NCBI RefSeq assembly: GCF_018304965.1
Contig: NZ_JAGQED010000003.1
Span: forward strand, 1-64,000
From: Collimonas antrihumi
GTDB lineage: Bacteria; Pseudomonadota; Gammaproteobacteria; Burkholderiales; Burkholderiaceae_D
Direction: 5' to 3'
DNA: 64,000 nt
Below, one piece after another: positions 1 to 64,000 of the stretch. Within the stretch, counting starts at the first letter, position 1; every line of letters starts with the position of its first letter. The translations under genes were made by a program, and so were the position numbers. The notes beneath the pieces were generated by a model. The model was not told the origin of the DNA, searched no databases, and was given only the letters and a program-made list of their open reading frames with translations.

Positions 1-145
1 GTCTTCGCGTATTTGTCAAATCCAGCAATGGCAAGTGTCGTTTGTTTCATGGGCTTCATCCAAATTTGTTTCGAATACCTCGTCTAACGCTTCAATGCGG
101 TCGGGCGTTTACTTAATCAGAGATTCCTTAAGTATTTATCTTCAT

Positions 146-829
146 ATGAATATCGAACAACTCAGAAATAAGCTCGTCGTGTCTTGCCAGCCGGTGCCGG
201 ACAGCCCGATGGACAGGCAAGACATCATCGTCGCGATGGCCTGCGCGGCTGCCGCCGCCGGAGCCGGTGGCCTGCGCATCGAAGGGGCTGACAATGTGCG
301 TGCCGTGGTCGCTGCCGTCAATGTACCGGTCATCGGCATTGTGAAGCGCGATCTGGCCGATAGCCCGGTACGTATTACTCCCTATCTGCAAGACGTTGAG
401 GATTTGATTGATGCCGGTGCGGCGATCATCGCTTTCGACGGTACGGACCGGATTCGTCCTGCAAGCGTGGAGAGCCTGCTGCAGCGAGTACACAAGGCCG
501 GACGTTTGGCCATGGCTGATTGCTCGACTGAAGCAGATGGCCTGGCGGCGTTGGCGCTGGGCTGCGATTTGATCGGAACCACACTGTCCGGTTATACCGA
601 TGAGACCTCTGATCAGCCCGAAGATGCACCTGACCTGGCGCTTGTGCGCAGCTTGTCAGACGCTGGCGCAAGAGTGGTCGCGGAAGGCCGGATTCGCACG
701 GCCGCGGAGGCAGCCGATGCGCTGCGTCATGGCGCATTTTCGGTGACGGTCGGATCGGCGATTACCCGTATCGAACACATTACCCAATGGTTCATTGAAT
801 CGATGAACCAGGCCGTGGTCCGGGATTAA
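146..829 (+). CDS. nanE: N-acetylmannosamine-6-phosphate 2-epimerase NanE
   Basis: Cytoplasmic TIM-barrel enzyme that converts ManNAc-6-P to GlcNAc-6-P in sialic acid and N-acetylmannosamine catabolism. The protein starts [18 protein letters not shown], the family's usual opening. It continues through a GGLRIEG segment, [18 protein letters not shown], a [12 protein letters not shown] strand and a C-terminal phosphate-binding region, VVAEGRI then [13 protein letters not shown]. The frame is open further upstream (to 35), but residues before this ATG do not resemble the family, so the start at 146 is chosen. The next gene starts 5 bases downstream and supplies the preceding kinase step, so they are co-transcribed. 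Length of 227 residues is normal. Confidence 0.93.
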
Positions 830-834
830 TCGGC

Positions 835-1749
835 ATGCTGCTCGCAATCGATATCGGCGGAACGAAAATCGCCGCTGCATGGGTAGAGAACGGCCAGGTC
901 ATCGAACGTCGTCAACAACCGATGGCGACCGATCCGGTCGGTTTCATGGAAGTCATCGGCCAGTTGGTGCTGGGATGGCCGGCGCCAGAGCAGGTGGCGG
1001 TGGCGGCAACCGGTTATATCAACGATGGCAAAGTGCATTCGGTGAATCAGGAAATCATTGCTTTTTGGGATGGCTTTCCGCTGGCTGACCGTCTTACTGA
1101 ACGCTTTGCTTGTCCGTTGATCTTGATGAACGACGGTCAGGCTGCCGCCTGGGGCGAATATCAGGCCCGCCAGACCACCGTATCGCAGAATTCTCCCGAT
1201 AATTTATTGTTCATCACGCTCTCTACCGGTGTCGGTGGTGGCTTGGTGCTGGATCGGCAATTGCGTATCGGCCCGCATGGACTGGCTGGGCACGTTGGTC
1301 ACACAACCGTATCATGCCAGCCGACCGATGACGATTTGCGCTGCGGTTGCGGCCGCCAGTCCTGCCTGGAAAAAATTGCATCCGGCACGGCACTCGGGCG
1401 GCAGGCCAGCGCCATGTTTGGCCGGACGATGAGTAGCGCCGAGCTGTTCAGCCTGGCTTTGACCGATCCCAGGGCGGAAGCGATCATCGACAATGCGGCA
1501 AAGGCTGTGGCCGAAGCAATCAGCAATTTGCATATGACGCTGGATTTGTCGGAGATCGTGATCGGCGGCAGCGTCGGCCTGGCCGACGGCATGCTGCATC
1601 GGATTCGCCTTGCGCTGGCGAATGCGCCGAACCTGATGCAGGTACCGGTTAGCGCCGCCATGCTGGGACCGGATGCGGGCCTGATCGGCATCATGCAGTT
1701 GGCAACGAATGTTGAAAATTCGGTTGAAAATTCGGTTGAAAATTCGTAA
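835..1749 (+). CDS. nanK: N-acetylmannosamine kinase, ROK family
   Basis: Phosphorylates ManNAc to ManNAc-6-P, the substrate of the epimerase encoded just upstream. The N-terminus has the ATP-binding ROK signature (LLAIDIGGTKIAAAWVENG). A GHVGHTTV histidine and the CGCGRQSCLEK cysteine cluster near residues 160-180 form the structural zinc site of ROK kinases. The call rests on these motifs plus position behind nanE; glucose or other hexose specificity cannot be excluded from sequence alone. The last 12 residues are VENS repeated three times, encoded by a perfect 12-bp tandem repeat that ends at the stop codon. This tail lies outside the ROK fold. Confidence 0.88.
   Translation: MLLAIDIGGTKIAAAWVENGQVIERRQQPMATDPVGFMEVIGQLVLGWPAPEQVAVAATGYINDGKVHSVNQEIIAFWDGFPLADRLTERFACPLILMNDGQAAAWGEYQARQTTVSQNSPDNLLFITLSTGVGGGLVLDRQLRIGPHGLAGHVGHTTVSCQPTDDDLRCGCGRQSCLEKIASGTALGRQASAMFGRTMSSAELFSLALTDPRAEAIIDNAAKAVAEAISNLHMTLDLSEIVIGGSVGLADGMLHRIRLALANAPNLMQVPVSAAMLGPDAGLIGIMQLATNVENSVENSVENS
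1711..1746 (+). repeat. Three perfect 12-bp tandem repeats at the 3' end of nanK
   Basis: The unit GTTGAAAATTCG occurs three times head to tail at 1711-1722, 1723-1734 and 1735-1746, directly followed by TAA. It encodes VENS three times as a C-terminal tail. Perfect identity points to a recent duplication. Confidence 0.95.
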
Positions 1750-1796
1750 AGATTCGCGATGCCGCTGATAGCGGGTTTTTGTTTGAGGAAAATGTT

Positions 1797-2930
1797 GTGA
1801 CGCAAGCATGGTCAGGAAAGCCAAGGGAAATCGCTCGCTGGTATGTGCTGGTGATTGCAGGACAGTCGAATGCGCAAGGTTTTGGCGAAGCATTGCCGCC
1901 GGAAGCAGATCTGCAGTTATCGCCCAGAATCAAGCAGCTTGGGCGCTACCGTGGCGTGCGTCCCGACGGCGTATATGAGGATCGCTGGAACAAATTGCTG
2001 GATGCGGGCCATGTACTGGATCATGTGCAGGATTTGCGCTTCGCCAATTTGCATGGCAATCAAGATTTGAGGCGTTCCGGTACCGTGGGACCAGGTACTT
2101 ACATCGCACAGCGCTTGTTGCGCTATCTGCCTGACGACGCCGGCATCTTGCTGCTGCCGCAGGCTCACGGCGGCGCCGGCATGACCGTCGGCGAGCCGAG
2201 GCGCTACCGCGATCCGGCCTTGTGCGATTTGAGAACACAGCCTGGCGCTAGTGTCGGCCGGGCTGTGTACAACTATCCGAACCTGCCTGACACCAAGCGA
2301 GATGGCGCAATGGCTTGGGCCGGGGCGTCTGCGCCGCTGTATCTGGATATGCGTCAGCGTATTCGTTTTGCCCTGGAATCCAACCCTGCCAATCGCTTGC
2401 TGGGCATGGTCTGGATTCAAGGCGAAAGCGATGCGAATAGCGGTGGTCTGCATGCCGATTGGCACCAGGCCAGTTTTACCGAGATGGTAGATCGCCTCGG
2501 AACCAGCCTGGCTGATTTGAAGGCGCAATTCGTCAGTGGCGACTGGCAGCGGCTACCGTGGATCAACGTGCTGGCCACCCATTGGTGGGACGAATGGAAT
2601 CCCGATCATCGCAAAGTGATGGATGGCTACCGCGCGCTGGCGCGACAACGGCCTGAACAGATGCATTTTCTTGATTTACGGTTTCAAAAAAATGGCGAAC
2701 CGGAGGAGACAAATCTAATGCATTATCGCGATCCGCATGACATCGATTATTCATGTCATTCAATACCCGAATTGACCGATGGCCGCACCACCGCGCCCGA
2801 CGCGATTCATATTCACTGGTCCAGCGGCGCTTACCGCGGAACCGTGTCGCAACGCATTGCCGAGGCTTTGCTGACACCGATGCTGGTGGAAACGTCGGAA
2901 CCGGTTCGAGAAACCACAGACCTATTCTGA
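1797..2930 (+). CDS. Sialate O-acetylesterase-like SGNH hydrolase
   Basis: Probably removes O-acetyl groups from acetylated sialic acids before catabolism. The catalytic blocks of the SASA/SGNH esterase family are visible: VLVIAGQSNAQGFGE near the N-terminus carries the nucleophile serine (GQSN), and GMVWIQGESDAN near residue 200 is the second conserved block. A DAIHIHWSSGAYR segment near the C-terminus supplies the catalytic histidine region. The frame is open from a TTG at 1779, but the GTG at 1797 follows GAGGAA by 6 bases and is preferred. No signal peptide is apparent, so it probably acts in the cytoplasm. It sits between nanK and nagA, which fits sialic acid use. Exact substrate is inferred from context. 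Confidence 0.75.
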   Translation: MTQAWSGKPREIARWYVLVIAGQSNAQGFGEALPPEADLQLSPRIKQLGRYRGVRPDGVYEDRWNKLLDAGHVLDHVQDLRFANLHGNQDLRRSGTVGPGTYIAQRLLRYLPDDAGILLLPQAHGGAGMTVGEPRRYRDPALCDLRTQPGASVGRAVYNYPNLPDTKRDGAMAWAGASAPLYLDMRQRIRFALESNPANRLLGMVWIQGESDANSGGLHADWHQASFTEMVDRLGTSLADLKAQFVSGDWQRLPWINVLATHWWDEWNPDHRKVMDGYRALARQRPEQMHFLDLRFQKNGEPEETNLMHYRDPHDIDYSCHSIPELTDGRTTAPDAIHIHWSSGAYRGTVSQRIAEALLTPMLVETSEPVRETTDLF

Positions 2931-2942
2931 CAAGAGAAAAAG

Positions 2943-4055
2943 ATGAGCATGCAACTTAACGGAAACATCCTGACCCCGAATGGCTGGGTGCACGGGGAAC
3001 TGACTTTCGACGAGCGTATCAAGCATATCAGCGGCGTGCCGGTGCATCCTGATGCCAATGCCGGAGATTTCATCCTGCCCGGATTCATAGATTTGCATGT
3101 TCACGGCGGCGGCGGCGTTGACATTATGGAGGCCAATGGTGCGGGCGCGAAAGTGGCGCGCATGCACGCATTGCATGGAACCACCTCGTTCCTGGCAACT
3201 ACCATGACAGCACCCGGCGATGAGATTGCGCGTGCGCTGGACGATCTGGCGCCGATGCACCAGCAGCGTACAGCGGGTGGCGCGCGGATGCTAGGCGTCC
3301 ATCTGGAGGGGCCGTATATCAATCCCGGAAAGCTCGGCGCCCAACCGAATTTTGCACGGAGCGGAGTAGCGGAAGAAGTGCATCGTTACAACCAGATCGT
3401 GCCGGTGAAGATAGTGACGATTGCTCCGGAGCTGACGGGTCATTCCGAGTTGATCGAAATCTTGGTAAAGGACGGTATCAGAGTGCAGTTAGGGCATACG
3501 CTGGGCAGTTATGAAAAAGGCGTAGAGGCACTGGAACGCGGCGCCAGTAGTTTTGCGCATTTGTTCAATGCGATGACAGGGTTGCATCATCGTGAACCAG
3601 GCATGGTCGGGGCTGCGTTAGGGCATGCCGATTTTGCCGAGATTATTCCTGACCTGCTGCATGTCCATCCGGGTGCAATCCGCACCGCATTGCGTTGTAT
3701 TCCGCACTTGTATTGCGTCACCGATTCGACCGCTGCTGCCGGTATGCCAGATGGCAAATACATGTTGGGCGGCCAGACAATCACCAAATGCCTGGGCGGC
3801 GTCCGGCTGGCGGACGGGACGCTGGCCGGCAGCACGCTGACCATGGATCAGGCATTGCGCAATCTGGTCAACATCGGCCTGGCAGTCGATGACGCTTCGA
3901 ATCGCCTTTCCGCCAATCCGGCGCGCTTCCTCGGCATTACCAACCGCGGCCGGCTGGCGCCGGACTGTTGGGCCGACCTGGTGGTAATGGATAAAAATCT
4001 GAATCTTAAATCGGTCTACATAGAAGGAGAATCAATTGACATCACTCATGCTTGA
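2943..4055 (+). CDS. nagA: N-acetylglucosamine-6-phosphate deacetylase
   Basis: Hydrolyses GlcNAc-6-P, the product of NanE, to GlcN-6-P and acetate. It is an amidohydrolase-superfamily metalloenzyme of 370 residues, normal for NagA. Visible motifs are the early metal site FIDLHVHGGGG, the HLEGPYINPGKLGA loop, the GHTLGS histidine, the AHLFNAMTG substrate loop, and VTDSTAAAGMPDG with the catalytic aspartate. It starts 12 bases after the esterase gene and its last 20 bases overlap the next gene, which would be expected to act on its product. Confidence 0.95.
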   Translation: MSMQLNGNILTPNGWVHGELTFDERIKHISGVPVHPDANAGDFILPGFIDLHVHGGGGVDIMEANGAGAKVARMHALHGTTSFLATTMTAPGDEIARALDDLAPMHQQRTAGGARMLGVHLEGPYINPGKLGAQPNFARSGVAEEVHRYNQIVPVKIVTIAPELTGHSELIEILVKDGIRVQLGHTLGSYEKGVEALERGASSFAHLFNAMTGLHHREPGMVGAALGHADFAEIIPDLLHVHPGAIRTALRCIPHLYCVTDSTAAAGMPDGKYMLGGQTITKCLGGVRLADGTLAGSTLTMDQALRNLVNIGLAVDDASNRLSANPARFLGITNRGRLAPDCWADLVVMDKNLNLKSVYIEGESIDITHA

Positions 4056-5058
4056 TGAGGCACGCGCGGCGGCGCAGGCAGTCGCCGCCCAGTTCATGGA
4101 AAACGAATCCGGTTTTGCTCGCCTTGGCGCCAGGTTGCGGGCACAGCCGCCACGCTCGGTCGTGACCATCGCGCGCGGCAGCTCCGATCATGCCTCGGCG
4201 TATTTCGCCTACCTGGTGATGGCGCGGCTGGGAAAACTGGTGACTTCTCTGCCAATGTCATTGATCACTCTTTACCGCTCACCGATCGAGGCCACAGATG
4301 TGCTGGCTGTCGCCGTGTCGCAATCAGGGCAGAGCCCGGACTTGCTTGGTCCGATTCGTTATCTGCGTGACGGCGGCGCCACCACCGTCGCCATGGTCAA
4401 TGATTCTGCTTCGCCATTGGCAGCAGCCAGCGAGTGGGTATTGCCGCTTGCCGCCGGGCCGGAAAAGAGTGTAGCGGCCACAAAGAGTTTCATCACCAGC
4501 CTGACTGCCGGTGCGGCACTGGTGGCGCATTGGGCCGACGACGCAGGCATGCTGACGGCCCTTGCGCGGTTGCCGGAGCAACTTGCGCGTGCCGCCACGG
4601 AAGACTGGAGCGCAGCGCTTGAAATACTGAAGGGAGCCGATCGGATCATGGTCCTGGGGCGCGGATGGAGTCATCCGGTAGCGATGGAAGCGGCGTTGAA
4701 ATTCAAGGAAACCTGCGCGATCCAGGCAGAAGCGTTTTCCAGCGCAGAGGTGAAGCATGGCCCGATGGCATTGATCGACGACGGTTATCCGATTCTGATA
4801 TTTGCCACCCGTGGTCCGGCGCAAGAAAGCCTGATTGCGACCGCCAGGGAAATGCGCATGCGCGGCGCGCACGTGCTGTTGGCTGCGCCGGACGATGTGG
4901 CCGAACGCGACTTGACATTGATCGTCGCCGATGAACCTGAGCTGGATCCGATCCTGGCCATTCAAAGCTTCTACCCGATGGTAGAAGCGCTGGCTCGCTT
5001 GCGAGGTTACGACCCCGATACCCCGCGTCACCTGTCCAAGGTAACCAAAACAAATTGA
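4036..5058 (+). CDS. SIS-domain aminosugar isomerase/deaminase (GlmS C-domain-like, NagB-II type)
   Basis: Probably converts GlcN-6-P to fructose-6-P and ammonia, the last step after NagA. Two SIS sugar-phosphate domains are present: the first has ARGSSDHAS and VSQSGQSPD, the second has GRGWSHPVAMEAALKFKE and the conserved SSAEVKHGPMALI histidine block. It ends HLSKVTKTN. No N-terminal glutamine amidotransferase domain exists, so it is not full glucosamine-6-phosphate synthase. An AAGGAG at 4024-4029 lies 6 bases before a TTG at 4036, so the TTG is favoured over the ATG at 4048. That start overlaps nagA by 20 bases, suggesting translational coupling. A terminator follows. Confidence 0.85.
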   Translation: MTSLMLDEARAAAQAVAAQFMENESGFARLGARLRAQPPRSVVTIARGSSDHASAYFAYLVMARLGKLVTSLPMSLITLYRSPIEATDVLAVAVSQSGQSPDLLGPIRYLRDGGATTVAMVNDSASPLAAASEWVLPLAAGPEKSVAATKSFITSLTAGAALVAHWADDAGMLTALARLPEQLARAATEDWSAALEILKGADRIMVLGRGWSHPVAMEAALKFKETCAIQAEAFSSAEVKHGPMALIDDGYPILIFATRGPAQESLIATAREMRMRGAHVLLAAPDDVAERDLTLIVADEPELDPILAIQSFYPMVEALARLRGYDPDTPRHLSKVTKTN

Positions 5059-5150
5059 AGTAAAACGACTGTCGGTACTGCAGACGTGCGCAGGGCGATT
5101 GAATCATCGCCCCGAAAGATGGTGCTGCAACTTTACGCAGTCTTAGTCAT

Positions 5151-5193
5151 GCAAAAAAAAAGAGCGTCCAATTAAAATCGGACGCTCTTTTTT
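5151..5193 (+). terminator. Rho-independent terminator after the nan/nag operon
   Basis: A perfect 9-bp stem (AGAGCGTCC at 5161-5169 with GGACGCTCT at 5180-5188) has an AT-rich loop, is followed by a run of T and is preceded by a run of A. It can terminate on both strands and closes the amino-sugar operon. Confidence 0.93.
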
Positions 5194-5215
5194 ATTCAAA
5201 ATATTTGCGGTCACT

Positions 5216-5440
5216 TTTAATCCTGATACCAGATATGTCAGCGTGACAGGCGGCGAAACAATCAGGTTCGCGGTGGGCGACAAAACATTCGGATGGGCAT
5301 TCGATGGTCCGATACGGAGTTTTGATCTGGCGCGCATTGCACCGGCAGGCGTGTTGAATCGTAGTGTGATGGCCTACATGGGTATCAATCCGGATGGTCT
5401 TGGCGGTAGCGATTCTGGCGGTGCCGCGCACGGTAAATAA
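5216..5440 (+). pseudogene. Remnant of a CzcE-like heavy-metal-binding periplasmic protein
   Basis: The frame reads FNPDTRYVSVTGGETIRF, then DKTFGWAFD, then SFDLARIAPAGVLNRSV. This resembles the small copper-binding CzcE-like family as I remember it. The signal peptide and first part of the domain are missing. Upstream in the same frame lies the nan/nag terminator hairpin, and no ribosome binding site with a sensible start is present apart from an internal GTG at 5243. I read it as a decayed fragment. Similarity is from memory; a domain search would settle it. Confidence 0.5.
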
Positions 5441-5464
5441 GAAAATTTTCTTTGGCCACCTGGC

Positions 5465-6346
5465 TCATTGCCCAGGATGGCAGTCATGGAGTTCGTCCAG
5501 GATATCGAGGAACAACTCCAGGCGACGGGTCAGCGGGCGCGATGCTTCGGTGATGGCGCAGATCGTGTTGTGAAACACGGGACCATCGGCAAGCGCTTCC
5601 AATACATAGCGCTGTCCAACCATGTTTGCGTAATGCTCCGGCAGCAGGCCGGCGTAGTTGCCGGTCGCGACTAAAAGCCCGATCGCTTCCAGGCCACCGG
5701 CATCCGGGCCGCGCTCATAACCGTGTACGGCCAGCGTTTGTTCGACGAAGGGATGGGGGCGGTAGACCACCGGCAGTAAGCTCTTCCTATGCGTAGCGTT
5801 CACCAAGGTATAGACGCGATGAATTTCGACGAACAGGGCACGGTAGTTGAACAGCGGGTCGCTTTTGTACATCCCTCGGATTGCGACCTCAAGCCGACGC
5901 TCGCGCAGAGCCTGGCTGAGGTTTGCAAAAGTCATCGCGACGACTTCCGGCTGGACGTCAGGCGCACGCCGTTTGAGCTCTGCCAGCGCTTCCGGAATAC
6001 GGCAGTCCGGGTGCGTCAGCAGTTGCTCGGACATGCCGATCGACAGGGTGCCGGACAGTACCCCTCGCACCGAATCGATTTCCGGCCGTATCCGCCCCAG
6101 CGACTTAAGCGCAACTGACGCCAGATCCAACGCGACGACGCCGGCTGCGCTCAGTTTAAAGCCCGCCGGCCCACGCTCGCAAAGCCGGACCCCCAAGCGC
6201 TCCTCAACCATCCGGATATGGCGGCTGATCGACGCTTTCGACATGTTAAGTCGTTGCTCGGCAGCAGCAAATCCGCCCGCTTCGGCAACTGTGCAGAAGA
6301 TGCGCAGCGAGCGCAGGTCACGTTCATCGAAGTCGAGTTGGCTCAT
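5465..6346 (-). CDS. LysR-family transcriptional regulator
   Basis: A 293-residue LTTR. The N-terminal winged HTH spans about residues 8-67 (FCTVAEAGGFAAAEQRLNMSK, then SRHIRMVEERLG), followed by an effector-binding domain with SGTLSIGMSEQL and LVATGNYAGLLPEHYA. It is divergent from the amino-acid ABC transporter operon starting at 6465, with 118 bases between them, the usual arrangement for an LTTR controlling its neighbour. Inducer is unknown, presumably the transported compound or a product of it. Confidence 0.9.
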   Translation of the reverse strand: MSQLDFDERDLRSLRIFCTVAEAGGFAAAEQRLNMSKASISRHIRMVEERLGVRLCERGPAGFKLSAAGVVALDLASVALKSLGRIRPEIDSVRGVLSGTLSIGMSEQLLTHPDCRIPEALAELKRRAPDVQPEVVAMTFANLSQALRERRLEVAIRGMYKSDPLFNYRALFVEIHRVYTLVNATHRKSLLPVVYRPHPFVEQTLAVHGYERGPDAGGLEAIGLLVATGNYAGLLPEHYANMVGQRYVLEALADGPVFHNTICAITEASRPLTRRLELFLDILDELHDCHPGQ

Positions 6347-6464
6347 AATTTAAAAGGTATCGTTTTTTGAGACCATACCACTAAAAGAATCATTTTTCAT
6401 CTCCTTTGCCGTCTACTAGAATTAATTCACAGATTCGAAAAGAACAGATAACCCTGGAGACGAC

Positions 6465-7319
6465 ATGAATATCAAACTGAATCGACGCAGCATCATCAAG
6501 GCCGCCATAGTCACAGCTTTAGCCGTATGCATGCCCACGCTGGCGCTGGCTGAAGGCGGCACCCTGGCGGATATTAAAGCCCGCGGCCAACTGACGGTTG
6601 GCACCGAGGCGGCATATGAGCCCTACGAATTCGTGGAGAACGGCGTCGTCGTCGGCTACGGCCACGATATCCTTGAGCACATGGCACGCAAGCTGGGCGT
6701 AAAGCTGGTGCAGTTGAACCTGCCATTCCAGGGCCTGCTGCCGGGGCTGATGTCGCACAAATTCGACTTTGTCGCTACCAGCGTAGGCATCACGGAAGAG
6801 CGCGCCAAGCGTTTCGCGTTCAGCAGTCCGGTCGGCATCGTGCATTCGCTGTTCGTTGTCAATTCAACCAATAAAACGATTGCCAGGCCCGACGATGCGG
6901 TTGGTAAGACAGTAGGTACGCAGATGGGCTCGCTGGCGCAACCGATGATTCAGGAGTTTGAGCGTCAGCTGAAAGCGAAGTCCGGCAAGGGCTTTGCCGA
7001 ACTCAAGCTGTTCCAGGCCTATCCCGACGTCAGCGTGGCGTTGAGCAATGGGACGTTGGACATCGGTGTGATTCCGTCGAATGTGTTGTCGGTGCAGATG
7101 CGACACCAGCCGGGAGCATTCAAGACCATCGGCGAGGTCGGTGAGCCTAAACTGTTAGCGTGGGTCGCCAATCCGCAGGATCCTGCGATCCGTGCCTTCA
7201 TCAACCAGACGCTGGAGGAAATGCGCGCCAGCGGCAAGTTGGCCGAGCTTCAGAAGAAATGGTTCGGCGAACCGCTGAGTCTGCCGACTTCGGGGTATCT
7301 CCCCAAAGGCGCACTCTAA
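6465..7319 (+). CDS. Polar amino-acid ABC transporter, periplasmic substrate-binding protein
   Basis: A solute-binding protein of family 3 (284 residues). The first roughly 28 residues form a signal peptide (basic start, then AAIVTALAVCMPTLALA with a cleavage site at ALA). The mature part begins with ADIKARGQLTVGTEAAYEPYEFVENG, the typical opening of lysine/arginine/glutamine-type binding proteins. It continues GYGHDILEHMARKLGV and FDFVATSVGITEERAKRFAFS. It delivers substrate to the two permeases encoded just downstream. The substrate cannot be told from the sequence; the adjacent ureohydrolase hints at a guanidino compound. Confidence 0.9.
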   Translation: MNIKLNRRSIIKAAIVTALAVCMPTLALAEGGTLADIKARGQLTVGTEAAYEPYEFVENGVVVGYGHDILEHMARKLGVKLVQLNLPFQGLLPGLMSHKFDFVATSVGITEERAKRFAFSSPVGIVHSLFVVNSTNKTIARPDDAVGKTVGTQMGSLAQPMIQEFERQLKAKSGKGFAELKLFQAYPDVSVALSNGTLDIGVIPSNVLSVQMRHQPGAFKTIGEVGEPKLLAWVANPQDPAIRAFINQTLEEMRASGKLAELQKKWFGEPLSLPTSGYLPKGAL

Positions 7320-7330
7320 GCGAGCCAATC

Positions 7331-8014
7331 ATGATGAGCGAGTGGATCAATTGGTACGGCGCTCTCAAGCCGTTCTTCGATGGCGTGGTGCAGGGCGCCG
7401 GTGTGACCCTTTACACCAGTAGCTGCGCGTTCGTGATCGGAATCGTACTGGGGGTGCTGCTGATGATCGTACGGGTGGTCGGCGGGACCATCGCGCGCAC
7501 CGTGGTTATCGTCTACGTCAGCGCGATGCGCGGTACGCCATTGCTGATCCAGCTGTTGATTGCCTATTACGTCATACCGGCTTTGCTAGGCATAAACATC
7601 TCTCCGATTGGCGCCGGCATCCTGGCGCTGGCGCTCAACACTACTGCCTATGTGAGCGAGATCATGCGCGGCGCACTATCAACCATCCCGCGTGGCCAGG
7701 CCGCATCTGCCCGTGCGCTCGGTATGCGGCCCTGGCAAGTCTGGTGTCATGTCCTGTTGCCGCAGCTAATCCACCGGGCCATACCGCCGCTCACTAACGA
7801 ATACACGGTATTGCTCAAGGCTTCGTCGCTGCTGTCAATCATTGCGGTCACCGAGTTGGCGACTGTGGCGCGTAATGCCTCGTTGCAGAGCGATCTGCCG
7901 CTGCAAGTGTTTGCCGCTACCGCGCTGGTCTATTTTGTCATGCTGTGGTGCGTCTCGTCTGTTTCACGACGCATCGAACGTCACTTTTCCAGGCTGCTTC
8001 CCAATGTTCATTGA
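7331..8014 (+). CDS. Amino-acid ABC transporter permease 1 (HisM/GlnP type)
   Basis: Inner-membrane permease of 227 residues with several hydrophobic helices. It has the polar amino-acid family EAA loop, SARALGMRPWQVWCHVLLPQ, which contacts the ATPase. The start is ATG ATG at 7331, 11 bases after the binding-protein gene. Residues upstream in the open frame read in the wrong register of the previous gene and are not coding. Its last 11 bases overlap the second permease, so the pair is probably translated together and forms a heterodimer. Confidence 0.92.
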   Translation: MMSEWINWYGALKPFFDGVVQGAGVTLYTSSCAFVIGIVLGVLLMIVRVVGGTIARTVVIVYVSAMRGTPLLIQLLIAYYVIPALLGINISPIGAGILALALNTTAYVSEIMRGALSTIPRGQAASARALGMRPWQVWCHVLLPQLIHRAIPPLTNEYTVLLKASSLLSIIAVTELATVARNASLQSDLPLQVFAATALVYFVMLWCVSSVSRRIERHFSRLLPNVH

Positions 8015-8666
8015 TTTCAACGTCGTCGAACACGCGACGCCAGCCTTGCTGCAAGGTTTGAGGGTTACCGCGACCGTTAGCGCCATCGGTATTCCGCTGG
8101 GTATCGCAGCGGGTACGACGGCCGCTTACATGGCCGATTCACGGCACAAGCTATTGCGTGCGGCGGCGCTTGGCTATGTTGAACTGGTGCGCAACATCCC
8201 GTTCCTGATCCTGGTGTACCTGTCGTTCTTCGGCTTGCCCAAACTGGGCCTGCAGTCATCGGCGTTTTCCATCGCGATCGGCGCCACGGTATTTTATACG
8301 GGGGGCTACTTCTGTGAAATCCTGCGCGCCGCGTTCCGTAGCGTACCGAAGGGGCAGGTGCGTGCGGCGCTGTCGCTGGGGATGTCCGGCTGGCACATCC
8401 AGCGTCATGTGGTGGTGCCGCAGATTTTCGGTTTCCTGATTCCGCCGACCGTCAGCCTGACGATCATGATGTTCAAGGATACGGCAGTGTTCTCCGTCAT
8501 GAGCCTGCCGGAATTGACCTACCAGAGCAATCTGATGACCGCCGACACCTTCGCCTATCTTGAGGTGCTTGGCATGACCGCACTTATCTATTGGGGAGTC
8601 AGCGTGGTATTGGATGCCTTCGGGCACGCCATGGAAAGGCGCGTGCGCCGCTGGAACCACCGCTGA
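8004..8666 (+). CDS. Amino-acid ABC transporter permease 2 (HisQ/GltK type)
   Basis: Second membrane subunit, 220 residues, with a family-typical opening (MFIDFNVVEHATPALLQG). Membrane helices follow, then the EAA loop RAALSLGMSGWHIQRHVVVPQ and FKDTAVFSVMSLPELTYQS near the end. The ATG at 8004 lies inside the end of permease 1. The frame is open upstream to 7842, but that stretch is a shadow of the preceding gene. Confidence 0.92.
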   Translation: MFIDFNVVEHATPALLQGLRVTATVSAIGIPLGIAAGTTAAYMADSRHKLLRAAALGYVELVRNIPFLILVYLSFFGLPKLGLQSSAFSIAIGATVFYTGGYFCEILRAAFRSVPKGQVRAALSLGMSGWHIQRHVVVPQIFGFLIPPTVSLTIMMFKDTAVFSVMSLPELTYQSNLMTADTFAYLEVLGMTALIYWGVSVVLDAFGHAMERRVRRWNHR

Positions 8667-8680
8667 TCGCTTTTTTTTTG

Positions 8681-8716
8681 CAACTTGATTATCGCAACTT
8701 GATAATCGCAACTTGA
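8681..8716 (+). repeat. 14-bp tandem repeat, about 2.6 copies, ahead of the ureohydrolase gene
   Basis: CAACTTGATTATCG (8681-8694), CAACTTGATAATCG (8695-8708) and CAACTTGA (8709-8716) follow one another. They lie between a T9 run and the ribosome binding region of the gene starting at 8733. Confidence 0.85.
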
Positions 8717-8732
8717 ACAACTGGAGAATTTG

Positions 8733-9692
8733 ATGGAAAAACTGACTGTCGCCCCACGCACCGGGCATGCAACGCTACTCTATTCCGAACTGGTGACCGA
8801 CCTGGAAAACCTGCAGGCGGATATCGCCGTGCTCGGCATGCCGTTCGGCTCGGCCTATGGCGCCAGGTCTTTCACTAATGACCAGACCAACGCGCCGCAA
8901 GCGATTCGCGACGTCACCGACCGTATCGTGCGCGCACCTGACCATTATGATTTCGATATCGACGGTCCGTTGCTTCAAGGGCGCAAAGACATTCGATTTG
9001 TCGATTGCGGCGACGTCATCCCGGATCTGGCGAAACCGGGAGATCACTATCGGCGCGTCGAACTGGCGGTGCGCCAGATTCTGAAGGGCGGCGGGTTGCC
9101 GATCGTGCTCGGCGGTGATCACGGTATTACCACGCCTGTGTTGCGTGCGTTCAGTGAGACCGGGCCGATCACATTAGTGCATGTCGACGCCCATCTTGAC
9201 TGGCGCGACGATGTTAATGGCGTCACAGAAGGTTTGTCCAGCCCGATCCGCCGCGCGTCGGAAATGAAGCATGTGGTCCGCATCGTGCAGATCGGCTTGC
9301 GGGCGCAGGGCAGTGCGCGGCCCGAAGATCTCGAGGTGGCCCGCCGCTACGGCGCCGACATCATCACTGCCTACGAATTGCACGACGTTGGCATGGATGC
9401 GGTGCTGGCGCGGATTCCCGATGGCGGCAACTACTATTTGTCGATCGACGCCGATGGCATGGATCCAACGATCATGCCGGCAGTCGACGGTCCGGCGCCG
9501 GGCGGCATGAGTTTCGTGCAGGCTCGCAAGCTGATCCACGGTTTGGTGAAAAAGGGGCGCGTGGTCGGGATGGACATCGTTGAAATCCAGCCATCCAAGG
9601 ACAATGCCAGCAAACTGACCTGCGTTACCGCGGGGCGGCTGATCGTCAATCTGATCGGTTCGACGATCAAGGCCGGCTACTTCGACAAATGA
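8733..9692 (+). CDS. Ureohydrolase (agmatinase/guanidino-acid hydrolase family)
   Basis: Mn-dependent arginase-fold enzyme that splits urea from a guanidino compound. Metal ligands are visible in order: GGDHGITTP, VHVDAHLDWRDD and LSIDADGMDPTIMP, matching the family blocks GGDH, DAHxD and SxDxDxxDP. After the last block the sequence is AVDGPAPGGM rather than the usual GTGTPxPGG, so it may not be agmatinase proper. A TTG at 8730 is in frame, but the ATG at 8733 follows GGAG with correct spacing. It sits inside the ABC transporter operon between permease and ATPase genes, which suggests the imported compound or a derivative is its substrate. Confidence 0.85.
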   Translation: MEKLTVAPRTGHATLLYSELVTDLENLQADIAVLGMPFGSAYGARSFTNDQTNAPQAIRDVTDRIVRAPDHYDFDIDGPLLQGRKDIRFVDCGDVIPDLAKPGDHYRRVELAVRQILKGGGLPIVLGGDHGITTPVLRAFSETGPITLVHVDAHLDWRDDVNGVTEGLSSPIRRASEMKHVVRIVQIGLRAQGSARPEDLEVARRYGADIITAYELHDVGMDAVLARIPDGGNYYLSIDADGMDPTIMPAVDGPAPGGMSFVQARKLIHGLVKKGRVVGMDIVEIQPSKDNASKLTCVTAGRLIVNLIGSTIKAGYFDK

Positions 9693-9747
9693 TATCGACG
9701 CCGTCTCAGGCCAGTTCACTATCTTCATCTTTTGATCCGGACGCACA

Positions 9748-10482
<735 letters not shown>

Positions 10483-10505
10483 TTCGTAACCGGAGGTCTG
10501 ATCCG

Positions 10506-11555
10506 ATGAATACATTTCCTCCCGGCGAATCCGGCGCATTAGACAACGACAAAAAATTATCGCCGCATCGCAGGCTGCCCCGGATCGTACTGATGGGTAT
10601 GGGCGGCACGATTGCTTCGTCGGCGGACAGCGCGACGCAATTGCACGATTACAAGGTGACCGCCACGATCGATGCCGTGTTGGCCGCCGTACCTCAGGTG
10701 CTGGGGCTGGCCGACATCCGTTGCGAGCAGATTTGCAATGTCGATAGCCACGAGATCGACAATGCCATGCTGATGGTCCTTGCAAGGCGCGCCGAGGCCG
10801 TGTTGCTAGATTCTGAGGTTGACGGTTTGGTGATTACGCATGGAACCGACACGCTCGAAGAGACGGCATATTTTCTCAACCTGACGCTCAAGACTGCCAA
10901 GCCCGTCGTGCTGGTTGGTGCAATGCGGCCGGCCACGGCGCTGAGCGCGGATGGTCCGCTCAACCTGTATAACGCGTTTCGGCTGGCAATCTGTCCTGAG
11001 GCAAGCGGCAAAGGTGTGCTGGTGATGCTCAACGATCGGATCGGTGCTGCGCGTTACATCAGCAAAACCTGCACCACCATGACCGATGCCTTCCGTTCGT
11101 CCGAACAAGGCAACCTCGGTGACGTCGCCGGTGGTGTAGTGCATTTCTTCAACACGCCGACGCGGTTGCATACGCTGGCCACGGAATTCTCCCTGGCTGA
11201 GATCGGCGAGTTGCCTCAAGTCGACATTCTCTACGACTATCAGGGGGCCGGAACGCATCTCTATCAGGCGGCGATCGACGCCGGCGCGAAGGGTATCGTG
11301 CTTGCCGCGACCGGCAATGGCAGCTTGTCGCCGGCAGCCCGTTCGGGCGCAGAACTAGCCAGGCGGAAAGGTGTCATGTTTGTGCGATCAAGCCGGGTAG
11401 GGCAGGGCATCGTCACATCATCTGCCGATGATGAGTTGCTCGGCTTGGTCGCTGCAGATTCGCTCAACCCGCAGAAGGCGCGCATGCTGCTGATGCTGGC
11501 GTTGGGCCGGACGCGCGATTTTCGCGTCGTGCAACGATATTTCGATCGTTATTAA
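10506..11555 (+). CDS. L-asparaginase family amidohydrolase
   Basis: Hydrolyses L-asparagine (or a related amide) to the acid and ammonia. Both catalytic signatures are present: MGMGGTIASS with the first threonine, and GLVITHGTDTLEETAYFL with the second Thr-Asp pair. VLVGAMRPATALSADGPLNL follows. The ATG at 10506 lies 9 bases after GGAGG (10492-10496). No signal peptide is seen, so it is probably cytoplasmic. As the last gene of the transporter operon, it suggests that the imported compound yields an amide, or that the operon serves general nitrogen scavenging. The exact substrate is not certain. Confidence 0.88.
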   Translation: MNTFPPGESGALDNDKKLSPHRRLPRIVLMGMGGTIASSADSATQLHDYKVTATIDAVLAAVPQVLGLADIRCEQICNVDSHEIDNAMLMVLARRAEAVLLDSEVDGLVITHGTDTLEETAYFLNLTLKTAKPVVLVGAMRPATALSADGPLNLYNAFRLAICPEASGKGVLVMLNDRIGAARYISKTCTTMTDAFRSSEQGNLGDVAGGVVHFFNTPTRLHTLATEFSLAEIGELPQVDILYDYQGAGTHLYQAAIDAGAKGIVLAATGNGSLSPAARSGAELARRKGVMFVRSSRVGQGIVTSSADDELLGLVAADSLNPQKARMLLMLALGRTRDFRVVQRYFDRY

Positions 11556-11587
11556 GTTACCAAGGAAGGGCGCTGCCCTTGAGACGG

Positions 11588-12280
11588 TTATTTAGCGGGG
11601 GGCGCCGAAATTGACGAAATTGACTCCGGCTCGTCCGTATCGAACCTGAAACGGCAAACATTCGCGCCTTTCACCATGCATGCCTCATGCACGACTTTGC
11701 TGTCGGTAAATGTAGAGAGCAGGGCAAGATCAAAGCGGCACACCTGCGGGTGTTTTTCTGCCAAGTCATGGAACACGCAATTGTCGGCTTCGATAACCGG
11801 AATGCCCTTTATGTTGGCCGGCGCATTGCGGTTGACCCTGTAGCCAAGCTCTTCCATGAGCGCAGCAAGCTTCTCCACCTGGCCTGACACTGACAGGTTT
11901 TCTCCTGCCGCTTCGTTGGCGCGCAATTGTTTCGCGACTTTTTCACCCAAGGCGGCCAGCCGTTCGCCGGCGCCTTCTTCGCCGGCTTCCTGTTCAAGCA
12001 TGCCAATCAGCAATTGCGCAAACCAGGAGTATTGGCGGGGGAAGGAATTGTTTCCCTTTTCCGTCAATATATAAAGTTGTTCCGGGCGTCCTCCGGATGG
12101 CCGGGTAATGCTTTTCGTCACAAGCGTGTTGGCTTCCAGCGAGGCCAGGTGTTGCCTGACCGCTGTACGGGTTATGCCGAGCGCCTTGGAGAAATTATCA
12201 ACCGTCAGGCCGGTTTTGTTTTTGATCAGCAGCTCAAGGAACTCCCTGTGCCGCACTCCTATCATGTCAGTCATTTCCAT
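11588..12280 (-). CDS. SufR-like winged-helix regulator with a C-terminal four-cysteine domain
   Basis: A 230-residue regulator. Residues 8-75 form a winged HTH (NFSKALGITRTAVRQHLASLE, then the wing TRPSGGRPEQLY and LTEKG). The C-terminal part carries C168, C181, C201 and C209 in the pattern NCVFHDLAEKHPQVC then EACMVKGANVC. That resembles SufR-type regulators, which bind an Fe-S cluster through such cysteines. It probably senses iron-sulfur or redox status. It is divergent from the DUF4142 gene, its most likely target. Fe-S binding here is an inference from the cysteine spacing. Confidence 0.75.
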   Translation of the reverse strand: MEMTDMIGVRHREFLELLIKNKTGLTVDNFSKALGITRTAVRQHLASLEANTLVTKSITRPSGGRPEQLYILTEKGNNSFPRQYSWFAQLLIGMLEQEAGEEGAGERLAALGEKVAKQLRANEAAGENLSVSGQVEKLAALMEELGYRVNRNAPANIKGIPVIEADNCVFHDLAEKHPQVCRFDLALLSTFTDSKVVHEACMVKGANVCRFRFDTDEPESISSISAPPAK

Positions 12281-12392
12281 CTTTCAACTTGCATCTGGCT
12301 TCATTATGACAGGTCTACTTAAAACATAAAAGGCTTTACAAAGTGTTTTAATGTGATTATTCTGAATTTTTAACCAGATGATGAGGCTCCAA

Positions 12393-12941
12393 ATGAACAC
12401 AGTACTGAATCCGGTAGTAAGCCGGACAATAAGCGCCTTGATCACAGGCGTGTTGGCCTTGGGAACTACGGTAGCAATGGCGCAGTCGGCAGCGCCGAGC
12501 GATGCGCAGATTGCCGGAATCGTGGTCGCGGCCAATACAGTGGATATCAATGCCGGCAGGGTGGCCAAGTCGAAATCGCATAACAAGGAAGTAAAAGAAT
12601 TTGCGCAGCGCATGATTACCGACCATTCCGGCGTCAACAAGCAGGCCACTGCTTTAGTTACCAAGCTGCATGTCACGCCAGAGGAGAGCGCAACAAGCAC
12701 GAGCCTCAAAGAGGGTGGCGTGGAGAACCTGAAAACCCTTCACTCGCTTAAGGGCAAGGCATTCGACAAGGCCTATGTCGACCACGAGGTTACCTATCAT
12801 CAAGCGGTGCTGGATGCGATTGACAAGACTCTCCTGCCCAGCGCCCAGAACGCCGAGTTGAAAGACCTGATCACGAAAGTCCGGCCTGCAATCGATGCCC
12901 ATTTGCAGCACGCCAAAGAAATTCAAGCATCAATGAAATAG
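12393..12941 (+). CDS. DUF4142 family secreted protein
   Basis: A 182-residue exported protein with a signal peptide (RTISALITGVLALGTTVAMAQS). The helical DUF4142 domain follows, a ferritin-like four-helix fold, with DAQIAGIVVAANTVDINAG and EVKEFAQRMITDHSGVN. Family members are often linked to stress or outer-membrane functions, but no biochemical role is established here. The ATG at 12393 is preceded by GAGG at 6 bases; in-frame ATGs at 12378 and 12381 lack a better site. The cupredoxin gene follows after 3 bases, so both are probably co-transcribed. Confidence 0.85.
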   Translation: MNTVLNPVVSRTISALITGVLALGTTVAMAQSAAPSDAQIAGIVVAANTVDINAGRVAKSKSHNKEVKEFAQRMITDHSGVNKQATALVTKLHVTPEESATSTSLKEGGVENLKTLHSLKGKAFDKAYVDHEVTYHQAVLDAIDKTLLPSAQNAELKDLITKVRPAIDAHLQHAKEIQASMK

Positions 12942-12944
12942 AGC

Positions 12945-13310
12945 ATGAACATGTCTGCCTTTTCAAACTGCGCCGGTTGGCGAGGTCAACGGATTGCTTC
13001 AGCTCTGCTGCTTTGCGTATGCGCCGGCGCGGCGTTGGGGGCAGATGCTGGTGTTCAGCCAGCAAGTCATGTCATCATCATCGAGGGGATGAAATATTCC
13101 CCTGAGGTAATCGAGGTCAATGCGGGCGACACTATTGTATGGAGCAACAAAGATGCCTTTCCGCATACGGTTACCGCGGAAAACCACCGTTTCGACTCGA
13201 AGGAAATCGGTTCCGGCCGCTCGTGGAAATTCAAGGCAACGGTGAGAGGCGTATTTCCTTATATCTGTACCTTCCATCCGACCATGAAGGGGCGGCTGGT
13301 GGTGAAATGA
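12945..13310 (+). CDS. Cupredoxin (plastocyanin/amicyanin-like), periplasmic
   Basis: A small blue-copper protein of 121 residues with a signal peptide (ASALLLCVCAGAALGA). The copper ligands are visible: histidine in DAFPHTVT, and cysteine, histidine and methionine in YICTFHPTMKG (CxxHxxM). The type-1 site is therefore complete. It probably shuttles electrons in the periplasm. It lies 3 bases after the DUF4142 gene and next to a putative Fe-S/redox regulator, consistent with a redox-stress response. Partner unknown. Confidence 0.88.
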   Translation: MNMSAFSNCAGWRGQRIASALLLCVCAGAALGADAGVQPASHVIIIEGMKYSPEVIEVNAGDTIVWSNKDAFPHTVTAENHRFDSKEIGSGRSWKFKATVRGVFPYICTFHPTMKGRLVVK

Positions 13311-13355
13311 AAGCCGAATATTTTCTGACGTCCTCGAAAACAGGAAGCCCCGGCA

Positions 13356-13700
13356 ATGCCGATTCATCTCAAACGTGCCTATGATCCACCCGCGCCCGAT
13401 GATGGAATGCGCATCCTCGTCGATCGCCTCTGGCCGCGCGGATTATCGAAGCTTGCAGCACGCATCGACCTGTGGGAAAAAGACATTGCTCCCAGCACGA
13501 CGCTGCGGCAATGGTTCGATCACGATCCGGTGCGATGGGTCGAATTTCAACGGCGTTACACCGATGAAATGCGCAAGAATCCGGCCGTCGCGGCGTTCTC
13601 AGAGAAGATCGGTGCGAGCAAGGTTACGCTACTTTACGGTGCGAAGAGCAAGGATTGCAATCATGCGATTGTCATCCAGAATTTCCTTGAGAAGCTGTAA
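13356..13700 (+). CDS. DUF488 family protein
   Basis: A 114-residue cytoplasmic protein with the family's hallmark segments: LKRAYDPPAPDDGMRILVDRLWPRG near the start (about residues 4-28), DLWEKDIAPSTTLRQWF, and KVTLLYGAKSKDCNHAIV at the end. The function of the family is not established. It lies 45 bases after the cupredoxin gene on the same strand and may belong to that operon. Confidence 0.85.
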   Translation: MPIHLKRAYDPPAPDDGMRILVDRLWPRGLSKLAARIDLWEKDIAPSTTLRQWFDHDPVRWVEFQRRYTDEMRKNPAVAAFSEKIGASKVTLLYGAKSKDCNHAIVIQNFLEKL

Positions 13701-13726
13701 CGTTATGCGTTATGGATTATTATGGA

Positions 13727-14776
13727 TTACGTACTTTCACGCACAGCCAGCTGGAACCCGAGATCGAGGCGGCCTTTTTCTATGGTTTCGCCTTTTAGCT
13801 GACGTATCAGCAGCTCAGCCGCCTTGTAGCCGATATCATAGCGTGGCGTGATGATGGTGGTGATCGACGGTGTCGCGCAGGCGGCCCAGGACAAGTCGTT
13901 GAAGCCGGCGATTGCCATCTGCTGCGGCACCTTGATGCCGCGCCGCTGGCATTCGAACAGCGCGCCCAGCGCCAGATCGTCGTTACAGCAAAAGACGGCG
14001 TCGCAATCCGGGTTCGATTCCAGGATCCGGCTCAGTAGCTGCGCCCCCATGTCGACCGTGGTCGGGGTCGACAGCAGCGCTTCCACATTCGGATCCAGTC
14101 CTGCTTCCTCCAAGCCTTTGCGGAATCCCTCGCGGCGCTTCATCATGCGTGGATCGAGCTGCGCCGCCAGGAACGCCGGACGGCGATAACCACGCTCGAT
14201 CAAATGCCGGGCCACCGCATAGCCGGCCTTGGTCTGCGAAAAGCCGACAGTCATTTCGCTGTTGCTCTTGCCGAGGTCGAACATGCGCACTGCGGGGATA
14301 TTGCAGGTGGCCAGTTGTTGCCGCAGGATTTCGTGCTGGCCCACGCTGGATAGCAGGAAGCCATCCGGGGCGTGTGCCATGTAGGTGGAGATCAACTGCG
14401 CTTCCTTGAGTTTCGAATACCCCGTCTCGCCGATCAGGAACTGATAGCCGGCTTGCGACAGGTAATCGCGGATACCGCTCAAGGTTTCGATGAATACAGC
14501 ATTGGTCAGCGAAGGCACCAGCACGCCGATCACTTGTGAGCGCGCCGAGGCCAGCGTGCTGGCAGCCTGGCTGGGAACATAGCCGAGTTTCTTGATCGCA
14601 GCGGCGATCCGGTCGCGCGCTCCTTGCTGCACCAGGTGCGGCGTTTTCAGCGCGCGCGAAACAGTCATCGCGCTGACTTTGGCTTGCTGTGCGACGTCGA
14701 TTATGGTGGCGCGGCCTGTGGTGCGGCTGCCTTTGGCTGGTTTGATTGCGGGTTTTGCGACTACGGGCTTGCTCAT
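13727..14776 (-). CDS. gntR: LacI-family gluconate repressor GntR
   Basis: A LacI-type repressor of 349 residues. After a short basic N-terminal tail, the HTH reads TIIDVAQQAKVSAMTVSRALKTP, followed by the hinge KLGYVPSQAASTLAS. The periplasmic-binding-like effector domain begins QVIGVLVPSLTNAVF. It is divergent from the gluconate permease gene. A perfect ATGTTA-N4-TAACAT operator, the site known for Escherichia coli GntR, lies in the shared promoter region. It likely represses gntP and the following genes until gluconate or a metabolite binds. Confidence 0.88.
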   Translation of the reverse strand: MSKPVVAKPAIKPAKGSRTTGRATIIDVAQQAKVSAMTVSRALKTPHLVQQGARDRIAAAIKKLGYVPSQAASTLASARSQVIGVLVPSLTNAVFIETLSGIRDYLSQAGYQFLIGETGYSKLKEAQLISTYMAHAPDGFLLSSVGQHEILRQQLATCNIPAVRMFDLGKSNSEMTVGFSQTKAGYAVARHLIERGYRRPAFLAAQLDPRMMKRREGFRKGLEEAGLDPNVEALLSTPTTVDMGAQLLSRILESNPDCDAVFCCNDDLALGALFECQRRGIKVPQQMAIAGFNDLSWAACATPSITTIITPRYDIGYKAAELLIRQLKGETIEKGRLDLGFQLAVREST

Positions 14777-14918
14777 GGTTGGCTGAATAGTTCAAGTTTG
14801 CCATCATCATACTCTCACCCGGTTGCCGACAGCCGATTGGCAGCATTTGTCTGCACGAATCGGCCTGAGATCGGCCTGGGATCGGCCAGAGAATCCACCT
14901 GATATTCATAAAAATGAT

Positions 14919-14973
14919 TTGACATATAAATTTTGGTAGCGTTATCATCGCCCCTCGATGTTAACGCTAACAT
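14919..14973 (+). promoter_or_regulatory. gntP promoter with GntR operators
   Basis: TTGACA at 14919-14924 and TTATCA at 14942-14947 are 17 bases apart, a good sigma-70 promoter. ATGTTAACGCTAACAT at 14958-14973 has perfect 6-bp arms (ATGTTA/TAACAT) and lies just after the expected transcript start. A weaker related palindrome, GGTAGCGTTATC, overlaps the -10 near 14936-14947. Both positions suit repression. Confidence 0.82.
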
Positions 14974-15141
14974 TTGCCCGTTGATTTATTTACCGATCCT
15001 CGCGCTGCATCATATTTTTTTAAAATATTTTTTAAAACACTACGCAAGATAGTGAACACGTTGGCTGTGGTGGTCGGTCTTGTAGCCGCTTTGTACATGC
15101 TGATCATGCCCCGCGTGCCTATCAACTTCGGAGACATCCTC

Positions 15142-16494
15142 ATGCTGGGTTTAAGCAACGACGCAACATTGCTGTTGAACGCATTTCTCGCAATCCTGGC
15201 GCTGATCATCATGATCACGCGTCTGCGCATCCATCCCTTCATCGCACTGATCATCACCTCGGGTTTTCTCGGCCTGATCTCGGGCATGCCTTTGCCCAAG
15301 ATCGTCAAGTCTTTCCAGGACGGTTTCGGCGGCGTGCTGGGTTTTGTCGGTATCGTGCTTGGCCTGGGCACCATGCTCGGCAAGATGATGGCGGAGTCGG
15401 GTGGTGCAGACCAGATCGCGCAAACGCTGGTACGCGCCTTCGGCAAGGATCGTGTCCACTGGGCGATGATGATCGGTGCCTTCCTGGTCGGCATTCCGCT
15501 ATTCTTTGAAATCGGCTTCGTGCTGCTGATCCCGCTGGTGTTTATCGTGGCCCGGCGTTCCGGCGTGCCATTGTTCAAGATCGGCATGCCGATGCTGGCC
15601 AGCCTGTCGGTGATGCATGGGCTGGTGCCACCGCATCCGGGGCCGCTGCTGGCTATCGGCATTTTCGGCGCGGATATCGGCAAGACCATTCTTTACGGCC
15701 TGATCGTCGGTTTGCCGACAGTAATCATCGCCGGTCCTATGTTCGGTGCTTTCATCTCCAGGCATGTAGACGTCAAGCCATCTGACGCGCTGATGGCGCA
15801 GCTGGCGCGCGAACCGGAAACGAAAAATCTGCCTGGTTTCGCCATCACTCTGGTTACCGTGCTGATGCCGGTTTTCCTGATGCTGCTGAAGACTTTCGTC
15901 GATATTGCGCTGCCAGACGGCAGCAGCCTGCGCGACTTGATGGATTTTATCGGCAATCCTATCGTGGCATTGCTGGCGGCGCTGCTGTTGTCGATGTACA
16001 CCTTCGGGCTGGCACGCGGCTTCACTCGCCAGCAAGTCTTGAAGTTTGTCGATCAGAGTCTGGCGCCAACCGCGGCGATCGTGCTGATCATCGGCGCCGG
16101 CGGCGGATTCAAGCAGATGCTGGTCAATAGTGGCGTCGGTACTGCCATCGGTGAACTGGCGGTGCATGCACAAATTTCGCCTTTGCTGCTGGCATGGTTC
16201 GTGGCCGGCGTGATCCGGGTGGCAACCGGGTCGGCGACGGTGGCGACGATTACCGGTGCAGGCATCGTGGCGCCACTGGTGGCTTTGATTCCAGGCACCA
16301 ACCGTGAGTTGCTGGTGTTGGCAACCGGCGCGGGATCGTTGATCCTGTCGCACGTCAACGATGCCGGTTTCTGGCTGGTCAAGGAATACTTCAACATGAG
16401 CGTCGGTGAAACCTTCAAGACATGGACCGTGATGGAAACCATCATCTCGGTAGTCGCCATTATTTTTATCATGTTACTCAATCTGGTCGTCTGA
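15142..16494 (+). CDS. gntP: Gluconate:H+ symporter, GntP family
   Basis: Inner-membrane permease of about 450 residues, the family's usual length, rich in hydrophobic helices. Recognisable segments include RLRIHPFIALIITSGFLGLISGMP, GFVGIVLGLGTMLGKMMAESGGA, VPPHPGPLLAIGIFGADIGK and ATGSATVATITGAGIVAP. The frame is open from 14974, but that start would lie on the operator. GGAG at 15130 precedes the ATG at 15142 by 8 bases, so this start is used; an ATG at 15109 is also possible. It imports gluconate for the kinase encoded next. Confidence 0.9.
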   Translation: MLGLSNDATLLLNAFLAILALIIMITRLRIHPFIALIITSGFLGLISGMPLPKIVKSFQDGFGGVLGFVGIVLGLGTMLGKMMAESGGADQIAQTLVRAFGKDRVHWAMMIGAFLVGIPLFFEIGFVLLIPLVFIVARRSGVPLFKIGMPMLASLSVMHGLVPPHPGPLLAIGIFGADIGKTILYGLIVGLPTVIIAGPMFGAFISRHVDVKPSDALMAQLAREPETKNLPGFAITLVTVLMPVFLMLLKTFVDIALPDGSSLRDLMDFIGNPIVALLAALLLSMYTFGLARGFTRQQVLKFVDQSLAPTAAIVLIIGAGGGFKQMLVNSGVGTAIGELAVHAQISPLLLAWFVAGVIRVATGSATVATITGAGIVAPLVALIPGTNRELLVLATGAGSLILSHVNDAGFWLVKEYFNMSVGETFKTWTVMETIISVVAIIFIMLLNLVV

Positions 16495-16532
16495 TAAACG
16501 CTTCTGCGAGATGACGGTATACGAATCATCCT

Positions 16533-18092
16533 ATGTCAAATTTCATGCTCGGCGTCGATATCGGCACCACCAGTACCAAAACGGTCGTATTCACCCTGGA
16601 AGGGCGGGTTGTTGCCCAGCACGCGGTTGAGTATCCATTATTGTGTTCGGCGCCTGGCATGGCGGAACAGGAACCGCAACAGATTTACCAGGCGGTGCTG
16701 ACCTCGATTGCCGAGGCGGTCAAGGCAGCCCGCGAAGTCCACCCGGCACAGGCGGGAAATCACCGCATCGCGCTGGTGTCTTTCAGCGCCGCAATGCATA
16801 GCGTGATCGCACTCGACAGCGACAACCGTTTGCTGACCAACAGCATCACCTGGGCCGACAACCGTGCCAGCGAGTGGTCCAAACGCATTCGTGACGAATT
16901 CGACGGCATTCAAATCTACCGGCGCACCGGCACGCCGATCCATCCGATGTCGCCATTGTGCAAGCTGATGTGGCTGCGTCATGATCAGCCGGACGTATTT
17001 GCCCGCGCCGCGCGTTTTGTCGGCGTCAAGGAGTATGTTTTTTTCTGCTTGTTCGGCAAGTGGCTGGTTGATCATTCGATTGCTTCGGCCACCGGCTTGT
17101 TCAACCTGCAAGAGTTGAACTGGGATAAAGATGCGCTGACTCTACTGGGAATCCGCGCCGGGCAGTTGTCCGAACCGGTTCCGACCACGCACCATGTCCA
17201 TGGATTGGATGTCGCTCTTGCCGCCCAGTTGGGATTGCCTGCCGATACGCCATTCGTGATCGGCGCCAACGACGGCGTGCTGTCCAACCTCGGCGTCAAC
17301 GCCATTCATCCGGGGCAGGTCGCTGTCACTATCGGCACCTCGGGTGCGATGCGCACCGTGATCGACAAACCGCTCACCGATCCGTCCGGCCGTACTTTCT
17401 GTTATGCGCTGACTGAGCGGCATTGGGTGGTCGGCGGGCCGGTCAACAATGGCGGCAATATCTTTCGCTGGGTGCGCGATGAATTGGCCACGGCCGAAGC
17501 ATCTGCAGCCCGCAGTGCCGAGGTTGATCCCTATGACGCGCTGACCCGTATCGCCGAACTGGTTCCGCCCGGCGCCGCCGGCTTGCTGTTCCATCCATTC
17601 ATGGCGGGCGAACGCGCGCCGCTGTGGAATGCCGATTTGCGCGGCTCGTTCTTCGGACTGGCGCTGCATCACGGCAAGCAGCATATGATCCGCGCCGCAC
17701 TGGAAGGCGTGATCTTCAATCTGTACGGTATCTTGCCGGCGCTGGAAGACTTGATCGGCCCGACCAAGCGGATGATGGCGACTGGCGGTTTTGCCCGTTC
17801 TGCCTTATGGCGCCAGATGATGGCCGATATTTTCAACCGCGAAGTGGTGGTGCCGGAAAGCGTCGAATCGTCCTGCCTCGGTGCGGCGGTACTGGGCTTG
17901 TATGCATTGGGCATGGCGCCGTCGCTTGATGTGATTTCCGACATGGTGGGATCGACCAATCGCCACGTGCCGATTCCTGCCAACGTCGCCGTCTACGATC
18001 GCCTGCGTCCGATTTTCATGTCGATTCCCGGCAAGCTGCAGCAGGAGTACCAGGCGCTGGCGGAGTTTCAACGCCAATGCACACCGGCGTAA
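16533..18092 (+). CDS. gntK: Gluconokinase, FGGY family
   Basis: Phosphorylates gluconate to 6-phosphogluconate. At 519 residues it belongs to the FGGY sugar-kinase family, not the short P-loop GntK type. Motifs: N-terminal LGVDIGTTSTKTVVF (phosphate loop), GANDGVLSNLGVNAIHPG, VTIGTSGAMR (phosphate 2), and C-terminal ATGGFARSALWRQMMADI with SSCLGAAVLGLYALG. It sits 38 bases after gntP. Xylulokinase-type alternatives are possible for FGGY proteins, but the gnt context supports gluconate. Confidence 0.88.
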   Translation: MSNFMLGVDIGTTSTKTVVFTLEGRVVAQHAVEYPLLCSAPGMAEQEPQQIYQAVLTSIAEAVKAAREVHPAQAGNHRIALVSFSAAMHSVIALDSDNRLLTNSITWADNRASEWSKRIRDEFDGIQIYRRTGTPIHPMSPLCKLMWLRHDQPDVFARAARFVGVKEYVFFCLFGKWLVDHSIASATGLFNLQELNWDKDALTLLGIRAGQLSEPVPTTHHVHGLDVALAAQLGLPADTPFVIGANDGVLSNLGVNAIHPGQVAVTIGTSGAMRTVIDKPLTDPSGRTFCYALTERHWVVGGPVNNGGNIFRWVRDELATAEASAARSAEVDPYDALTRIAELVPPGAAGLLFHPFMAGERAPLWNADLRGSFFGLALHHGKQHMIRAALEGVIFNLYGILPALEDLIGPTKRMMATGGFARSALWRQMMADIFNREVVVPESVESSCLGAAVLGLYALGMAPSLDVISDMVGSTNRHVPIPANVAVYDRLRPIFMSIPGKLQQEYQALAEFQRQCTPA

Positions 18093-18142
18093 CCATCGTA
18101 ATCAAGGCGGCCATCTCTCTCATCGCTGCTAGCGACCGCTAA

Positions 18143-18169
18143 CCACGGCTACCACGGCTACCACGGCAC
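18143..18169 (+). repeat. 9-bp tandem repeat, three copies, before gluconate 5-dehydrogenase
   Basis: CCACGGCTA, CCACGGCTA and CCACGGCAC follow one another in the 93-base gap between the kinase and dehydrogenase genes, just ahead of the AAGGAG ribosome binding site. Confidence 0.8.
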
Positions 18170-18185
18170 CCATCAAGGAGACAAA

Positions 18186-18971
18186 ATGACAGCAACATTA
18201 CCAGCAGGTTTGCAAAGTTTCTCATTGTCCGGCAGGCTCGCGCTGATCACCGGTTCCAGCGGTGGCATCGGCTTCGCGCTAGCTCGTGGCCTGGCTGCTG
18301 CCGGCGCCTCCATCGTGCTCAATGGCCGCGATGCGGACAAGCTGGCACGCGTGGCGGCGCAGTTGCGCAGCGAGGGCTACACGATTCATGAAGCCTGCTT
18401 CGATGTCACATCGTCGGCTTCGGTAGAGGCTGCGGTCGCAAAAATAGAAAGCGGAATCGGCGCCATCGATATCCTGTTCAATAATGCCGGCATCCAGCGC
18501 CGCGCACCGCTGGAAGAATTCAAGGAATCCGACTGGCACGAACTTATCCAGACCAATCTCAACAGCGTGTTCTTCGTCGCCAAGGCTGTCGCGCAACACA
18601 TGATTCCACGCGGCCGCGGCAAGATCGTGAATATCTGTTCGGTGCAAAGCGAGCTGGGACGCCCGAACATCGCCCCTTATACCGCCACCAAAGGCGCCGT
18701 GAAAATGTTTACCAAAGGGATGGCGATCGACTGGGGCAAATACGGCTTGCAGGTCAACGGCCTTGGGCCGGGCTATTTCAAGACTGAAATGAATGCGGCG
18801 CTGATCGCCGACCAGAAATTTACCGAATGGCTGGTCGGACGCACGCCGTCGCGCTGCTGGGGCGATGTGGAAGACCTGGTCGGGGCAGCGGTGTTCTTGT
18901 CCAGCGATGCATCGAAGTTCGTCAACGGTCATATCCTGTACGTCGATGGCGGCGTCACGGCTACTTTATAA
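18186..18971 (+). CDS. idnO: Gluconate 5-dehydrogenase (SDR)
   Basis: Reversibly interconverts 5-ketogluconate and D-gluconate, linking idonate use to gluconate. Classical SDR of 261 residues: TGSSGGIGFALARG cofactor loop near residues 19-32, NNAG motif (LFNNAGIQ), catalytic serine in NICSVQSELGRPN, and YTATKGAVK with the Tyr-x3-Lys pair. A strong AAGGAGACAAA precedes the ATG. The idonate dehydrogenase gene follows after 13 bases. Confidence 0.87.
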   Translation: MTATLPAGLQSFSLSGRLALITGSSGGIGFALARGLAAAGASIVLNGRDADKLARVAAQLRSEGYTIHEACFDVTSSASVEAAVAKIESGIGAIDILFNNAGIQRRAPLEEFKESDWHELIQTNLNSVFFVAKAVAQHMIPRGRGKIVNICSVQSELGRPNIAPYTATKGAVKMFTKGMAIDWGKYGLQVNGLGPGYFKTEMNAALIADQKFTEWLVGRTPSRCWGDVEDLVGAAVFLSSDASKFVNGHILYVDGGVTATL

Positions 18972-18984
18972 GGAGAGCAATATC

Positions 18985-20022
18985 ATGCAACAAGGAATTG
19001 TGATTCATGCACCGCGCGACTTACGCGTACAGGAATTGGAAACCGGTGAACTGCAGCCGGATCAGTTGAAAGTCAAGATCAAGGCTGGCGGGATTTGCGG
19101 CTCCGATCTGCACTATTATCACCACGGCGGTTTTGGCACGGTGCGCATCAAGGAACCGATGGTGCTGGGCCATGAGGTATCTGGCGTGATTGCCGAGACG
19201 GGTTCGGCGGTCAATGACCTTGCGCCGGGCACGCGCATTTCGGTCAGCCCCAGCCTGCCTTGCGGCCGGTGCAAGTACTGCCAGGAAGGCAAGCAGAACC
19301 ATTGCCTCGACATGCGCTTTTACGGTAGCGCGATGCGTACGCCGCACGTGCAGGGCGCCTTCCGCCAGGAGATTGTGATCGAGCGCTCACAGGCGCATGT
19401 CGTCACAGATAACGTCAGCGACGGTGAAGCCGCGATGGCCGAGCCGCTATCGGTAGCTCTGCACGCGGTACGCCGCGCCGGCGCACTGCTCGGCAAACGC
19501 GTGTTGATCACCGGTTGCGGCCCGATTGGCGCTTTGACGGTGATTGCCGCACGCCGCGCCGGTGCTTTGCAGATTGTCGTGACCGATGTCGCCAGGATGC
19601 CTCTGGAAGCAGCACTCAAGGTCGGCGCCGATCAAGCCATCGATGTCGGGCAACAACCGGATGCGCTGGCCGCCTTCACCAAGGACAAGGGCAGTTTCGA
19701 CGTGTTGTTCGAAGTCAGCGGCAACCAGCAGGCTTTGCGCGGCGCGCTTGACGCCTTGCGACCAGGCGCGATCATCGTGCAGGTCGGCCTCGGCGGCGAT
19801 ATCAATTTTCCTGCCAATCTGCTGGTCGGCAAGGAGCTGGAGTGGCGTGGTGCTTTCCGCTTCCATGAAGAATTCGCACTAGCGGTTGAATTAATGAATA
19901 AAGGCCTGGTCGATGTGAAGCCGCTGATCTCTGCCACCTATCCATTCGAGCAATCGGTGGAAGCTTTCGAGATTGCCGGCGACCGCTCGAAGATGATGAA
20001 GGTTCAGCTAAGCTTCAATTGA
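18985..20022 (+). CDS. idnD: L-idonate 5-dehydrogenase (zinc MDR)
   Basis: Oxidises L-idonate to 5-ketogluconate, the substrate of the preceding gene's product. It is a zinc-dependent medium-chain dehydrogenase of 345 residues. Visible are GGICGSDLHYYHHGGFG with the catalytic-zinc cysteine, GHEVSGVIAETG, the structural-zinc lobe CGRCKYCQEGKQNHC, and the nucleotide loop ITGCGPIGALTVIAARRAG. The ATG at 18985 follows AAGGAG. The frame runs further upstream, but that part overlaps idnO. A terminator follows at 20082. Confidence 0.9.
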   Translation: MQQGIVIHAPRDLRVQELETGELQPDQLKVKIKAGGICGSDLHYYHHGGFGTVRIKEPMVLGHEVSGVIAETGSAVNDLAPGTRISVSPSLPCGRCKYCQEGKQNHCLDMRFYGSAMRTPHVQGAFRQEIVIERSQAHVVTDNVSDGEAAMAEPLSVALHAVRRAGALLGKRVLITGCGPIGALTVIAARRAGALQIVVTDVARMPLEAALKVGADQAIDVGQQPDALAAFTKDKGSFDVLFEVSGNQQALRGALDALRPGAIIVQVGLGGDINFPANLLVGKELEWRGAFRFHEEFALAVELMNKGLVDVKPLISATYPFEQSVEAFEIAGDRSKMMKVQLSFN

Positions 20023-20081
20023 CGACTTCGCCTGGTTGTCCCGTTCAGGATTCTCATAGCCACGTCACTGGCGCTGCTATT

Positions 20082-20114
20082 AAAAAGCCTGTCTCGAAAG
20101 AAACAGGTTTTTTC
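20082..20114 (+). terminator. Bidirectional terminator between idnD and the EthD-like gene
   Basis: CCTGTCTC and GAAACAGG (20089-20107, one mismatch) form a stem with a GAAA loop, followed by T6 and preceded by A5. It separates two convergent operons. Confidence 0.85.
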
Positions 20115-20178
20115 TTGCCCCCGGTCAACTGCGGCAAACCGTGGTGACACGCACATTTACTTGTGTGTGATCCTGTCG

Positions 20179-20895
20179 TCAGGCTGCCGGCGATTTTACG
20201 ATGTATTGACTGCTTGGTATCACGTCGATTTTGTCGAAATCGATGAAACGTCCACAACTCTCCATCATCGCACCTACATTGCGCTGGAATTTGTCTTCGT
20301 TGCCGACTGCATTAAAGAATGCATACGGATCCGTCATGGCTGCGGCCGGAAAACATTCCTCGACAATAGCATCATAGGCCGGTGCAGCATGAGTGAGTGA
20401 ACGTATCACCACGTTTTGCACATACAAGAAGGTGTCTTGGGTATCGATCGCTACCTGCGTATGGTGGTTGTGCCACATGTCCAGCCAGGCATCGGGCGCA
20501 AGCCGTGGCGGCCGTTTCAGGAACGCCAGTTGCGCAAAGCCGGCCGTACGCTCGCCGGCGATCGATGGGTAACGCGTGTTGCGAATCGGCTGGGATTCGG
20601 TGACGAGATAACCAGCCATCCTTGCCACTGCATCCGCGATCACTACATCGAACGGCTGACGCAATTTTTCAATTGCGCTGTCTACCCACAGTGACAGGAA
20701 GCCATCGATTGGAGGACGGGTGTTCACTTGACGCAATTTGGCGGCAGATTCGACGGCCTGGTCTGCTACATTCACTTGCAAGCCGCGTGCGCCGATAGCG
20801 ATGAGTTTGTCGGCTACGTCGGTGCGCAGCATGTGGCTAAATTCTTCCTGGCTGGTCTGGGCATCGCGCCATAACAGATAGACGACTTTTTCCAT
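20179..20895 (-). CDS. EthD-domain-like protein
   Basis: A 238-residue protein opening MEKVVYLLWRDAQTSQEEFSH, the ferredoxin-like fold opening of EthD/dabb-type proteins. A second similar half begins near residue 115 (GFAQLAFLKRPPRLAPDAWLDMWHNHH). EthD-like proteins occur in oxidative catabolic clusters for ethers, terpenes and sterols, often without a defined reaction. It is the last gene of a leftward operon with an SDR, a sulfotransferase and a DUF1214 protein. The role is inferred only from that context. Confidence 0.7.
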   Translation of the reverse strand: MEKVVYLLWRDAQTSQEEFSHMLRTDVADKLIAIGARGLQVNVADQAVESAAKLRQVNTRPPIDGFLSLWVDSAIEKLRQPFDVVIADAVARMAGYLVTESQPIRNTRYPSIAGERTAGFAQLAFLKRPPRLAPDAWLDMWHNHHTQVAIDTQDTFLYVQNVVIRSLTHAAPAYDAIVEECFPAAAMTDPYAFFNAVGNEDKFQRNVGAMMESCGRFIDFDKIDVIPSSQYIVKSPAA

Positions 20896-20936
20896 TTCTT
20901 GAATTCCTTTATCGACAGTTAATTAATTGTGTCAAA

Positions 20937-20956
20937 GACCGCCTTCGGCGGCGGTC
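20937..20956 (-). other. GC-rich hairpin between the SDR and EthD-like genes
   Basis: GACCGCC (20937-20943) pairs with GGCGGTC (20950-20956). No U tract follows on the transcribed strand, so it is more likely an mRNA-stability or processing hairpin than a terminator. Confidence 0.5.
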
Positions 20957-21002
20957 CTGAATTCCCGGTCGGGCTTTACAGCTTTAATCCCAGGGAAGCA
21001 GA

Positions 21003-21797
21003 TCAGGTCGCCATGAAATCGCCGCCATTAGCATCGAGCGCCGCGCCGCTGATTGCGTTGGCGTAGTCGGATACCAGAAACAATGCCGCCTTGGCGCAGT
21101 CATCGTCGGTCGGCAAGCGTCCGAGTGCGATATTGGCGGCAATCGGCGCGACCAGCTGGGCTTCCGGCAGGTTAAGCTCTGCCGCCGTTTGTTTCATGTA
21201 GCCCTGGACCGGCGCACCCCACATCCAGCCCATATAGACGCTATTGGCGCGGATGCCGTGCGGCCCGAGTTCCCTGGCCAGATACTTGACGGCTACCGAC
21301 AACGCACCCTTGGATGCCGCATAGCCGCCTTCGCCGGGAAAAGGCTTGCGCGTAGCCTGGGTATTGATCATGACGATGGCGCCGCTGCCTTGTTTTTTCA
21401 TGTGCGGCACGACTTCCTGCGTCAATGTCATGGTGCCAAACACATTGGTATCGAATACGGCGCGCCAGGCATCCAGGTCGGCGCTTTCGATCGCCTCGGG
21501 GAAGTTGCCATGGACAAAAGCGCTATTCACCAGGGCGTCGATCCGGCCAAAGCGCTGGACCGTCTGCGCTGCCAGTTCCTTGCATTGGTCGCGCACGGTG
21601 ATATCTGTCACCATCTTCAACACCTCGCAATCGACGTTCAGTGCGCGGATACGCTGCTCGGCCTCGTCCAGTTTGGCTGCAGTCCGTGCTGCAAGTACGA
21701 CTGCTCGCGCGCCTTCGCGCGCCGCCTCGATGGCCAGCTTGACGCCCAGGCCGGGACCGATGCCGGAAATAATGACCACTTTGTCTCGTAATAACAT
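21003..21797 (-). CDS. Short-chain dehydrogenase/reductase
   Basis: NAD(P)-dependent oxidoreductase of 264 residues: IISGIGPGLGVKLAIEAAREGA (cofactor loop, GxGPGLG variant near residues 10-17), LVNSAFVHGN in place of the usual NNAG, IVMINTQATRKP, and GYAASKGALS with the catalytic Tyr-x3-Lys. It is 53 bases downstream of the sulfotransferase gene on the same strand. Probably oxidises or reduces an alcohol/ketone of the same substrate; identity unknown. Confidence 0.88.
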   Translation of the reverse strand: MLLRDKVVIISGIGPGLGVKLAIEAAREGARAVVLAARTAAKLDEAEQRIRALNVDCEVLKMVTDITVRDQCKELAAQTVQRFGRIDALVNSAFVHGNFPEAIESADLDAWRAVFDTNVFGTMTLTQEVVPHMKKQGSGAIVMINTQATRKPFPGEGGYAASKGALSVAVKYLARELGPHGIRANSVYMGWMWGAPVQGYMKQTAAELNLPEAQLVAPIAANIALGRLPTDDDCAKAALFLVSDYANAISGAALDANGGDFMAT

Positions 21798-21813
21798 TTT
21801 TTATGTCTCCAGT

Positions 21814-21849
21814 GATGTGATGTTGTCTGTAATGTTGTCTGTGATGTAA
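21814..21849 (-). repeat. 12-bp degenerate tandem repeat between sulfotransferase and SDR genes
   Basis: About three copies of a TGATGTTGTCTG-like unit (second copy TAATGTTGTCTG, third partial) fill most of the gap between the two genes. The copy borders are approximate. Confidence 0.7.
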
Positions 21850-21850
21850 T

Positions 21851-23071
21851 TCAGCGCGCCACAAGTGCAGCAGCAGGTGCAGCCGCTGCGGACAGAATGT
21901 GACGCTCGCGGTACGCTGCGAAATCCTGTTTGAGTTGTTCTTCCCCCAGGCCGAACTGCGCCAGCGTATAGTCGTGCGCTGCGCGCTGGTCGCGGCGATT
22001 CTGCGTCAGCCATGTCTGAATGGCGGCACGGACTTCATCAGGAAATGCAATGCCGGCAAAACGGTATACCGATTCGATCACGCTCAACGGTTTCGAGACG
22101 GTGTCTTCGAAGCGTATGTCGAGAAAATTTTCAGCCGGCAGCGTGGCGCGCACTGCCATCGTATGATGGACAGCATGCTGCATTTGCGAACTCCACTGAT
22201 GGCCTACCACTTTGGCGTCAGGCTGATCTGCGTACATTTTCCATAAAGTATGCGCAAAGCTGGCTAGCGATGGGATGGTTTGCGCAGGATCGCGATGCGT
22301 CAGCACCACTTTCGCTTGTGGGAAAACCTTGAGTAACAGCTCCAGCGTATGTAAATGCTGCGGCGTCTTGAGTATCCAGCGCTGCGCAGCAGGGGCGCCG
22401 CGCTGCAGTTTTTGCCATTGCAGGAACTGCAGCGTCTTTTTCAGGTATTGATAAACCGGCGTCCGATCCTGCTGTGCGAGCCACGCGGTATAGCTCGGCA
22501 CGTTCGCGTAGGAATCCATCGCCGACATGAACGCGTGTTCCATCAGCATGAATTCTTCGTCCGCCTGCATCGCGTCTAACGGATGAATCGCCAGAATCTG
22601 CGGAATGTATTCGATCATCGCCGCCACTTCGCCGCAGGCCAATGCAATACGCTGCTCCGGATTTTCCACTGGCTGGCCGGGTAGCGGCGCGGGGTAACGG
22701 GTTTCCCACCATGCCGCAGAATAAAACCGCTGGTCGACCGCCAGCGCCCGTTGCAGCAAGGTGGTGCCGGTGCGCGGCAAACCGACGATAACGACCGGAT
22801 CGCCGATGGGTTGTTGCTGAATCTCCGGATAACGTTTGCAGTAATCTTCGATGACCAGGCGATTGACGAGTTGCGCGAGCAACCTCTCGTGTAACAAGGT
22901 TCGGCCTTGCAGCGAAAGACCGGCTTCTTCATTCAAGGCTTTGCACATTACTTGCAGCGCTGTGCGGTAGTTGCCGTCGCCGAAATCGGTCAATCCGCGC
23001 GCACGCTCGGTGGCAAGGGTCAGCAAATGCTCGGCGTCAAGCAGGGGGGCTGCTACGGTATCGGTGCTCAT
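21851..23071 (-). CDS. PAPS-dependent sulfotransferase (Sulfotransfer_3-like)
   Basis: Transfers a sulfuryl group from PAPS to an acceptor. The 5'-phosphosulfate loop is clear (VVIVGLPRTGTTLLQRAL, about residues 93-110). The second PAPS-contact segment reads KVVLTHRDPAQTIPSLASF, with the conserved Arg and Ser. Length (406 residues) fits the bacterial sulfotransferase family. The start at 23071 lies 4 bases inside the upstream DUF1214 gene and has GGAGG in front. The acceptor is unknown; the neighbouring EthD, SDR, DUF1214 and SRPBCC genes suggest a hydrophobic alcohol. PAPS-synthesis genes lie in the divergent transcript. Confidence 0.87.
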   Translation of the reverse strand: MSTDTVAAPLLDAEHLLTLATERARGLTDFGDGNYRTALQVMCKALNEEAGLSLQGRTLLHERLLAQLVNRLVIEDYCKRYPEIQQQPIGDPVVIVGLPRTGTTLLQRALAVDQRFYSAAWWETRYPAPLPGQPVENPEQRIALACGEVAAMIEYIPQILAIHPLDAMQADEEFMLMEHAFMSAMDSYANVPSYTAWLAQQDRTPVYQYLKKTLQFLQWQKLQRGAPAAQRWILKTPQHLHTLELLLKVFPQAKVVLTHRDPAQTIPSLASFAHTLWKMYADQPDAKVVGHQWSSQMQHAVHHTMAVRATLPAENFLDIRFEDTVSKPLSVIESVYRFAGIAFPDEVRAAIQTWLTQNRRDQRAAHDYTLAQFGLGEEQLKQDFAAYRERHILSAAAAPAAALVAR

Positions 23072-24219
23072 GCTGCCTCCAACAGAGATGCGAGTTTGAC
23101 GACGCGGGTCGTCGGATGGACGGGTTGCGCCGCGCCGACCCAGCGCAAGCACATGGTACCGTTGCGGTGGCCGGCGGTTTCCAGCCAGTTGGGCCGTCCC
23201 GGATCACGCTGGGAAAGAATCAGCGTGATGCCGCCGTCGTTGTTGTAATGCGCCGAGTGTTTATTGATGCAAATGTTGTGGTGGCGATAATCGAGGGATT
23301 CCATCCAATAATTATTGATTTGCAGATTCCAGAAATCACAGGCCGGCACAGAGGCGGCATCGATAACGAGCGCTTCGTCATCGGCCAGTTCCCAGTACGA
23401 GTGGTAGTAGAAAATATTGGGGTCGCCGCCTACCGCCTGGCATATTGCCTGGTTCGCCGGAGGCAACTGGTTGGGGTGCGCCCGATAGCCCTGAGCCCAG
23501 TCTGCGAACAGTTTTGATGTGTTCTCGACAAAGCGCGCAGCGTTTTGCAGGCCCGCATGCAATTGCACCGGGTCGAGCGGTTGCGGCTTCGCATCCGATC
23601 CGATCCGTTCAATTTTCAGCTGCGCCGGCTTTTCCGTGCGGCGGTCGAGGAAGGTCTGGCGCACTACCAGCGCGTTGCTCGCGGCTTCCAGCGGCAGCCA
23701 GTTGCCGCTGTGCGGCTGCTGGCTGAGGATCAGTTCGAAGCTGCCATCTGCTTCGAACTGCAGGCGCTGGGCGTCGATGAAGCCGGTTTGTTCCATTTTT
23801 CCATCGGTCTCGTAGCCGCCTTTCTGGCTGCCGAAACTGAGGTAGGAAACGCTGCCTCGATGCCCCCGTACGCGGTATTCGTTGCGGCCGTTCAGGCGCG
23901 CATATTGATACATATTGTCCGGATTGTCGGCGCCGATCTTGGCAGTTTCATGCGACGGGACCAGGAAGCCGGGGAAATCGGCATCGGCAAATTCGACATG
24001 CATTTCCAAGCCGATGCGTAACAATCGGGTCAGGTAGCGGAAGCCTTCGGCATGGGTAAATGCATCGTGCGGCGCCTCGGCTCTCAGGATTTGTTGTCCG
24101 CTGTGTTTGAGCGAATCGCAGAAGCTTGCCCACGTTTCTCCGGAGAGAAGTTGCGATGCGATGTCGCTGTCGCCGTCACCGTCACTGTCTCTGTTATTGC
24201 GGTTGTCATTTTTCGCCAT
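23068..24219 (-). CDS. DUF1214 domain protein
   Basis: A 383-residue protein with the DUF1214 C-terminal domain, recognised by VIDAASVPACDFWNLQINNYWMES, NNDGGITLILSQRDPGRPNWLET and GTMCLRWVGA. No signal peptide is seen; the N-terminus is Asn/Asp-rich. Family members recur in catabolic clusters for steroids and other hydrophobic compounds, without a defined reaction. The start at 24219 has AGGAG in front. It is the first gene of the leftward operon and overlaps the sulfotransferase by 4 bases. Confidence 0.75.
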   Translation of the reverse strand: MAKNDNRNNRDSDGDGDSDIASQLLSGETWASFCDSLKHSGQQILRAEAPHDAFTHAEGFRYLTRLLRIGLEMHVEFADADFPGFLVPSHETAKIGADNPDNMYQYARLNGRNEYRVRGHRGSVSYLSFGSQKGGYETDGKMEQTGFIDAQRLQFEADGSFELILSQQPHSGNWLPLEAASNALVVRQTFLDRRTEKPAQLKIERIGSDAKPQPLDPVQLHAGLQNAARFVENTSKLFADWAQGYRAHPNQLPPANQAICQAVGGDPNIFYYHSYWELADDEALVIDAASVPACDFWNLQINNYWMESLDYRHHNICINKHSAHYNNDGGITLILSQRDPGRPNWLETAGHRNGTMCLRWVGAAQPVHPTTRVVKLASLLEAA

Positions 24220-24347
24220 GCCGATTCTCCTGTCATCCGTGCATTCACGGTTTGTTTTAGATACTTTTTCCAGGTGTTGATGAGAGTGGACATTCGTGCG
24301 GATGTCTCCTGGACACAGCACCATAGCAATCGCGGGCAGGCTTCTCT

Positions 24348-24363
24348 TCGTCCGGTCGGACTA
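24348..24363 (+). promoter_or_regulatory. Palindromic operator, copy 1
   Basis: TCGTCCGGTCGGACTA, with perfect GTCCG/CGGAC arms around GT. It lies 129 bases upstream of the DUF1214 start. Near-identical copies are at 24420-24435 and 26294-26309. Confidence 0.8.
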
Positions 24364-24419
24364 ACAATTTGATTGCCGGGCTTTTTGCAAAAGCTATATT
24401 GCGGCGCGTCAAGAATAGC

Positions 24420-24435
24420 TAGTCCGACCAGACGA
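24420..24435 (-). promoter_or_regulatory. Palindromic operator, copy 2 (inverted relative to copy 1)
   Basis: TAGTCCGACCAGACGA; its reverse complement differs from copy 1 at one position. It lies 78 bases upstream of the SRPBCC start, so the divergent promoter region is bracketed by two copies. Confidence 0.8.
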
Positions 24436-24512
24436 GGTTTGTGAATCTATGGACTGTCAATATGAGTGGATACGCTTTCAATCCAGTATCGACACATTCC
24501 CAGGAGACTTGC

Positions 24513-25013
24513 ATGTCCGATTCAAAATACCTCGTTACGTCAATTAAAGTACAGATCAATGCGCCTGCATCGCTGGTATGGGATGTGCTGGTGGACCTGG
24601 ATAGTTACCCGCAGTGGAATCCTTACACGGTGCGGGTGGAATCGACTCTGAAAATGGGGGAGCCGGTGAATCTGTTTTTACCGAATCCAGGTCAGCCGGG
24701 GGAATTGGTTCATGTGATTGAACACCTGGCGACTTTCGACCGCCCGCGGCAGCTGTCATGGGAGATGTCGCCTTCCGAGCATTCACCGGATGCGGCCCGG
24801 CGCGACCAGTATATCGAGGCGACCGGCGCCGCGACGTGCACTTATTTCACGACCGATCTGTTCCTGGGACCGACCGCGCCTACCGTGATGGAGCAGCATG
24901 GGGAATGGGTGCGGCAAGGCTTCGACGCGGTAGCGCGTAGTCTGAAGGTGCGGGCGGAGTCGCTGTATCAGGACACTACGGCTATACAAGAGCAACACCA
25001 TGCGCGATACTAA
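24513..25013 (+). CDS. SRPBCC (START/Bet v1-like) family protein
   Basis: A 166-residue polyketide-cyclase/START-type protein with the family opening VTSIKVQINAPASLVWDVLVDLDSYPQWNPYTVRVES. The fold holds a hydrophobic ligand in a cavity. AGGAG precedes the ATG at 24513; the upstream open frame lacks support. It overlaps the flavin oxidoreductase by 14 bases, so the two are coupled. Its ligand is probably the same hydrophobic substrate handled by the cluster. Confidence 0.82.
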   Translation: MSDSKYLVTSIKVQINAPASLVWDVLVDLDSYPQWNPYTVRVESTLKMGEPVNLFLPNPGQPGELVHVIEHLATFDRPRQLSWEMSPSEHSPDAARRDQYIEATGAATCTYFTTDLFLGPTAPTVMEQHGEWVRQGFDAVARSLKVRAESLYQDTTAIQEQHHARY

Positions 25014-26244
25014 CCCGACACCGGTGTCACCATTCTCGACAGTCAGCCTTGGACCGATCACGCTACGCAATCGTTTTATCAAGGCCGGCGCCAATGAAGG
25101 CATGACGCCCACTGGCTTGCCTACCCGCGCGCTCGTCAAGCATCATCGTGACCTCGCTGCCGGCGGCATCGGCATGACTACCGTTGCCTACGCCGCCGTG
25201 GCGCGCGACGGCCTGACTTTCCCGCATCAGATGCACATGCACGAGGACGTGGTACCGCATCTGCGGGTACTCACCGATGCGGTGCATCGCGAAGGCACCG
25301 CTGCTTGCCTGCAGATCACTCACGCGGGTTCGTTCACGATGATGCGCCACGGCGGACGCCGCAGCGCGCCCACTGCATCGGCAGGCTTGAATGCGTTTGG
25401 CATGCTGTACGGGGTGTTTTTCCAGCGCGCCATGAACCAAGCCGATATGGCCGGCGTCGCTGCTCAGTTCGCCGACGCCGCGCGCCTTGCGCGCGAGTGC
25501 GGCTTCGATGCAGTCGAAATTCATATGGGTCACGGCTATCTGCTCAACCAATTCTTGTCACCGCTGAGCAACCGCCGGCGCGATGGTTTCGGCGGTTCGA
25601 CCGAACAACGTACGCGCTTTCCCGTAGAGGTATTGCGCCAGGTAAAAGACGCCGTCGGCGCGCATCTGGCAGTTACCTGCAAGCTGAGCGTGAGCGACGG
25701 CGTGGCAGGCGGCAATCGTGCACAGGACTCGGCGGTGACCGCGCGCATTCTCGAAGCCGAGGGCGCCGATCTGCTCACGCTGAGTGGTGGCCGCAACGTC
25801 GAGAGCCCGTGGGCGCTGTTCGGCAGCCCATTGCCGACCGCACAAATGAAAGTTGCCGCGCCACATGCGCTGGCACGCTTCGGCGTGACAATGCTGGAAA
25901 AACGCACACCGCGCGACCTGACATTTCGCGAACTGTATTTCCTTGAGGATTCGCGCGTGATCCGGCAGGCGGTGCGAATGCCGCTCGCATTTGTCGGCGG
26001 CGTCAAATCGCTGGCCGGTGTCGAACAGCTAATGGCCGAAGGTTTCGACTGCGTAGCCCTGGCGCGGGCACTGATCCACGATCCGGCGCTGCCCGAACAT
26101 TTCCGCACCGGCGCTGTGAAGCAATCCGCCTGCAACAGCTGCAACGCGTGCGTTGCGAAGATCTACGATCCCGCTGGCGTGAGTTGCATTCTCCGCACAC
26201 CGAACGATCCCGCGCTCACACGCATGCTTGCCGCGGATGGGTAG
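25000..26244 (+). CDS. NADH:flavin oxidoreductase (Old Yellow Enzyme family) with a four-cysteine tail
   Basis: FMN-dependent ene-reductase TIM barrel of 414 residues: ITLRNRFIKAGANEGM, ITHAGSFTMM, FDAVEIHMGHGYLLNQFLSP, DGFGGSTEQRTRFPVEV, FVGGVKS and DCVALARALIHDP. Near the C-terminus C378, C381, C384 and C396 (CxxCxxC-x11-C) resemble the Fe-S ligands of 2,4-dienoyl-CoA reductase. The second dehydrogenase domain that normally follows is absent. It probably reduces a C=C bond, receiving electrons from an unknown partner. Co-transcribed with the SRPBCC gene. Confidence 0.85.
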   Translation: MRDTNPTPVSPFSTVSLGPITLRNRFIKAGANEGMTPTGLPTRALVKHHRDLAAGGIGMTTVAYAAVARDGLTFPHQMHMHEDVVPHLRVLTDAVHREGTAACLQITHAGSFTMMRHGGRRSAPTASAGLNAFGMLYGVFFQRAMNQADMAGVAAQFADAARLARECGFDAVEIHMGHGYLLNQFLSPLSNRRRDGFGGSTEQRTRFPVEVLRQVKDAVGAHLAVTCKLSVSDGVAGGNRAQDSAVTARILEAEGADLLTLSGGRNVESPWALFGSPLPTAQMKVAAPHALARFGVTMLEKRTPRDLTFRELYFLEDSRVIRQAVRMPLAFVGGVKSLAGVEQLMAEGFDCVALARALIHDPALPEHFRTGAVKQSACNSCNACVAKIYDPAGVSCILRTPNDPALTRMLAADG

Positions 26245-26293
26245 TCCGCCTGGCGTGGCATCGTTGCGGTTGCACGCCAATCCGCCAATTTTT

Positions 26294-26309
26294 TAGTCTG
26301 GTCAGACGA
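26294..26309 (+). promoter_or_regulatory. Palindromic operator, copy 3, upstream of cysD
   Basis: TAGTCTGGTCAGACGA has perfect GTCTG/CAGAC arms around GT. It matches copies 1 and 2 in the divergent promoter 2 kb away. It lies 86 bases before cysD in a 150-base gap that otherwise shows only the cysD ribosome binding site. Confidence 0.82.
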
Positions 26310-26394
26310 AGATTCAATATGGCGCCATCAGTATTCTTTGCTTAACGCACGAGACTTCAATCATCAAGTCCGGCGAACTCAAAGGAGACTATCG

Positions 26395-27291
26395 ATGTTG
26401 ACCCACTTGCAGCGCCTTGAGGCGGAGAGCATTCACATCATGCGAGAGGTGGTGGCGGAATGTGAGAACCCGGTGATGCTTTATTCCATCGGCAAAGACA
26501 GTGCCGTGATGTTGCATCTTGCGATGAAGGCGTTCTACCCGGCTAAGCCACCGTTTAAGTTATTGCATGTCGACACGACGTGGAAATTCAAGGAAATGAT
26601 TGCGTTCCGCGACAAGATGGCGCAGCAGTTGGGGATTGAATTGATTGTCCACGTCAACCCTGAAGGGGTTGAAAAGAATATCAATCCGTTCACCCATGGC
26701 TCTGCCGTTCATACCGACATCTGGAAAACCGAAGGCTTGAAGCAGGCGCTCGACAAATACGGTTTTGATGCGGCATTCGGCGGCGCGCGGCGCGATGAAG
26801 AAAAGTCGCGCGCCAAGGAACGCATCTTCTCGATTCGTTCCGCCCAACACCGTTGGGATCCAAAATTACAACGTCCCGAACTCTGGCGCATGTATAACGC
26901 GCGCAAGAATAAAGGTGAAAGTATTCGGGTATTTCCGATTTCAAACTGGACCGAGCTCGACATCTGGCAGTACATCTATCTGAACAATGTGCCCATCGTG
27001 CCGCTGTATCTGGCGAAGGAGCGGCCGGTGGTGGAGCGCGACGGCACGCTCATCATGGTCGACGACGAGCGTATGCCGCTCAAGCAGGGTGAGGTTCCTG
27101 AAATGCGGAAGGTGCGCTTTCGCACGCTCGGTTGTTATCCGTTGACTGGCGCGATCGAAAGTGAAGCCGACAGCCTGACAGCGATTATTCAGGAAATGCT
27201 GCTGGCCCGCACATCCGAACGGCAAGGCCGCCTGATTGACCACGATTCCAGCGGTTCGATGGAGAAAAAGAAGCAAGAGGGGTATTTCTGA
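26395..27291 (+). CDS. cysD: Sulfate adenylyltransferase subunit CysD
   Basis: ATP sulfurylase small subunit; with CysN makes adenosine 5'-phosphosulfate from sulfate and ATP. PP-loop motif [18 protein letters not shown] near residue 30, then [31 protein letters not shown] and [16 protein letters not shown]. The ATG at 26395 has AAAGGAG in front; residues upstream in the open frame are not family-like. Length is 298 residues, normal. Its stop overlaps the next start (TGATG). Confidence 0.95.
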
Positions 27292-29195
27292 TGGCACACG
27301 TATCCGACATGATTGCCGAGGACATCGGGCAATATCTGACATCGCACGAGAACAAGAGCCTGCTGCGCTTTATCACCTGCGGCAGCGTTGACGACGGCAA
27401 GAGCACGCTGATCGGGCGCCTGCTGTATGAATCGAAGATGCTGTTCGAAGATCAGTTGAGCCAGCTGGAAATAGATTCGAAGAAGGTCGGCACCCAAGGC
27501 GGCGACCTTGATTTCGCTTTGCTCGTGGATGGACTTGCGGCCGAACGCGAACAAGGCATCACCATTGATGTGGCGTATCGCTTCTTCTCCACCGACAAGC
27601 GCAAGTTCATCGTGGCCGACACACCGGGGCATGAGCAATATACGCGCAACATGTTTACCGGCGCTTCCACCGCAGACGTCGCCATTATCCTGATCGATGG
27701 CCGTAAAGGCGTGTTGACCCAGACCCGGCGCCATAGCTATCTGGCGTCCCTGATCGGGATTCGTCATATCGTGGTGGCGATCAACAAACTGGACATGGTG
27801 GATTACTCACAGGAGATCTTTGAGCGGATCGATGCGGAATACCGTGCGTTTGCCGCCGAGATCGGCCTGAAGAATATAGTGACGATTCCGATGTCGGCGC
27901 TCAAGGGCGACAACATCACGGAATTAAGCGCCAATACGCCGTGGTACACCGGCCCGACGCTGATGGCGCATCTGGAGGATGTACAAGTCGAGGATTCGGC
28001 CGATGAATCGGGGCCGTTTCGCATGCCGGTGCAGTGGGTCAATCGTCCGAACCTGGATTTTCGCGGCTATTCCGGTATCGTGGTGGGCGGCAGCGTCAAG
28101 CCTGGCGATCGCTTGCGTGTATTGCCATCCGGCCGAGAGAGCAACGTCGCACGGATCGTCACAGGCGATGGCGATCTGGCGTGTGCGGTGTCGGGGCAAT
28201 CGGTCACGATTACGCTGCAAGACGAGATTGATATCAGCCGCGGCGACATTCTGGTGACCACTGAAGCGCCGGCCGGGGTGGCGGACCAGTTCGAGGCAAC
28301 CATCGTCTGGATGAGCGATGAACCGATGATGCCAGGGCGTCCCTATTTGTTGAAGATCGGCACCAAGACGGTGACGGTCACCGGCGCCGCGCCAAAATAC
28401 AAGGTCAACGTCAATACGCTCGAGCATCTCGCCGCGAAGAAACTGGACTTGAATGAAATCGGAGTCTGCAATCTGAATTTCGACCAGCCGATCGCGTTTG
28501 ATCCGTATAAGGAAAATCGCGATACCGGCGGCTTCATCATGATCGACCGCCTGACCAACAATACGGTTGGCGCCGGACTCTTGCATTTTGCTTTGCGCCG
28601 TTCGCAGAATATCCATTGGCAGGCAATCGACGTCAACAAGCAAGCGCACGCAGCTCTCAAGCGACAAAAACCTTGCGTGATCTGGTTCACGGGATTGTCG
28701 GGCGCCGGCAAGTCGACGATTGCCAACCTGGTTGAGAAAAAACTGCACGCGCTGGAGAAGCATACCTATCTGCTCGATGGCGACAACGTGCGGCACGGGC
28801 TGAACAAGGATCTTGGATTCTCGGAAGCGGACCGGGTCGAGAACATCCGGCGCGTCGGAGAAGTGGCAAGACTGATGGTGGATGCCGGCCAGATCGTGCT
28901 GGTGTCATTCATCTCGCCATTCCGCTCTGAACGCAGAATGTCGCGTGAGTTGGTGGCAGCGGATGAATTCTTCGAGGTATTCATCGATACCCCGATCAGC
29001 GTGGCCGAGCAGAGAGATCCGAAGGGACTCTACAAGAAAGCGCGTCGCGGTGAGCTGAAGAACTTTACCGGTATCGATTCGCCTTACGAACCGCCTGAGA
29101 ATCCGGAGATCCGGGTCGATACCACGGTCCAGTCGCCGGAGCAGGCGGCCGAACTGATCGTTGCCCATCTGATTGCCGCCGGGGTGCTCGCATGA
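27291..29195 (+). CDS. cysNC: Bifunctional sulfate adenylyltransferase subunit 1/APS kinase (CysN-CysC fusion)
   Basis: Fusion of 634 residues. The N-terminal GTPase half (CysN) has [32 protein letters not shown] and NKLDMVDYS, and drives APS synthesis with CysD. From about residue 455 an APS kinase domain follows, with its P-loop GLSGAGKST at 468-476 and [22 protein letters not shown]. The pair CysD plus CysNC therefore makes PAPS. This NodQ-like layout is typical where PAPS is used for sulfation, and no PAPS reductase or sulfite reductase gene is in the window. The DHH phosphoesterase start overlaps its stop by 4 bases. Confidence 0.94.
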
Positions 29196-30163
29196 GCCAT
29201 TACTACGCATTCAACGGCGATGCAGACGGCTTGTGCGCGTTGCAGCAACTGCGGCTGGCCGAGCCGCACCTGCTGCAACAAGCGACACTGGTGACCGGGG
29301 TCAAACGCGACATCAAGCTGCTGCAGCGCATCGATGCAGAGGTGGGCGATGAGATCACCGTGCTCGATATCTCACATGATCAAAATCGGGCCGATGTATT
29401 GCGATTGATACAGGCGGGTGCATCGTTGCGCTATTTCGATCATCATCACGCCGGCGAACTGCCGCGGCATCCTTGCTTTGCGCCATACATCGAAGAGGCC
29501 GCTGAAGTCTGCACCAGTATCCTGGTCGACCGCTATCTTGACGGCCGTCATCGCTACTGGGCCATCGTCGCAGCGTTCGGCGACAGCTTGCCTGAAGTGG
29601 CAAACGCGATGGCGCGCGCGGCGGGGCTCGATCTGCATCAGGCCGCGACTCTTGAAAGACTCGGCATCTGTCTGAATTACAACGCTTATGGCGAGACAGT
29701 CGCCGATCTGCATTTCGACCCCGTCGATCTGGCCGAATCGATGCTGCCTTTTACCGATCCGCTGATGTTCGCCGCGCATTCGGAGGCCTACGCGCGGCTC
29801 GCCGCCGGTTACGAAGAAGACATGTGCCAGGCCCGCAGACTCGCGCCGCTGCGGCAAGTGCCGGGAGCGATGCTGATGCGCCTGCCAGACGAAGCGTGGG
29901 CGCGGCGTGCCATCGGCGTCTTCGCCAACGAGCTGATGCTGGCACAGCCGGACTGCGCACTCGGCATCTTGTCGCCGCAAAGCCGTGGCGGTTTTACCGT
30001 GAGCGTTCGGGTGCCAACGCATAGCCCGGTTGGCGCAGCTGATTTTTGCCGGGCCTTCGATACGGGCGGTGGCAGGAAGCTGGCAGGTGGCATCAATCAT
30101 CTGCCGGCAAATGAGCTTGAGCGCTTCGCCGGCCGGTTTGAAGCGTGCTTTGGCATGGCATAG
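29192..30163 (+). CDS. DHH-family phosphoesterase, candidate PAP phosphatase
   Basis: A 323-residue protein with DHH-superfamily metal motifs: FNGDADG (7-13), DISHD (59-63) and DHHHAG (83-88). A C-terminal DHHA1-like part contains the substrate loop [12 protein letters not shown] enzymes include NrnA, which degrades oligoribonucleotides and dephosphorylates 3'-phosphoadenosine 5'-phosphate. Translational coupling to cysNC (4-base overlap) makes removal of PAP, the sulfotransfer by-product, the most attractive role. This is inference; an oligoribonuclease or unrelated phosphoesterase remains possible. It appears to lack a long linker or extra domains. Confidence 0.8.
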
Positions 30164-30175
30164 GCAGGTATCGAG

Positions 30176-30961
30176 ATGAATCTGCTCAACCCGTTTGCAG
30201 GCTTTCTGGTCGGTTTGCTGGTCGGCTTTACCGGAGTCGGCGGTGGCGCGCTGATGACGCCTTTGCTGATCTTGCTGTTTGGCGTCGCGCCGCAAACGGC
30301 AATCGGAACCGACCTGCTGTTTGCCTCGATCACCAAGGGAGCAGGGGGCTGGGTGCATGGCGCCGCCGGCACGATCGACTGGCTGGTGTTGCGCCGGCTC
30401 GCATCGGGGAGTTTGCCCGCTGCGGGACTGACGTTGCTACTCATCAGGCACTCCCATCTGGACCAGAGCATGCACACCCTGATCCTGCAAGCGCTGGGCG
30501 CTACGCTCGCCCTGTGCAGTCTGGCGATGCTATTCAAATCCAGGCTCCATCAGCTGGGGCAACGGCTGCGCACTGTGGCGCCGGCACGCTTCAAGGGGGC
30601 GCAACCGATGCTGACGGTGGCCGCCGGGGCATTGCTGGGATTCCTTGTCACATTCACCTCGGTCGGAGCAGGTGCGCTTGGCGCAGTAATGCTGGCCTTT
30701 CTCTACCCTTATCGTCTGACGCCGGTCAAGATCGTCGGCACCGACATCGCGCATGCGATACCGCTTACGCTGGTTGCCGGCCTTGGTCATCTCACGCTCG
30801 GCAATGTCGATTTCGCACTCTTGAATTCACTGCTGCTCGGTTCGCTTCCCGGTGTCATTGCCGGTGCGTTATTGAGCAACAGAATCGCCGATCGTTATAT
30901 GCGCAATGCGCTCGCGGTGATTTTACTGGCGGTCGGTGGGCGGCTTCTGGTGGCGGGCTGA
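30176..30961 (+). CDS. TauE/SafE family membrane permease
   Basis: A 261-residue inner-membrane protein with about eight helices and the family's repeated motif: GFTGVGGGALMTPLLILLFG in the first half, and FTSVGAGALGAVMLAFLYP with KIVGTDIAHAIPLTLVAGLGH in the second. TauE/SafE proteins move sulfur-containing anions (sulfite, sulfoacetate, possibly sulfate). Thirteen bases after the DHH gene, it probably supplies sulfate or exports a sulfur anion for this pathway. Direction is not determined. A long overlapping frame in this region is a shadow. Confidence 0.87.
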   Translation: MNLLNPFAGFLVGLLVGFTGVGGGALMTPLLILLFGVAPQTAIGTDLLFASITKGAGGWVHGAAGTIDWLVLRRLASGSLPAAGLTLLLIRHSHLDQSMHTLILQALGATLALCSLAMLFKSRLHQLGQRLRTVAPARFKGAQPMLTVAAGALLGFLVTFTSVGAGALGAVMLAFLYPYRLTPVKIVGTDIAHAIPLTLVAGLGHLTLGNVDFALLNSLLLGSLPGVIAGALLSNRIADRYMRNALAVILLAVGGRLLVAG

Positions 30962-31025
30962 AGGTAGGTCGGAACGGCCGCTGTGCGATTCTCCGGTCAA
31001 AGCAGTTTTGTCTAAATGATATTTG

Positions 31026-31066
31026 TCGTCCGTTATTTATCGCTGCCATCTACGCTAAACGGACGA
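31026..31066 (+). promoter_or_regulatory. Inverted repeat upstream of the LuxR-type gene
   Basis: TCGTCCGTT (31026-31034) and AACGGACGA (31058-31066) are perfect inverted copies 23 bases apart. Each contains TCGTCCG, the half-site of the operator found at 24348, 24420 and 26294. It could be a binding site of the same regulator, or a transcript hairpin. Confidence 0.5.
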
Positions 31067-31156
31067 TTCGCGATCAGGTAGAACAACTATTATTGTCCAA
31101 GACAAAAAAGCCGAAATAATTGATTTCCCCAGTCATGTTCCAAGGAGATAGTGAAC

Positions 31157-32344
31157 ATGTTGACGACTACCGCCGAGGTCCGCGCCAGCGGAACCCGCCT
31201 TTTTGAAATTGCCGCACTGCCGTCCGAGCAATTGAGCATGCTCCTTGGCCTGATCTATCAGGGGCCGATGGAGGCAACCCCGTGGTCCAGCTCGCTTGAA
31301 TTCATCCGGCAGCAACTGCAAGCCAGTTTTGCAACGCTGGTGCTGCGTACGCCAGCCAGCACTCGCCCGGGGCTGATCGTCAATGCCTCCGTGTTCGGTG
31401 CATTGCTGCCGGGCGAGCCGTCATATAGCACCGATTATTATGCGCAATGCCCATTCATCGGCTTGCCGAACGATCAGGTATTCACGGCGGATGAAATTTT
31501 CGGGGTGGACGGATGGTGTGCCCACAAGTTCTACCGGCAGTATCTGCAGCCGCTGGATTTGCGCTACATCCTGGCGGCAAACATCCGTACCGCCGATGGC
31601 GTGGAGTGCGCGTTCTTCGTCTGCCGGGGACATGGCGCAAGCGACTATTCGGCAGCCGAGAAGGCTTTCATTGCGGTGTTGCTGCCGCATCTCAAAAGAG
31701 CGGTAGACCTGCATTCGAAGCTGGACGTGGTGGAGTCTGAACGGTCGCTCTATGCGGGCACGATGGACCGGATGCTGATCGGCACCGTGATTCTGGACGA
31801 GGGCGGCCATGTGCTGAAGAGTAACGGCGCGGCAGACGGCATGATTACGGAAAAGGACGGCGTCCTGGTCAACAAGGGCGTGCTCGAGGCGCATTGTCCG
31901 ATCGATAATCGCAAATTCCAAAAGGCAATCCGGCTCGCCCTGGCCAATCACCTTGGCGGGGCCAGCGCTTCGGTGGAAGTGATGACGTTGTCCCGGTCTT
32001 CCGGCAAGGCGCCGTTGAGCGTGCTGATTCGCGCGATCCCGCTGAACTATTGCGCGGACGAAGGAAAACGTCGGCCTGCAGTCGCCGTGTTCGTCCGGGA
32101 TCCGGTCAGTGCCTCGCATACCTCGCGCGAAACCGTGCGCAAGCTGTTCCGATTGACGCGCACCGAAACCGAACTGGCGATGCTCATGGCTGACGGCTTG
32201 ACGCTTGACGAGGCGGCAGAGGAGCTCGGCATCATGAAAAATACCGTGCGCGCCCACCTGCGCGGTATCTTCGCAAAAACCGGCGCGACGCGTCAGGCCA
32301 CGCTGATGAAGACTTTGCTCAGCAGTGTGGTTTCACTCGTGTAA
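31157..32344 (+). CDS. LuxR-type transcriptional regulator
   Basis: A 395-residue regulator whose C-terminus carries a LuxR/FixJ HTH (LFRLTRTETELAMLMADGLTLDEAAEELGI, then MKNTVRAHLRGIFAKTG, about residues 330-380). The N-terminal 300 residues have no sensor fold I can name, though residues about 190-310 look PAS-like. AAGGAG at 31142 is 9 bases before this ATG; a GTG at 31151 is too close. It is the only regulator in the sulfation region and the best candidate to bind the shared palindrome there. Ligand unknown. Confidence 0.82.
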   Translation: MLTTTAEVRASGTRLFEIAALPSEQLSMLLGLIYQGPMEATPWSSSLEFIRQQLQASFATLVLRTPASTRPGLIVNASVFGALLPGEPSYSTDYYAQCPFIGLPNDQVFTADEIFGVDGWCAHKFYRQYLQPLDLRYILAANIRTADGVECAFFVCRGHGASDYSAAEKAFIAVLLPHLKRAVDLHSKLDVVESERSLYAGTMDRMLIGTVILDEGGHVLKSNGAADGMITEKDGVLVNKGVLEAHCPIDNRKFQKAIRLALANHLGGASASVEVMTLSRSSGKAPLSVLIRAIPLNYCADEGKRRPAVAVFVRDPVSASHTSRETVRKLFRLTRTETELAMLMADGLTLDEAAEELGIMKNTVRAHLRGIFAKTGATRQATLMKTLLSSVVSLV

Positions 32345-32385
32345 GTTCTGACCTGTCAACCGGCTCGACGCAAGGCGCCAGGTGC

Positions 32386-32679
32386 GTGCCCGGTCCAGCG
32401 ACTGCAGGCGCGATTGCCTTTCTCGCGTATGTCTTCGATAAGTATGCAGCAAAGAACAAGCGGTGGAGAACCAAAGAGGGCACGTTGCACATGCTGGAGC
32501 TGGTTGGCGGCTGGCCAGGTGCTTTACTGGCTCAGAAAATTGTACGCCACAAATCCCGGAAGGAAGAGTTTCAAACAGTATTCTGGGCTACCGTCATTCT
32601 CAATTGCTGTGCATTCGGCTGGCTTATTGCAAAGACCGGTTCTGGTTTTCTGCAATCGCTCGTCGCCCTGTGGACGTAA
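32386..32679 (+). CDS. DUF1294 membrane protein
   Basis: A 97-residue protein matching the DUF1294 pattern: FLAYVFDKYAAKNKRWRTKEGTLHMLELVGGWPGALLAQ, written here as two halves around residues 12-50, then RHKSRKEEF, FWATVILNCCAFGW and a final helix. Two or three membrane segments. The start is a GTG without a strong binding site. Many relatives carry an N-terminal cold-shock domain or an extra first helix that is lacking here. Function unknown. Confidence 0.72.
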   Translation: MPGPATAGAIAFLAYVFDKYAAKNKRWRTKEGTLHMLELVGGWPGALLAQKIVRHKSRKEEFQTVFWATVILNCCAFGWLIAKTGSGFLQSLVALWT

Positions 32680-32797
32680 AGGCGGTGATTCATAGCAAGG
32701 ATTTACCTGAGTGAAAGGGAAATACGCACAAAGCTCGGTAGCGCACATACGGCAGCTGCTGTTTTCGGTAGATTCAAATTTTAGTTTGGAGATCATC

Positions 32798-33217
32798 ATG
32801 CCAAATGACCGAAATCTTTTTAGCTCAACAGCTGCCTGTTTCAATCGTAGTTCGGCTCGGCTGTTGCTGCTGGTGCTGTTCATATCAAGCGCCTCGTGGG
32901 TAGCCATGGCTGCCACGAATCCACAAGATGCGAATGCACGCTATCAGGCGGAACGAGCGGTATGCACCAGCGGACAGTCGAACCAGTCGCGCGCGACTTG
33001 CCTGAAGGAGGCCGGAGCGGCTCTGCAAGAGGCCAGAAGAGGGCACCTCCGTGACGATCCGACGGCAGATAGTCAAAATGCATCGTTAAGGTGCAACGCC
33101 TTGCCTCCCGATGACAAGGATGCGTGTCAGCGCCGGGTAAATGGCGAAGGTACCACTAGCGGTAGCGTACTTGAGGGCGGCGTGTTGCATGAACTGACTG
33201 TGCCGGATCGAAAATAG
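32798..33217 (+). CDS. Conserved secreted protein of unknown function
   Basis: A 139-residue exported protein. A long signal peptide (SARLLLLVLFISSASWVAMAA) is followed by a hydrophilic helix-rich domain: NARYQAERAVCTSGQSNQSR, TCLKEAGAALQEARRG and LRCNALPPDDKDACQRRV. Four cysteines probably form two disulfides. Similar small proteins occur across Burkholderiales by my recollection. GGAG precedes the ATG; the open frame begins earlier at 32711 without support. Confidence 0.75.
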   Translation: MPNDRNLFSSTAACFNRSSARLLLLVLFISSASWVAMAATNPQDANARYQAERAVCTSGQSNQSRATCLKEAGAALQEARRGHLRDDPTADSQNASLRCNALPPDDKDACQRRVNGEGTTSGSVLEGGVLHELTVPDRK

Positions 33218-33368
33218 CCTGCGTCAGATTTGTGTATCCGGATTTGAACTTGCTAAATGGGGGCGTTGTCTTATTCTCTCAGCCCCATCGCGAGCACGAC
33301 GATGTTTATGACATTGGCGTCAGAGGTGGGCGTTGCGGTTTTGCCACCTATTTTCAGGAGAGAAGAAA

Positions 33369-33635
33369 ATGCGGATTTCCTTTCTCGGCGCAATTGCTCA
33401 CGATCCAAAGTCGGACAGCGTCATCATTCCAGTTGTCATTGATAACAAGCTGACAAAATGCAATGTCACAAAAGAATGTCTGGATAATAAATTCTATGCG
33501 GGGCCGCAACCGGAAGACCGGCTTGCGACCTATCGCGGTCACAAGATCGAGATCCAGATTGCGCTTGCCCACAAGCTCAGGGCAACCGGGCGCCGCAACG
33601 GCGTAACGTTGCTGGCTGCCGATTTTAACGATTAG
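33369..33635 (+). CDS. Small protein of unknown function
   Basis: An 88-residue protein (MRISFLGAIAHDPKSDSVII, then DNKLTKCNVTKECLDNKF, and VTLLAADFND at the end), possibly DUF1488-like. The ATG at 33369 follows AGGAGAGAAGA closely, a good binding site. No signal peptide or membrane segment. It is not clearly part of an operon. Confidence 0.6.
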   Translation: MRISFLGAIAHDPKSDSVIIPVVIDNKLTKCNVTKECLDNKFYAGPQPEDRLATYRGHKIEIQIALAHKLRATGRRNGVTLLAADFND

Positions 33636-33690
33636 ATTTTTTTCAAGAGCCGGGACCGGCTCGCACCATTTCCAGTAATATTGAGACCTG

Positions 33691-33723
33691 CCGACCTTGG
33701 TGAACGAGGCCGGCTGTTTTTTT
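33691..33723 (+). terminator. Probable terminator after the 88-residue gene
   Basis: CCGACCT (33691-33697) pairs with AGGCCGG (33707-33713) with one mismatch, followed by CTG and T7. A second hairpin, GAGCCG/CGGCTC with a GGAC loop, lies at 33647-33662. Confidence 0.65.
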
Positions 33724-33751
33724 ATATTCAACGCCACATAACCTGAGCCAT

Positions 33752-33928
33752 ATGAAATTGCCAATCGCCATAATCATAGGATGCGCCATCATCGCGTTAG
33801 CAGTATTTCTGGGGCTTACTTACGACAAGCGTACCTGGATGGAATCATGCGTGAGCGGGAATCAACTCTTCCTTAAAGACCAGGCAACGCAAACTTGCGA
33901 GATGCAATACGTCAAATCCAGAAAATAA
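33752..33928 (+). CDS. Small single-pass membrane protein
   Basis: A 58-residue frame that begins MKLPIAIIIGCAIIALAVFL, one membrane helix with a short lysine-containing start, and then a soluble tail with TYDKRTWMESCVSGNQLF and QTCEMQYVKSRK. Two cysteines lie in the tail, which may be periplasmic. No clear ribosome binding site; the composition and clean membrane-plus-tail plan are the support. Function unknown. Confidence 0.45.
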   Translation: MKLPIAIIIGCAIIALAVFLGLTYDKRTWMESCVSGNQLFLKDQATQTCEMQYVKSRK

Positions 33929-33938
33929 GATCCAGACA

Positions 33939-33983
33939 GCAGTGCGTAGGGAAGTAGTGTTTAGGAAAGCAGTACTTAGGGGA
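33939..33983 (+). repeat. Degenerate 15-bp tandem repeat, three copies
   Basis: GCAGTGCGTAGGGAA, GTAGTGTTTAGGAAA and GCAGTACTTAGGGGA follow each other just after the small membrane gene. A second short pair (AAAACTTGCTGAT/AAAACTTGCTGGT) lies near 34040-34068. Otherwise I see no gene between 33929 and 34278. Confidence 0.7.
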
Positions 33984-34184
33984 ATATCCGAAGGAGCACC
34001 ACTGCGGCGCGTAAATTCCGCGCAGTAGAAATTTGTTGGCAAAACTTGCTGATAAAACTTGCTGGTAAACGTCGCGGCAATGGAAGTGTGTCGCGGCTCT
34101 CAGTCTTGCTTGCCGCATGCCATGTCTGGAGCCATCTGTTTGATCCGCATGTGAGCGGAATCAGCGAGAGGCATCCAGCCTTGT

Positions 34185-34214
34185 CCTGGCGAATTTCTCG
34201 CCGCCAGGCTTTTT
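34185..34214 (+). terminator. Rho-independent terminator
   Basis: CCTGGCG (34185-34191) and CGCCAGG (34202-34208) form a perfect stem followed by C and T5. It would stop rightward transcription before the convergent cold-shock gene. Confidence 0.75.
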
Positions 34215-34278
34215 ATTCGTCAGCTACAGAAAAGCTTCCGAGGTTTCCTATTCGTAATCCTTGGTCTGGAATCGATTT

Positions 34279-34482
34279 TCAAGGATTTTGAATGTTGGAT
34301 GCCTGTTTGCCTTTTGGACCGTCTGTAACGTCGAATTTCACTTTTTGGCCTTCTTTGAGCGTCTTGAAGCCATCCATCTGGATTGCGGAGAAGTGCGCGA
34401 ACAAATCTTCACCACCATCGTCCGGTGTAATGAAACCGAAGCCTTTGGAATCGTTGAACCACTTAACAGTACCTGTTGCCAT
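34279..34482 (-). CDS. Cold-shock protein (CspA family)
   Basis: A 67-residue OB-fold RNA chaperone with both RNA-binding motifs: [20 protein letters not shown] (RNP1) and [10 protein letters not shown] (RNP2). The length is exactly typical. The roughly 260 bases upstream hold no gene and would include a long 5' leader, as is usual for csp genes whose leaders control translation at low temperature. I could not identify a specific fold there. Confidence 0.95.
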
Positions 34483-34742
34483 AATAATCTTTCAAATGTG
34501 TTAGCTGCGAGCCTAGGCTGGTAGCGTCGAGAAATTGCTTCTGTACGTTACTAACGTAGTGCCGCGGGCCGGGCGGAAACAAGCTTCGGTGCTGTCGTCG
34601 CATTTTTTGCCCTCGACATCAATGAGTATCCTCCAAAACTTCCGGTTTAGCCAAGAAAGTTGTCGAAATAAATATTGCAGCCTGATTATTTGATGTCGAT
34701 TAGATAATCGCTGCAGCTGCATGGGTGACATTTGCGCCCGCT

Positions 34743-36119
34743 TCAGCGCACATTTTGCAGCGATTGCAAAAACTTCCGGCACCACCAGTGGACATCGTAT
34801 TTGCGAACATTGGCCAATAGCGCGGCATGCCGCGTCTGGCGTTCGGCCAGCGGCATCTGCAAGGCGCGCTGGATGGCCTGGGCGGTGCCCGGAATATCAT
34901 AGGGGTTGACCAGCAGCGCTTCTTTCAATTGTTCTGCGGCGCCGGCGAATCGAGACAGCACCAGTACCCCGGGATCGGCTTCATCCTGGGCTGCGATGAA
35001 TTCCTTGGCTACCAGGTTCATGCCATCGCGCAGCGGCGTCACCAGCGCCACGTCGCAAGCCCGATACAGGCCGGGCAGGCGGCGGCGCGCAACGGCGCGA
35101 TGGATGTAGCGTATCGGCATCCAGTCGAGATCGCCGTAGTCGCCGTTGATTGCGCCACACAGGCTTTCCAGTTCATGCTGGATGTCGGTATAAGCGTCCA
35201 CATCTTCGCGACTCGGCGCCGCTATCTGCAGCAACGTCGCGCTATGCCGGTTTTCCGGATAAGCGTTGAGCAGTTCGCCGAATGCGCGGATCCGTTGCGG
35301 CAGTCCTTTCGAGTAATCAAGGCGATCAACGCCGATCAGCAAGCGCCGCCGCGAATATTCGCTGCATGTGGTCTCATAGGTTTCCTGCGCTTCGCGCGCG
35401 CGTCCCATCCGGAGAAAGTCATCGACGTCGATTCCGATCGGAAACGCACCGGCCTGGACGGTGCTGTTGAAGGCGCGGAACTGGCCGACGCCGACGGTTT
35501 CGGCGGTGGCTTCGGCCTTCACGTAATTGGAAAAATTCAGCAAATCCGCTTCACTTTGGAAACCCACCAAATCATAGGCAAACAGCGCCCGCATCAGCCA
35601 TTCATGCGATGGAATCGCCGCCAGGATTTGTTGCGGCGGCAGCGGGATATGCAAGAAGAAGCCGATGCGGTTATCGCAGCCCATGGCGCGCAGTTCCGCC
35701 GCCAGCGGGATCAGGTGGTAGTCGTGAATCCAGATCATATCGTCTGGCTTCAGCAGTGGCATCAGCTTGCGTGCAAACAGATGGTTGACGCGGCGATAGC
35801 CGGCCAGATAGCCGGACTCCAGCTGGGCCAGATCCAGCCGGTAATGGAATATCGGCCACAACACGCCATTGGCATAGCCGCGGTAATAGGCGTCGTGATC
35901 CTCTTGGCACAAATCGATTTCGGCCAGCGTCACCGGCCCGGCTTGATGCACACGCAGTTCTCCTTCACCGGGTGTGCCTTCCTTGATCACAGCGCCACTC
36001 CAGCCGAACCAGAGACCGCCGGTTTTTTTCAGGGTTTCGCCCAACGCCACCGCCAGACCTCCTGCGGCCGGCTTGCGTGGATCGGCAAGCCGGTTGGATA
36101 CTACTACCAGGCGCGACAT
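34743..36119 (-). CDS. otsA: Trehalose-6-phosphate synthase
   Basis: Transfers glucose from UDP-glucose to glucose-6-P, making trehalose-6-P. GT20 protein of 458 residues: [73 protein letters not shown], and [16 protein letters not shown] with [14 protein letters not shown] near the end. The start MSRLVVV at 36119 follows GGAAA; the frame is open upstream without family similarity. It is the third gene of the otsB-GH15-otsA set; the product is dephosphorylated by OtsB. Trehalose protects against osmotic and desiccation stress. Confidence 0.95.
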
Positions 36120-36195
36120 AGGCAGTTTCCTTTCTTGTTCTTGAAGCAGGTAATGCGAATCCGGTGACGGTGCTGCCGATGCTGGATAAAGGCGT

Positions 36196-38040
36196 TCAGA
36201 TGGCAGTCTCCCACGCTGCCGACAAGCGCATGGCGCAGTTGATGATGCCGACCATGGAATAGGTCTGCGGGAAATTACCCCACATCTCACCGGTGACGGG
36301 ATGGGTATCTTCCGACAGCAGACCTACATGATTGCGGGTGGCCAGCATGCTCTCGAAAATCTCGCGCGCCTGTTCTTTGCGGCCGATGCGCGCCAACGCA
36401 TCGATGCGCCAGAAAGTACAGATGTTGAATGCCGTTTCCGGCCGGCCGAAATCGTCGGGTGCTTCGTAGCGCCGCATGTAGGGGCCGTCGCATAGATATT
36501 TTTCCAGGGCGTCGACGGTGGCGATGAAGCGCTTGTCGGTAGGCTCAACCAGGCCCACTTCTACCATCAGCAGCACACTGGCGTCGAGATCGCGGCCGCC
36601 GAAACTTTCGGCATAAGTCTGCCGTTCTTCATTCCAGGCTTCGGCCAGGATGCGTTTTCCTATGATTTCAGCACGCTCCTGCCAACAAGCGGCGCGTTCC
36701 TTGAGTTCCAGTTTGGCTGCGATTTTAGCCAGGCGGTCACAGGCGGCCCAACTCATCAACGCCGATGAAGTGTGGATGCGCGAACGCGTGCGCAACTCCC
36801 ACATGCCGGCATCCGGCTGGTCATAGAGCGCAAACGCGCGTTCGCCGCATGCCTCCAGATGCAGGAATTGTTCGACGCCGGAACGATGCAGCAGCCGTTC
36901 ATCGTGAAACGATTGCGCTGCGCCGAGTACGATATTGCCATAGACATCATGCTGGAAATGTTCATAAGCCTGATTGCCGACGCGTACCGGCGCATGATGC
37001 CGATATCCCGGCAGGTGATCGAGGGTCATTTCCGGTAACGACTGCTCCAGTCCGATGCCGTACAAAGGCTGCACGTGACCACCGGCGCTTCTGACGACCA
37101 CATTGCCTAGCCAGCGCAGATAGTCTTCCATGGTGCCGAGCTCAGACAAACTGTTGAGCGCGCGCACTACAAAAAATGCGTCGCGCAGCCAGCAATAGCG
37201 ATAGTCCCAATTGCGCGCGCTGCCAGGCGCTTCCGGCACGCTGGTAGTCATGGCGGCGACGATTGCGCCGGTATCTTCATACAAGGACAGTTTCAGGGTA
37301 ATTGCGGCACGAATCACAGCGGATTGCCACTCCAGAGGCGTGGCCAGTGCGCGGCTCCAGCCGCGCCAGTACGTCAGGGTTTCCTGCTCGAAGGTTCTGG
37401 CGGTGTCGCCGATGCCATGGAGCAGGGTCTCATCCGGCCCCAGTATGAAATTGTATGGCCGGCTGACTACGAATGCGGTTTCCGCCAGCAGATAACTGAT
37501 GGGGGCATCGGTATTCAGGCGCAGGGTTTGTTCCGATCCGACAAAACGCAAGTGATTGCTGCCGCGCGTGATTGCCGGTATTTCGCGGCCCCAGTCGAAA
37601 CGCGGGCGCAATAAAACGCGCAGCCGCGGCGCGCCGCTCAGTGCTTGCAGGCGGCGCACCACGGTCAAGGGGCGGAAGAAGCGGCCACGGCTGGGAAAGC
37701 GCGGGGCGAAGTCGGTGATTTCCACGCCTTGTCCCAAGGTGTCAAACAGGCGGGTATGCAGCACGGCGGTGTTCGGTTCATACCACTGCTCGCTATTTGA
37801 AAAATTCTCCAGCTCGAAACTCCACAGGCTGCCGTTTTCAGTAGGATCGAGCAAGGCGTTAAAGACAGGATCGCCATCAAAGCGAGGCAAACAACACCAG
37901 ACCATGCGTCCCAGTTTATCTATCAAGGCGTTGAGGGAGCAATTGCCGATGACGGCGAGGTCGAGGGATGAGGTGGATGGGATTGCGCCGCTGTCAATCT
38001 CTGCTGCAGCGACCAACGTTTCGGTGGGTGGCTTGGTCAT
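36196..38040 (-). CDS. Glycoside hydrolase family 15 protein (glucoamylase/trehalase-like)
   Basis: A 614-residue (alpha/alpha)6-barrel enzyme. Visible: an N-terminal beta-domain opening LAVIGNCSLNALIDKLGRMVWCCLPRFDGDPVF, then SVPEAPGSARNWDYRYCWLRDAFF at the catalytic-barrel start, EDYLRWLGNVV, and FNICTFWRIDALARIGRKEQA followed by GLLSEDTHPVTGEMWGNFPQTYSM with the likely catalytic glutamates. GH15 includes glucoamylases and trehalases. The position between otsB and otsA suggests trehalose turnover or glucan trimming. No signal peptide, so cytoplasmic. Confidence 0.88.
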   Translation of the reverse strand: MTKPPTETLVAAAEIDSGAIPSTSSLDLAVIGNCSLNALIDKLGRMVWCCLPRFDGDPVFNALLDPTENGSLWSFELENFSNSEQWYEPNTAVLHTRLFDTLGQGVEITDFAPRFPSRGRFFRPLTVVRRLQALSGAPRLRVLLRPRFDWGREIPAITRGSNHLRFVGSEQTLRLNTDAPISYLLAETAFVVSRPYNFILGPDETLLHGIGDTARTFEQETLTYWRGWSRALATPLEWQSAVIRAAITLKLSLYEDTGAIVAAMTTSVPEAPGSARNWDYRYCWLRDAFFVVRALNSLSELGTMEDYLRWLGNVVVRSAGGHVQPLYGIGLEQSLPEMTLDHLPGYRHHAPVRVGNQAYEHFQHDVYGNIVLGAAQSFHDERLLHRSGVEQFLHLEACGERAFALYDQPDAGMWELRTRSRIHTSSALMSWAACDRLAKIAAKLELKERAACWQERAEIIGKRILAEAWNEERQTYAESFGGRDLDASVLLMVEVGLVEPTDKRFIATVDALEKYLCDGPYMRRYEAPDDFGRPETAFNICTFWRIDALARIGRKEQAREIFESMLATRNHVGLLSEDTHPVTGEMWGNFPQTYSMVGIINCAMRLSAAWETAI

Positions 38041-38073
38041 GATTTCCTTCGCGTTCAGTTTATTGCGGTTGCC

Positions 38074-38832
38074 CTAATGCTGGTGCCTGGGGTGCCCCGG
38101 GTGCTCCAACACATGCGCCAGCATGCCGCGTACCGCGGCCGGGTTGGCGATACGTGCATATGCAAGACTCGGACCTGTACCTACTTTGATGCCGAGGCCG
38201 CCTGCCTGCTGCGACTGGACCCAGGCGAAGCCGGCTTCATCGGTGATGTCGTCGCCGATAAACACCGGGCGACGGCCGGCAAACGGCGCTTCATTCATGA
38301 ATGCTGCAATTGCCTTGCCTTTGTCGGCATCGGCCGCTTTGGCTTCGACCACCATACTGCCGCGCAATAGCATAAATCCCTGATCGTGGGTCAAGGCTTG
38401 ATTCATGGCTTGTACGCAAATCTGTTCCAGATGCGGAGCGCGGCGGTAGTGCAATGCAAGTGCGCCACGTTTAACCTCCAGCAGCAAGCCGGCATGCTGC
38501 GTTGCCAGCGGTTGCAGATAGGCCAGCAAACGTTTGATGTCCGGCACCGGCAGTTGCACCACGCGCCCATCAGCACTGCGCCGCTCGGTGCCGTGGACAC
38601 CGGCCGCAGGCAAACGCAAGGGCGAGAGGAAATGATCGATCTGTTCCAGCGGGCGGCCGCTGATGATGGCCAGTGCGCCGTTTGCAGCTTGTTGCAGTCG
38701 TTGCAAAGTTGTTATCAAGTCTGGCGGCAGCATGACGCTTTCCGGCAGCGGAGCGAAATCGACCAGCGTATTGTCAAAATCCAGAAACAGCGCATCGGCT
38801 GCAAAGTCGTAGTCACGATTTTGTAGGGGCAT
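38074..38832 (-). CDS. otsB: Trehalose-6-phosphate phosphatase
   Basis: HAD-family phosphatase of 252 residues that releases trehalose from trehalose-6-P. Motif I reads LFLDFDNTLVDFAP, with N where DxDGT is usual; motif II is in ALAIISGRPLEQID; the substrate cap has GVHGTERR; the final acidic motif is PVFIGDDITDEAGF. First gene of the leftward otsB-GH15-otsA operon. Confidence 0.93.
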   Translation of the reverse strand: MPLQNRDYDFAADALFLDFDNTLVDFAPLPESVMLPPDLITTLQRLQQAANGALAIISGRPLEQIDHFLSPLRLPAAGVHGTERRSADGRVVQLPVPDIKRLLAYLQPLATQHAGLLLEVKRGALALHYRRAPHLEQICVQAMNQALTHDQGFMLLRGSMVVEAKAADADKGKAIAAFMNEAPFAGRRPVFIGDDITDEAGFAWVQSQQAGGLGIKVGTGPSLAYARIANPAAVRGMLAHVLEHPGHPRHQH

Positions 38833-38961
38833 GTCATGTATGGTGGAATAATGACGGATTAGTTCCCATGATAAAAATTACTGATGTCAATTTATCATTG
38901 GAGCAAAATCGAAGATTGGCCGCAAGCGGCCCGGTGGCGCGGCAGACGCCTCGCCACCGGG

Positions 38962-39291
38962 TCAGCGCATTTGTATCTTCATCGCTTCCGATTCCATCGC
39001 GGCATTGCGTTCCTCGCTGGCTTCGATGGGGTCGACGATATCTTCAATAGCTGCTGCAGCCCGCTCTGCCACGGCTTTGGTCTGCTCCAGACTCAGGTTG
39101 GCGCCGAATTCGTCTTCATCGTCGTCTTCGGTCGGCGGCTCCAGCATGTCTCTCAGCATGGCGCTCAGCTCCGGCGTGTCCCACGGCTCGCCATGGCGCT
39201 TTTTTACCGTGATGTAGTGCCTGACTTCTGCGTCTTGCTCCGGGGTCAACGGCAGTCCTCGGAAACTGCTCTTGGGATCGATGTCGGTCAT
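38962..39291 (-). CDS. Conserved hypothetical protein, acidic
   Basis: A 109-residue hydrophilic protein with an acidic stretch (EPPTEDDDEDEFG) and two helical segments (TPEQDAEVRHYITVKKRHGE near the start and EQTKAVAERAAAAIEDIV near the end). No signal peptide, membrane helix or known domain. Probably cytoplasmic. Not in an obvious operon: otsB is 129 bases downstream. Function unknown. Confidence 0.7.
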   Translation of the reverse strand: MTDIDPKSSFRGLPLTPEQDAEVRHYITVKKRHGEPWDTPELSAMLRDMLEPPTEDDDEDEFGANLSLEQTKAVAERAAAAIEDIVDPIEASEERNAAMESEAMKIQMR

Positions 39292-39422
39292 GATGTAACT
39301 CCCCCAGTTGCGTTAGCTTTTAGTGTAGACCTATTGTGTCCGCTAGTGGGAATCTTGGGAAATTTTATGACAGGGGAACACGACTCCGCAAAATGACCTC
39401 GAAATTACCTGAGTCTTATGTC

Positions 39423-40040
39423 TTATAGTTTCGGGATCCGGATCCGGCTCACCATCAAAGCTCCTGAAGCGGCAAACATCAACACCAGGGGATGAAACTG
39501 AAAACCTCCGACATAAATCACGCCGAGCCACAGTTGTTCGCCCAAGGCGTCGTGCCAGGCAGCTGCGGCCAGCACCATGACTAACAGCAATGAGGTGGGA
39601 ATGGGCGTGCCTTCAAAGTATTTCACTTTGTCGCCGCCTTCGGACAGTTTTTCAGAGGTGACGTTATAACGCGCCAGGCGCGATACGCCGCAAGCGACAA
39701 AAAATACCAGGATGATGCGATCCACCAGCCCTTGCATGCCGCAGCCATAGGCAATCACCGCGGGTGCGACGCCAAACGAAATGATGTCGGCCAGTGAATC
39801 CAGCTCGCGCCCCATGGCCGAGCTTTGAGCGCGCCACCGCGCGATGCGGCCATCGAGTATGTCAAATACCAGCGCTGCCGGAATCAAGCCGCATGCAATG
39901 AAAATGTGCAGCACTTCGCGCGTCTGCAGATACGTCATCACTGAAAACAAGGCGCCGACGCCGCAAAACGCGTTGCTGAGCGTGAACCAGTCGGCGAGGT
40001 GAAATTCGCGAATCATTGAAAAAGGCTTAGGTTTGGTCAT
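39423..40040 (-). CDS. pssA: CDP-diacylglycerol--serine O-phosphatidyltransferase
   Basis: Makes phosphatidylserine from CDP-diacylglycerol and serine in the inner membrane. A 205-residue membrane protein with the CDP-alcohol phosphatidyltransferase signature: DILDGRIARWRAQSSAMG then RELDSLADIISFGVAP, i.e. DGxxAR-x8-G-x3-D-x3-D. A membrane helix set follows (AVIAYGCGMQGLVDRIILVFF and others). It is a type II, multi-pass synthase. Confidence 0.92.
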   Translation of the reverse strand: MTKPKPFSMIREFHLADWFTLSNAFCGVGALFSVMTYLQTREVLHIFIACGLIPAALVFDILDGRIARWRAQSSAMGRELDSLADIISFGVAPAVIAYGCGMQGLVDRIILVFFVACGVSRLARYNVTSEKLSEGGDKVKYFEGTPIPTSLLLVMVLAAAAWHDALGEQLWLGVIYVGGFQFHPLVLMFAASGALMVSRIRIPKL

Positions 40041-40165
40041 TAATTGAATCCGGATGCGATAAATGCGATAAGAGAGATAGGTGGGCGATCAAGAATACAG
40101 CCCACACCGAATTTATCACATGCGGCATTCCAATCTAAAGCCGGCGTTCGATCTGGCAGTTCAAT

Positions 40166-40909
40166 CTAACGCGATGCAACCTTGGTAAGTACCGGCTGAG
40201 CGCCATACAGGCTGGGGAACAAGCGCTTCAGATCATCGATCTTGGGCAAGTCGTTGACGACGATGTAAGGGTAGCTGGGATTGCGTGTCAGGAAATTCTG
40301 GTGATAGGCTTCGGCAGGATAGAAGCCGTGGAAGGTTTCTATACGCGTCGCCAGTGGCTTGCCGAATACCTTGCTTTTGTCGATCTGCCCGATGTAAGCC
40401 TGTGCGATCTTGCGCTGCATGTCGTTTGCGGGAAAAATTGCCGAGCGATATTGGGTACCGGAATCGGGCCCCTGACGATTCAGTTCGGTAGGATCATGGG
40501 CAACCGAGAAAAATATCTGCAGTAGCTTGCCATAAGTGATTTGCTTCGGATCGTAAGTGATTTGCACAGATTCCGCATGTCCGGTATCGCCCTCGCTGAC
40601 CCGATCATATCGGGCCGTATCGCGACCGCCGCCTGCATAACCAGAGACGACATCGGTGACCCCGCGCACATGCTGGAAAACGCCTTGCACACCCCAGAAA
40701 CAGCCGCCTGCGAAGACTGCGGTTGCCGAGTGCTCAGCGCCGGAAACCTGTTCATCGCTAGCGGGCGGGGGCACGACTTTCGCCGCTTCCGACGACAACG
40801 CCAGATTTTGTCCAAGCAACAGGAGCAACCCGAGTCCGCATGCCGTCAGCAATCCTTTGATCCAGGGGGTAGCAGAAGCTTGCCTGGCTTTTGTTGATAA
40901 GTTATCCAT
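40166..40909 (-). CDS. msrA: Peptide-methionine (S)-S-oxide reductase, membrane-anchored or exported
   Basis: Repairs methionine S-sulfoxide. Catalytic block AVFAGGCFWGVQGVFQHVRGV holds the active cysteine; GYAGGGRDTARYDRVSEGDTGHAESVQI and the H-D-P-T-E-L-N-R-Q-G-P-D segment are also typical. The N-terminal 45 residues contain a hydrophobic segment (GLLTACGLGLLLLLGQNLALS) after a basic start. This indicates export or anchoring, so it acts on periplasmic proteins. Starts at 40909 or 40918 are possible; AAGGA spacing favours 40909. A further upstream open frame has no similarity. Confidence 0.92.
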   Translation of the reverse strand: MDNLSTKARQASATPWIKGLLTACGLGLLLLLGQNLALSSEAAKVVPPPASDEQVSGAEHSATAVFAGGCFWGVQGVFQHVRGVTDVVSGYAGGGRDTARYDRVSEGDTGHAESVQITYDPKQITYGKLLQIFFSVAHDPTELNRQGPDSGTQYRSAIFPANDMQRKIAQAYIGQIDKSKVFGKPLATRIETFHGFYPAEAYHQNFLTRNPSYPYIVVNDLPKIDDLKRLFPSLYGAQPVLTKVASR

Positions 40910-41140
40910 GACATCCATCCTTTTTGGCAGGGTAAGTTTTGCGGAGCTGGTGATTAGTCGGCAAAGTCTGGATTTCCTTACGAGGGATGCATCCCATATC
41001 AGCAGATTTCCAAGTCTTAGCTTACACCTTGGCTTTGCGGTTGGGATGTGTCTGGAGTTTATTATTGTTTTGTCAATTTTTTCGTGACAACATGCTTCCA
41101 CCACTTTGTCGTTTTGTGTTGTCGTCTGGAAGAGGGCGTA

Positions 41141-41244
41141 TGGCCGGCGTTAGCACATGAACTCGTTTACCTGCGCCCGTTAAGCCGCGCAGATGGGCCT
41201 GCCTGGTATGCGTATTTGATTATGCCGCATGTGCCGGATGTGGA
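41141..41244 (+). pseudogene. N-terminal remnant of a GNAT acetyltransferase
   Basis: The frame reads ALAHELVYLRPLSRADGPAW then YAYLIMPHVPDV, similar to the opening of RimJ/RimL-type acetyltransferases (LRPL-x-RAD-x-x-AW-x-x-YL). The rest of the domain is missing; downstream the frame runs into the convergent soxR gene. Similarity is from memory. Confidence 0.4.
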
Positions 41245-41294
41245 TTTACTCTTGCCTGAATCCGCACACCGGCATCGCGGATATTTAATCGAGC

Positions 41295-41780
41295 CTAATT
41301 ATATTCATCCGTATCATCCTCGACCAGAACCTTGGTTGGATCGTCTCCCAATAAATAGCGCGGCCCTGTTCCGCGCCGGTGTGCGGCATCCTCAGGATTG
41401 TATAGCGCGCATTTTTTAAGTGATAGGCAGCCGCAGCCGATGCACGATGTAAGCTGATCGCGCAGTGCCGTCAGCGTATCTATGCGCTGTTGCAGCACGG
41501 GATGCCAGGAGCGCGATAATTGCTCCCAGTCTTGCTTGGTCGGCGTGCGCTTTTGCGGCAATGTCGATAGGGCTGTCTTGATTTCGTCAAGGCTGAGGCC
41601 CACTGTCTGCGCCACCCGGATGAACGCTACCCGGCGCAATACATCGCGGGAAAATTGCCGTTGCCGTCCTGTCTCACGCTTGCTGCTTAATAGTCCCTGC
41701 TCTTCATAGAAACGCAAGGCGCTTGCGGCCACGCCGGACCGTTTCGCCAGTTCGCCGATAGTGATCAATATCTCGCTCAT
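41295..41780 (-). CDS. soxR: Redox-sensitive transcriptional activator SoxR
   Basis: MerR-family regulator of 161 residues. The HTH opens TIGELAKRSGVAASALRFYEEQGLLSS with the wing RQRQFSRDVLRRVAFI, then a dimerisation helix. The [2Fe-2S] site CIGCGCLSLKKC has the four SoxR cysteines. It senses redox-cycling agents. ATG at 41780 follows GAGG. A SoxR-type palindrome lies just upstream (41804-41823), indicating autoregulation; no soxS is present, as usual outside enteric bacteria. Confidence 0.94.
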   Translation of the reverse strand: MSEILITIGELAKRSGVAASALRFYEEQGLLSSKRETGRQRQFSRDVLRRVAFIRVAQTVGLSLDEIKTALSTLPQKRTPTKQDWEQLSRSWHPVLQQRIDTLTALRDQLTSCIGCGCLSLKKCALYNPEDAAHRRGTGPRYLLGDDPTKVLVEDDTDEYN

Positions 41781-41803
41781 CCGGATTCCTCGAAAAGTAA
41801 TCG

Positions 41804-41823
41804 ACTTCAAGTCTACTTGAACT
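41804..41823 (-). promoter_or_regulatory. SoxR box upstream of soxR
   Basis: ACTTCAAGTCTACTTGAACT: TTCAAGT and ACTTGAA are perfect inverted 7-bp arms around CT, close to the known SoxR site CCTCAAG-N2..3-CTTGAGG pattern. It starts 24 bases before the soxR start codon. Confidence 0.75.
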
Positions 41824-41912
41824 TTGAGGTGTCCGCTGTGGGGCAGGGAATCTATGCTGAAATTTTCAGGCCGCAGTTTTTTCGCGCAGTTTTTTGCGCA
41901 GTTTTTGGATTT

Positions 41913-42203
41913 CTAGCACTTGGCAAAGAACATTTTTGTCTTTGCATCTTTGCGTTCTTTGTCTATCCATTCCTTGGTCTGTACCGGGCTTTGCTGAGCG
42001 CCGGTGCGTCCGCCGCGGGCAACGCGCTCGTCGTCCATTCTGTCGAGTTCGCTCACGCGTTCCTGCAAACGCCGGCATTCCTCGCTGGCTTGCGGTTTTC
42101 CTGCATCCAGCGATACGCGCGCGCCTGCGTCTTGCGCCTGGGCAGTGGATAGGCTTGCAGTCGTCAGCAGCATTGCAGCGATAAGGATTTTATTCATTGT
42201 CAT
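41913..42203 (-). CDS. Small periplasmic protein of unknown function
   Basis: A 96-residue protein with a signal peptide (KILIAAMLLTTASLSTAQAQ) and a charged mature part (ASEECRRLQERVSELDRMDD, then QTKEWIDKERKDAKTKMFFA). The mature region is helical and contains two cysteines, one at the C-terminus. Related short proteins occur in Burkholderiales by my recollection. AAGG precedes the ATG. Confidence 0.65.
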   Translation of the reverse strand: MTMNKILIAAMLLTTASLSTAQAQDAGARVSLDAGKPQASEECRRLQERVSELDRMDDERVARGGRTGAQQSPVQTKEWIDKERKDAKTKMFFAKC

Positions 42204-42285
42204 GGTTGCCTTTAAATTGTCGGTTTATCCGATGCAGGCGCCGACCATGGCCTTTGCCTGCTGTTGCATAGCTTGACTGTGCTGA

Positions 42286-42723
42286 TTAACGATCATGCCG
42301 GCCATTGCCGTGGTTGCCGTTTCCATGATGATCGCGCCTGTCGCCGTGCCCTCTGTGGTCATGCCGTCTATCGTTATACCGCCTGTCATCATGCCGTCCG
42401 TGACCGCCACGTTCCCAGCCGCCGCGGCGTAGTTCCCAGCCGTTGCGTCCCTGTCGCCATTCCGGCCGGTTGTACATATATCCGTTGCGCGCTCTTTCCC
42501 AGTGGCCGCCAGCCCAGGCATGGCGACGGCCGTCCCAGTTCCAATATCCGGGCGCCCACACATAACCATAGCGCGGCGGCGGCACCACTTCGTATCGTGG
42601 CGGCGGTGGCGGCGTACCGATGATGATGTTCACGCCAACCTGGGCCATCGCCTGGGTTGGCATCAGGGCGGCGGCGCTAACGGCGGCAAGTGCAACTGCG
42701 CAGAGCATACGTTTTATGTTCAT
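42286..42723 (-). CDS. YXWGXW-repeat secreted protein with His/Arg-rich tail
   Basis: A 145-residue exported protein: signal peptide (CAVALAAVSAAALMPTQAMAQ), a short PPPPRYEVVPPPR linker, and YXWGXW-type units (RYGYVWAPGYWNWDGRRHAW, AGGHWERARNGY). A tail very rich in His, Asp, Arg and Gly follows (HDDRRYNDRRHDHRGHGDRR and on). Such proteins are found in the envelope with unknown role; the tail might bind metal. Start at 42723. Confidence 0.82.
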   Translation of the reverse strand: MNIKRMLCAVALAAVSAAALMPTQAMAQVGVNIIIGTPPPPPRYEVVPPPRYGYVWAPGYWNWDGRRHAWAGGHWERARNGYMYNRPEWRQGRNGWELRRGGWERGGHGRHDDRRYNDRRHDHRGHGDRRDHHGNGNHGNGRHDR

Positions 42724-42887
42724 CTCATAATCATTTTCTATTGATGTATCGGTATTGAGTTGGTGTTGAGTTGCGTCAACTATACGTGTGATTGTTTATT
42801 AATCAAATAATGATGCAATTGATTACATTTATTCAATAGTTGGGGCATGCGCCCGGATATCCATATGCGATTTGCCGATATATCCGG

Positions 42888-42928
42888 TTTGTCAGGATTT
42901 TGTCAGCTTCCCTTCAGGTTTTTGACAG
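42888..42928 (+). promoter_or_regulatory. Four CAG elements phased at 11 bp, upstream of the RND operon
   Basis: TTTGTCAG (42888-42895), TTTGTCAG (42899-42906), CCTTCAGG (42911-42918) and TTTGACAG (42921-42928) place CAG at 42893, 42904, 42915 and 42926. Direct repeats in helical phase are typical of OmpR-family response-regulator sites. The RND adaptor gene starts 268 bases further on. The rest of 42929-43196 holds no gene I can support. Confidence 0.55.
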
Positions 42929-43196
42929 AATAGCTCTGTAGCCTGTACGAGTCCCAGATTGGTGGGGCTTTCAATGCCCACCTTCCAGAGCCGCGGCGAA
43001 TGGCATGCATGTCATGTCGCCGCACGCGAGCTCCGTGCGCCACTTTTCAGTCGCGCTGACAAAAGCCGGTATCGCCAGCAATTTCTGGCAGCTATCCCGG
43101 TTGAAAAAAATGACTACCCGCCCTCTGCATAGCGACACCGCTAGGGGCTGACGTGAAAAACAATCTCTTAACTTGAGCACAAGCGCGAGCACGATC

Positions 43197-44354
43197 ATGA
43201 ACAATTCTCTTTTTCAACGCCAACCTCTGGCGATCCTTGCCGTCAGCATATTGATCGCCGGCGGACTTGCTTTCATAGAGTCCGGCAGCAAGGCTTCCGG
43301 CAACGCCGCCAATAGTGAACCGGCCGCGAATTTCACCAGGCAGGGCGACCGCATCACAATCCCGCAGCATTCACCCTTGCGGCAGCGCATTGCGGTCCAA
43401 ACGGTGGCATCGCTGGATGCCGCGCATGCGTTGGAGTTGCCGGCGCAGGTAGAGGCAGATCCTGCCCGCACCATTAATATCCTGCCGCCGGTTGCCGGCA
43501 AAGTGCTTGAGTTGAAAGTGGGTCTTGGCGATCGCGTTCGCAAGGGACAGTTGCTGCTGGTGATGACTTCCGGCGATTTTGCCCAGGCTACCGCGGATTT
43601 GCAAAAAGCCCGTGATGCGTTGCAATTGGCGAAGCGGATAGTGGAGCGGCAACGCGGCATGCAACAGGCTGGCGCCGGTGCGGCAAAGGATCTGGAGCAA
43701 TCCGAAAGTGCTTATGTCCAGGCGCAGGCAGAATTCGCGCGCGCCGACACGCGTCTCAAATCGCTCAGTGCCGGTGGTGCAACCGCCGCTGACAGCGGTG
43801 GTCAGCGTCTGAATCTGGTAGCGCCGAGTTCCGGCAGTATCACCACCCTGGCCATCGGCGCCGGGCAAACCGCCAACGATCCGAATGCCGTTCTGATGAC
43901 GATTGCCAACCTGGACACGGTCTGGATCACCGCCAGCGTACCGGAAAACAGACTGTCGTCGATCAAGAAAGGACAGCCGGCGAGCATCAGCTTGCCGGCT
44001 TATCCGGGCGAACAGTTCCACGGCAACGTTGCGTTTATCAGCGATGTGCTGCAAGCAGATACGCGCAGGGCGCAGGTGCGTATCAGCGTTCCCAATACGG
44101 ATGGAAAATTCAAGCCGAACATGTTTGCCAATGCGTCTTTTGCAGTGGCGCAGGCTTCGGCGCCGGTAATTCCGCCATCGGCCCTATTGATGAATAACGA
44201 AAACACAACTGTATTCGTGGAAGTCGCTCCCTGGACATTTGTACGACGCACGATAGAAACCGGCAACGAAGAAGATGGTAGTGTGCGGATCCAAAAAGGA
44301 TTGCTGGTTGGCGACCGGGTTGTGATCAAGGGCGGAGTATTGCTCAATGATTAA
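43197..44354 (+). CDS. RND efflux periplasmic adaptor (HlyD/CzcB-like)
   Basis: Membrane fusion protein of 385 residues: an N-terminal membrane anchor (PLAILAVSILIAGGLAFIES), the lipoyl half (INILPPVAGKVLELKVGLGD, then RVRKGQLLLVMTSGDFAQA), a helical hairpin, the second lipoyl half (APSSGSITTLAIGAGQ) and beta-barrel NLDTVWITASVPENRL. It joins the inner-membrane pump to the outer-membrane channel. Start at 43197 is the better ATG. It overlaps the pump gene by 8 bases. Confidence 0.9.
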   Translation: MNNSLFQRQPLAILAVSILIAGGLAFIESGSKASGNAANSEPAANFTRQGDRITIPQHSPLRQRIAVQTVASLDAAHALELPAQVEADPARTINILPPVAGKVLELKVGLGDRVRKGQLLLVMTSGDFAQATADLQKARDALQLAKRIVERQRGMQQAGAGAAKDLEQSESAYVQAQAEFARADTRLKSLSAGGATAADSGGQRLNLVAPSSGSITTLAIGAGQTANDPNAVLMTIANLDTVWITASVPENRLSSIKKGQPASISLPAYPGEQFHGNVAFISDVLQADTRRAQVRISVPNTDGKFKPNMFANASFAVAQASAPVIPPSALLMNNENTTVFVEVAPWTFVRRTIETGNEEDGSVRIQKGLLVGDRVVIKGGVLLND

Positions 44355-47300
44355 CAATATTGTTCGCTATTGCCTGCAAAAACGCTATGCCGTCATTCTG
44401 GTGACACTGATGGTGACATTGTTCGGCTATTACTCGTGGACCCGGATGGCGGTCGAGGCCTATCCCGAGTTATCCGATGTAACCGCGCAAGTGACCACGC
44501 AAGTGCCAGGCCTGGCTGCCGAGGAAATCGAGCAGCAGGTCACCATTCCGCTGGAACGGCACTTGAGCGGTACGCCAGGACTGGTGCACATGCGGTCGTC
44601 CAGCACTTTCGGCTTGTCGCTGATTACGCTGACATTCAAGGACGGTGCGGAAGACTACTGGGAGCGCCAGCGCGTCACCGAACGCATCGCGCAAGCCGCT
44701 CTGCCTGCCGGTATCACACCCAGCCTGGATTCTGTGACCAGTCCTGCCGGCGAAATCTATCGCTATACGCTGGAATCCGACAGCAAGAATCTGATGGAGC
44801 TGTCCGAGATCCAGCGCTGGATCGTGATCCCGGAGTTGCAGCAAGTTCCCGGCATTGCTGAAGTCGGCAACTTTGGGGGCCTGACGATGGAGTATCAACT
44901 GGAAGTCGATCAGAAGCAGTTGGACCGTTTTGGCGTAGCTTTGTCGGACGTGACCACCGCCATCAGCAACAATAACGCCAACGCCGGCGGCAGCCGCATC
45001 ACGCGTGGCGAACAGGGTTATGTCGTGCGCGGCATCGGCCTGATGCGCAGCCTGACCGACCTCGGCAACGTGGTGGTCAAGCAAACCAATGGCGTGCCGG
45101 TGCTGGTGCGTGATCTGGGCAAGCTGCAATATAGCCACCAGGAACGGCAGGGCATTCTCGGAAAAAACAATAATCCCGACACTATCCAGGGCATCGTCAA
45201 ACTGCTGAAGTATCAGAATGCATCGGAAGTCATCAAGGATGTGCATGCCAAGGTAGATCAGCTGCAAAAGCAGCTGGCGCCTATGGATGTCAAGATCGTG
45301 CCGTATATCGATCGCGATGATTTGATCCAGTTGACCATCCACAAGGTCGGCCATACCGTCATGGAGGGTATCGGCCTGGTCTGCATCGTCCTGATTCTGT
45401 TTCTTGGCAGCCCGCGCAGCGCGCTGGTGGCTGCAGTGACGATTCCACTGGCGCTGGTGACGGTGTTCATCATGATGTACCTGACCAAGATGCCGGCCAA
45501 CCTGTTTTCTCTGGGGGCGATTGACTTCGGCATCATTGTCGATGGCGCGATCGTGGTCACCGAGGCGATCTTGCGCAGGCGCGAAGCCAGGCCTGAGGTT
45601 GAACTGACCGAGACTGACGTGCGCGATGCCACCACCGAAGTGATCCGGCCGATTTTCTTCGCTACCTTGATTATTATCGTCGCCTATTTGCCGCTGTTCG
45701 CTTTCGAGCGCGCCGAAGGAAAATTGCTGTCGCCGATGGCTTTCACCGTAGCCTACGCATTGATCGGGGCTTTGTTGTGCAGCCTGGTGCTGGTGCCCGG
45801 GCTGGCCTATATGGCATTGCACAAGCCGCGCCGGATTTTTCATAACAAGCCGCTTGAATGGCTCAGCGCCGGCTACCGGAAAGCCCTGGGTCGCTTGCTG
45901 GACAATCCCGTCGTTTCGTATGGGATTGGCGCAGCAGCGCTAGTCGCCGTGATCGTATTAGGCGCCGCTACCGGTCGTGAATTCATGCCGAACCTGGATG
46001 AGGGCACGCTTTGGCTGCAGGTACAAATGCCATCGGGCCTGTCGCTGGAAAAGGGTAGCGAGATGGCTAGCGAATTGCGCCGCACGTTGCTGGAGTTCCC
46101 TGAGGTGTCGTATGCGGTGACCCAGCTCGGCCGCAGCGATGACGGCACCGATCCGTGGACGCCGTCGCATATGGAAGTGCCGGTAGGCCTGAAACCGTAC
46201 AGCACCTGGCCCGACGGTGAAACCAAGGAACAATTTGTACGCCGGCTCAACGCGCGTCTGTCGCAGCTGCCTGGTTTTTCAGTCGGTATCAGCCAGCCGA
46301 TCAGCGATGGCGTCAACGATGCAGTGGGCGGTGCGCACAGTCCGCTGGTAATTCGCGTGTATGGCGACGATTTCAAGGAGCTGCGCCGTATCGGCAATCA
46401 AATCGTCGAGGTGCTGCATGGCGTGAAAGGTTCTGCCGACGTGGCGATTTTCCAGGAGCCTCCGGTGCCGCAGGTGTCGATCGACATTGATCGTGCTGCC
46501 ACCGCGCGCCTGGGGATTAACGTGGCCGATGTCGCTAATCTGATTCAAACCGGTATCGGCGGCGCGCCAGTCACCCAGTTGTTTGTGGCGGACAAGGTGC
46601 ATAACGTCACGGTGCGCTTCCCCAAGAGCAGCCGCAATAATCCGGAAGCGCTGGGAAATTTGTTGTTGACTACTGCTGGCGGCGCGCGGATTCCGCTGTC
46701 GCAGGTGGCGCATATCCGCACCACCACCGGCGAGAGCACGATTGCCCATGAGAATACGCATCGCCAGCTGACCGTTCGCCTGGACTATGCGGATCGCGAT
46801 TTGTCGTCGTATTACAAGGACGCGCAAGCCCAGGTGGCGCAGAAAGTGCAATTCGATAAAACCAGATACCGTCTCGAATGGGCCGGGCAATTCGAGAACC
46901 AGGAGCGGGCGCAATCGCGCTTGATACTGGTATTCGGCCTGGTATTGGGTTTGATGGCGATAATTTTATATGCGGGTTTCGGCAAGCTGCGGCAAGCATT
47001 GCTGATCCTGGGCGTGGTGCCGCTGGCTGCACTAGGGGGCTTGATCGCGTTGCGGGTTACCAGCGGCACGATCAACGTCGCTACCGGCGTCGGTTTCATT
47101 GCGTTGTTTGGCGTGGCGGTGCAGAACGGCATCATCATGGTATCCAATATCAATCGGGTCCGGCGGCAAGGCGTGGAGTTGCTGGAAGCGGTTCTGGCGG
47201 GCGCCTTCGAACGTTTCCGGCCGGTGCTGATGACGGCAACCGTGGCCTCGGTAGGCATGCTGCCGGCGGCCCTGGCCACCGGTGTCGGCACCGATGTCCA

Positions 47301-47442
47301 GCGCGGTTTGGCAACGGTGGTGGTGGGCGGCCTGATTGTCGCCACCCTGCTGACGCTGTTCATCCTGCCTGCCTTCTATTACTCGCTGGAGCGCTGGATT
47401 GAAAAACGTCGCGGGATAAGCAAAGAAAATGACGGCCGTTAG
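44347..47442 (+). CDS. RND efflux transporter, heavy-metal (HME/CzcA-like) type
   Basis: A 1031-residue inner-membrane pump with RND architecture: N-terminal helix (KRYAVILVTLMVTLFGYYSW), two large periplasmic loops and two six-helix bundles. The TM4 motif reads AIDFGIIVDGAIVVTEAILR, close to the DFGx3DGAx3VE motif of metal-exporting HME pumps but with TEA where VEN is usual. That difference may point to a different metal or an organic substrate. The proton-relay aspartates of TM4 are present. It forms a tripartite system with its neighbours. Confidence 0.9.
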   Translation: MINNIVRYCLQKRYAVILVTLMVTLFGYYSWTRMAVEAYPELSDVTAQVTTQVPGLAAEEIEQQVTIPLERHLSGTPGLVHMRSSSTFGLSLITLTFKDGAEDYWERQRVTERIAQAALPAGITPSLDSVTSPAGEIYRYTLESDSKNLMELSEIQRWIVIPELQQVPGIAEVGNFGGLTMEYQLEVDQKQLDRFGVALSDVTTAISNNNANAGGSRITRGEQGYVVRGIGLMRSLTDLGNVVVKQTNGVPVLVRDLGKLQYSHQERQGILGKNNNPDTIQGIVKLLKYQNASEVIKDVHAKVDQLQKQLAPMDVKIVPYIDRDDLIQLTIHKVGHTVMEGIGLVCIVLILFLGSPRSALVAAVTIPLALVTVFIMMYLTKMPANLFSLGAIDFGIIVDGAIVVTEAILRRREARPEVELTETDVRDATTEVIRPIFFATLIIIVAYLPLFAFERAEGKLLSPMAFTVAYALIGALLCSLVLVPGLAYMALHKPRRIFHNKPLEWLSAGYRKALGRLLDNPVVSYGIGAAALVAVIVLGAATGREFMPNLDEGTLWLQVQMPSGLSLEKGSEMASELRRTLLEFPEVSYAVTQLGRSDDGTDPWTPSHMEVPVGLKPYSTWPDGETKEQFVRRLNARLSQLPGFSVGISQPISDGVNDAVGGAHSPLVIRVYGDDFKELRRIGNQIVEVLHGVKGSADVAIFQEPPVPQVSIDIDRAATARLGINVADVANLIQTGIGGAPVTQLFVADKVHNVTVRFPKSSRNNPEALGNLLLTTAGGARIPLSQVAHIRTTTGESTIAHENTHRQLTVRLDYADRDLSSYYKDAQAQVAQKVQFDKTRYRLEWAGQFENQERAQSRLILVFGLVLGLMAIILYAGFGKLRQALLILGVVPLAALGGLIALRVTSGTINVATGVGFIALFGVAVQNGIIMVSNINRVRRQGVELLEAVLAGAFERFRPVLMTATVASVGMLPAALATGVGTDVQRGLATVVVGGLIVATLLTLFILPAFYYSLERWIEKRRGISKENDGR

Positions 47443-47478
47443 AGCGGACGATCGAACCAATCTTGAGCAGGTGAAAAC

Positions 47479-48963
47479 ATGAGCGCAATTGATTTTAAAC
47501 TCAAGGCTTCAGCGCTGGCGGTGCTAATGGCACTATCAGGCTGCGCGGCCGGGCCGGATTTTAAACAGCCGGATGCGCCTCAGGTGCAGGGATATACCAA
47601 AGAGCCGCTGCAAGCAAAAACCTCTGCCGCGGCTACCGTGGGTGGTGATACACAGCAGTTTGTCGATGGCATGGACATTCCTGCCCAGTGGTGGACGCTG
47701 TTCAATTCGCCGGCATTGAATGCCGTGATCGAAGAAGCACTGAAGGCCAGCCCGGATTTGCAATCGGCCCAGGCGGCGCTGCGTGCAGCGCAGGAACAGG
47801 TGTCGGTCCAGCAGGGGGCGTTTTTCCCAAGCGTCAACGCCAGCCTGACGCCGACCCGGCAGAAGCAGCCGGAGTCGGCCGGGCAGGGCACTTCGCCATT
47901 CAATCTGCACACAGCGCAGGTCAGTGTGTCTTACACGCTGGATGCGTTCGGCGGCAATCGGCGCCAGGTAGAGGGTTTGCAGGCGCAGGCTGAACAGCAG
48001 AAGTTTTTGCTGGAAGCGGCTTACCTGACGCTGACCTCGAATGTGGTGGCTGCGGCAGTACAGGAAGCCGGACTACGAGCGCAGATAACCGCGACGCAGG
48101 AAGTGCTTAAGCTCCAGGCGGAATTGCTTGAATTGTTGCAGCGTCAGTATGCATTAGGCGACGTCGCCCAAGCCGACGTCCTGACGCAACAGGCGGCGCT
48201 GGCGCAGACCCGGGCCAGTTTGCCGCCCTTGCAGAAATCCCTGGCGCAACAACGGAATCGCTTGACCGCTTTGGCCGGGCGTTTCCCAAGCCAGGAGCTG
48301 GAGCAGAAGTTCGATCTTGCCAGCCTCAGCCTGCCGCAGCAATTACCGGTCAGCCTGCCGTCCAGCCTGGTGCGGCAACGGCCGGACGTGCGTGCGGCGG
48401 AAGAGCAGTTGCATGCTGCCAGTGCCGCGGTTGGTGTTGCTACTGCAAACATGCTGCCGCAGATTACTCTGAGCGCAAATATCGGCAGTGCGGCGGCGGA
48501 GATGGGGAATTTATTTACTTCGGGTACCGGTTTGTGGAGTCTGGTTGGCGGTCTGACGCAACCCTTGTTTGCCGGCGGCGCGTTGCTGCATAAGAAGCGC
48601 GCTTCGGAAGCCTTGCTGGAGCAGGCTGCGGCGCAGTATAAAAGTACAGTGATCCTTGCCTTCCAGAACGTTGCCGACAGTTTACGCGCCTTGCAATACG
48701 ATGCCGATGCGTTGCAGGCGCAGGCCATCGCCGAACGTGCTGCCGCGCACAGTCTTGATATCTCGCGAAAATCGGTGCAGCTGGGGGCGTCCAGTCCGCA
48801 GACTTTATTGGCGGCGCAACAAACCTACCAGCAAGCGGTAATCAATCTGGCGCAAGCGCAGGCGGCGCGGTTTGCCGATACGGCGGCCTTGTTTCAAGCT
48901 TTGGGAGGAGGGTGGTGGAATCGCGGGGGCGATAAGAGTTTAGGCAGATTAGCAACACAGTAG
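47479..48963 (+). CDS. Outer-membrane efflux lipoprotein (NodT/TolC family)
   Basis: A 494-residue outer-membrane channel. The lipobox LSGCAAGPDF places the acylated cysteine near residue 22. The two OEP repeats are visible (LNAVIEEALKASPDLQSAQAALR, and NMLPQITLSANIGSAAAEMG with RQRPDVRAAEEQLHAASAAVG). It completes the tripartite pump, 36 bases after the RND gene. thrS leader signals start right after its stop. Confidence 0.9.
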   Translation: MSAIDFKLKASALAVLMALSGCAAGPDFKQPDAPQVQGYTKEPLQAKTSAAATVGGDTQQFVDGMDIPAQWWTLFNSPALNAVIEEALKASPDLQSAQAALRAAQEQVSVQQGAFFPSVNASLTPTRQKQPESAGQGTSPFNLHTAQVSVSYTLDAFGGNRRQVEGLQAQAEQQKFLLEAAYLTLTSNVVAAAVQEAGLRAQITATQEVLKLQAELLELLQRQYALGDVAQADVLTQQAALAQTRASLPPLQKSLAQQRNRLTALAGRFPSQELEQKFDLASLSLPQQLPVSLPSSLVRQRPDVRAAEEQLHAASAAVGVATANMLPQITLSANIGSAAAEMGNLFTSGTGLWSLVGGLTQPLFAGGALLHKKRASEALLEQAAAQYKSTVILAFQNVADSLRALQYDADALQAQAIAERAAAHSLDISRKSVQLGASSPQTLLAAQQTYQQAVINLAQAQAARFADTAALFQALGGGWWNRGGDKSLGRLATQ

Positions 48964-48972
48964 CTCGTTCAC

Positions 48973-49003
48973 TTGCCATGCTGCACCCGTTTTCTGGTAT
49001 GAT
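48973..49003 (+). promoter_or_regulatory. Candidate thrS promoter
   Basis: TTGCCA (48973-48978) and an extended -10, TGG-TATGAT (48995-49003), are 19 bases apart. The start would fall near 49010, giving a leader of about 280 bases before thrS. Confidence 0.5.
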
Positions 49004-49098
49004 CGGTAGCATTCTGTTGTCGCCGCTGTTGTCACTATTTGCGGCGGATCAATTAAAACGAATTCAACATCTGTAAGAGCGAGAAAGGCATCCCGGTT

Positions 49099-49140
49099 AT
49101 GACACCGCGAACTACCACCACAATCTGTGAGCGACGCTAG
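49099..49140 (+). CDS. thrS leader peptide, threonine-rich
   Basis: A 13-codon frame reading MTPRTTTTICERR. Five of 13 residues are threonine, with four in a row at 49111-49122 (ACT ACC ACC ACA). AAAGG at 49084-49088 is 10 bases upstream. It is followed at once by mutually exclusive hairpins (49145-49197). This is the layout of a ribosome-mediated attenuator that senses charged tRNA-Thr, ahead of the threonyl-tRNA synthetase gene. Its small size means coding status rests on this design and on composition, not on length. Confidence 0.75.
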   Translation: MTPRTTTTICERR

Positions 49141-49144
49141 TCGA

Positions 49145-49197
49145 GGCCTTTTTCTACCTGCATGATGAAAAAAGCGCGGCTGGTCCGCGTTTTTTTT
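49145..49197 (+). terminator. thrS attenuator: antiterminator and terminator
   Basis: Terminator: CGCGG (49175-49179) pairs with CCGCG (49185-49189), extended by A6/U, and ends in T8 (49190-49197). Antiterminator: GGCCTTTTTC (49145-49154) pairs with GAAAAAAGC (49167-49175), removing the lower terminator strand. A ribosome finishing at the UAG (49138-49140) would cover 49145-49150 and let the terminator form. A ribosome stalled at the Thr codons would leave it free and allow read-through. Confidence 0.75.
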
Positions 49198-49286
49198 CGT
49201 CCGCATTTTTGTAATGCACGCGTCAATTCAATTTAATTCAATTCAATCCGGCGTCGTCCAGAGTGACCGCCGATATGGGGCCCAAA

Positions 49287-51194
49287 ATGATAGCAGTCAA
49301 ACTTCCTGATGGTTCACAGCGTCAATTCGAGGCGCCGCTGACTGTGGCGCAGGTCGCCGCCAGTATTGGCGCCGGTCTGGCCAAGGCGGCTTTGGCCGGC
49401 AAGGTCGACGGCAAGCTGGTGGATACTTCTTTCCTGATCGAACGCGATGTCGAGCTGGCTATCGTTACCGACAAGGACGCCGACGGCCTGGAAGTGATTC
49501 GTCATTCGACGGCGCATTTGCTGGCGTACGCGGTCAAGGAATTGTTTCCGGATGCGCAGGTAACTATCGGGCCGGTGATCGAAAACGGCTTTTACTACGA
49601 TTTTGCCTACAAGCGCCCGTTTACACCGGAAGACTTGCTGGAAATTGAAAAGAAGATGGCTGAGCTGGCGAAGAAGGATGAGCCGGTTACCCGTAAGGTC
49701 GTAGCGCGCGACGAAGCGATCGCTTATTTCGAATCGATCGGCGAAGCCTACAAGGCAGAGCTGATCGGCTCGATCCCGCAAGATCAGGAAGTTTCGCTGT
49801 ACACAGAAGGCAAGTTCACCGACTTGTGCCGCGGCCCGCACGTGCCGTCGACCGGCAAGCTGAAGGTCTTCAAGCTGATGAAGCTGGCCGGCGCCTACTG
49901 GCGTGGCGATGCAAAAAATGAAATGTTGCAGCGTGTGTATGGTACTGCCTGGGCCAAGAAGGATGAGCAAGAGGCTTATCTGCATATGCTGGAAGAGGCG
50001 GATAAGCGCGACCATCGCAAGCTGGGACGTGCGCTGGATCTGTTCCATTTCCAGGATGAGGCGCCGGGCCTGATTTTCTGGCATGCCAAGGGCTGGACTA
50101 TCTGGCAACAGGTCGAACAGTACATGCGCCGAGTATATAACGACAATGGTTATCAGGAAGTCAAGGCGCCGCAGATCCTGGATCGCTCGTTGTGGGAAAA
50201 GACCGGTCACTGGGAGAACTACCGCGAAAGCATGTTTACAACCGAGTCGGAAAACCGCAGCTACGCGCTGAAGCCGATGAACTGCCCTGGCCACATCCAG
50301 ATTTTCAATTCCAGTTTGCATAGCTATCGCGACTTGCCATTGCGTTTCGGCGAATTCGGCCAGTGCCATCGTAATGAGCCGTCTGGCGCCTTGCACGGGA
50401 TGATGCGGGTGCGCGGCTTTACCCAGGATGATGGTCATATTTTCTGTACTGAAGAACAAGTGCAGGACGAGGTTGCCGCCTTTGACAAGCTGGTGCGCCA
50501 GGTATATCTCGATTTCGGCTTTACCGAAGTGGCGGTGAAGCTGGCTTTGCGCCCTGATAAGCGGGTAGGCGAAGATGACGTCTGGGACAAAGCTGAAAAT
50601 TCCTTACGTGAAGCAATCCGTGCTTCCGGCGCCGAGTGGGAAGAATTGCCGGGCGAGGGCGCCTTCTACGGTCCGAAAATCGAGTATCACCTGAAGGATT
50701 CGATCGGCCGTTCATGGCAGTGCGGTACCATGCAGGTCGATTTTTCGATGCCGGGCCGTCTCGGTTCAGAATATGTAACAGAAGACAATGGTCGTAAAGT
50801 ACCGGTCATGCTGCACCGTGCCATCGTCGGTTCGCTGGAGCGTTTTATCGGGATGCTGATCGAAAACCACGCCGGTGCGATGCCTTTGTGGCTTGCCCCT
50901 GTGCAAGTTGTTGTTTTGAATATCTCTGACGCACAGTCGGAATATGTTCAAAATGTTGCACAAACGCTGAAAAAACAAGGGTTTAGAGTAGAGACCGATT
51001 TGCGTAATGAGAAGATTACCTATAAAATACGGCAGCATTCTTTGCAGAAGCCGCCTTATATACTGGTTGTCGGTGATAAAGAGCGGGATGCAAACACAGT
51101 GGCCGTGCGAGCGCGGGGCAATGTCGATCTGGGTGTAATGCCTATCGACGTACTGGTGGAGCGCCTCAAAAACGAGGTCGACACCAAAGCCTGA
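49287..51194 (+). CDS. thrS: Threonyl-tRNA synthetase
   Basis: Charges tRNA-Thr. It has an N-terminal TGS domain ([20 protein letters not shown]), an editing domain with [16 protein letters not shown] and the ENGFYYDF block, and the class II core with MNCPGH, the flanking [16 protein letters not shown]-like motif 2 and a C-terminal anticodon-binding domain ([20 protein letters not shown]). The ATG at 49287 begins exactly where family similarity begins; in-frame GTG 49263 and ATG 49275 are alternatives. The leader upstream suggests attenuation by threonine. infC follows. Confidence 0.96.
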
Positions 51195-51254
51195 ACGGGG
51201 CAACCCGAAGCGCCAGAGCACGGCTTAATCATTTGATTTTTAAAGGAAACTGCA

Positions 51255-51779
51255 ATAGCTACGGACAAGTCACATCGCATCAACGGCGAAATTACTGCGC
51301 CAGAATTGCGCTTATCCGGTGTCGAGAACGAAGCACTCGGTATCGTCAGCCTGGCTGAGGCCTTCCGCCTGGCGGAAGAGGCAAACGTCGATCTGGTGGA
51401 AATCGCGCCGACGGCACAGCCGCCGGTAGCCCGTCTGATGGACTACGGCAAGTTCAAATACCAGGAGCAGAAGAAGGCGCACGAAGCCAAGTTGAAGCAG
51501 AAGGTCATTCTGGTGAAGGAAGTCAAATTCCGCCCGGGTACCGATGATGGGGATTACAACATCAAGCTGCGCAATTTGACCCGGTTCCTGGATGAGGACG
51601 GCGATAAAGTCAAAATCACCCTGCGTTTCCGCGGTCGTGAAATGGCGCATCAGGATATCGGTGTGCGCATGCTTGAACGTCTGAAGCAAGACCTGGAGCC
51701 GTACGGACAGGTCGAGCAGTGGCCGAAGATGGAAGGACGCCAGATGATCATGATCATCGGTCCCAAGAAGAAGAAGTAG
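51255..51779 (+). CDS. infC: Translation initiation factor IF-3, ATA start codon
   Basis: Binds the 30S subunit and checks start codons. The family N-terminus [20 protein letters not shown] reads directly from an ATA codon at 51255, with AAGGA (51243-51247) 7 bases upstream. No ATG, GTG or TTG lies between; the first TTG (51306) would lose 17 conserved residues. E. coli infC likewise starts with a non-standard codon (AUU), giving autoregulation by IF-3. Domains: N-domain to about 80, linker, C-domain ending MIIGPKKKK. 174 residues. Confidence 0.93.
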
Positions 51780-51784
51780 TAGTA

Positions 51785-51856
51785 GGGTGGGCAAGGTTTT
51801 TTGCCCACGCGTTGTACCCGAATATGGGAATTCCGCGTGGGCAAAATGCCCACCCT
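51785..51856 (+). repeat. GGGTGGGCAA palindromic repeat pair, copy 1
   Basis: Two inverted modules, GGGTGGGCAA..TTGCCCACGCG and GCGTGGGCA..TGCCCACCCT, mirror each other around an AT-richer centre. A second copy is at 62362-62479. The pair lies between infC and rpmI inside a ribosomal operon. Confidence 0.8.
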
Positions 51857-51984
51857 GCAAAATCTGGCTGTGGTTGTCGTTCAGCTGGGTTTAAACAAGT
51901 GAGAGCAGGCATCCAAGCGTAACGATATGTTGCCACCTGCAATCATGTTAAAAAAGGAGCTGTCCCTAGAGGACAGATAGTGTC

Positions 51985-52182
51985 ATGCCAAAAATGAAGA
52001 CGAAAAGCAGCGCCAAAAAGCGCTTTCGTGTGCGTCCGGGTGGAACAGTCAAGCGCGGTCAAGCGTTCAAACGCCACATCCTGACCAAGAAGACCACCAA
52101 AAACAAACGTCAATTGCGCGGTTCCGTTGGGGTCAATGACCACAACATGGTATCCGTTTCGCGCATGTTGCCGAACGCTTAA
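51985..52182 (+). CDS. rpmI: 50S ribosomal protein L35
   Basis: A 65-residue, highly basic protein: [20 protein letters not shown], then the [20 protein letters not shown] block and final RMLPNA. Typical length and order between infC and rplT. It would be co-transcribed with rplT; the palindromic element upstream might separate it from infC. Confidence 0.97.
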
Positions 52183-52202
52183 CCTCATACTAAGGAGTTA
52201 TT

Positions 52203-52562
52203 ATGCCTAGAGTAAAACGTGGGGTTACAGCTCGTGCCCGTCATAAAAAAATCTTGGTGCAAGCCAAGGGTTACCGCGGTCGTCGCAGTAAAGTCTATCG
52301 CGTAGCCAAGCAAGCGGTTATGCGCGCTGGTCAATACGCATACCGTGACCGTCGTAACAAGAAGCGCGTATTCCGTGCATTGTGGATCGCCCGTATCAAC
52401 GCCGCTTCGCGTGAGCATGGCGTTACATACAGCGTATTCATGAACGGTCTGAAGCGTGCTTCGATCGAACTGGACCGTAAGGTTCTGGCTGATATGGCAG
52501 TGATGGACAAGCCAGCGTTTGCTGCGATTGTCAATCAAGTCAAGGCCAACATCGCTGCGTAA
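52203..52562 (+). CDS. rplT: 50S ribosomal protein L20
   Basis: A 119-residue basic protein opening [20 protein letters not shown], with [20 protein letters not shown] and the [19 protein letters not shown] block. Assembly-initiating L20 of the large subunit and, in other bacteria, a translational repressor of its own operon. AAGGAG precedes the ATG, 20 bases after rpmI. Confidence 0.97.
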
Positions 52563-52582
52563 GTAATTTATTTACGTAGTTT

Positions 52583-52666
52583 TGCCATCGCTGCAGGGTT
52601 GATTCTGCAGTGTGGCAATCCCGAGCGGGGCAGAGGTCAACACCTTGTGCCCCGTTTGTGTTTTTA
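52583..52666 (+). terminator. Tandem hairpins between rplT and pheS, second terminator-like
   Basis: Hairpin 1 (52583-52619): TTGCCA and GCTGCAG pair with CTGCAG and TGGCAA. Hairpin 2 (52627-52655): CGGGGCA, AGGT pair with ACCT, TGCCCCG, and TTTGTGTTTTT follows. Hairpin 2 resembles a terminator or attenuator in the 161-base gap. I found no Phe-rich leader reading frame. Confidence 0.65.
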
Positions 52667-52723
52667 ACCGTCGGTCTTTTAAAGATTGGCGTATTTCGGC
52701 TTCCACTGGAGCAGGAAAACTGC

Positions 52724-53740
52724 ATGAACTCCCTAGAACAATTAGTAACGCAAGCCCAAGCTGATTTCATTGCCGCTGCCGATGCCGCCGCGCTGGAAAA
52801 TGCGAAGGCCAAGTATCTCGGCAAGACCGGTCAGATCACCGAGCAAATGAAGGGGTTGGGCAAACTGGCTGCAGATGAACGCAAAGTCCAGGGCGCAGTC
52901 ATCAACCAGGCCAAAGAGCAGATCGAAGCCGCGCTGACTGCGCGCCGTGATGCATTGGCCAACGCGCAGATGCAAGAGCGTCTGAATGCCGAAGCGATCG
53001 ATGTCACCTTGCCGGGCCGCGGCCGAGGCGTAGGCGGTATCCATCCGGTGATGCGCTCGTGGCAGCGTATCGAAGAAATTTTCCGTTCGATCGGTTTCGA
53101 TGTGGCTGACGGCCCCGAAATCGAAACCGACTGGACCAACTTTACTGCATTGAACAGCCCGGAGAACCATCCGGCGCGCTCGATGCAGGACACTTTCTAT
53201 ATCGATGGCAAGGACAGCGACGGCAAGCAACTGCTGCTGCGCACTCATACCAGTCCGATGCAGGTGCGTTATGCGCGCATGAACAAGCCGCCGATCAAGG
53301 TTATCGCGCCGGGCCGCACTTATCGTGTCGACAGCGACGCCACCCACTCGCCGATGTTCCATCAGGTTGAAGGTTTGTGGATCGCCGAAGACATCAGTTT
53401 CGCCGACCTCAAGGGCGTGTACCTGAATTTCGTCAAGGCGTTCTTTGAAACCGACGATTTGCAAGTGCGTTTCCGTCCATCTTATTTCCCGTTCACCGAG
53501 CCTTCGGCCGAGATCGACATTGCCTTCGGCAGCGGTCCGCTGAAAGGGCGCTGGCTGGAAGTATCCGGCGCCGGCCAGGTGCATCCTAACGTGGTGCGCA
53601 ACATGGGCCTGGATCCGGAACAGTTCATCGGTTTCGCGTTCGGCTCCGGTATCGAACGCCTGACGATGCTGCGTTATGGCATCAACGATCTGCGCCTGTT
53701 CTATGAAGGCGATCTGCGGTTCCTGAAACAATTTAATTAA
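52724..53740 (+). CDS. pheS: Phenylalanyl-tRNA synthetase alpha subunit
   Basis: Catalytic subunit; charges tRNA-Phe with PheT. 338 residues: N-terminal coiled region ([20 protein letters not shown], then [19 protein letters not shown]), class II core with [33 protein letters not shown] and [20 protein letters not shown], ending [18 protein letters not shown]. The ATG at 52724 is chosen by family alignment and AGGAAA upstream. Confidence 0.96.
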
Positions 53741-53775
53741 ACTGTCGCTGTTCAGTGCTAACACTAACACCACTC

Positions 53776-53844
53776 CGTCATCCCCGCGAACGCGGGGATC
53801 CAGTTTGCCAAGCAAGATGGATTCCCGCGTTCGCGGGAACGACG
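53776..53844 (+). repeat. CCCCGCGAACGCGGGG palindromic pair, copy 1
   Basis: Module CGTCATCCCCGCGAACGCGG extends to 53803 and mirrored module GGATTCCCGCGTTCGCGGGA starts at 53819. Each contains its own hairpin. The same pair recurs at 60409-60485. It lies in the 175-base gap between pheS and pheT, where no gene is seen. Confidence 0.85.
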
Positions 53845-53915
53845 CGGATGGTGATTTTCTGCAAGCGCTGAATAGTCACCTAAAATCCTGATACAGGTTT
53901 TTGAAGGTTTTACCT

Positions 53916-56342
53916 ATGCAATTCTCTGAAAGCTGGCTGCGTTCCATGGTCGATCCGAAGATGACTTCGGACGAATTGTCCCATCTGCTGACCATGTCCG
54001 GTCTCGAAGTGGAAGAGGTCGAGCCGGTTGCGCCGCCCTTTACCCATATCGTGGTCGGCCTGGTGGTCGAGACCGCCAAACATCCGAATGCCGATCGCCT
54101 GAACGTCTGCCAGGTCGACGTCGGCACCGGCACCATGCTCAATATCGTGTGCGGCGCGCCGAATGTACGGCCCGGCCTCAAGGTTCCTTGCGCCATGGTC
54201 GGCGCCGTCCTGCCGCCTGGTGCGGATGGCAAGCCGTTCGAGATCAAGCTCGGCCAGTTGCGCGGTGTCGAGTCGCAAGGCATGCTGTGTTCAGCGCGTG
54301 AATTGAAATTGTCGGAAGACCAGGGCGGCTTGCTTGAGTTGCCTGATGATGCGCCGGTTGGCCAGAATTTCCGCGATTATTACGAACTGAACGATCTCAA
54401 GTTCACCATCAAGCTGACGCCGAACAAGGCCGATTGCCTGTCGGTGCTGGGTGTGGCGCGTGAAGTATCGGCGCTGACCGGTACCCCGCTGAAGCAACCG
54501 GTGTTCAAGGCTGTGGCTTCGACCATCACAGAAACCTTGCCAGTCAAGATTTCTGCGCCGGATTTGTGCGGCCGTTTTTCCGGCCGCGTGATCCGCGGCT
54601 TGAACGCCAAGGCAGCAACCCCGCATTGGATGAAGCAGCGCCTGGAACGCAGCGGTCAGCGTTCGATCTCGGCGCTGGTCGACATTTCCAACTATGTGAT
54701 GCTGGAGCTCGGCCGTCCGACGCACGTGTTCGACCTCGACAAGATCCACGGCGGCCTCGATGTTCGTTGGGGCAAGCCAGGTGAATCGCTCAAACTGTTG
54801 AACGGTAATACCGTCAGCGTAGACGAATGGATCGGCGTGATCGCCGATGACCGGCAAATCGAATCGCTGGCTGGCATCATGGGCGGCGACGCTACCGCGG
54901 TCTCGCTGGAAACGCAGAATATCTATCTGGAAGCCGCATTCTGGTGGCCGCAAGCGATCCAGGGCCGCGCCCGTCGTTTCAATTTCTCGACCGATGCCGG
55001 TCATCGCTTCGAGCGTGGCGTCGATTTCGCGACCACGGTTGAGCACATCGAACGCATCACCGCCTTGCTGGTTGAAATTTGCGGTACGCCGCAGACGCAA
55101 GTCGGCCCGGTCGACGATCAAAGCGTCAATTTGCCCAAGCGCGATCCGGTCAAGGTCCGCACCGCGCGTGCGGTCCGGGTCATCGGCGTGCCATTGTCGG
55201 ATAGCCAGATCGCCGACATCTTCACCCGCCTCGGCCTGGCCTTTACGCAAGAGAGCGGTGTATTTTCCGTGACACCGCCATCGTATCGTTTCGATATCGA
55301 GATCGAGGAAGACCTGATCGAAGAAATCGCGCGCGTCTACGGTTTTGAAAATATCCCGGCCTTGCCGCCGGTGGCGCCTAACGCCATGTATATCGCGCCT
55401 GAAAACCAGCGTTCGCTGTTTACGATTCGTCGTCAGCTGGCCGACCTGGATTATCAGGAAGTGATCAATTTCAGCTTCGTCGAAGAAGCCTGGGAAGCCG
55501 ATTTTGCCGGCAACCTGGCGCCGATCAAGGTGGTCAATCCGATCGCCAGCCAGATGGGCGTAATGCGTTCAACGCTGGTCGGAAGCCTGATTGCCAACGT
55601 CAAATACAATCTCAACCGCAAGCTGAACCGGGTCCGGATTTTTGAAACCGGCGCCGTCTACATGCGTAACCAGGAAGTTCAGAACGGCCCGCTGGCGGTG
55701 GCTGGATACGATCAGCCTAAGCGTGTAACAGGCTTGGCTTACGGTCCGCAAGCCGACGAGCAATGGGGCCAGGCCAGCCGTACCGTCGATTTCTTCGATG
55801 TGAAGGCAGACCTGGAAGCCTTGTTTGCACCTGCCGCTTTGCGTTTTGCCAAAATCGAGCACCCGGCGCTGCACCCCGGCCGTTCGGCGCAAGTGCTGCT
55901 GGGTGACCAGGTAGTCGGTTTCATCGGCGAGCTGCATCCGCGTCTGCAACAGAAATATGAACTGCCTTTGGCGCCGGTTTTGTTCGAAGTCGATGGCTTG
56001 GCGTTGCAGCAACGGCAAGTGCCTGCTTATGTCGAGATTTCGAAATTCCCGGCCGTGGTGCGCGACCTCGCCGTGGTAGTCAAACAAGCGGTTTATGCGC
56101 AGGATTTATTGGATGTTTTTGCTGCTGAGCAGCAACATAATCCTGCCTGCCGAATTCTGCAAGCCATTGTTTTATTTGATGAATATCATGGCAAAGGGCT
56201 GGAAAATGACGAAAAAAGTCTTGCTTTCCGGTTTACCTTGCAAGATACTGAAAATACCCTTCAAGAAGACACCGTAGAAGCCGCCATGTCGGCTTTGATT
56301 GCGGCTGTCGGTAAGGTGCCGTCAGCAAAACTGCGCACCTGA
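53916..56342 (+). CDS. pheT: Phenylalanyl-tRNA synthetase beta subunit
   Basis: Editing and tRNA-binding subunit, 808 residues. Start [24 protein letters not shown]-like tRNA-binding segment ([17 protein letters not shown]-type, here [19 protein letters not shown]), B3/B4 editing region, B5 domain, [23 protein letters not shown], and a C-terminal FDX-ACB domain ending [14 protein letters not shown] precedes the ATG at 53916. It is separated from pheS by a palindromic repeat. Confidence 0.96.
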
Positions 56343-56456
56343 TCTGTAATTGAATGGCTTTAGTAATGATAAAACCTGCAGCAACATGCCGGTGCACGCG
56401 ATATACCCGCAGCACCGGCGGCCGCAATCTCAAAAAGACAGGGGCGTAACAACAGA

Positions 56457-56900
56457 ATGAATGATATGCAGACTGTAGAATTTCAATCCGTTCTGGACGC
56501 CGATCTGAATCGGGCGATGCGTGAAGCGCAAGCCCGTTCGCAGGCAGAAAAGAATTTGCCGACATTAACCAAGGCGGAACTGGCTGAACTTTTGTTTGAA
56601 CAAGTTGGCCTCAACAAGCGTGAAGCCAAAGACATGGTTGAAACGTTTTTCGATGAAATCCGCGACGCGCTGGAACGCGGCGAGTCGGTGAAATTATCGG
56701 GTTTCGGCAATTTTCAATTGCGCGACAAGCCGCAACGTCCGGGCCGTAATCCAAAAACCGGGGAAGAAATTCCTATCACTGCGCGTCGCGTGGTGACTTT
56801 TCACGCCAGTCAAAAACTCAAGGGCATGGTTGAAGCCGCAAGCCTGCAACCAATCCAGCCTATCCAGCAGTTTGCCGCCGTTCTCCAAACTAATTCATGA
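56457..56900 (+). CDS. ihfA: Integration host factor alpha subunit with N- and C-terminal extensions
   Basis: DNA-bending HU/IHF protein. The core [60 protein letters not shown] and [16 protein letters not shown] includes the DNA-intercalating beta arms. At 147 residues it is longer than the usual 100 or so, with about 34 extra residues at the start and about 20 at the end (hydrophobic/Gln-rich). Position after pheT is the classical place. It overlaps merR by 4 bases. Confidence 0.94.
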
Positions 56901-57304
56901 ACGATAAAGTGAGTAAGTCCGAGCTTGTCGTGTTGCCGCCGATCCCGGCCAAGCGCTATTTCACCATTGGCGAGGTCAGCGAGTTGTGCGGCGTCAAGCC
57001 GCATGTGCTGCGCTACTGGGAGCAGGAGTTCACCCAGCTTAAGCCGGTTAAACGGCGTGGCAACCGTCGCTATTACCAGCACCACGAGGTGTTGTTGATC
57101 CGCCGAATCCGTGAACTGCTGTACGAGCATGGCTTCACCATCAGCGGCGCTCGTAACAAGCTCGATGGCCGCCTCGGCAGCAGCGCTGAAGCCGAGCTTG
57201 CCGCCGAGCCGAAGCAAGATGAAATCAATCTTGTCGAAGTGCGTCACGAACTGGAACAGATACTGAATTTGCTGATGCCCAAGGTAGAGCAAGCAGTTGA
57301 ATGA
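56897..57304 (+). CDS. MerR-family transcriptional regulator
   Basis: A 135-residue MerR regulator with the [23 protein letters not shown] then [19 protein letters not shown], followed by [20 protein letters not shown]. No cysteine effector site is visible beyond one Cys in the HTH. This gene conventionally follows ihfA in Burkholderiales, by recollection. Target unknown. A strong terminator follows. Confidence 0.93.
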
Positions 57305-57319
57305 ATGCTGAAGAAACGA

Positions 57320-57341
57320 GGGAGAGAAATCTCCCTTTTTT
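57320..57341 (+). terminator. Rho-independent terminator of the thrS-merR block
   Basis: GGGAGA (57320-57325) and TCTCCC (57330-57335) form a perfect stem with a GAAA loop, followed by T6. Confidence 0.93.
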
Positions 57342-57422
57342 GTATTTAGGATGTTGAGTTCGGATTACGCCTTGTCCGCTTCCCATCGACCTCCATCCAC
57401 CCATTTTATTTACTCCCCGATC

Positions 57423-58073
57423 ATGCTCAGCGACCCACGTTTCCCCAATCTTTTCATCCTTAATCACCCGCTGATCCAGCACAAGCTGACTCACATGCGG
57501 AGTAAGGAAACATCCACTCGCACATTCCGTCAGCTGCTGCGTGAAATCACGCTGTTGATGGGGTATGAAATCACGCGTGACTTGCCGCTGACCACGCAGT
57601 TGATCGAGACGCCGATGCAAAGCATGGAGGCGCCGGTGATTGCCGGCCGCAAGCTGGCGGTGGTGCCGGTGTTGCGGGCGGGGATTGGCATGAGTGATGG
57701 TTTGCTGGATCTGGTGCCTTCGGCGCGGGTCGGTCATATCGGGGTGTATCGCGATCCTGCGACGCATCAGCCGGTTGAATATCTGGTGCGTTTGCCGGAT
57801 TTGGCGGAGCGTATATTTATCGTATGCGATCCGATGGTGGCCACTGGTAATTCCGCGGTGCATGCGGTCGATGTGCTGAAGAAGCGCGGCGTCGGCGACG
57901 AACAAATCATTTTCCTGGCGCTGGTGGCTGCACCCGAAGGTGTGCAGGTATTCCAGAATGCGCATCCTGGGGTCAAGCTATATGTGGCAAGCCTGGATTC
58001 GCATCTGGACGAACACGCATACATCGTGCCTGGTTTAGGCGATGCCGGCGACCGGATTTTCGGCACCAAATAA
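57423..58073 (+). CDS. upp: Uracil phosphoribosyltransferase
   Basis: Salvages uracil to UMP using PRPP. 216 residues: [39 protein letters not shown], the PRPP loop [18 protein letters not shown], and [15 protein letters not shown] at the end with the uracil-binding residues. The open frame begins at 57351, but similarity starts at the ATG at 57423. Confidence 0.95.
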
Positions 58074-58086
58074 GTGGCAGTTAAAT

Positions 58087-58153
58087 GGGGGGCAGAGTTT
58101 TTTTACGACAGTTGTATCGTCGTAAATTACACTCCCCGCGCGGCTCTGACCCC
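58087..58153 (+). repeat. Nested palindrome, REP-like
   Basis: Outer arms GGGGGGCAGAG (58087-58097) and CTCTGACCCC (58144-58153) enclose an inner stem TTTACGAC (58102-58109) / GTCGTAAA (58119-58126). The outer GGGGTCAGAG-type arms resemble elements seen near REP-associated transposases. The element lies in the convergent gap between upp and the DJ-1-like gene. Confidence 0.7.
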
Positions 58154-58199
58154 TTTTAACGGACCACGGAGTACATCCCGTAGCAGTCGAGAATACAAA

Positions 58200-58877
58200 T
58201 CACCCCAACAACTTCAAAACCCGCTCCGCCACAGCAACCGAAGAAGCCGGATTCTGCCCGGTAATCAAATTACCGTCAGTAACCGCATAGCTCTGCCAAT
58301 CCGCCAACTTACTATAATTCCCACCCAGCCGCTTCAACTCAGTTTCCACCAAAAACGGCACAATATCCGTCAACTGCACAGCCGCTTCCTCGCTATCTGA
58401 AAAGCCGGTAACCTTCTTACCCTTCACCAGCGGACTACCATCTGCCGCCCGTGCATGGCGCAGGACACCCGGCGCATGACATACCGCCGATACCGGCTTA
58501 CCCGCGGCATACATGGTTTCGATCAACGCAATCGAATCCTTGTCTTCCGCCAGATCCCACAATGGACCGTGGCCGCCCGGATAGAACACGGCGTCATAAG
58601 ACGCAGCTTGCACGCTCGCCAGTTTAATGGTCGATGCCAATGCCGCCTGCGCCGCCGCATCTTTCCGAAACCGTTCAGTAGCCTCGGTTTGCGCATCGGC
58701 TTCGTCGCTCTTCGGGTCGAGCGGCGGTTGTCCGCTTTGCGGTGATGCCAGTGTGATAGTGGCGCCGGCATCCAGGAAGGCGTAGTAGGGTGCGGCAAAT
58801 TCTTCCAGCCAGAAGCCGGTCTTCTTACCTGTGTTGCCCAACTGGTCGTGGGAGGTAAGTACCATTAATATCTTCAT
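58200..58877 (-). CDS. DJ-1/PfpI-family protein (type 1 glutamine amidotransferase fold)
   Basis: A 225-residue protein of the DJ-1/Hsp31 group: KILMVLTSHDQLGNTGKKTGFWLEE at the start, YPGGHGPLWDLAED in the middle, and the nucleophile elbow VSAVCHAPGVLRHA with the reactive cysteine. Family members act as chaperones, glyoxalase III or deglycases that handle reactive carbonyls. ATG at 58877 has AAAGGA in front. It probably shares a transcript with the MDR gene upstream (51 bases). Confidence 0.87.
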   Translation of the reverse strand: MKILMVLTSHDQLGNTGKKTGFWLEEFAAPYYAFLDAGATITLASPQSGQPPLDPKSDEADAQTEATERFRKDAAAQAALASTIKLASVQAASYDAVFYPGGHGPLWDLAEDKDSIALIETMYAAGKPVSAVCHAPGVLRHARAADGSPLVKGKKVTGFSDSEEAAVQLTDIVPFLVETELKRLGGNYSKLADWQSYAVTDGNLITGQNPASSVAVAERVLKLLG

Positions 58878-58927
58878 CTGAATTCCTTTTGAGTGTGTGC
58901 TGCGTAATAGCTCGATGGCGCGATGGT

Positions 58928-59971
58928 TCATTCATCGCCGGCGCGTATCACCAGCTTGCCGAAGTTCTTGCCTTCCAATAAGCCGATAAAGGCTTGCGGT
59001 GCATTCTCCAGACCGTCGACGATATCTTCCCGGAATTTGATTTTCCCGGCGGCGAACCAGCCGCTCATCTCATTGAAGAATTCCAGGTAGCGATGGTAGT
59101 AGTCGAAAATGATGAAACCTTGCATCTTGATGCGGCGTACCAGCAGTCTGCCCATCAGTCCCGGCAGATTGTCCGGTCCTTGCGGTTTGTCGGTGGCGTT
59201 ATAGTTGGCGATCAGGCCGCATACGGGCACCCGCGCGTGCAGGTTCAGCAAAGGCAGGACAGCGCTGAACACGGCGCCGCCGACGTTTTCAAAATACACA
59301 TCGATACCTTTATCGCAGGCGGCTGCGAGCTGTTGCGGGAAATCGGTGGCGCGATGGTCTACGCAGGCGTCAAACCCCAGTTCTTCCACCGCATACTTGC
59401 ACTTGTCTGCGCCGCCGGCGATGCCGACTACGCGGCAACCCTTGATCTTGGCAATCTGCCCGACCACCGAACCCACGGCGCCGGTAGCGGCTGCTACCAC
59501 CACGGTCTCGCCGGCTTGCGGCAGGCCGATGTCGAGCAAGCCCATGTAGGCGGTAAAGCCGGGCATGCCAAGCACGCCCAAGGCGTAGGACGGTTTGCCG
59601 AGTTTGGCGTCAAGTTTGGTCAGGCCTTTGCCGTCCGACAGTTCGTAGTCTTGCCAGCCGCTGTAGCTGAGGACCAGATCCCCCACTTTGTAGTCAGCAT
59701 GTTCGGAAGCTACGACCCGCGACACCGTGCCGCCGACCATCACTCCGCCGACCTCGACCGACGGCGCATAAGAAGGAGCGTCGCTCATGCGGCCGCGCAT
59801 GTAGGGATCAAGCGACAGGTAGACGGTACGCAGCAATACCTGGCCGGCGGCCGGTGTCGGCACCGGGCTTTCATCGATCTTGAAATTATTGGCAGTTGGC
59901 GCGCCGTGCGGGCGCGAGGCCAGCAGGATGCGGCGATTGACGGTTTTGCTCTGGGATGTACTTTGCGACAT
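58928..59971 (-). CDS. NADP-dependent oxidoreductase, curcumin/dihydrocurcumin reductase-like (MDR)
   Basis: Zinc-free medium-chain reductase of 347 residues: NRRILLASRPHGAPTANNFKI start, DPYMRGRMSD, and cofactor loop VVAAATGAVGSVVGQIAKIKG. It continues CRVVGIAGGADKC, VDHRATDF and DVYFENVGGAVF. Homologues reduce C=C bonds of enones and alkenals with NADPH. The gene lies downstream of the TetR regulator and beside the yqhD remnant and the DJ-1 gene, consistent with electrophile defence. Confidence 0.9.
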   Translation of the reverse strand: MSQSTSQSKTVNRRILLASRPHGAPTANNFKIDESPVPTPAAGQVLLRTVYLSLDPYMRGRMSDAPSYAPSVEVGGVMVGGTVSRVVASEHADYKVGDLVLSYSGWQDYELSDGKGLTKLDAKLGKPSYALGVLGMPGFTAYMGLLDIGLPQAGETVVVAAATGAVGSVVGQIAKIKGCRVVGIAGGADKCKYAVEELGFDACVDHRATDFPQQLAAACDKGIDVYFENVGGAVFSAVLPLLNLHARVPVCGLIANYNATDKPQGPDNLPGLMGRLLVRRIKMQGFIIFDYYHRYLEFFNEMSGWFAAGKIKFREDIVDGLENAPQAFIGLLEGKNFGKLVIRAGDE

Positions 59972-60057
59972 GTTGGCTACTCCTTCGGTGAAATGAGTGC
60001 CAGCGATGTTCTGCCGGCACGGGCGAAATTAGCTAAAGATCAAATTGGATGTCAAAT

Positions 60058-60278
60058 TTACAATGCTGCTTCGAGAATGCTGCGGCTGACAGCCAGAGTA
60101 TGGTCCTGATGTTCGCCCAGCGCTGTCATGCCGTGTTTGTCCAGCTGTCCGAGCACGGTCTCGACCGCGTCCTGACCCAGTTCGTGGTCCGACAGCCTAG
60201 TCTTGATGCCCAGGCTTTCAAAGAAATCACGGGTGCGTTCGATGGCCAGGTCGACGCGCATCTTCGCTGCCGGTGGGA
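60058..60278 (-). pseudogene. C-terminal remnant of a YqhD-like NADPH-dependent alcohol dehydrogenase
   Basis: The frame reads MRVDLAIERTRDFFESLGIK, TRLSDHELGQDAVETVLGQL and DKHGMTALGEHQDHTLAVSR, ending ILEAAL. This matches the last 75 residues of YqhD/iron-type alcohol dehydrogenases as I remember them. About 310 N-terminal residues with the metal site are absent. Just upstream the frame appears to shift (a second frame reads NPTGSEDAR). It is a decayed gene. Confidence 0.72.
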
Positions 60279-60353
60279 TTGTAGAATTCAAAATTCAGCA
60301 TGCGGGTTCCTTGAAAAGTAGACCGCTCAACTAATCGAGCGGTAAAAAAAGCA

Positions 60354-60552
60354 CGCGCTTGTGTCGTAATGCCATTCAGTTAAGACGCCAAAGATATCAC
60401 CCTCATGCGTCGTTCCCGCGAACGCGGGAATCCATTTTCATTGTTTCACTCGGTAATTTGGATCCCCGCGTTCGCGGGGATGACGGAGCCGCCGCCGTGG
60501 CGGCTGGCCACGTCATATCACTTAACTGAACGGCATTGCGCGCTTGTGTCGT
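60354..60552 (+). mobile_element. MITE-like element with terminal inverted repeats and flanking direct repeats
   Basis: CGCGCTTGTGTCGT occurs at 60354-60367 and again at 60539-60552. Just inside are AATGCCATTCAGTTAAG (60368-60384) and CTTAACTGAACGGCATT (60521-60537), inverted with one mismatch. One unmatched base, G at 60538, lies before the right copy. The interior carries the CCCCGCG palindrome pair and no reading frame. Direct repeats could be a target-site duplication. Confidence 0.6.
60409..60485 (+). repeat. CCCCGCGAACGCGGGG palindromic pair, copy 2
   Basis: Modules CGTCGTTCCCGCGAACGCGG (60409 on) and GATCCCCGCGTTCGCGGGGA (60461 on, to the GACGG end) mirror each other, as in the copy at 53776-53844. 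The order of the T/C variants is reversed. Confidence 0.85.
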
Positions 60553-60585
60553 GCCTTAATTTAGTGTTGTCGGTGTCGGGGAAGT

Positions 60586-61194
60586 CTATGGCGCCGGTCT
60601 TGTCAGTACATCCAAGGTAACCTCCATGGCGTTTTCGAGAGCGCTGCGATCTTGCTGGAGCTTGGCTAGCAGGCTGGCGCCCAGCCATAACTGGTAAAGC
60701 ATTTGCGCGGTTTTTTGCGGTTCCAGTTCGACCCGCAGGGAGCCATCGGCGATCCCTTCGGCGATGCAGTCCGCCAGTCGCGCCATCACTTGTCGCGTGC
60801 CTTCGCACAAAACCAGGCGCATCTCATCCGACAGGTCGGCGACCTCGGCGCTGAGTTTGACTACCAGGCACTTATCCATGGCTTCTGAGCCAGATTGGGT
60901 GTCGCGCCAGTGGCTCCAGTAACGCAGCAGCCGTTCGCGGGCAGGCTCTTGCACCGGTTGCACCGCAATTTGCAGGACATCTTCCAATGCTTGCAGGTAA
61001 TCGTCGACGTATTGCTCCATCAACGCCCGGCCGTATTGTTCCTTCGATCCGAAGTAGTGGTAGAAGGAGCCTTTCGGAATAGCCGCAGCACTCAGGATCT
61101 CGCTCAGTCCGACGCCCGAGAAACCTTTGACGGCAATGATTTTTTGTCCGGCGTCGAGGATGTGACGCTTGGTTGTATCGTAGTTTGCTCTCAT
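60586..61194 (-). CDS. TetR/AcrR-family regulator (NemR/AcuR-like)
   Basis: A 202-residue repressor. HTH: RHILDAGQKIIAVKGFSGVG, then LSEILSAAAIPKGSFYHYFG with the recognition helix. The C-terminal domain has CLVVKLSAEVADLSDEMRLV with a cysteine at about residue 108. NemR-type proteins respond to electrophiles through a reactive cysteine. A perfect-armed palindrome lies at 61215-61235, 21 bases before the start. Likely targets are the downstream MDR and DJ-1 genes. Specific assignment is inference. Confidence 0.87.
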   Translation of the reverse strand: MRANYDTTKRHILDAGQKIIAVKGFSGVGLSEILSAAAIPKGSFYHYFGSKEQYGRALMEQYVDDYLQALEDVLQIAVQPVQEPARERLLRYWSHWRDTQSGSEAMDKCLVVKLSAEVADLSDEMRLVLCEGTRQVMARLADCIAEGIADGSLRVELEPQKTAQMLYQLWLGASLLAKLQQDRSALENAMEVTLDVLTRPAP

Positions 61195-61214
61195 GATTTG
61201 TCGATTTTAATCTA

Positions 61215-61235
61215 AATTAGACCGGTCGTCTAATT
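61215..61235. promoter_or_regulatory. Operator of the TetR-family regulator
   Basis: AATTAGAC (61215-61222) and GTCTAATT (61228-61235) are perfect inverted 8-bp arms with a CGGTC spacer. It resembles the NemR box (TAGACC-N4-GGTCTA) with a shorter spacer. The site is in the divergent region between tetR and the LysR gene. Confidence 0.75.
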
Positions 61236-61415
61236 GCAGCCGATTTTTTGTGATTGCTGTACGGAAAATCGATGTTGATTCGATACCTGAAGTCACGCCT
61301 GTCGTGCTTTGGCGACGTCTACCCATGCACAGGCATATCCGTTATGCTAGTGAGGTTTATTGTGCAATATTCTTGTCTGAACGTTCGCATCCCTATACTA
61401 ATTTTAGCGCCGCCC

Positions 61416-62354
61416 ATGACATCCCGTACCAATCATCACCTCGATACCTACTTGCTACGCGTTTTGCACACCTTGTTGGTGGAAAAGAGCGTCTCGCGTA
61501 CCGCAATCAAGTTAGGCCAATCGCAGCCGACCATCAGCAATACGCTCAAGCGCCTGCGCGAACTGACCGGCGACGCCATCCTGGTGCGCGGCAAAACCGG
61601 CATGGTGCCTACCGAACGCGGGCAGGAATTGCTGGCGCTGGCGAAACAGGGATTGGAAGTCATCGAACGAATCGCAGCGCCGGTAGCGGCTTTCGAGGCC
61701 GACAGCACGGCGCGGGTATTTCATATCGCCACGCCGGATTACCTGAACATGCTGCTGATCCCTTCCATCATCGAGCAGCTGCGCCGGCGCGCGCCCGGCG
61801 CCAGCCTGATGGTGCATGCGCTGGATGCCAATCTGGATTACGCCAACGCACTGGAAAACGGCCGCTTCGACCTGGTGATCGGCAACTGGCCCGATCCGCC
61901 CGAGCATCTGCACCTGGCGCAATTGTTCGATGACGATGTGGTCTGCATGATGCATCGCGATCATCCGGTAGCCAAGAAGGGGTTGACCCTGAAGTATTAT
62001 CTGGAAATGCCGCATCTGGCGCCGACGCCCTATATTGAAGGGCATCGCAGCGGTATCGATGCTGCCTTGGCCGAGCAAGGCTTGAAGCGCAATGTGCAGG
62101 TGACGATTCCGTATTTTGCGCTGGTGCCGCATGTGCTGGCGAAATCGGATTTGATTTTTACCACCGGCCGGCAATTTGCCGAGCACATCATCGCGGATTG
62201 GCCGATAGGCATGTTTACACTGCCGTTCGATATGCCGAAAATGCGTTTTTACATGCTGTGGCATGCGCGCTCGCATGTGGCGCCGGATGTGGTGTGGCTG
62301 CGGCGGCTGATTGCCGAAGTGTCGGCCGACCTGGGCAAGTCGGGTAAAAAATAA
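61416..62354 (+). CDS. LysR-family regulator
   Basis: A 312-residue LTTR: HLDTYLLRVLHTLLVEKSVS, then RTAIKLGQSQPTISNTLKRL (HTH about residues 8-66) and an effector domain from about residue 95 (ARVFHIATPDYLNMLLIPSI). The open frame starts at 61254, but the ATG at 61416 begins the family similarity. It is divergent from the TetR gene and convergent with the OYE gene. Possible regulator of the OYE or the defence group; no direct evidence. Confidence 0.87.
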   Translation: MTSRTNHHLDTYLLRVLHTLLVEKSVSRTAIKLGQSQPTISNTLKRLRELTGDAILVRGKTGMVPTERGQELLALAKQGLEVIERIAAPVAAFEADSTARVFHIATPDYLNMLLIPSIIEQLRRRAPGASLMVHALDANLDYANALENGRFDLVIGNWPDPPEHLHLAQLFDDDVVCMMHRDHPVAKKGLTLKYYLEMPHLAPTPYIEGHRSGIDAALAEQGLKRNVQVTIPYFALVPHVLAKSDLIFTTGRQFAEHIIADWPIGMFTLPFDMPKMRFYMLWHARSHVAPDVVWLRRLIAEVSADLGKSGKK

Positions 62355-62361
62355 GAAAGAA

Positions 62362-62479
62362 GGGTGGGCAATGTTGCCCACGCTGTTACCGCGATAACCG
62401 GAGTGCCGACTCTCGTGACACGGAAATAGGCATGTACGCGGAGTGAGTTCACGCGTGGGCACCAGTGCCCACACCCTAC
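62362..62479 (+). repeat. GGGTGGGCAA palindromic repeat pair, copy 2
   Basis: Modules GGGTGGGCAATGTTGCCCAC (62362 on) and GCGTGGGCACCAGTGCCCAC (62453 on, ending ACCCTAC) mirror each other, with about 70 bases between, longer than in copy 1 at 51785-51856. It lies in the gap between the convergent LysR and OYE genes. Confidence 0.8.
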
Positions 62480-62489
62480 ATCCGTTACC

Positions 62490-63644
<1,155 letters not shown>

Positions 63645-63653
<9 letters not shown>

Positions 63654-64000
63654 GACCAGGCCGTTGAACTGCAATGCCGCCAGGCTGGCGTACAAGCCGT
63701 TTTGGGCGACCAGTTCGGCGTGATTGCCGGTTTCGACTATATGGCCGTGTTCCAGCACGATGATGCGGTCGGCGCGCTGCACGGTAGCCAGGCGATGGGC
63801 GATGACCAGGGTAGTGCGGCCGACCATCGCCGCTTCCAGCGCGCCTTGTACGGCGCGTTCAGACTCGGCGTCGAGCGCGCTGGTGGCTTCATCCAGTAGC
63901 AACAGCGGCGGATTTTTCAACAGCGCACGGGCAATCGCAATACGCTGCCGCTGGCCGCCGGACAGACGCACGCCGCGTTCGCCGAGGAATGCCTGGTAGC
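63645..64000 (-). CDS. ABC exporter, C-terminal part of the ATPase domain (partial at window end)
   Basis: The visible 118 residues end the nucleotide-binding domain of a fused exporter (MsbA/LmrA-like). [20 protein letters not shown] carries the signature, then [20 protein letters not shown] (Walker B and D-loop), [20 protein letters not shown] (H-loop) and a short tail [12 protein letters not shown]. The start is beyond the window. The stop lies inside a 12-bp tandem repeat. Substrate unknown. Confidence 0.92.

Follow-up and report, generated by a model that had tools for sequence, protein, structure and literature searches.

The window, by which we mean the whole 64,000-nucleotide stretch of Collimonas antrihumi DNA that was analyzed, contains a discrete insertion of 12,386 bp (~12.4 kb), delimited by comparison with congeners. 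In two of these (G002 and G014) the sequences flanking the insertion (up to 20017 and from 32404) lie only 354 bp apart and, in one of the two, this spacer is the start of a gene whose end persists in the window. The island is acquired, mobile DNA; no integrase was seen among the island ORFs searched, and no tRNA gene in the window. A preliminary description had placed a candidate sulfation module at 20179-32344. These ends are nearly identical to those of the insertion, so the unit is no arbitrary cut, and all the named ORFs were recovered at their positions. The genes named there are present, but the insertion status, the LuxR gene, the operator-like boxes, and the presence of such boxes in steroid-degradation stretches had not been part of it.

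Table 1 Features of the island and its 3' junction (window coordinates).
Feature	Position	Strand	Basis or remark
Island, whole	20018-32403		flank junctions compared with G002 and G014
EthD-domain protein	20179-20895	-	PF07110
Short-chain dehydrogenase/reductase SDR2, PRK07890 subfamily	21003-21797	-	profile match and relatives
Predicted PAPS-dependent sulfotransferase	21851-23071	-	PF13469; ORF extends to 23152, likely start ATG 23071
DUF1214 protein	23068-24324	-	PF06742; true start may be internal
Inverted pair of operator-like boxes, divergent promoter	24348-24435	24348-24363 +, 24420-24435 -	at most 1 mismatch
SRPBCC (polyketide cyclase/dehydrase-like) protein	24441-25013	+	PF10604
OYE-family ene-reductase	25000-26244	+	PF00724
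Palindromic operator-like box before cysD	26294-26309		box match
CysD, ATP sulfurylase small subunit	26395-27291	+	NF009214, TIGR02039; ORF from 26338, likely ATG 26395
CysNC, ATP sulfurylase large subunit fused to APS kinase	27291-29195	+	NF004035
DHH phosphoesterase, proposed PAP phosphatase	29192-30163	+	motifs, fold
TauE/SafE-family permease, probable sulfate importer	30176-30961	+	PF01925
LuxR-type regulator	31151-32344	+	PF00196
3' remnant of gene interrupted by island	32404-32679	+	flank, outside module

The tight linkage described earlier was largely borne out: CysD and CysNC overlap by 1 base and CysNC and DHH by 4, but the gap between DHH and TauE is 12 bases, not 13. With its start at ATG 23071, the sulfotransferase gene would overlap the stop of the DUF1214 gene by 4 bases. 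An SDR gene (18186-18971) and an ADH gene (18865-20022) were considered as further module parts and rejected, because they belong to a flank outside the insertion that, with its GntP and FGGY-kinase genes, is common to G002 and G014. Apart from the inverted box pair, the repeats detected look like chance. Promoter predictions were at the level of shuffled sequences (5 found against 5.9), whereas terminator-like sites exceeded it (22 against 12.0, sd 3.4).

Sulfotransferase and PAPS supply

The sulfotransferase gives the only match in the genome to PF13469 (141.7 bits against a cut-off of 27) and the only one to PF00685. Its segments GLPRTGTT and KTPQH...THRDP, which we take to be PAPS-binding, align with the structures 2zq5 and 2z6v. 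From the family profile and these segments, the protein is predicted to be a PAPS-dependent sulfotransferase. For the two solved relatives, the structure listing gives no function.

The preliminary description had reasoned that the island genes would serve assimilation if the genome held no separate housekeeping cysDN genes. Such genes exist, as a cysD-cysN-cysH set on another contig (C1). The 448-aa CysN of this set lacks an APS kinase part, and its CysH carries CCxxRKxxPL and CxxC...ECGLH segments, presumably as in APS reductases. In this genome, only the island CysNC matches the APS kinase profile PF01583 in full (240.7 bits); two other matches are partial (21-22 bits). Therefore, PAPS has no evident source or use in this genome besides the island.

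That the island genes serve sulfate assimilation for cysteine synthesis, with their neighbors incidental, is highly improbable. Many bacteria do use cysD and cysN for assimilation, and the island pair is linked to a TauE permease gene; but the housekeeping set with its APS-type CysH lies elsewhere in the genome, APS reduction requires no APS kinase, and sequence matching the cysN part is present in congeners that lack the island. The island ORFs searched include no PAPS/APS reductase or sulfite reductase and, in agreement with the earlier statement, no cysH, cysI, cysJ, or cysG. On these grounds, we rejected assimilation. The PAPS genes and the sulfotransferase are additional to the housekeeping set, as in dedicated sulfation cassettes of the NodPQ-NodH type.

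The proposal of a sulfate permease as a module part held only partly. A TauE protein encoded with the housekeeping sulfate genes is 42% identical to the island one, which makes sulfate import plausible, but the island permease is not a conserved core member. We rejected it as such because no TauE relative was detected in L006-L109 (tblastn, E <= 1e-8; 24 loci with 1.5-kb flanks and 80 with at most 10 kb).

The DHH protein and probable PAP disposal

Even at E 10, no Pfam family matches the DHH protein. Residues D10, D12, D59, D83-H84-H85, and D131 are invariant in 31 of 31 sequences, and the DHH fold with these conserved Asp/His metal ligands places it in the DHH superfamily. Its structure model (pLDDT 95.1) was searched with Foldseek against a PDB copy of 350,542 chains. 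The best match is the archaeal DHH-type PAP phosphatase 8a8k of Methanothermococcus thermolithotrophicus (E 5.5e-12, TM 0.69-0.70), with which it shares only 12% identity. In a comparable plasmid cluster of P. sprentiae, a CysQ gene lies between the sulfotransferase and cysD genes. On the structural match and this context, the island protein is probably a PAP phosphatase, as had been suggested earlier.

The alternative of a general nanoRNase or cyclic-dinucleotide phosphodiesterase, captured by chance, is quite unlikely. RecJ, NrnA, and DhhP-type structures are next in the Foldseek list, and 8 of 25 relatives have DHH with neither PF13469 nor PF00685; nevertheless, the PAP phosphatase ranks ahead of these structures, CysQ occupies the place in the comparable cluster, and in Curvibacter (L067) DHH lies directly upstream of a diverged sulfotransferase gene. 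PF13469 is present in 17 of the 25 genera with DHH versus 9 of the 59 without it (p = 4e-6). CysQ exceeded its cut-off in 5 of 100 relatives and in none of the 25 with DHH, a difference that is not significant (p = 0.33). In most Paraburkholderia loci DHH is present and the sulfation genes are not nearby, and two regions inspected around plasmid matches of DHH showed no sulfation context. Six congeners (G002, G005, G006, G007, G009, and G013) combine a PF13469 gene with an APS kinase but have neither DHH nor an over-cut-off CysQ, so that sulfation need not be accompanied by a recognizable PAP phosphatase.

Conserved core, shared box, and steroid-degradation genes

As a simple gene finder missed or misread genes, gene presence in relatives was taken from tblastn, dropping alignments that covered <40% of the query. 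The loci were the best 80 of 95, found through DHH, and the set therefore favors DHH neighborhoods. The genes for the sulfotransferase, DUF1214, SDR2, DHH, CysD, and CysNC are found together in 17 of these 80 loci, 16 of which also have LuxR, and the same six-gene core is present in G338, which was located via its sulfotransferase. Lack of co-occurrence of the sulfotransferase with cysD, cysNC, and DHH in relatives, which the preliminary description had named as evidence against a module, was thus not observed. Gene content, co-occurrence, and the housekeeping set elsewhere together support its claim of a dedicated module combining PAPS synthesis with a sulfotransferase.

EthD (2 of 80 loci), SRPBCC (7 of 80), and close OYE relatives (0 of 80) are rare near the core and hence accessory. 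All five partner genes listed earlier (EthD, SDR, DUF1214, SRPBCC, and ene-reductase) are present in the island, but in most loci neither EthD nor OYE accompanies the core. In Cupriavidus, relatives of EthD, OYE, and SRPBCC are tens of kb from it: a 69% identical EthD copy directly precedes HsaC (L230), and a 78% identical OYE relative is in a box-marked stretch (L231). SRPBCC has 46-66% identical relatives in several clusters, SDR2 has 54-79% identical relatives in sulfotransferase-bearing clusters, and the LuxR protein has 41-62% identical relatives in box-marked clusters and a 33% identical one in G014. The DUF1214 protein is 70-71% identical to structure 6ans, titled uncharacterized.

The box mentioned above, TCGTCYGNNNGGACTA, was found at the island promoters. 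With at most one mismatch, it has 3 matches in the window, all inside the island, against 0.07 expected from shuffles. Bunches of it also occur in steroid-degradation stretches from Cupriavidus, Pseudomonas citronellolis, Paraburkholderia sacchari, Pseudomonas sp. Root71, and one congener. In the bunching statistics, palindromic sites were counted once per strand, and the p-values are too small, since the ends of the stretches were chosen after the matches had been seen. A control pattern, the box read backwards, has more genome-wide matches than the box in 7 of 7 genomes, so the evidence lies in the bunching of the boxes and not in their number. In the C. antrihumi genome, two single-mismatch boxes are on another contig (C28), beside relatives of HsaA, HsaC, and IpdA. 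We infer that the island LuxR protein is the putative controller of the module, acting via the box.

HsaC relatives are encoded in 22 of 22 genomes with the module versus 4 of 18 with DHH only (p = 1e-7), in a survey of 38 of the 80 loci plus 5 G genomes. One of the 22 (L034) is cut by a contig end and its sulfotransferase was unseen, and the match in G502 is weak (206 bits). No HsaC match in the survey reached the NCBI cut-off of 450 bits, and the HsaA match was likewise below its cut-off. Two strong HsaC matches are in module-free genomes (G484 and G487). HsaC relatives lie in or near box-marked stretches, as do KstD relatives within those tested (Cupriavidus and G014). In C. antrihumi, G338, and Root71, HsaC is on a different contig from the module. 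The island shows two features expected of a steroid-degradation regulon, an operator-like box in common with steroid-degradation stretches and a genome that encodes ring-degradation proteins. G014 carries boxes and HsaC yet lacks both a PF13469 gene and DHH, indicating that core steroid breakdown does not require the module.

Proposed role of the sulfation module

From these computational observations of gene content, insertion, conserved core, shared box, and co-occurrence with steroid-ring genes, we propose that the island is an accessory module, under LuxR control, for the sulfonation of a steroid intermediate, a reading we consider probable. TauE would import sulfate, CysD and the CysN part would form APS, and the CysC part would convert it to PAPS. 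The sulfotransferase would then pass the sulfo group to a hydroxyl on a steroid or on an intermediate derived from one, and the DHH enzyme would split the by-product PAP into AMP and phosphate. The SDR, OYE, SRPBCC, EthD, and DUF1214 proteins may prepare or process the steroid, and the LuxR protein would bind the boxes and switch on the island genes together with the remaining steroid regulon. The hydrophobic alcohol first suggested as acceptor agrees with this proposal, and the sterols mentioned with it come close.

A non-steroid acceptor (surface glycan, lipid, or peptide), merely co-regulated with steroid genes, is unlikely. Bacterial sulfotransferases often serve polysaccharides or Nod factors. 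Moreover, 12 Nitrosomonas-type genomes with cysD-cysNC-DHH have 1-6 PF13469 matches each (in a count covering 39 of the 80 loci), and HsaC is absent from the 3 of 3 such genomes surveyed for it. Conversely, the island ORFs searched include no gene for a glycosyltransferase or a capsule, HsaC is encoded in every module genome surveyed, and close relatives of EthD, OYE, and SRPBCC are in box-marked stretches.

If the acceptor is a steroid, sulfation could still be conjugation only, making a hydrophobic or toxic steroid soluble, keeping it in the cell, or inactivating it, with no part in breakdown; we regard this as a serious possibility, though short of probable. Small molecules are usually sulfated for detoxification or to make them soluble, according to the abstracts of PMC10932419 and PMC7690957, and no function is listed for the solved sulfotransferase relatives. 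On the other hand, the P. sacchari sulfotransferase is in a co-directional run with genes for a hydrolase, FAA_hydrolase, acetaldehyde dehydrogenase, and aldolase of the ring-cleavage lower pathway, as expected of a pathway step. DUF1214 also adjoins every one of the diverged sulfotransferases in Root71, P. sprentiae, and L039, which suggests follow-on chemistry.

A more far-reaching version of sulfonation as a module function, which we put forward tentatively and consider doubtful, would make it a chemical step of aerobic steroid catabolism. A hydroxyl would become a sulfate ester and thereby a good leaving group, DUF1214 or SRPBCC would eliminate it, and OYE and SDR would saturate and rearrange the product, amounting to a PAPS-paid removal of a hydroxyl that otherwise blocks ring degradation. 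DHH would then stand for a family of bacterial PAP phosphatases that the Pfam models do not cover, and DUF1214 would acquire a biochemical function. A functional and speculative analogy is offered by the 25-hydroxysteroid kinase of Sterolibacterium denitrificans, which is reported to phosphorylate a steroid hydroxyl in a catabolic pathway and so to permit dehydration (PMC8449060). Both would be costly derivatizations of a steroid hydroxyl, ATP-paid there and PAPS-paid here, but the kinase reaction is phosphorylation, not sulfonation.

Among known systems, NodP-NodQ-NodH carries out rhizobial Nod-factor sulfation and the rax genes are those of Xanthomonas. Like the island, they combine ATP sulfurylase/APS kinase genes of their own with a sulfotransferase gene, in addition to the housekeeping set; they serve signal-molecule synthesis, whereas the island has a steroid-catabolic regulon, DHH, and DUF1214/SDR partners. 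The P. sprentiae cluster (sulfotransferase-CysQ-cysD-cysN) is similar in that DUF1214 adjoins the sulfotransferase and that cysD-cysN and a PAP phosphatase gene are in the run. It differs in having CysQ instead of DHH, in a sulfotransferase and a DUF1214 protein only 28-31% identical to those of the island, and in having, in the 19 kb seen, no annotated LuxR gene and no box above 12/16. With the proteobacterial 9,10-seco steroid degradation clusters of the Comamonas testosteroni type there is a similarity in that relatives of the module lie among or near HsaA, HsaC, IpdA, and KstD relatives, with LuxR-type regulators. Among the open-access papers surveyed, none combined a sulfotransferase with DUF1214, and we found no comparable sulfation module and no described sulfation step in bacterial steroid breakdown.

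Although bacterial steroid breakdown is known in detail, the term sulfotransferase is absent from the main texts of the open-access steroid-degradation papers compared. A mobile PAPS-metabolism set in steroid degraders would point to an unrecognized class of intermediates and would offer sulfated steroids as products of biocatalysis. The module would also assign a function to DUF1214 proteins and define a family of bacterial PAP phosphatases, and through the operator-like box the whole regulon can be tested in several genera.

An inserted island carrying its own sulfation genes

The genes named in the preliminary description were all found at their described places in the window, arranged in two runs that leave the middle of the island in opposite directions. 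A DNA search of 15 genomes of the genus, including the organism's own (4.72 Mb, 99.95% complete; the window is the opening 64 kb of its contig C33), found both flanks of the island in the congeners G002 and G014, the left one ~90% and the right one ~86-87% identical, with just 354 bases between them. In G002 this segment opens a 207-codon ORF, beginning directly after the left flank gene, of which the window retains only the end, inside a 97-codon ORF. The short gap and the retained ORF end together indicate that the island entered here, deleting the start of that gene. The DHH phosphoesterase (DHH) is absent from all 14 other congeners. We conclude that the island is a real, discrete, mobile unit.

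Features of the island and related sites (window positions unless a contig is named)
Feature	Position	Remark
SDR and ADH genes	18186-20022	part of the flank common to relatives, outside the island
Left flank	to 20017	present in G002 and G014
Island	20018-32403
Leftward genes from island middle		DUF1214, sulfotransferase, SDR, EthD
Sulfotransferase start	23071	ATG; probable start, with a four-base overlap with DUF1214
Divergent promoter	24325-24440	inverted pair of a 16-base box
Rightward genes from island middle		SRPBCC, OYE, CysD, CysNC, DHH, TauE, LuxR
CysD start	26395	most likely start
Right flank	from 32404	present in G002 and G014
Second LuxR gene of the same genome (L219)	G000:C12:36534-37730	42% identical; next to two single-mismatch boxes
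Stand-alone APS kinase beside a PF13469 sulfotransferase	G002:C34:220013-221327	matching places in G005, G006, G007, G009 and G013

The island's cysD-cysNC genes might instead serve sulfate assimilation, as the preliminary description had allowed if a separate housekeeping set were absent. Such a set is present on contig C1, where a CysH-type protein, CysD, CysN (448 residues, lacking APS kinase), a 565-residue protein that by eye reads as a sulfite reductase, and a TauE 42% identical to that of the island are encoded. The CysH carries both cysteine segments typical of APS reductases, which we take to be the mark of that enzyme, so assimilation there should bypass PAPS. Within the genome, a full APS kinase match comes from the island CysNC alone, and PF13469 and PF00685 are each matched only by the island sulfotransferase; the island thus supplies both the sulfate donor and its user, in line with the sulfation function first proposed. 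The C1 set with its APS-type CysH, and the sole full APS kinase match in the island, make an assimilatory island very unlikely and strongly support a sulfation set.

Conservation of the core and the DHH protein

The sulfotransferase, DUF1214, SDR2, DHH, CysD and CysNC genes occur together in 17 of 80 loci (the best 80 of 95 found through DHH, and hence weighted toward its neighbourhoods), belonging to Cupriavidus, Ralstonia, P. citronellolis and Pseudomonas sp. 30_B, with LuxR also present in 16 of the 17. P. sacchari has the same core with cysD-cysNC located further on, and the contig ends within one Cupriavidus locus (L034). A sulfotransferase-first search of 399 genomes of the order yielded one other close relative (63%), in G338, which carries the full core; the remainder were at 36% or less. 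The predicted co-occurrence of the sulfotransferase with cysD-cysNC-DHH therefore holds in these 17 loci and G338. Linkage to DHH among the same best 80 of 95 is looser for EthD (2/80), SRPBCC (7/80) and a close OYE (0/80).

Pseudomonas sp. Root71 has two sulfation clusters: one (L030) combines close CysD (89%), CysNC (89%) and DHH (73%) with a distant sulfotransferase (30%) and DUF1214 (32%), whereas the other, elsewhere in the genome (L228), has a close sulfotransferase (62%) and DUF1214 (72%), which suggests that the PAPS part has been exchanged between pathways. Diverged sulfotransferases of Root71, P. sprentiae and locus L039 are each adjoined by DUF1214, indicating that this pair is old.

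Other arrangements were also seen. A tight cysD-cysNC-DHH unit with no sulfotransferase nearby occurs in 20 Nitrosomonas-type loci (L051-L056, L058-L061, L063-L065, L068, L070, L071, L073, L075, L076 and L078), and the 12 genomes examined from these have 1-6 PF13469 matches each, elsewhere in the genome. On a P. sprentiae plasmid (L204), a DUF1214-sulfotransferase-CysQ-cysD-cysN run has a gene with an ecdysteroid 22-kinase family annotation upstream. On a Sphingobium plasmid (L206, hit H11), the gene after a ~36% sulfotransferase carries a haloalkane dehalogenase annotation, and an EthD relative (44%) is close by; hit H22, judged from its feature names, has the same sulfotransferase-dehalogenase order. 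In two Polyangiaceae loci (L045 and L046), the genes after cysD-cysNC-DHH are a diverged sulfotransferase and a member of the PAPS_reduct family, the latter by a Pfam search of L045.

DHH had no match among Pfam models and no convincing match among PDB sequences. In a 31-sequence alignment, D10, D12, D59, D83-H84-H85 and D131 are kept in all rows. The best match of its AlphaFold2 model (pLDDT 95.1) in our PDB copy is the Methanothermococcus PAP phosphatase 8a8k (E 5.5e-12, TM 0.69-0.70, 12% identity), with RecJ and NrnA types ranking behind. Gene context agrees with a PAP phosphatase: the P. sprentiae plasmid encodes consecutively DUF1214, sulfotransferase, VOC, CysQ, CysD and CysN, and in Curvibacter (L067) a diverged sulfotransferase directly follows DHH on the same strand. 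Among 100 relatives, PF13469 is present in 17 of 25 DHH genomes versus 16 of 75 others (by genus, 17/25 versus 9/59, p = 4e-6), and it occurs in 34 of 39 genomes chosen from the best 80 of 95 DHH loci, a set including loci already adjoining PF13469. Against this, 8 of the 25 relatives with DHH lack both PF13469 and PF00685, and six congeners possess a sulfotransferase and APS kinase without DHH or a CysQ over the cut-off. CysQ exceeded the cut-off in 5 of the 100 relatives, none with DHH, too rare for a significant test.

A shared box and steroid degradation

The box pair at the divergent promoter is joined by a palindromic version before cysD; with at most one mismatch, the pattern TCGTCYGNNNGGACTA has 3 matches in the window, all inside the island, versus 0.07 expected. 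The pair recurs at the cysD/DUF1214 promoter in 11 Cupriavidus loci and G338, and two Ralstonia loci have one copy each among the six best matches listed. Genome-wide matches bunch in stretches whose ends were picked after the matches were known: a single stretch takes up 8 of 11 in G014 and two stretches 16 of 21 in Root71, with 10/28 in P. citronellolis, 13/25 in P. sacchari and 10/21 in Cupriavidus pinatubonensis.

In all five genomes, relatives of the steroid-degradation protein HsaC fall within or close to these stretches; in Root71 the position is the edge of the larger one. KstD relatives are found in the G014 and Cupriavidus stretches (in the latter, PDB 7p18, E 3e-200), and the Cupriavidus stretch also holds relatives of the island EthD (69%) and OYE (78%), the former directly before HsaC. 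Contig C28 of the organism's own genome has two single-mismatch boxes with relatives of HsaA (396 bits), HsaC (308 bits, PDB 2zi8) and IpdA (PDB 6co6, E 6e-74). The NCBIfam matches of HsaA, HsaC and KstD fall under the curated cut-offs, so these are relatives rather than certified members.

At a threshold of E <= 1e-50, HsaC is present in 22/22 module genomes versus 4/18 DHH-bearing genomes without an orthologous module (p = 1e-7); leaving out the truncated L034 gives 21/21, and one match among the module genomes is weak (206 bits). HsaC was not found at this threshold in G002 and G003, and in G014 HsaC and boxes occur in the absence of the module. The sulfotransferase lies ~25 kb from HsaC in C. 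pinatubonensis, ~7 kb in P. citronellolis and ~31 kb in P. sacchari; the two are on separate contigs in the organism's own genome, G338 and Root71. Co-occurrence and the shared box strongly suggest that the module is tied to steroid degradation.

According to a comparative study (PMC4810484), steroid degraders include Burkholderia, Ralstonia, Cupriavidus and Pseudomonas, most cholate side-chain genes are missing from its members of the first three genera, and Cupriavidus necator ATCC 17699 is marked 'G, R' for testosterone and '-' for cholesterol and cholate. By word count, "sulfotransferase" is absent from the main text of this study, as it is from the main texts of PMC8399759, PMC6678751 and PMC13101464. 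Together these points favour C19 steroids and a step that those texts do not describe.

Most likely, sulfate would be imported and converted through APS to PAPS, from which a steroid hydroxyl would be sulfonated. On the bolder reading the sulfate would then depart as a leaving group in later chemistry; alternatively, it may serve as a tag on the molecule. The island ene-reductase and dehydrase-like SRPBCC protein weakly favour chemistry. Phosphorylation of a steroid alcohol, permitting dehydration, is described for Sterolibacterium (PMC8449060). In the pathway we propose, PAP would be cleared by the DHH enzyme, and the LuxR protein would switch on the island genes jointly with the steroid regulon.
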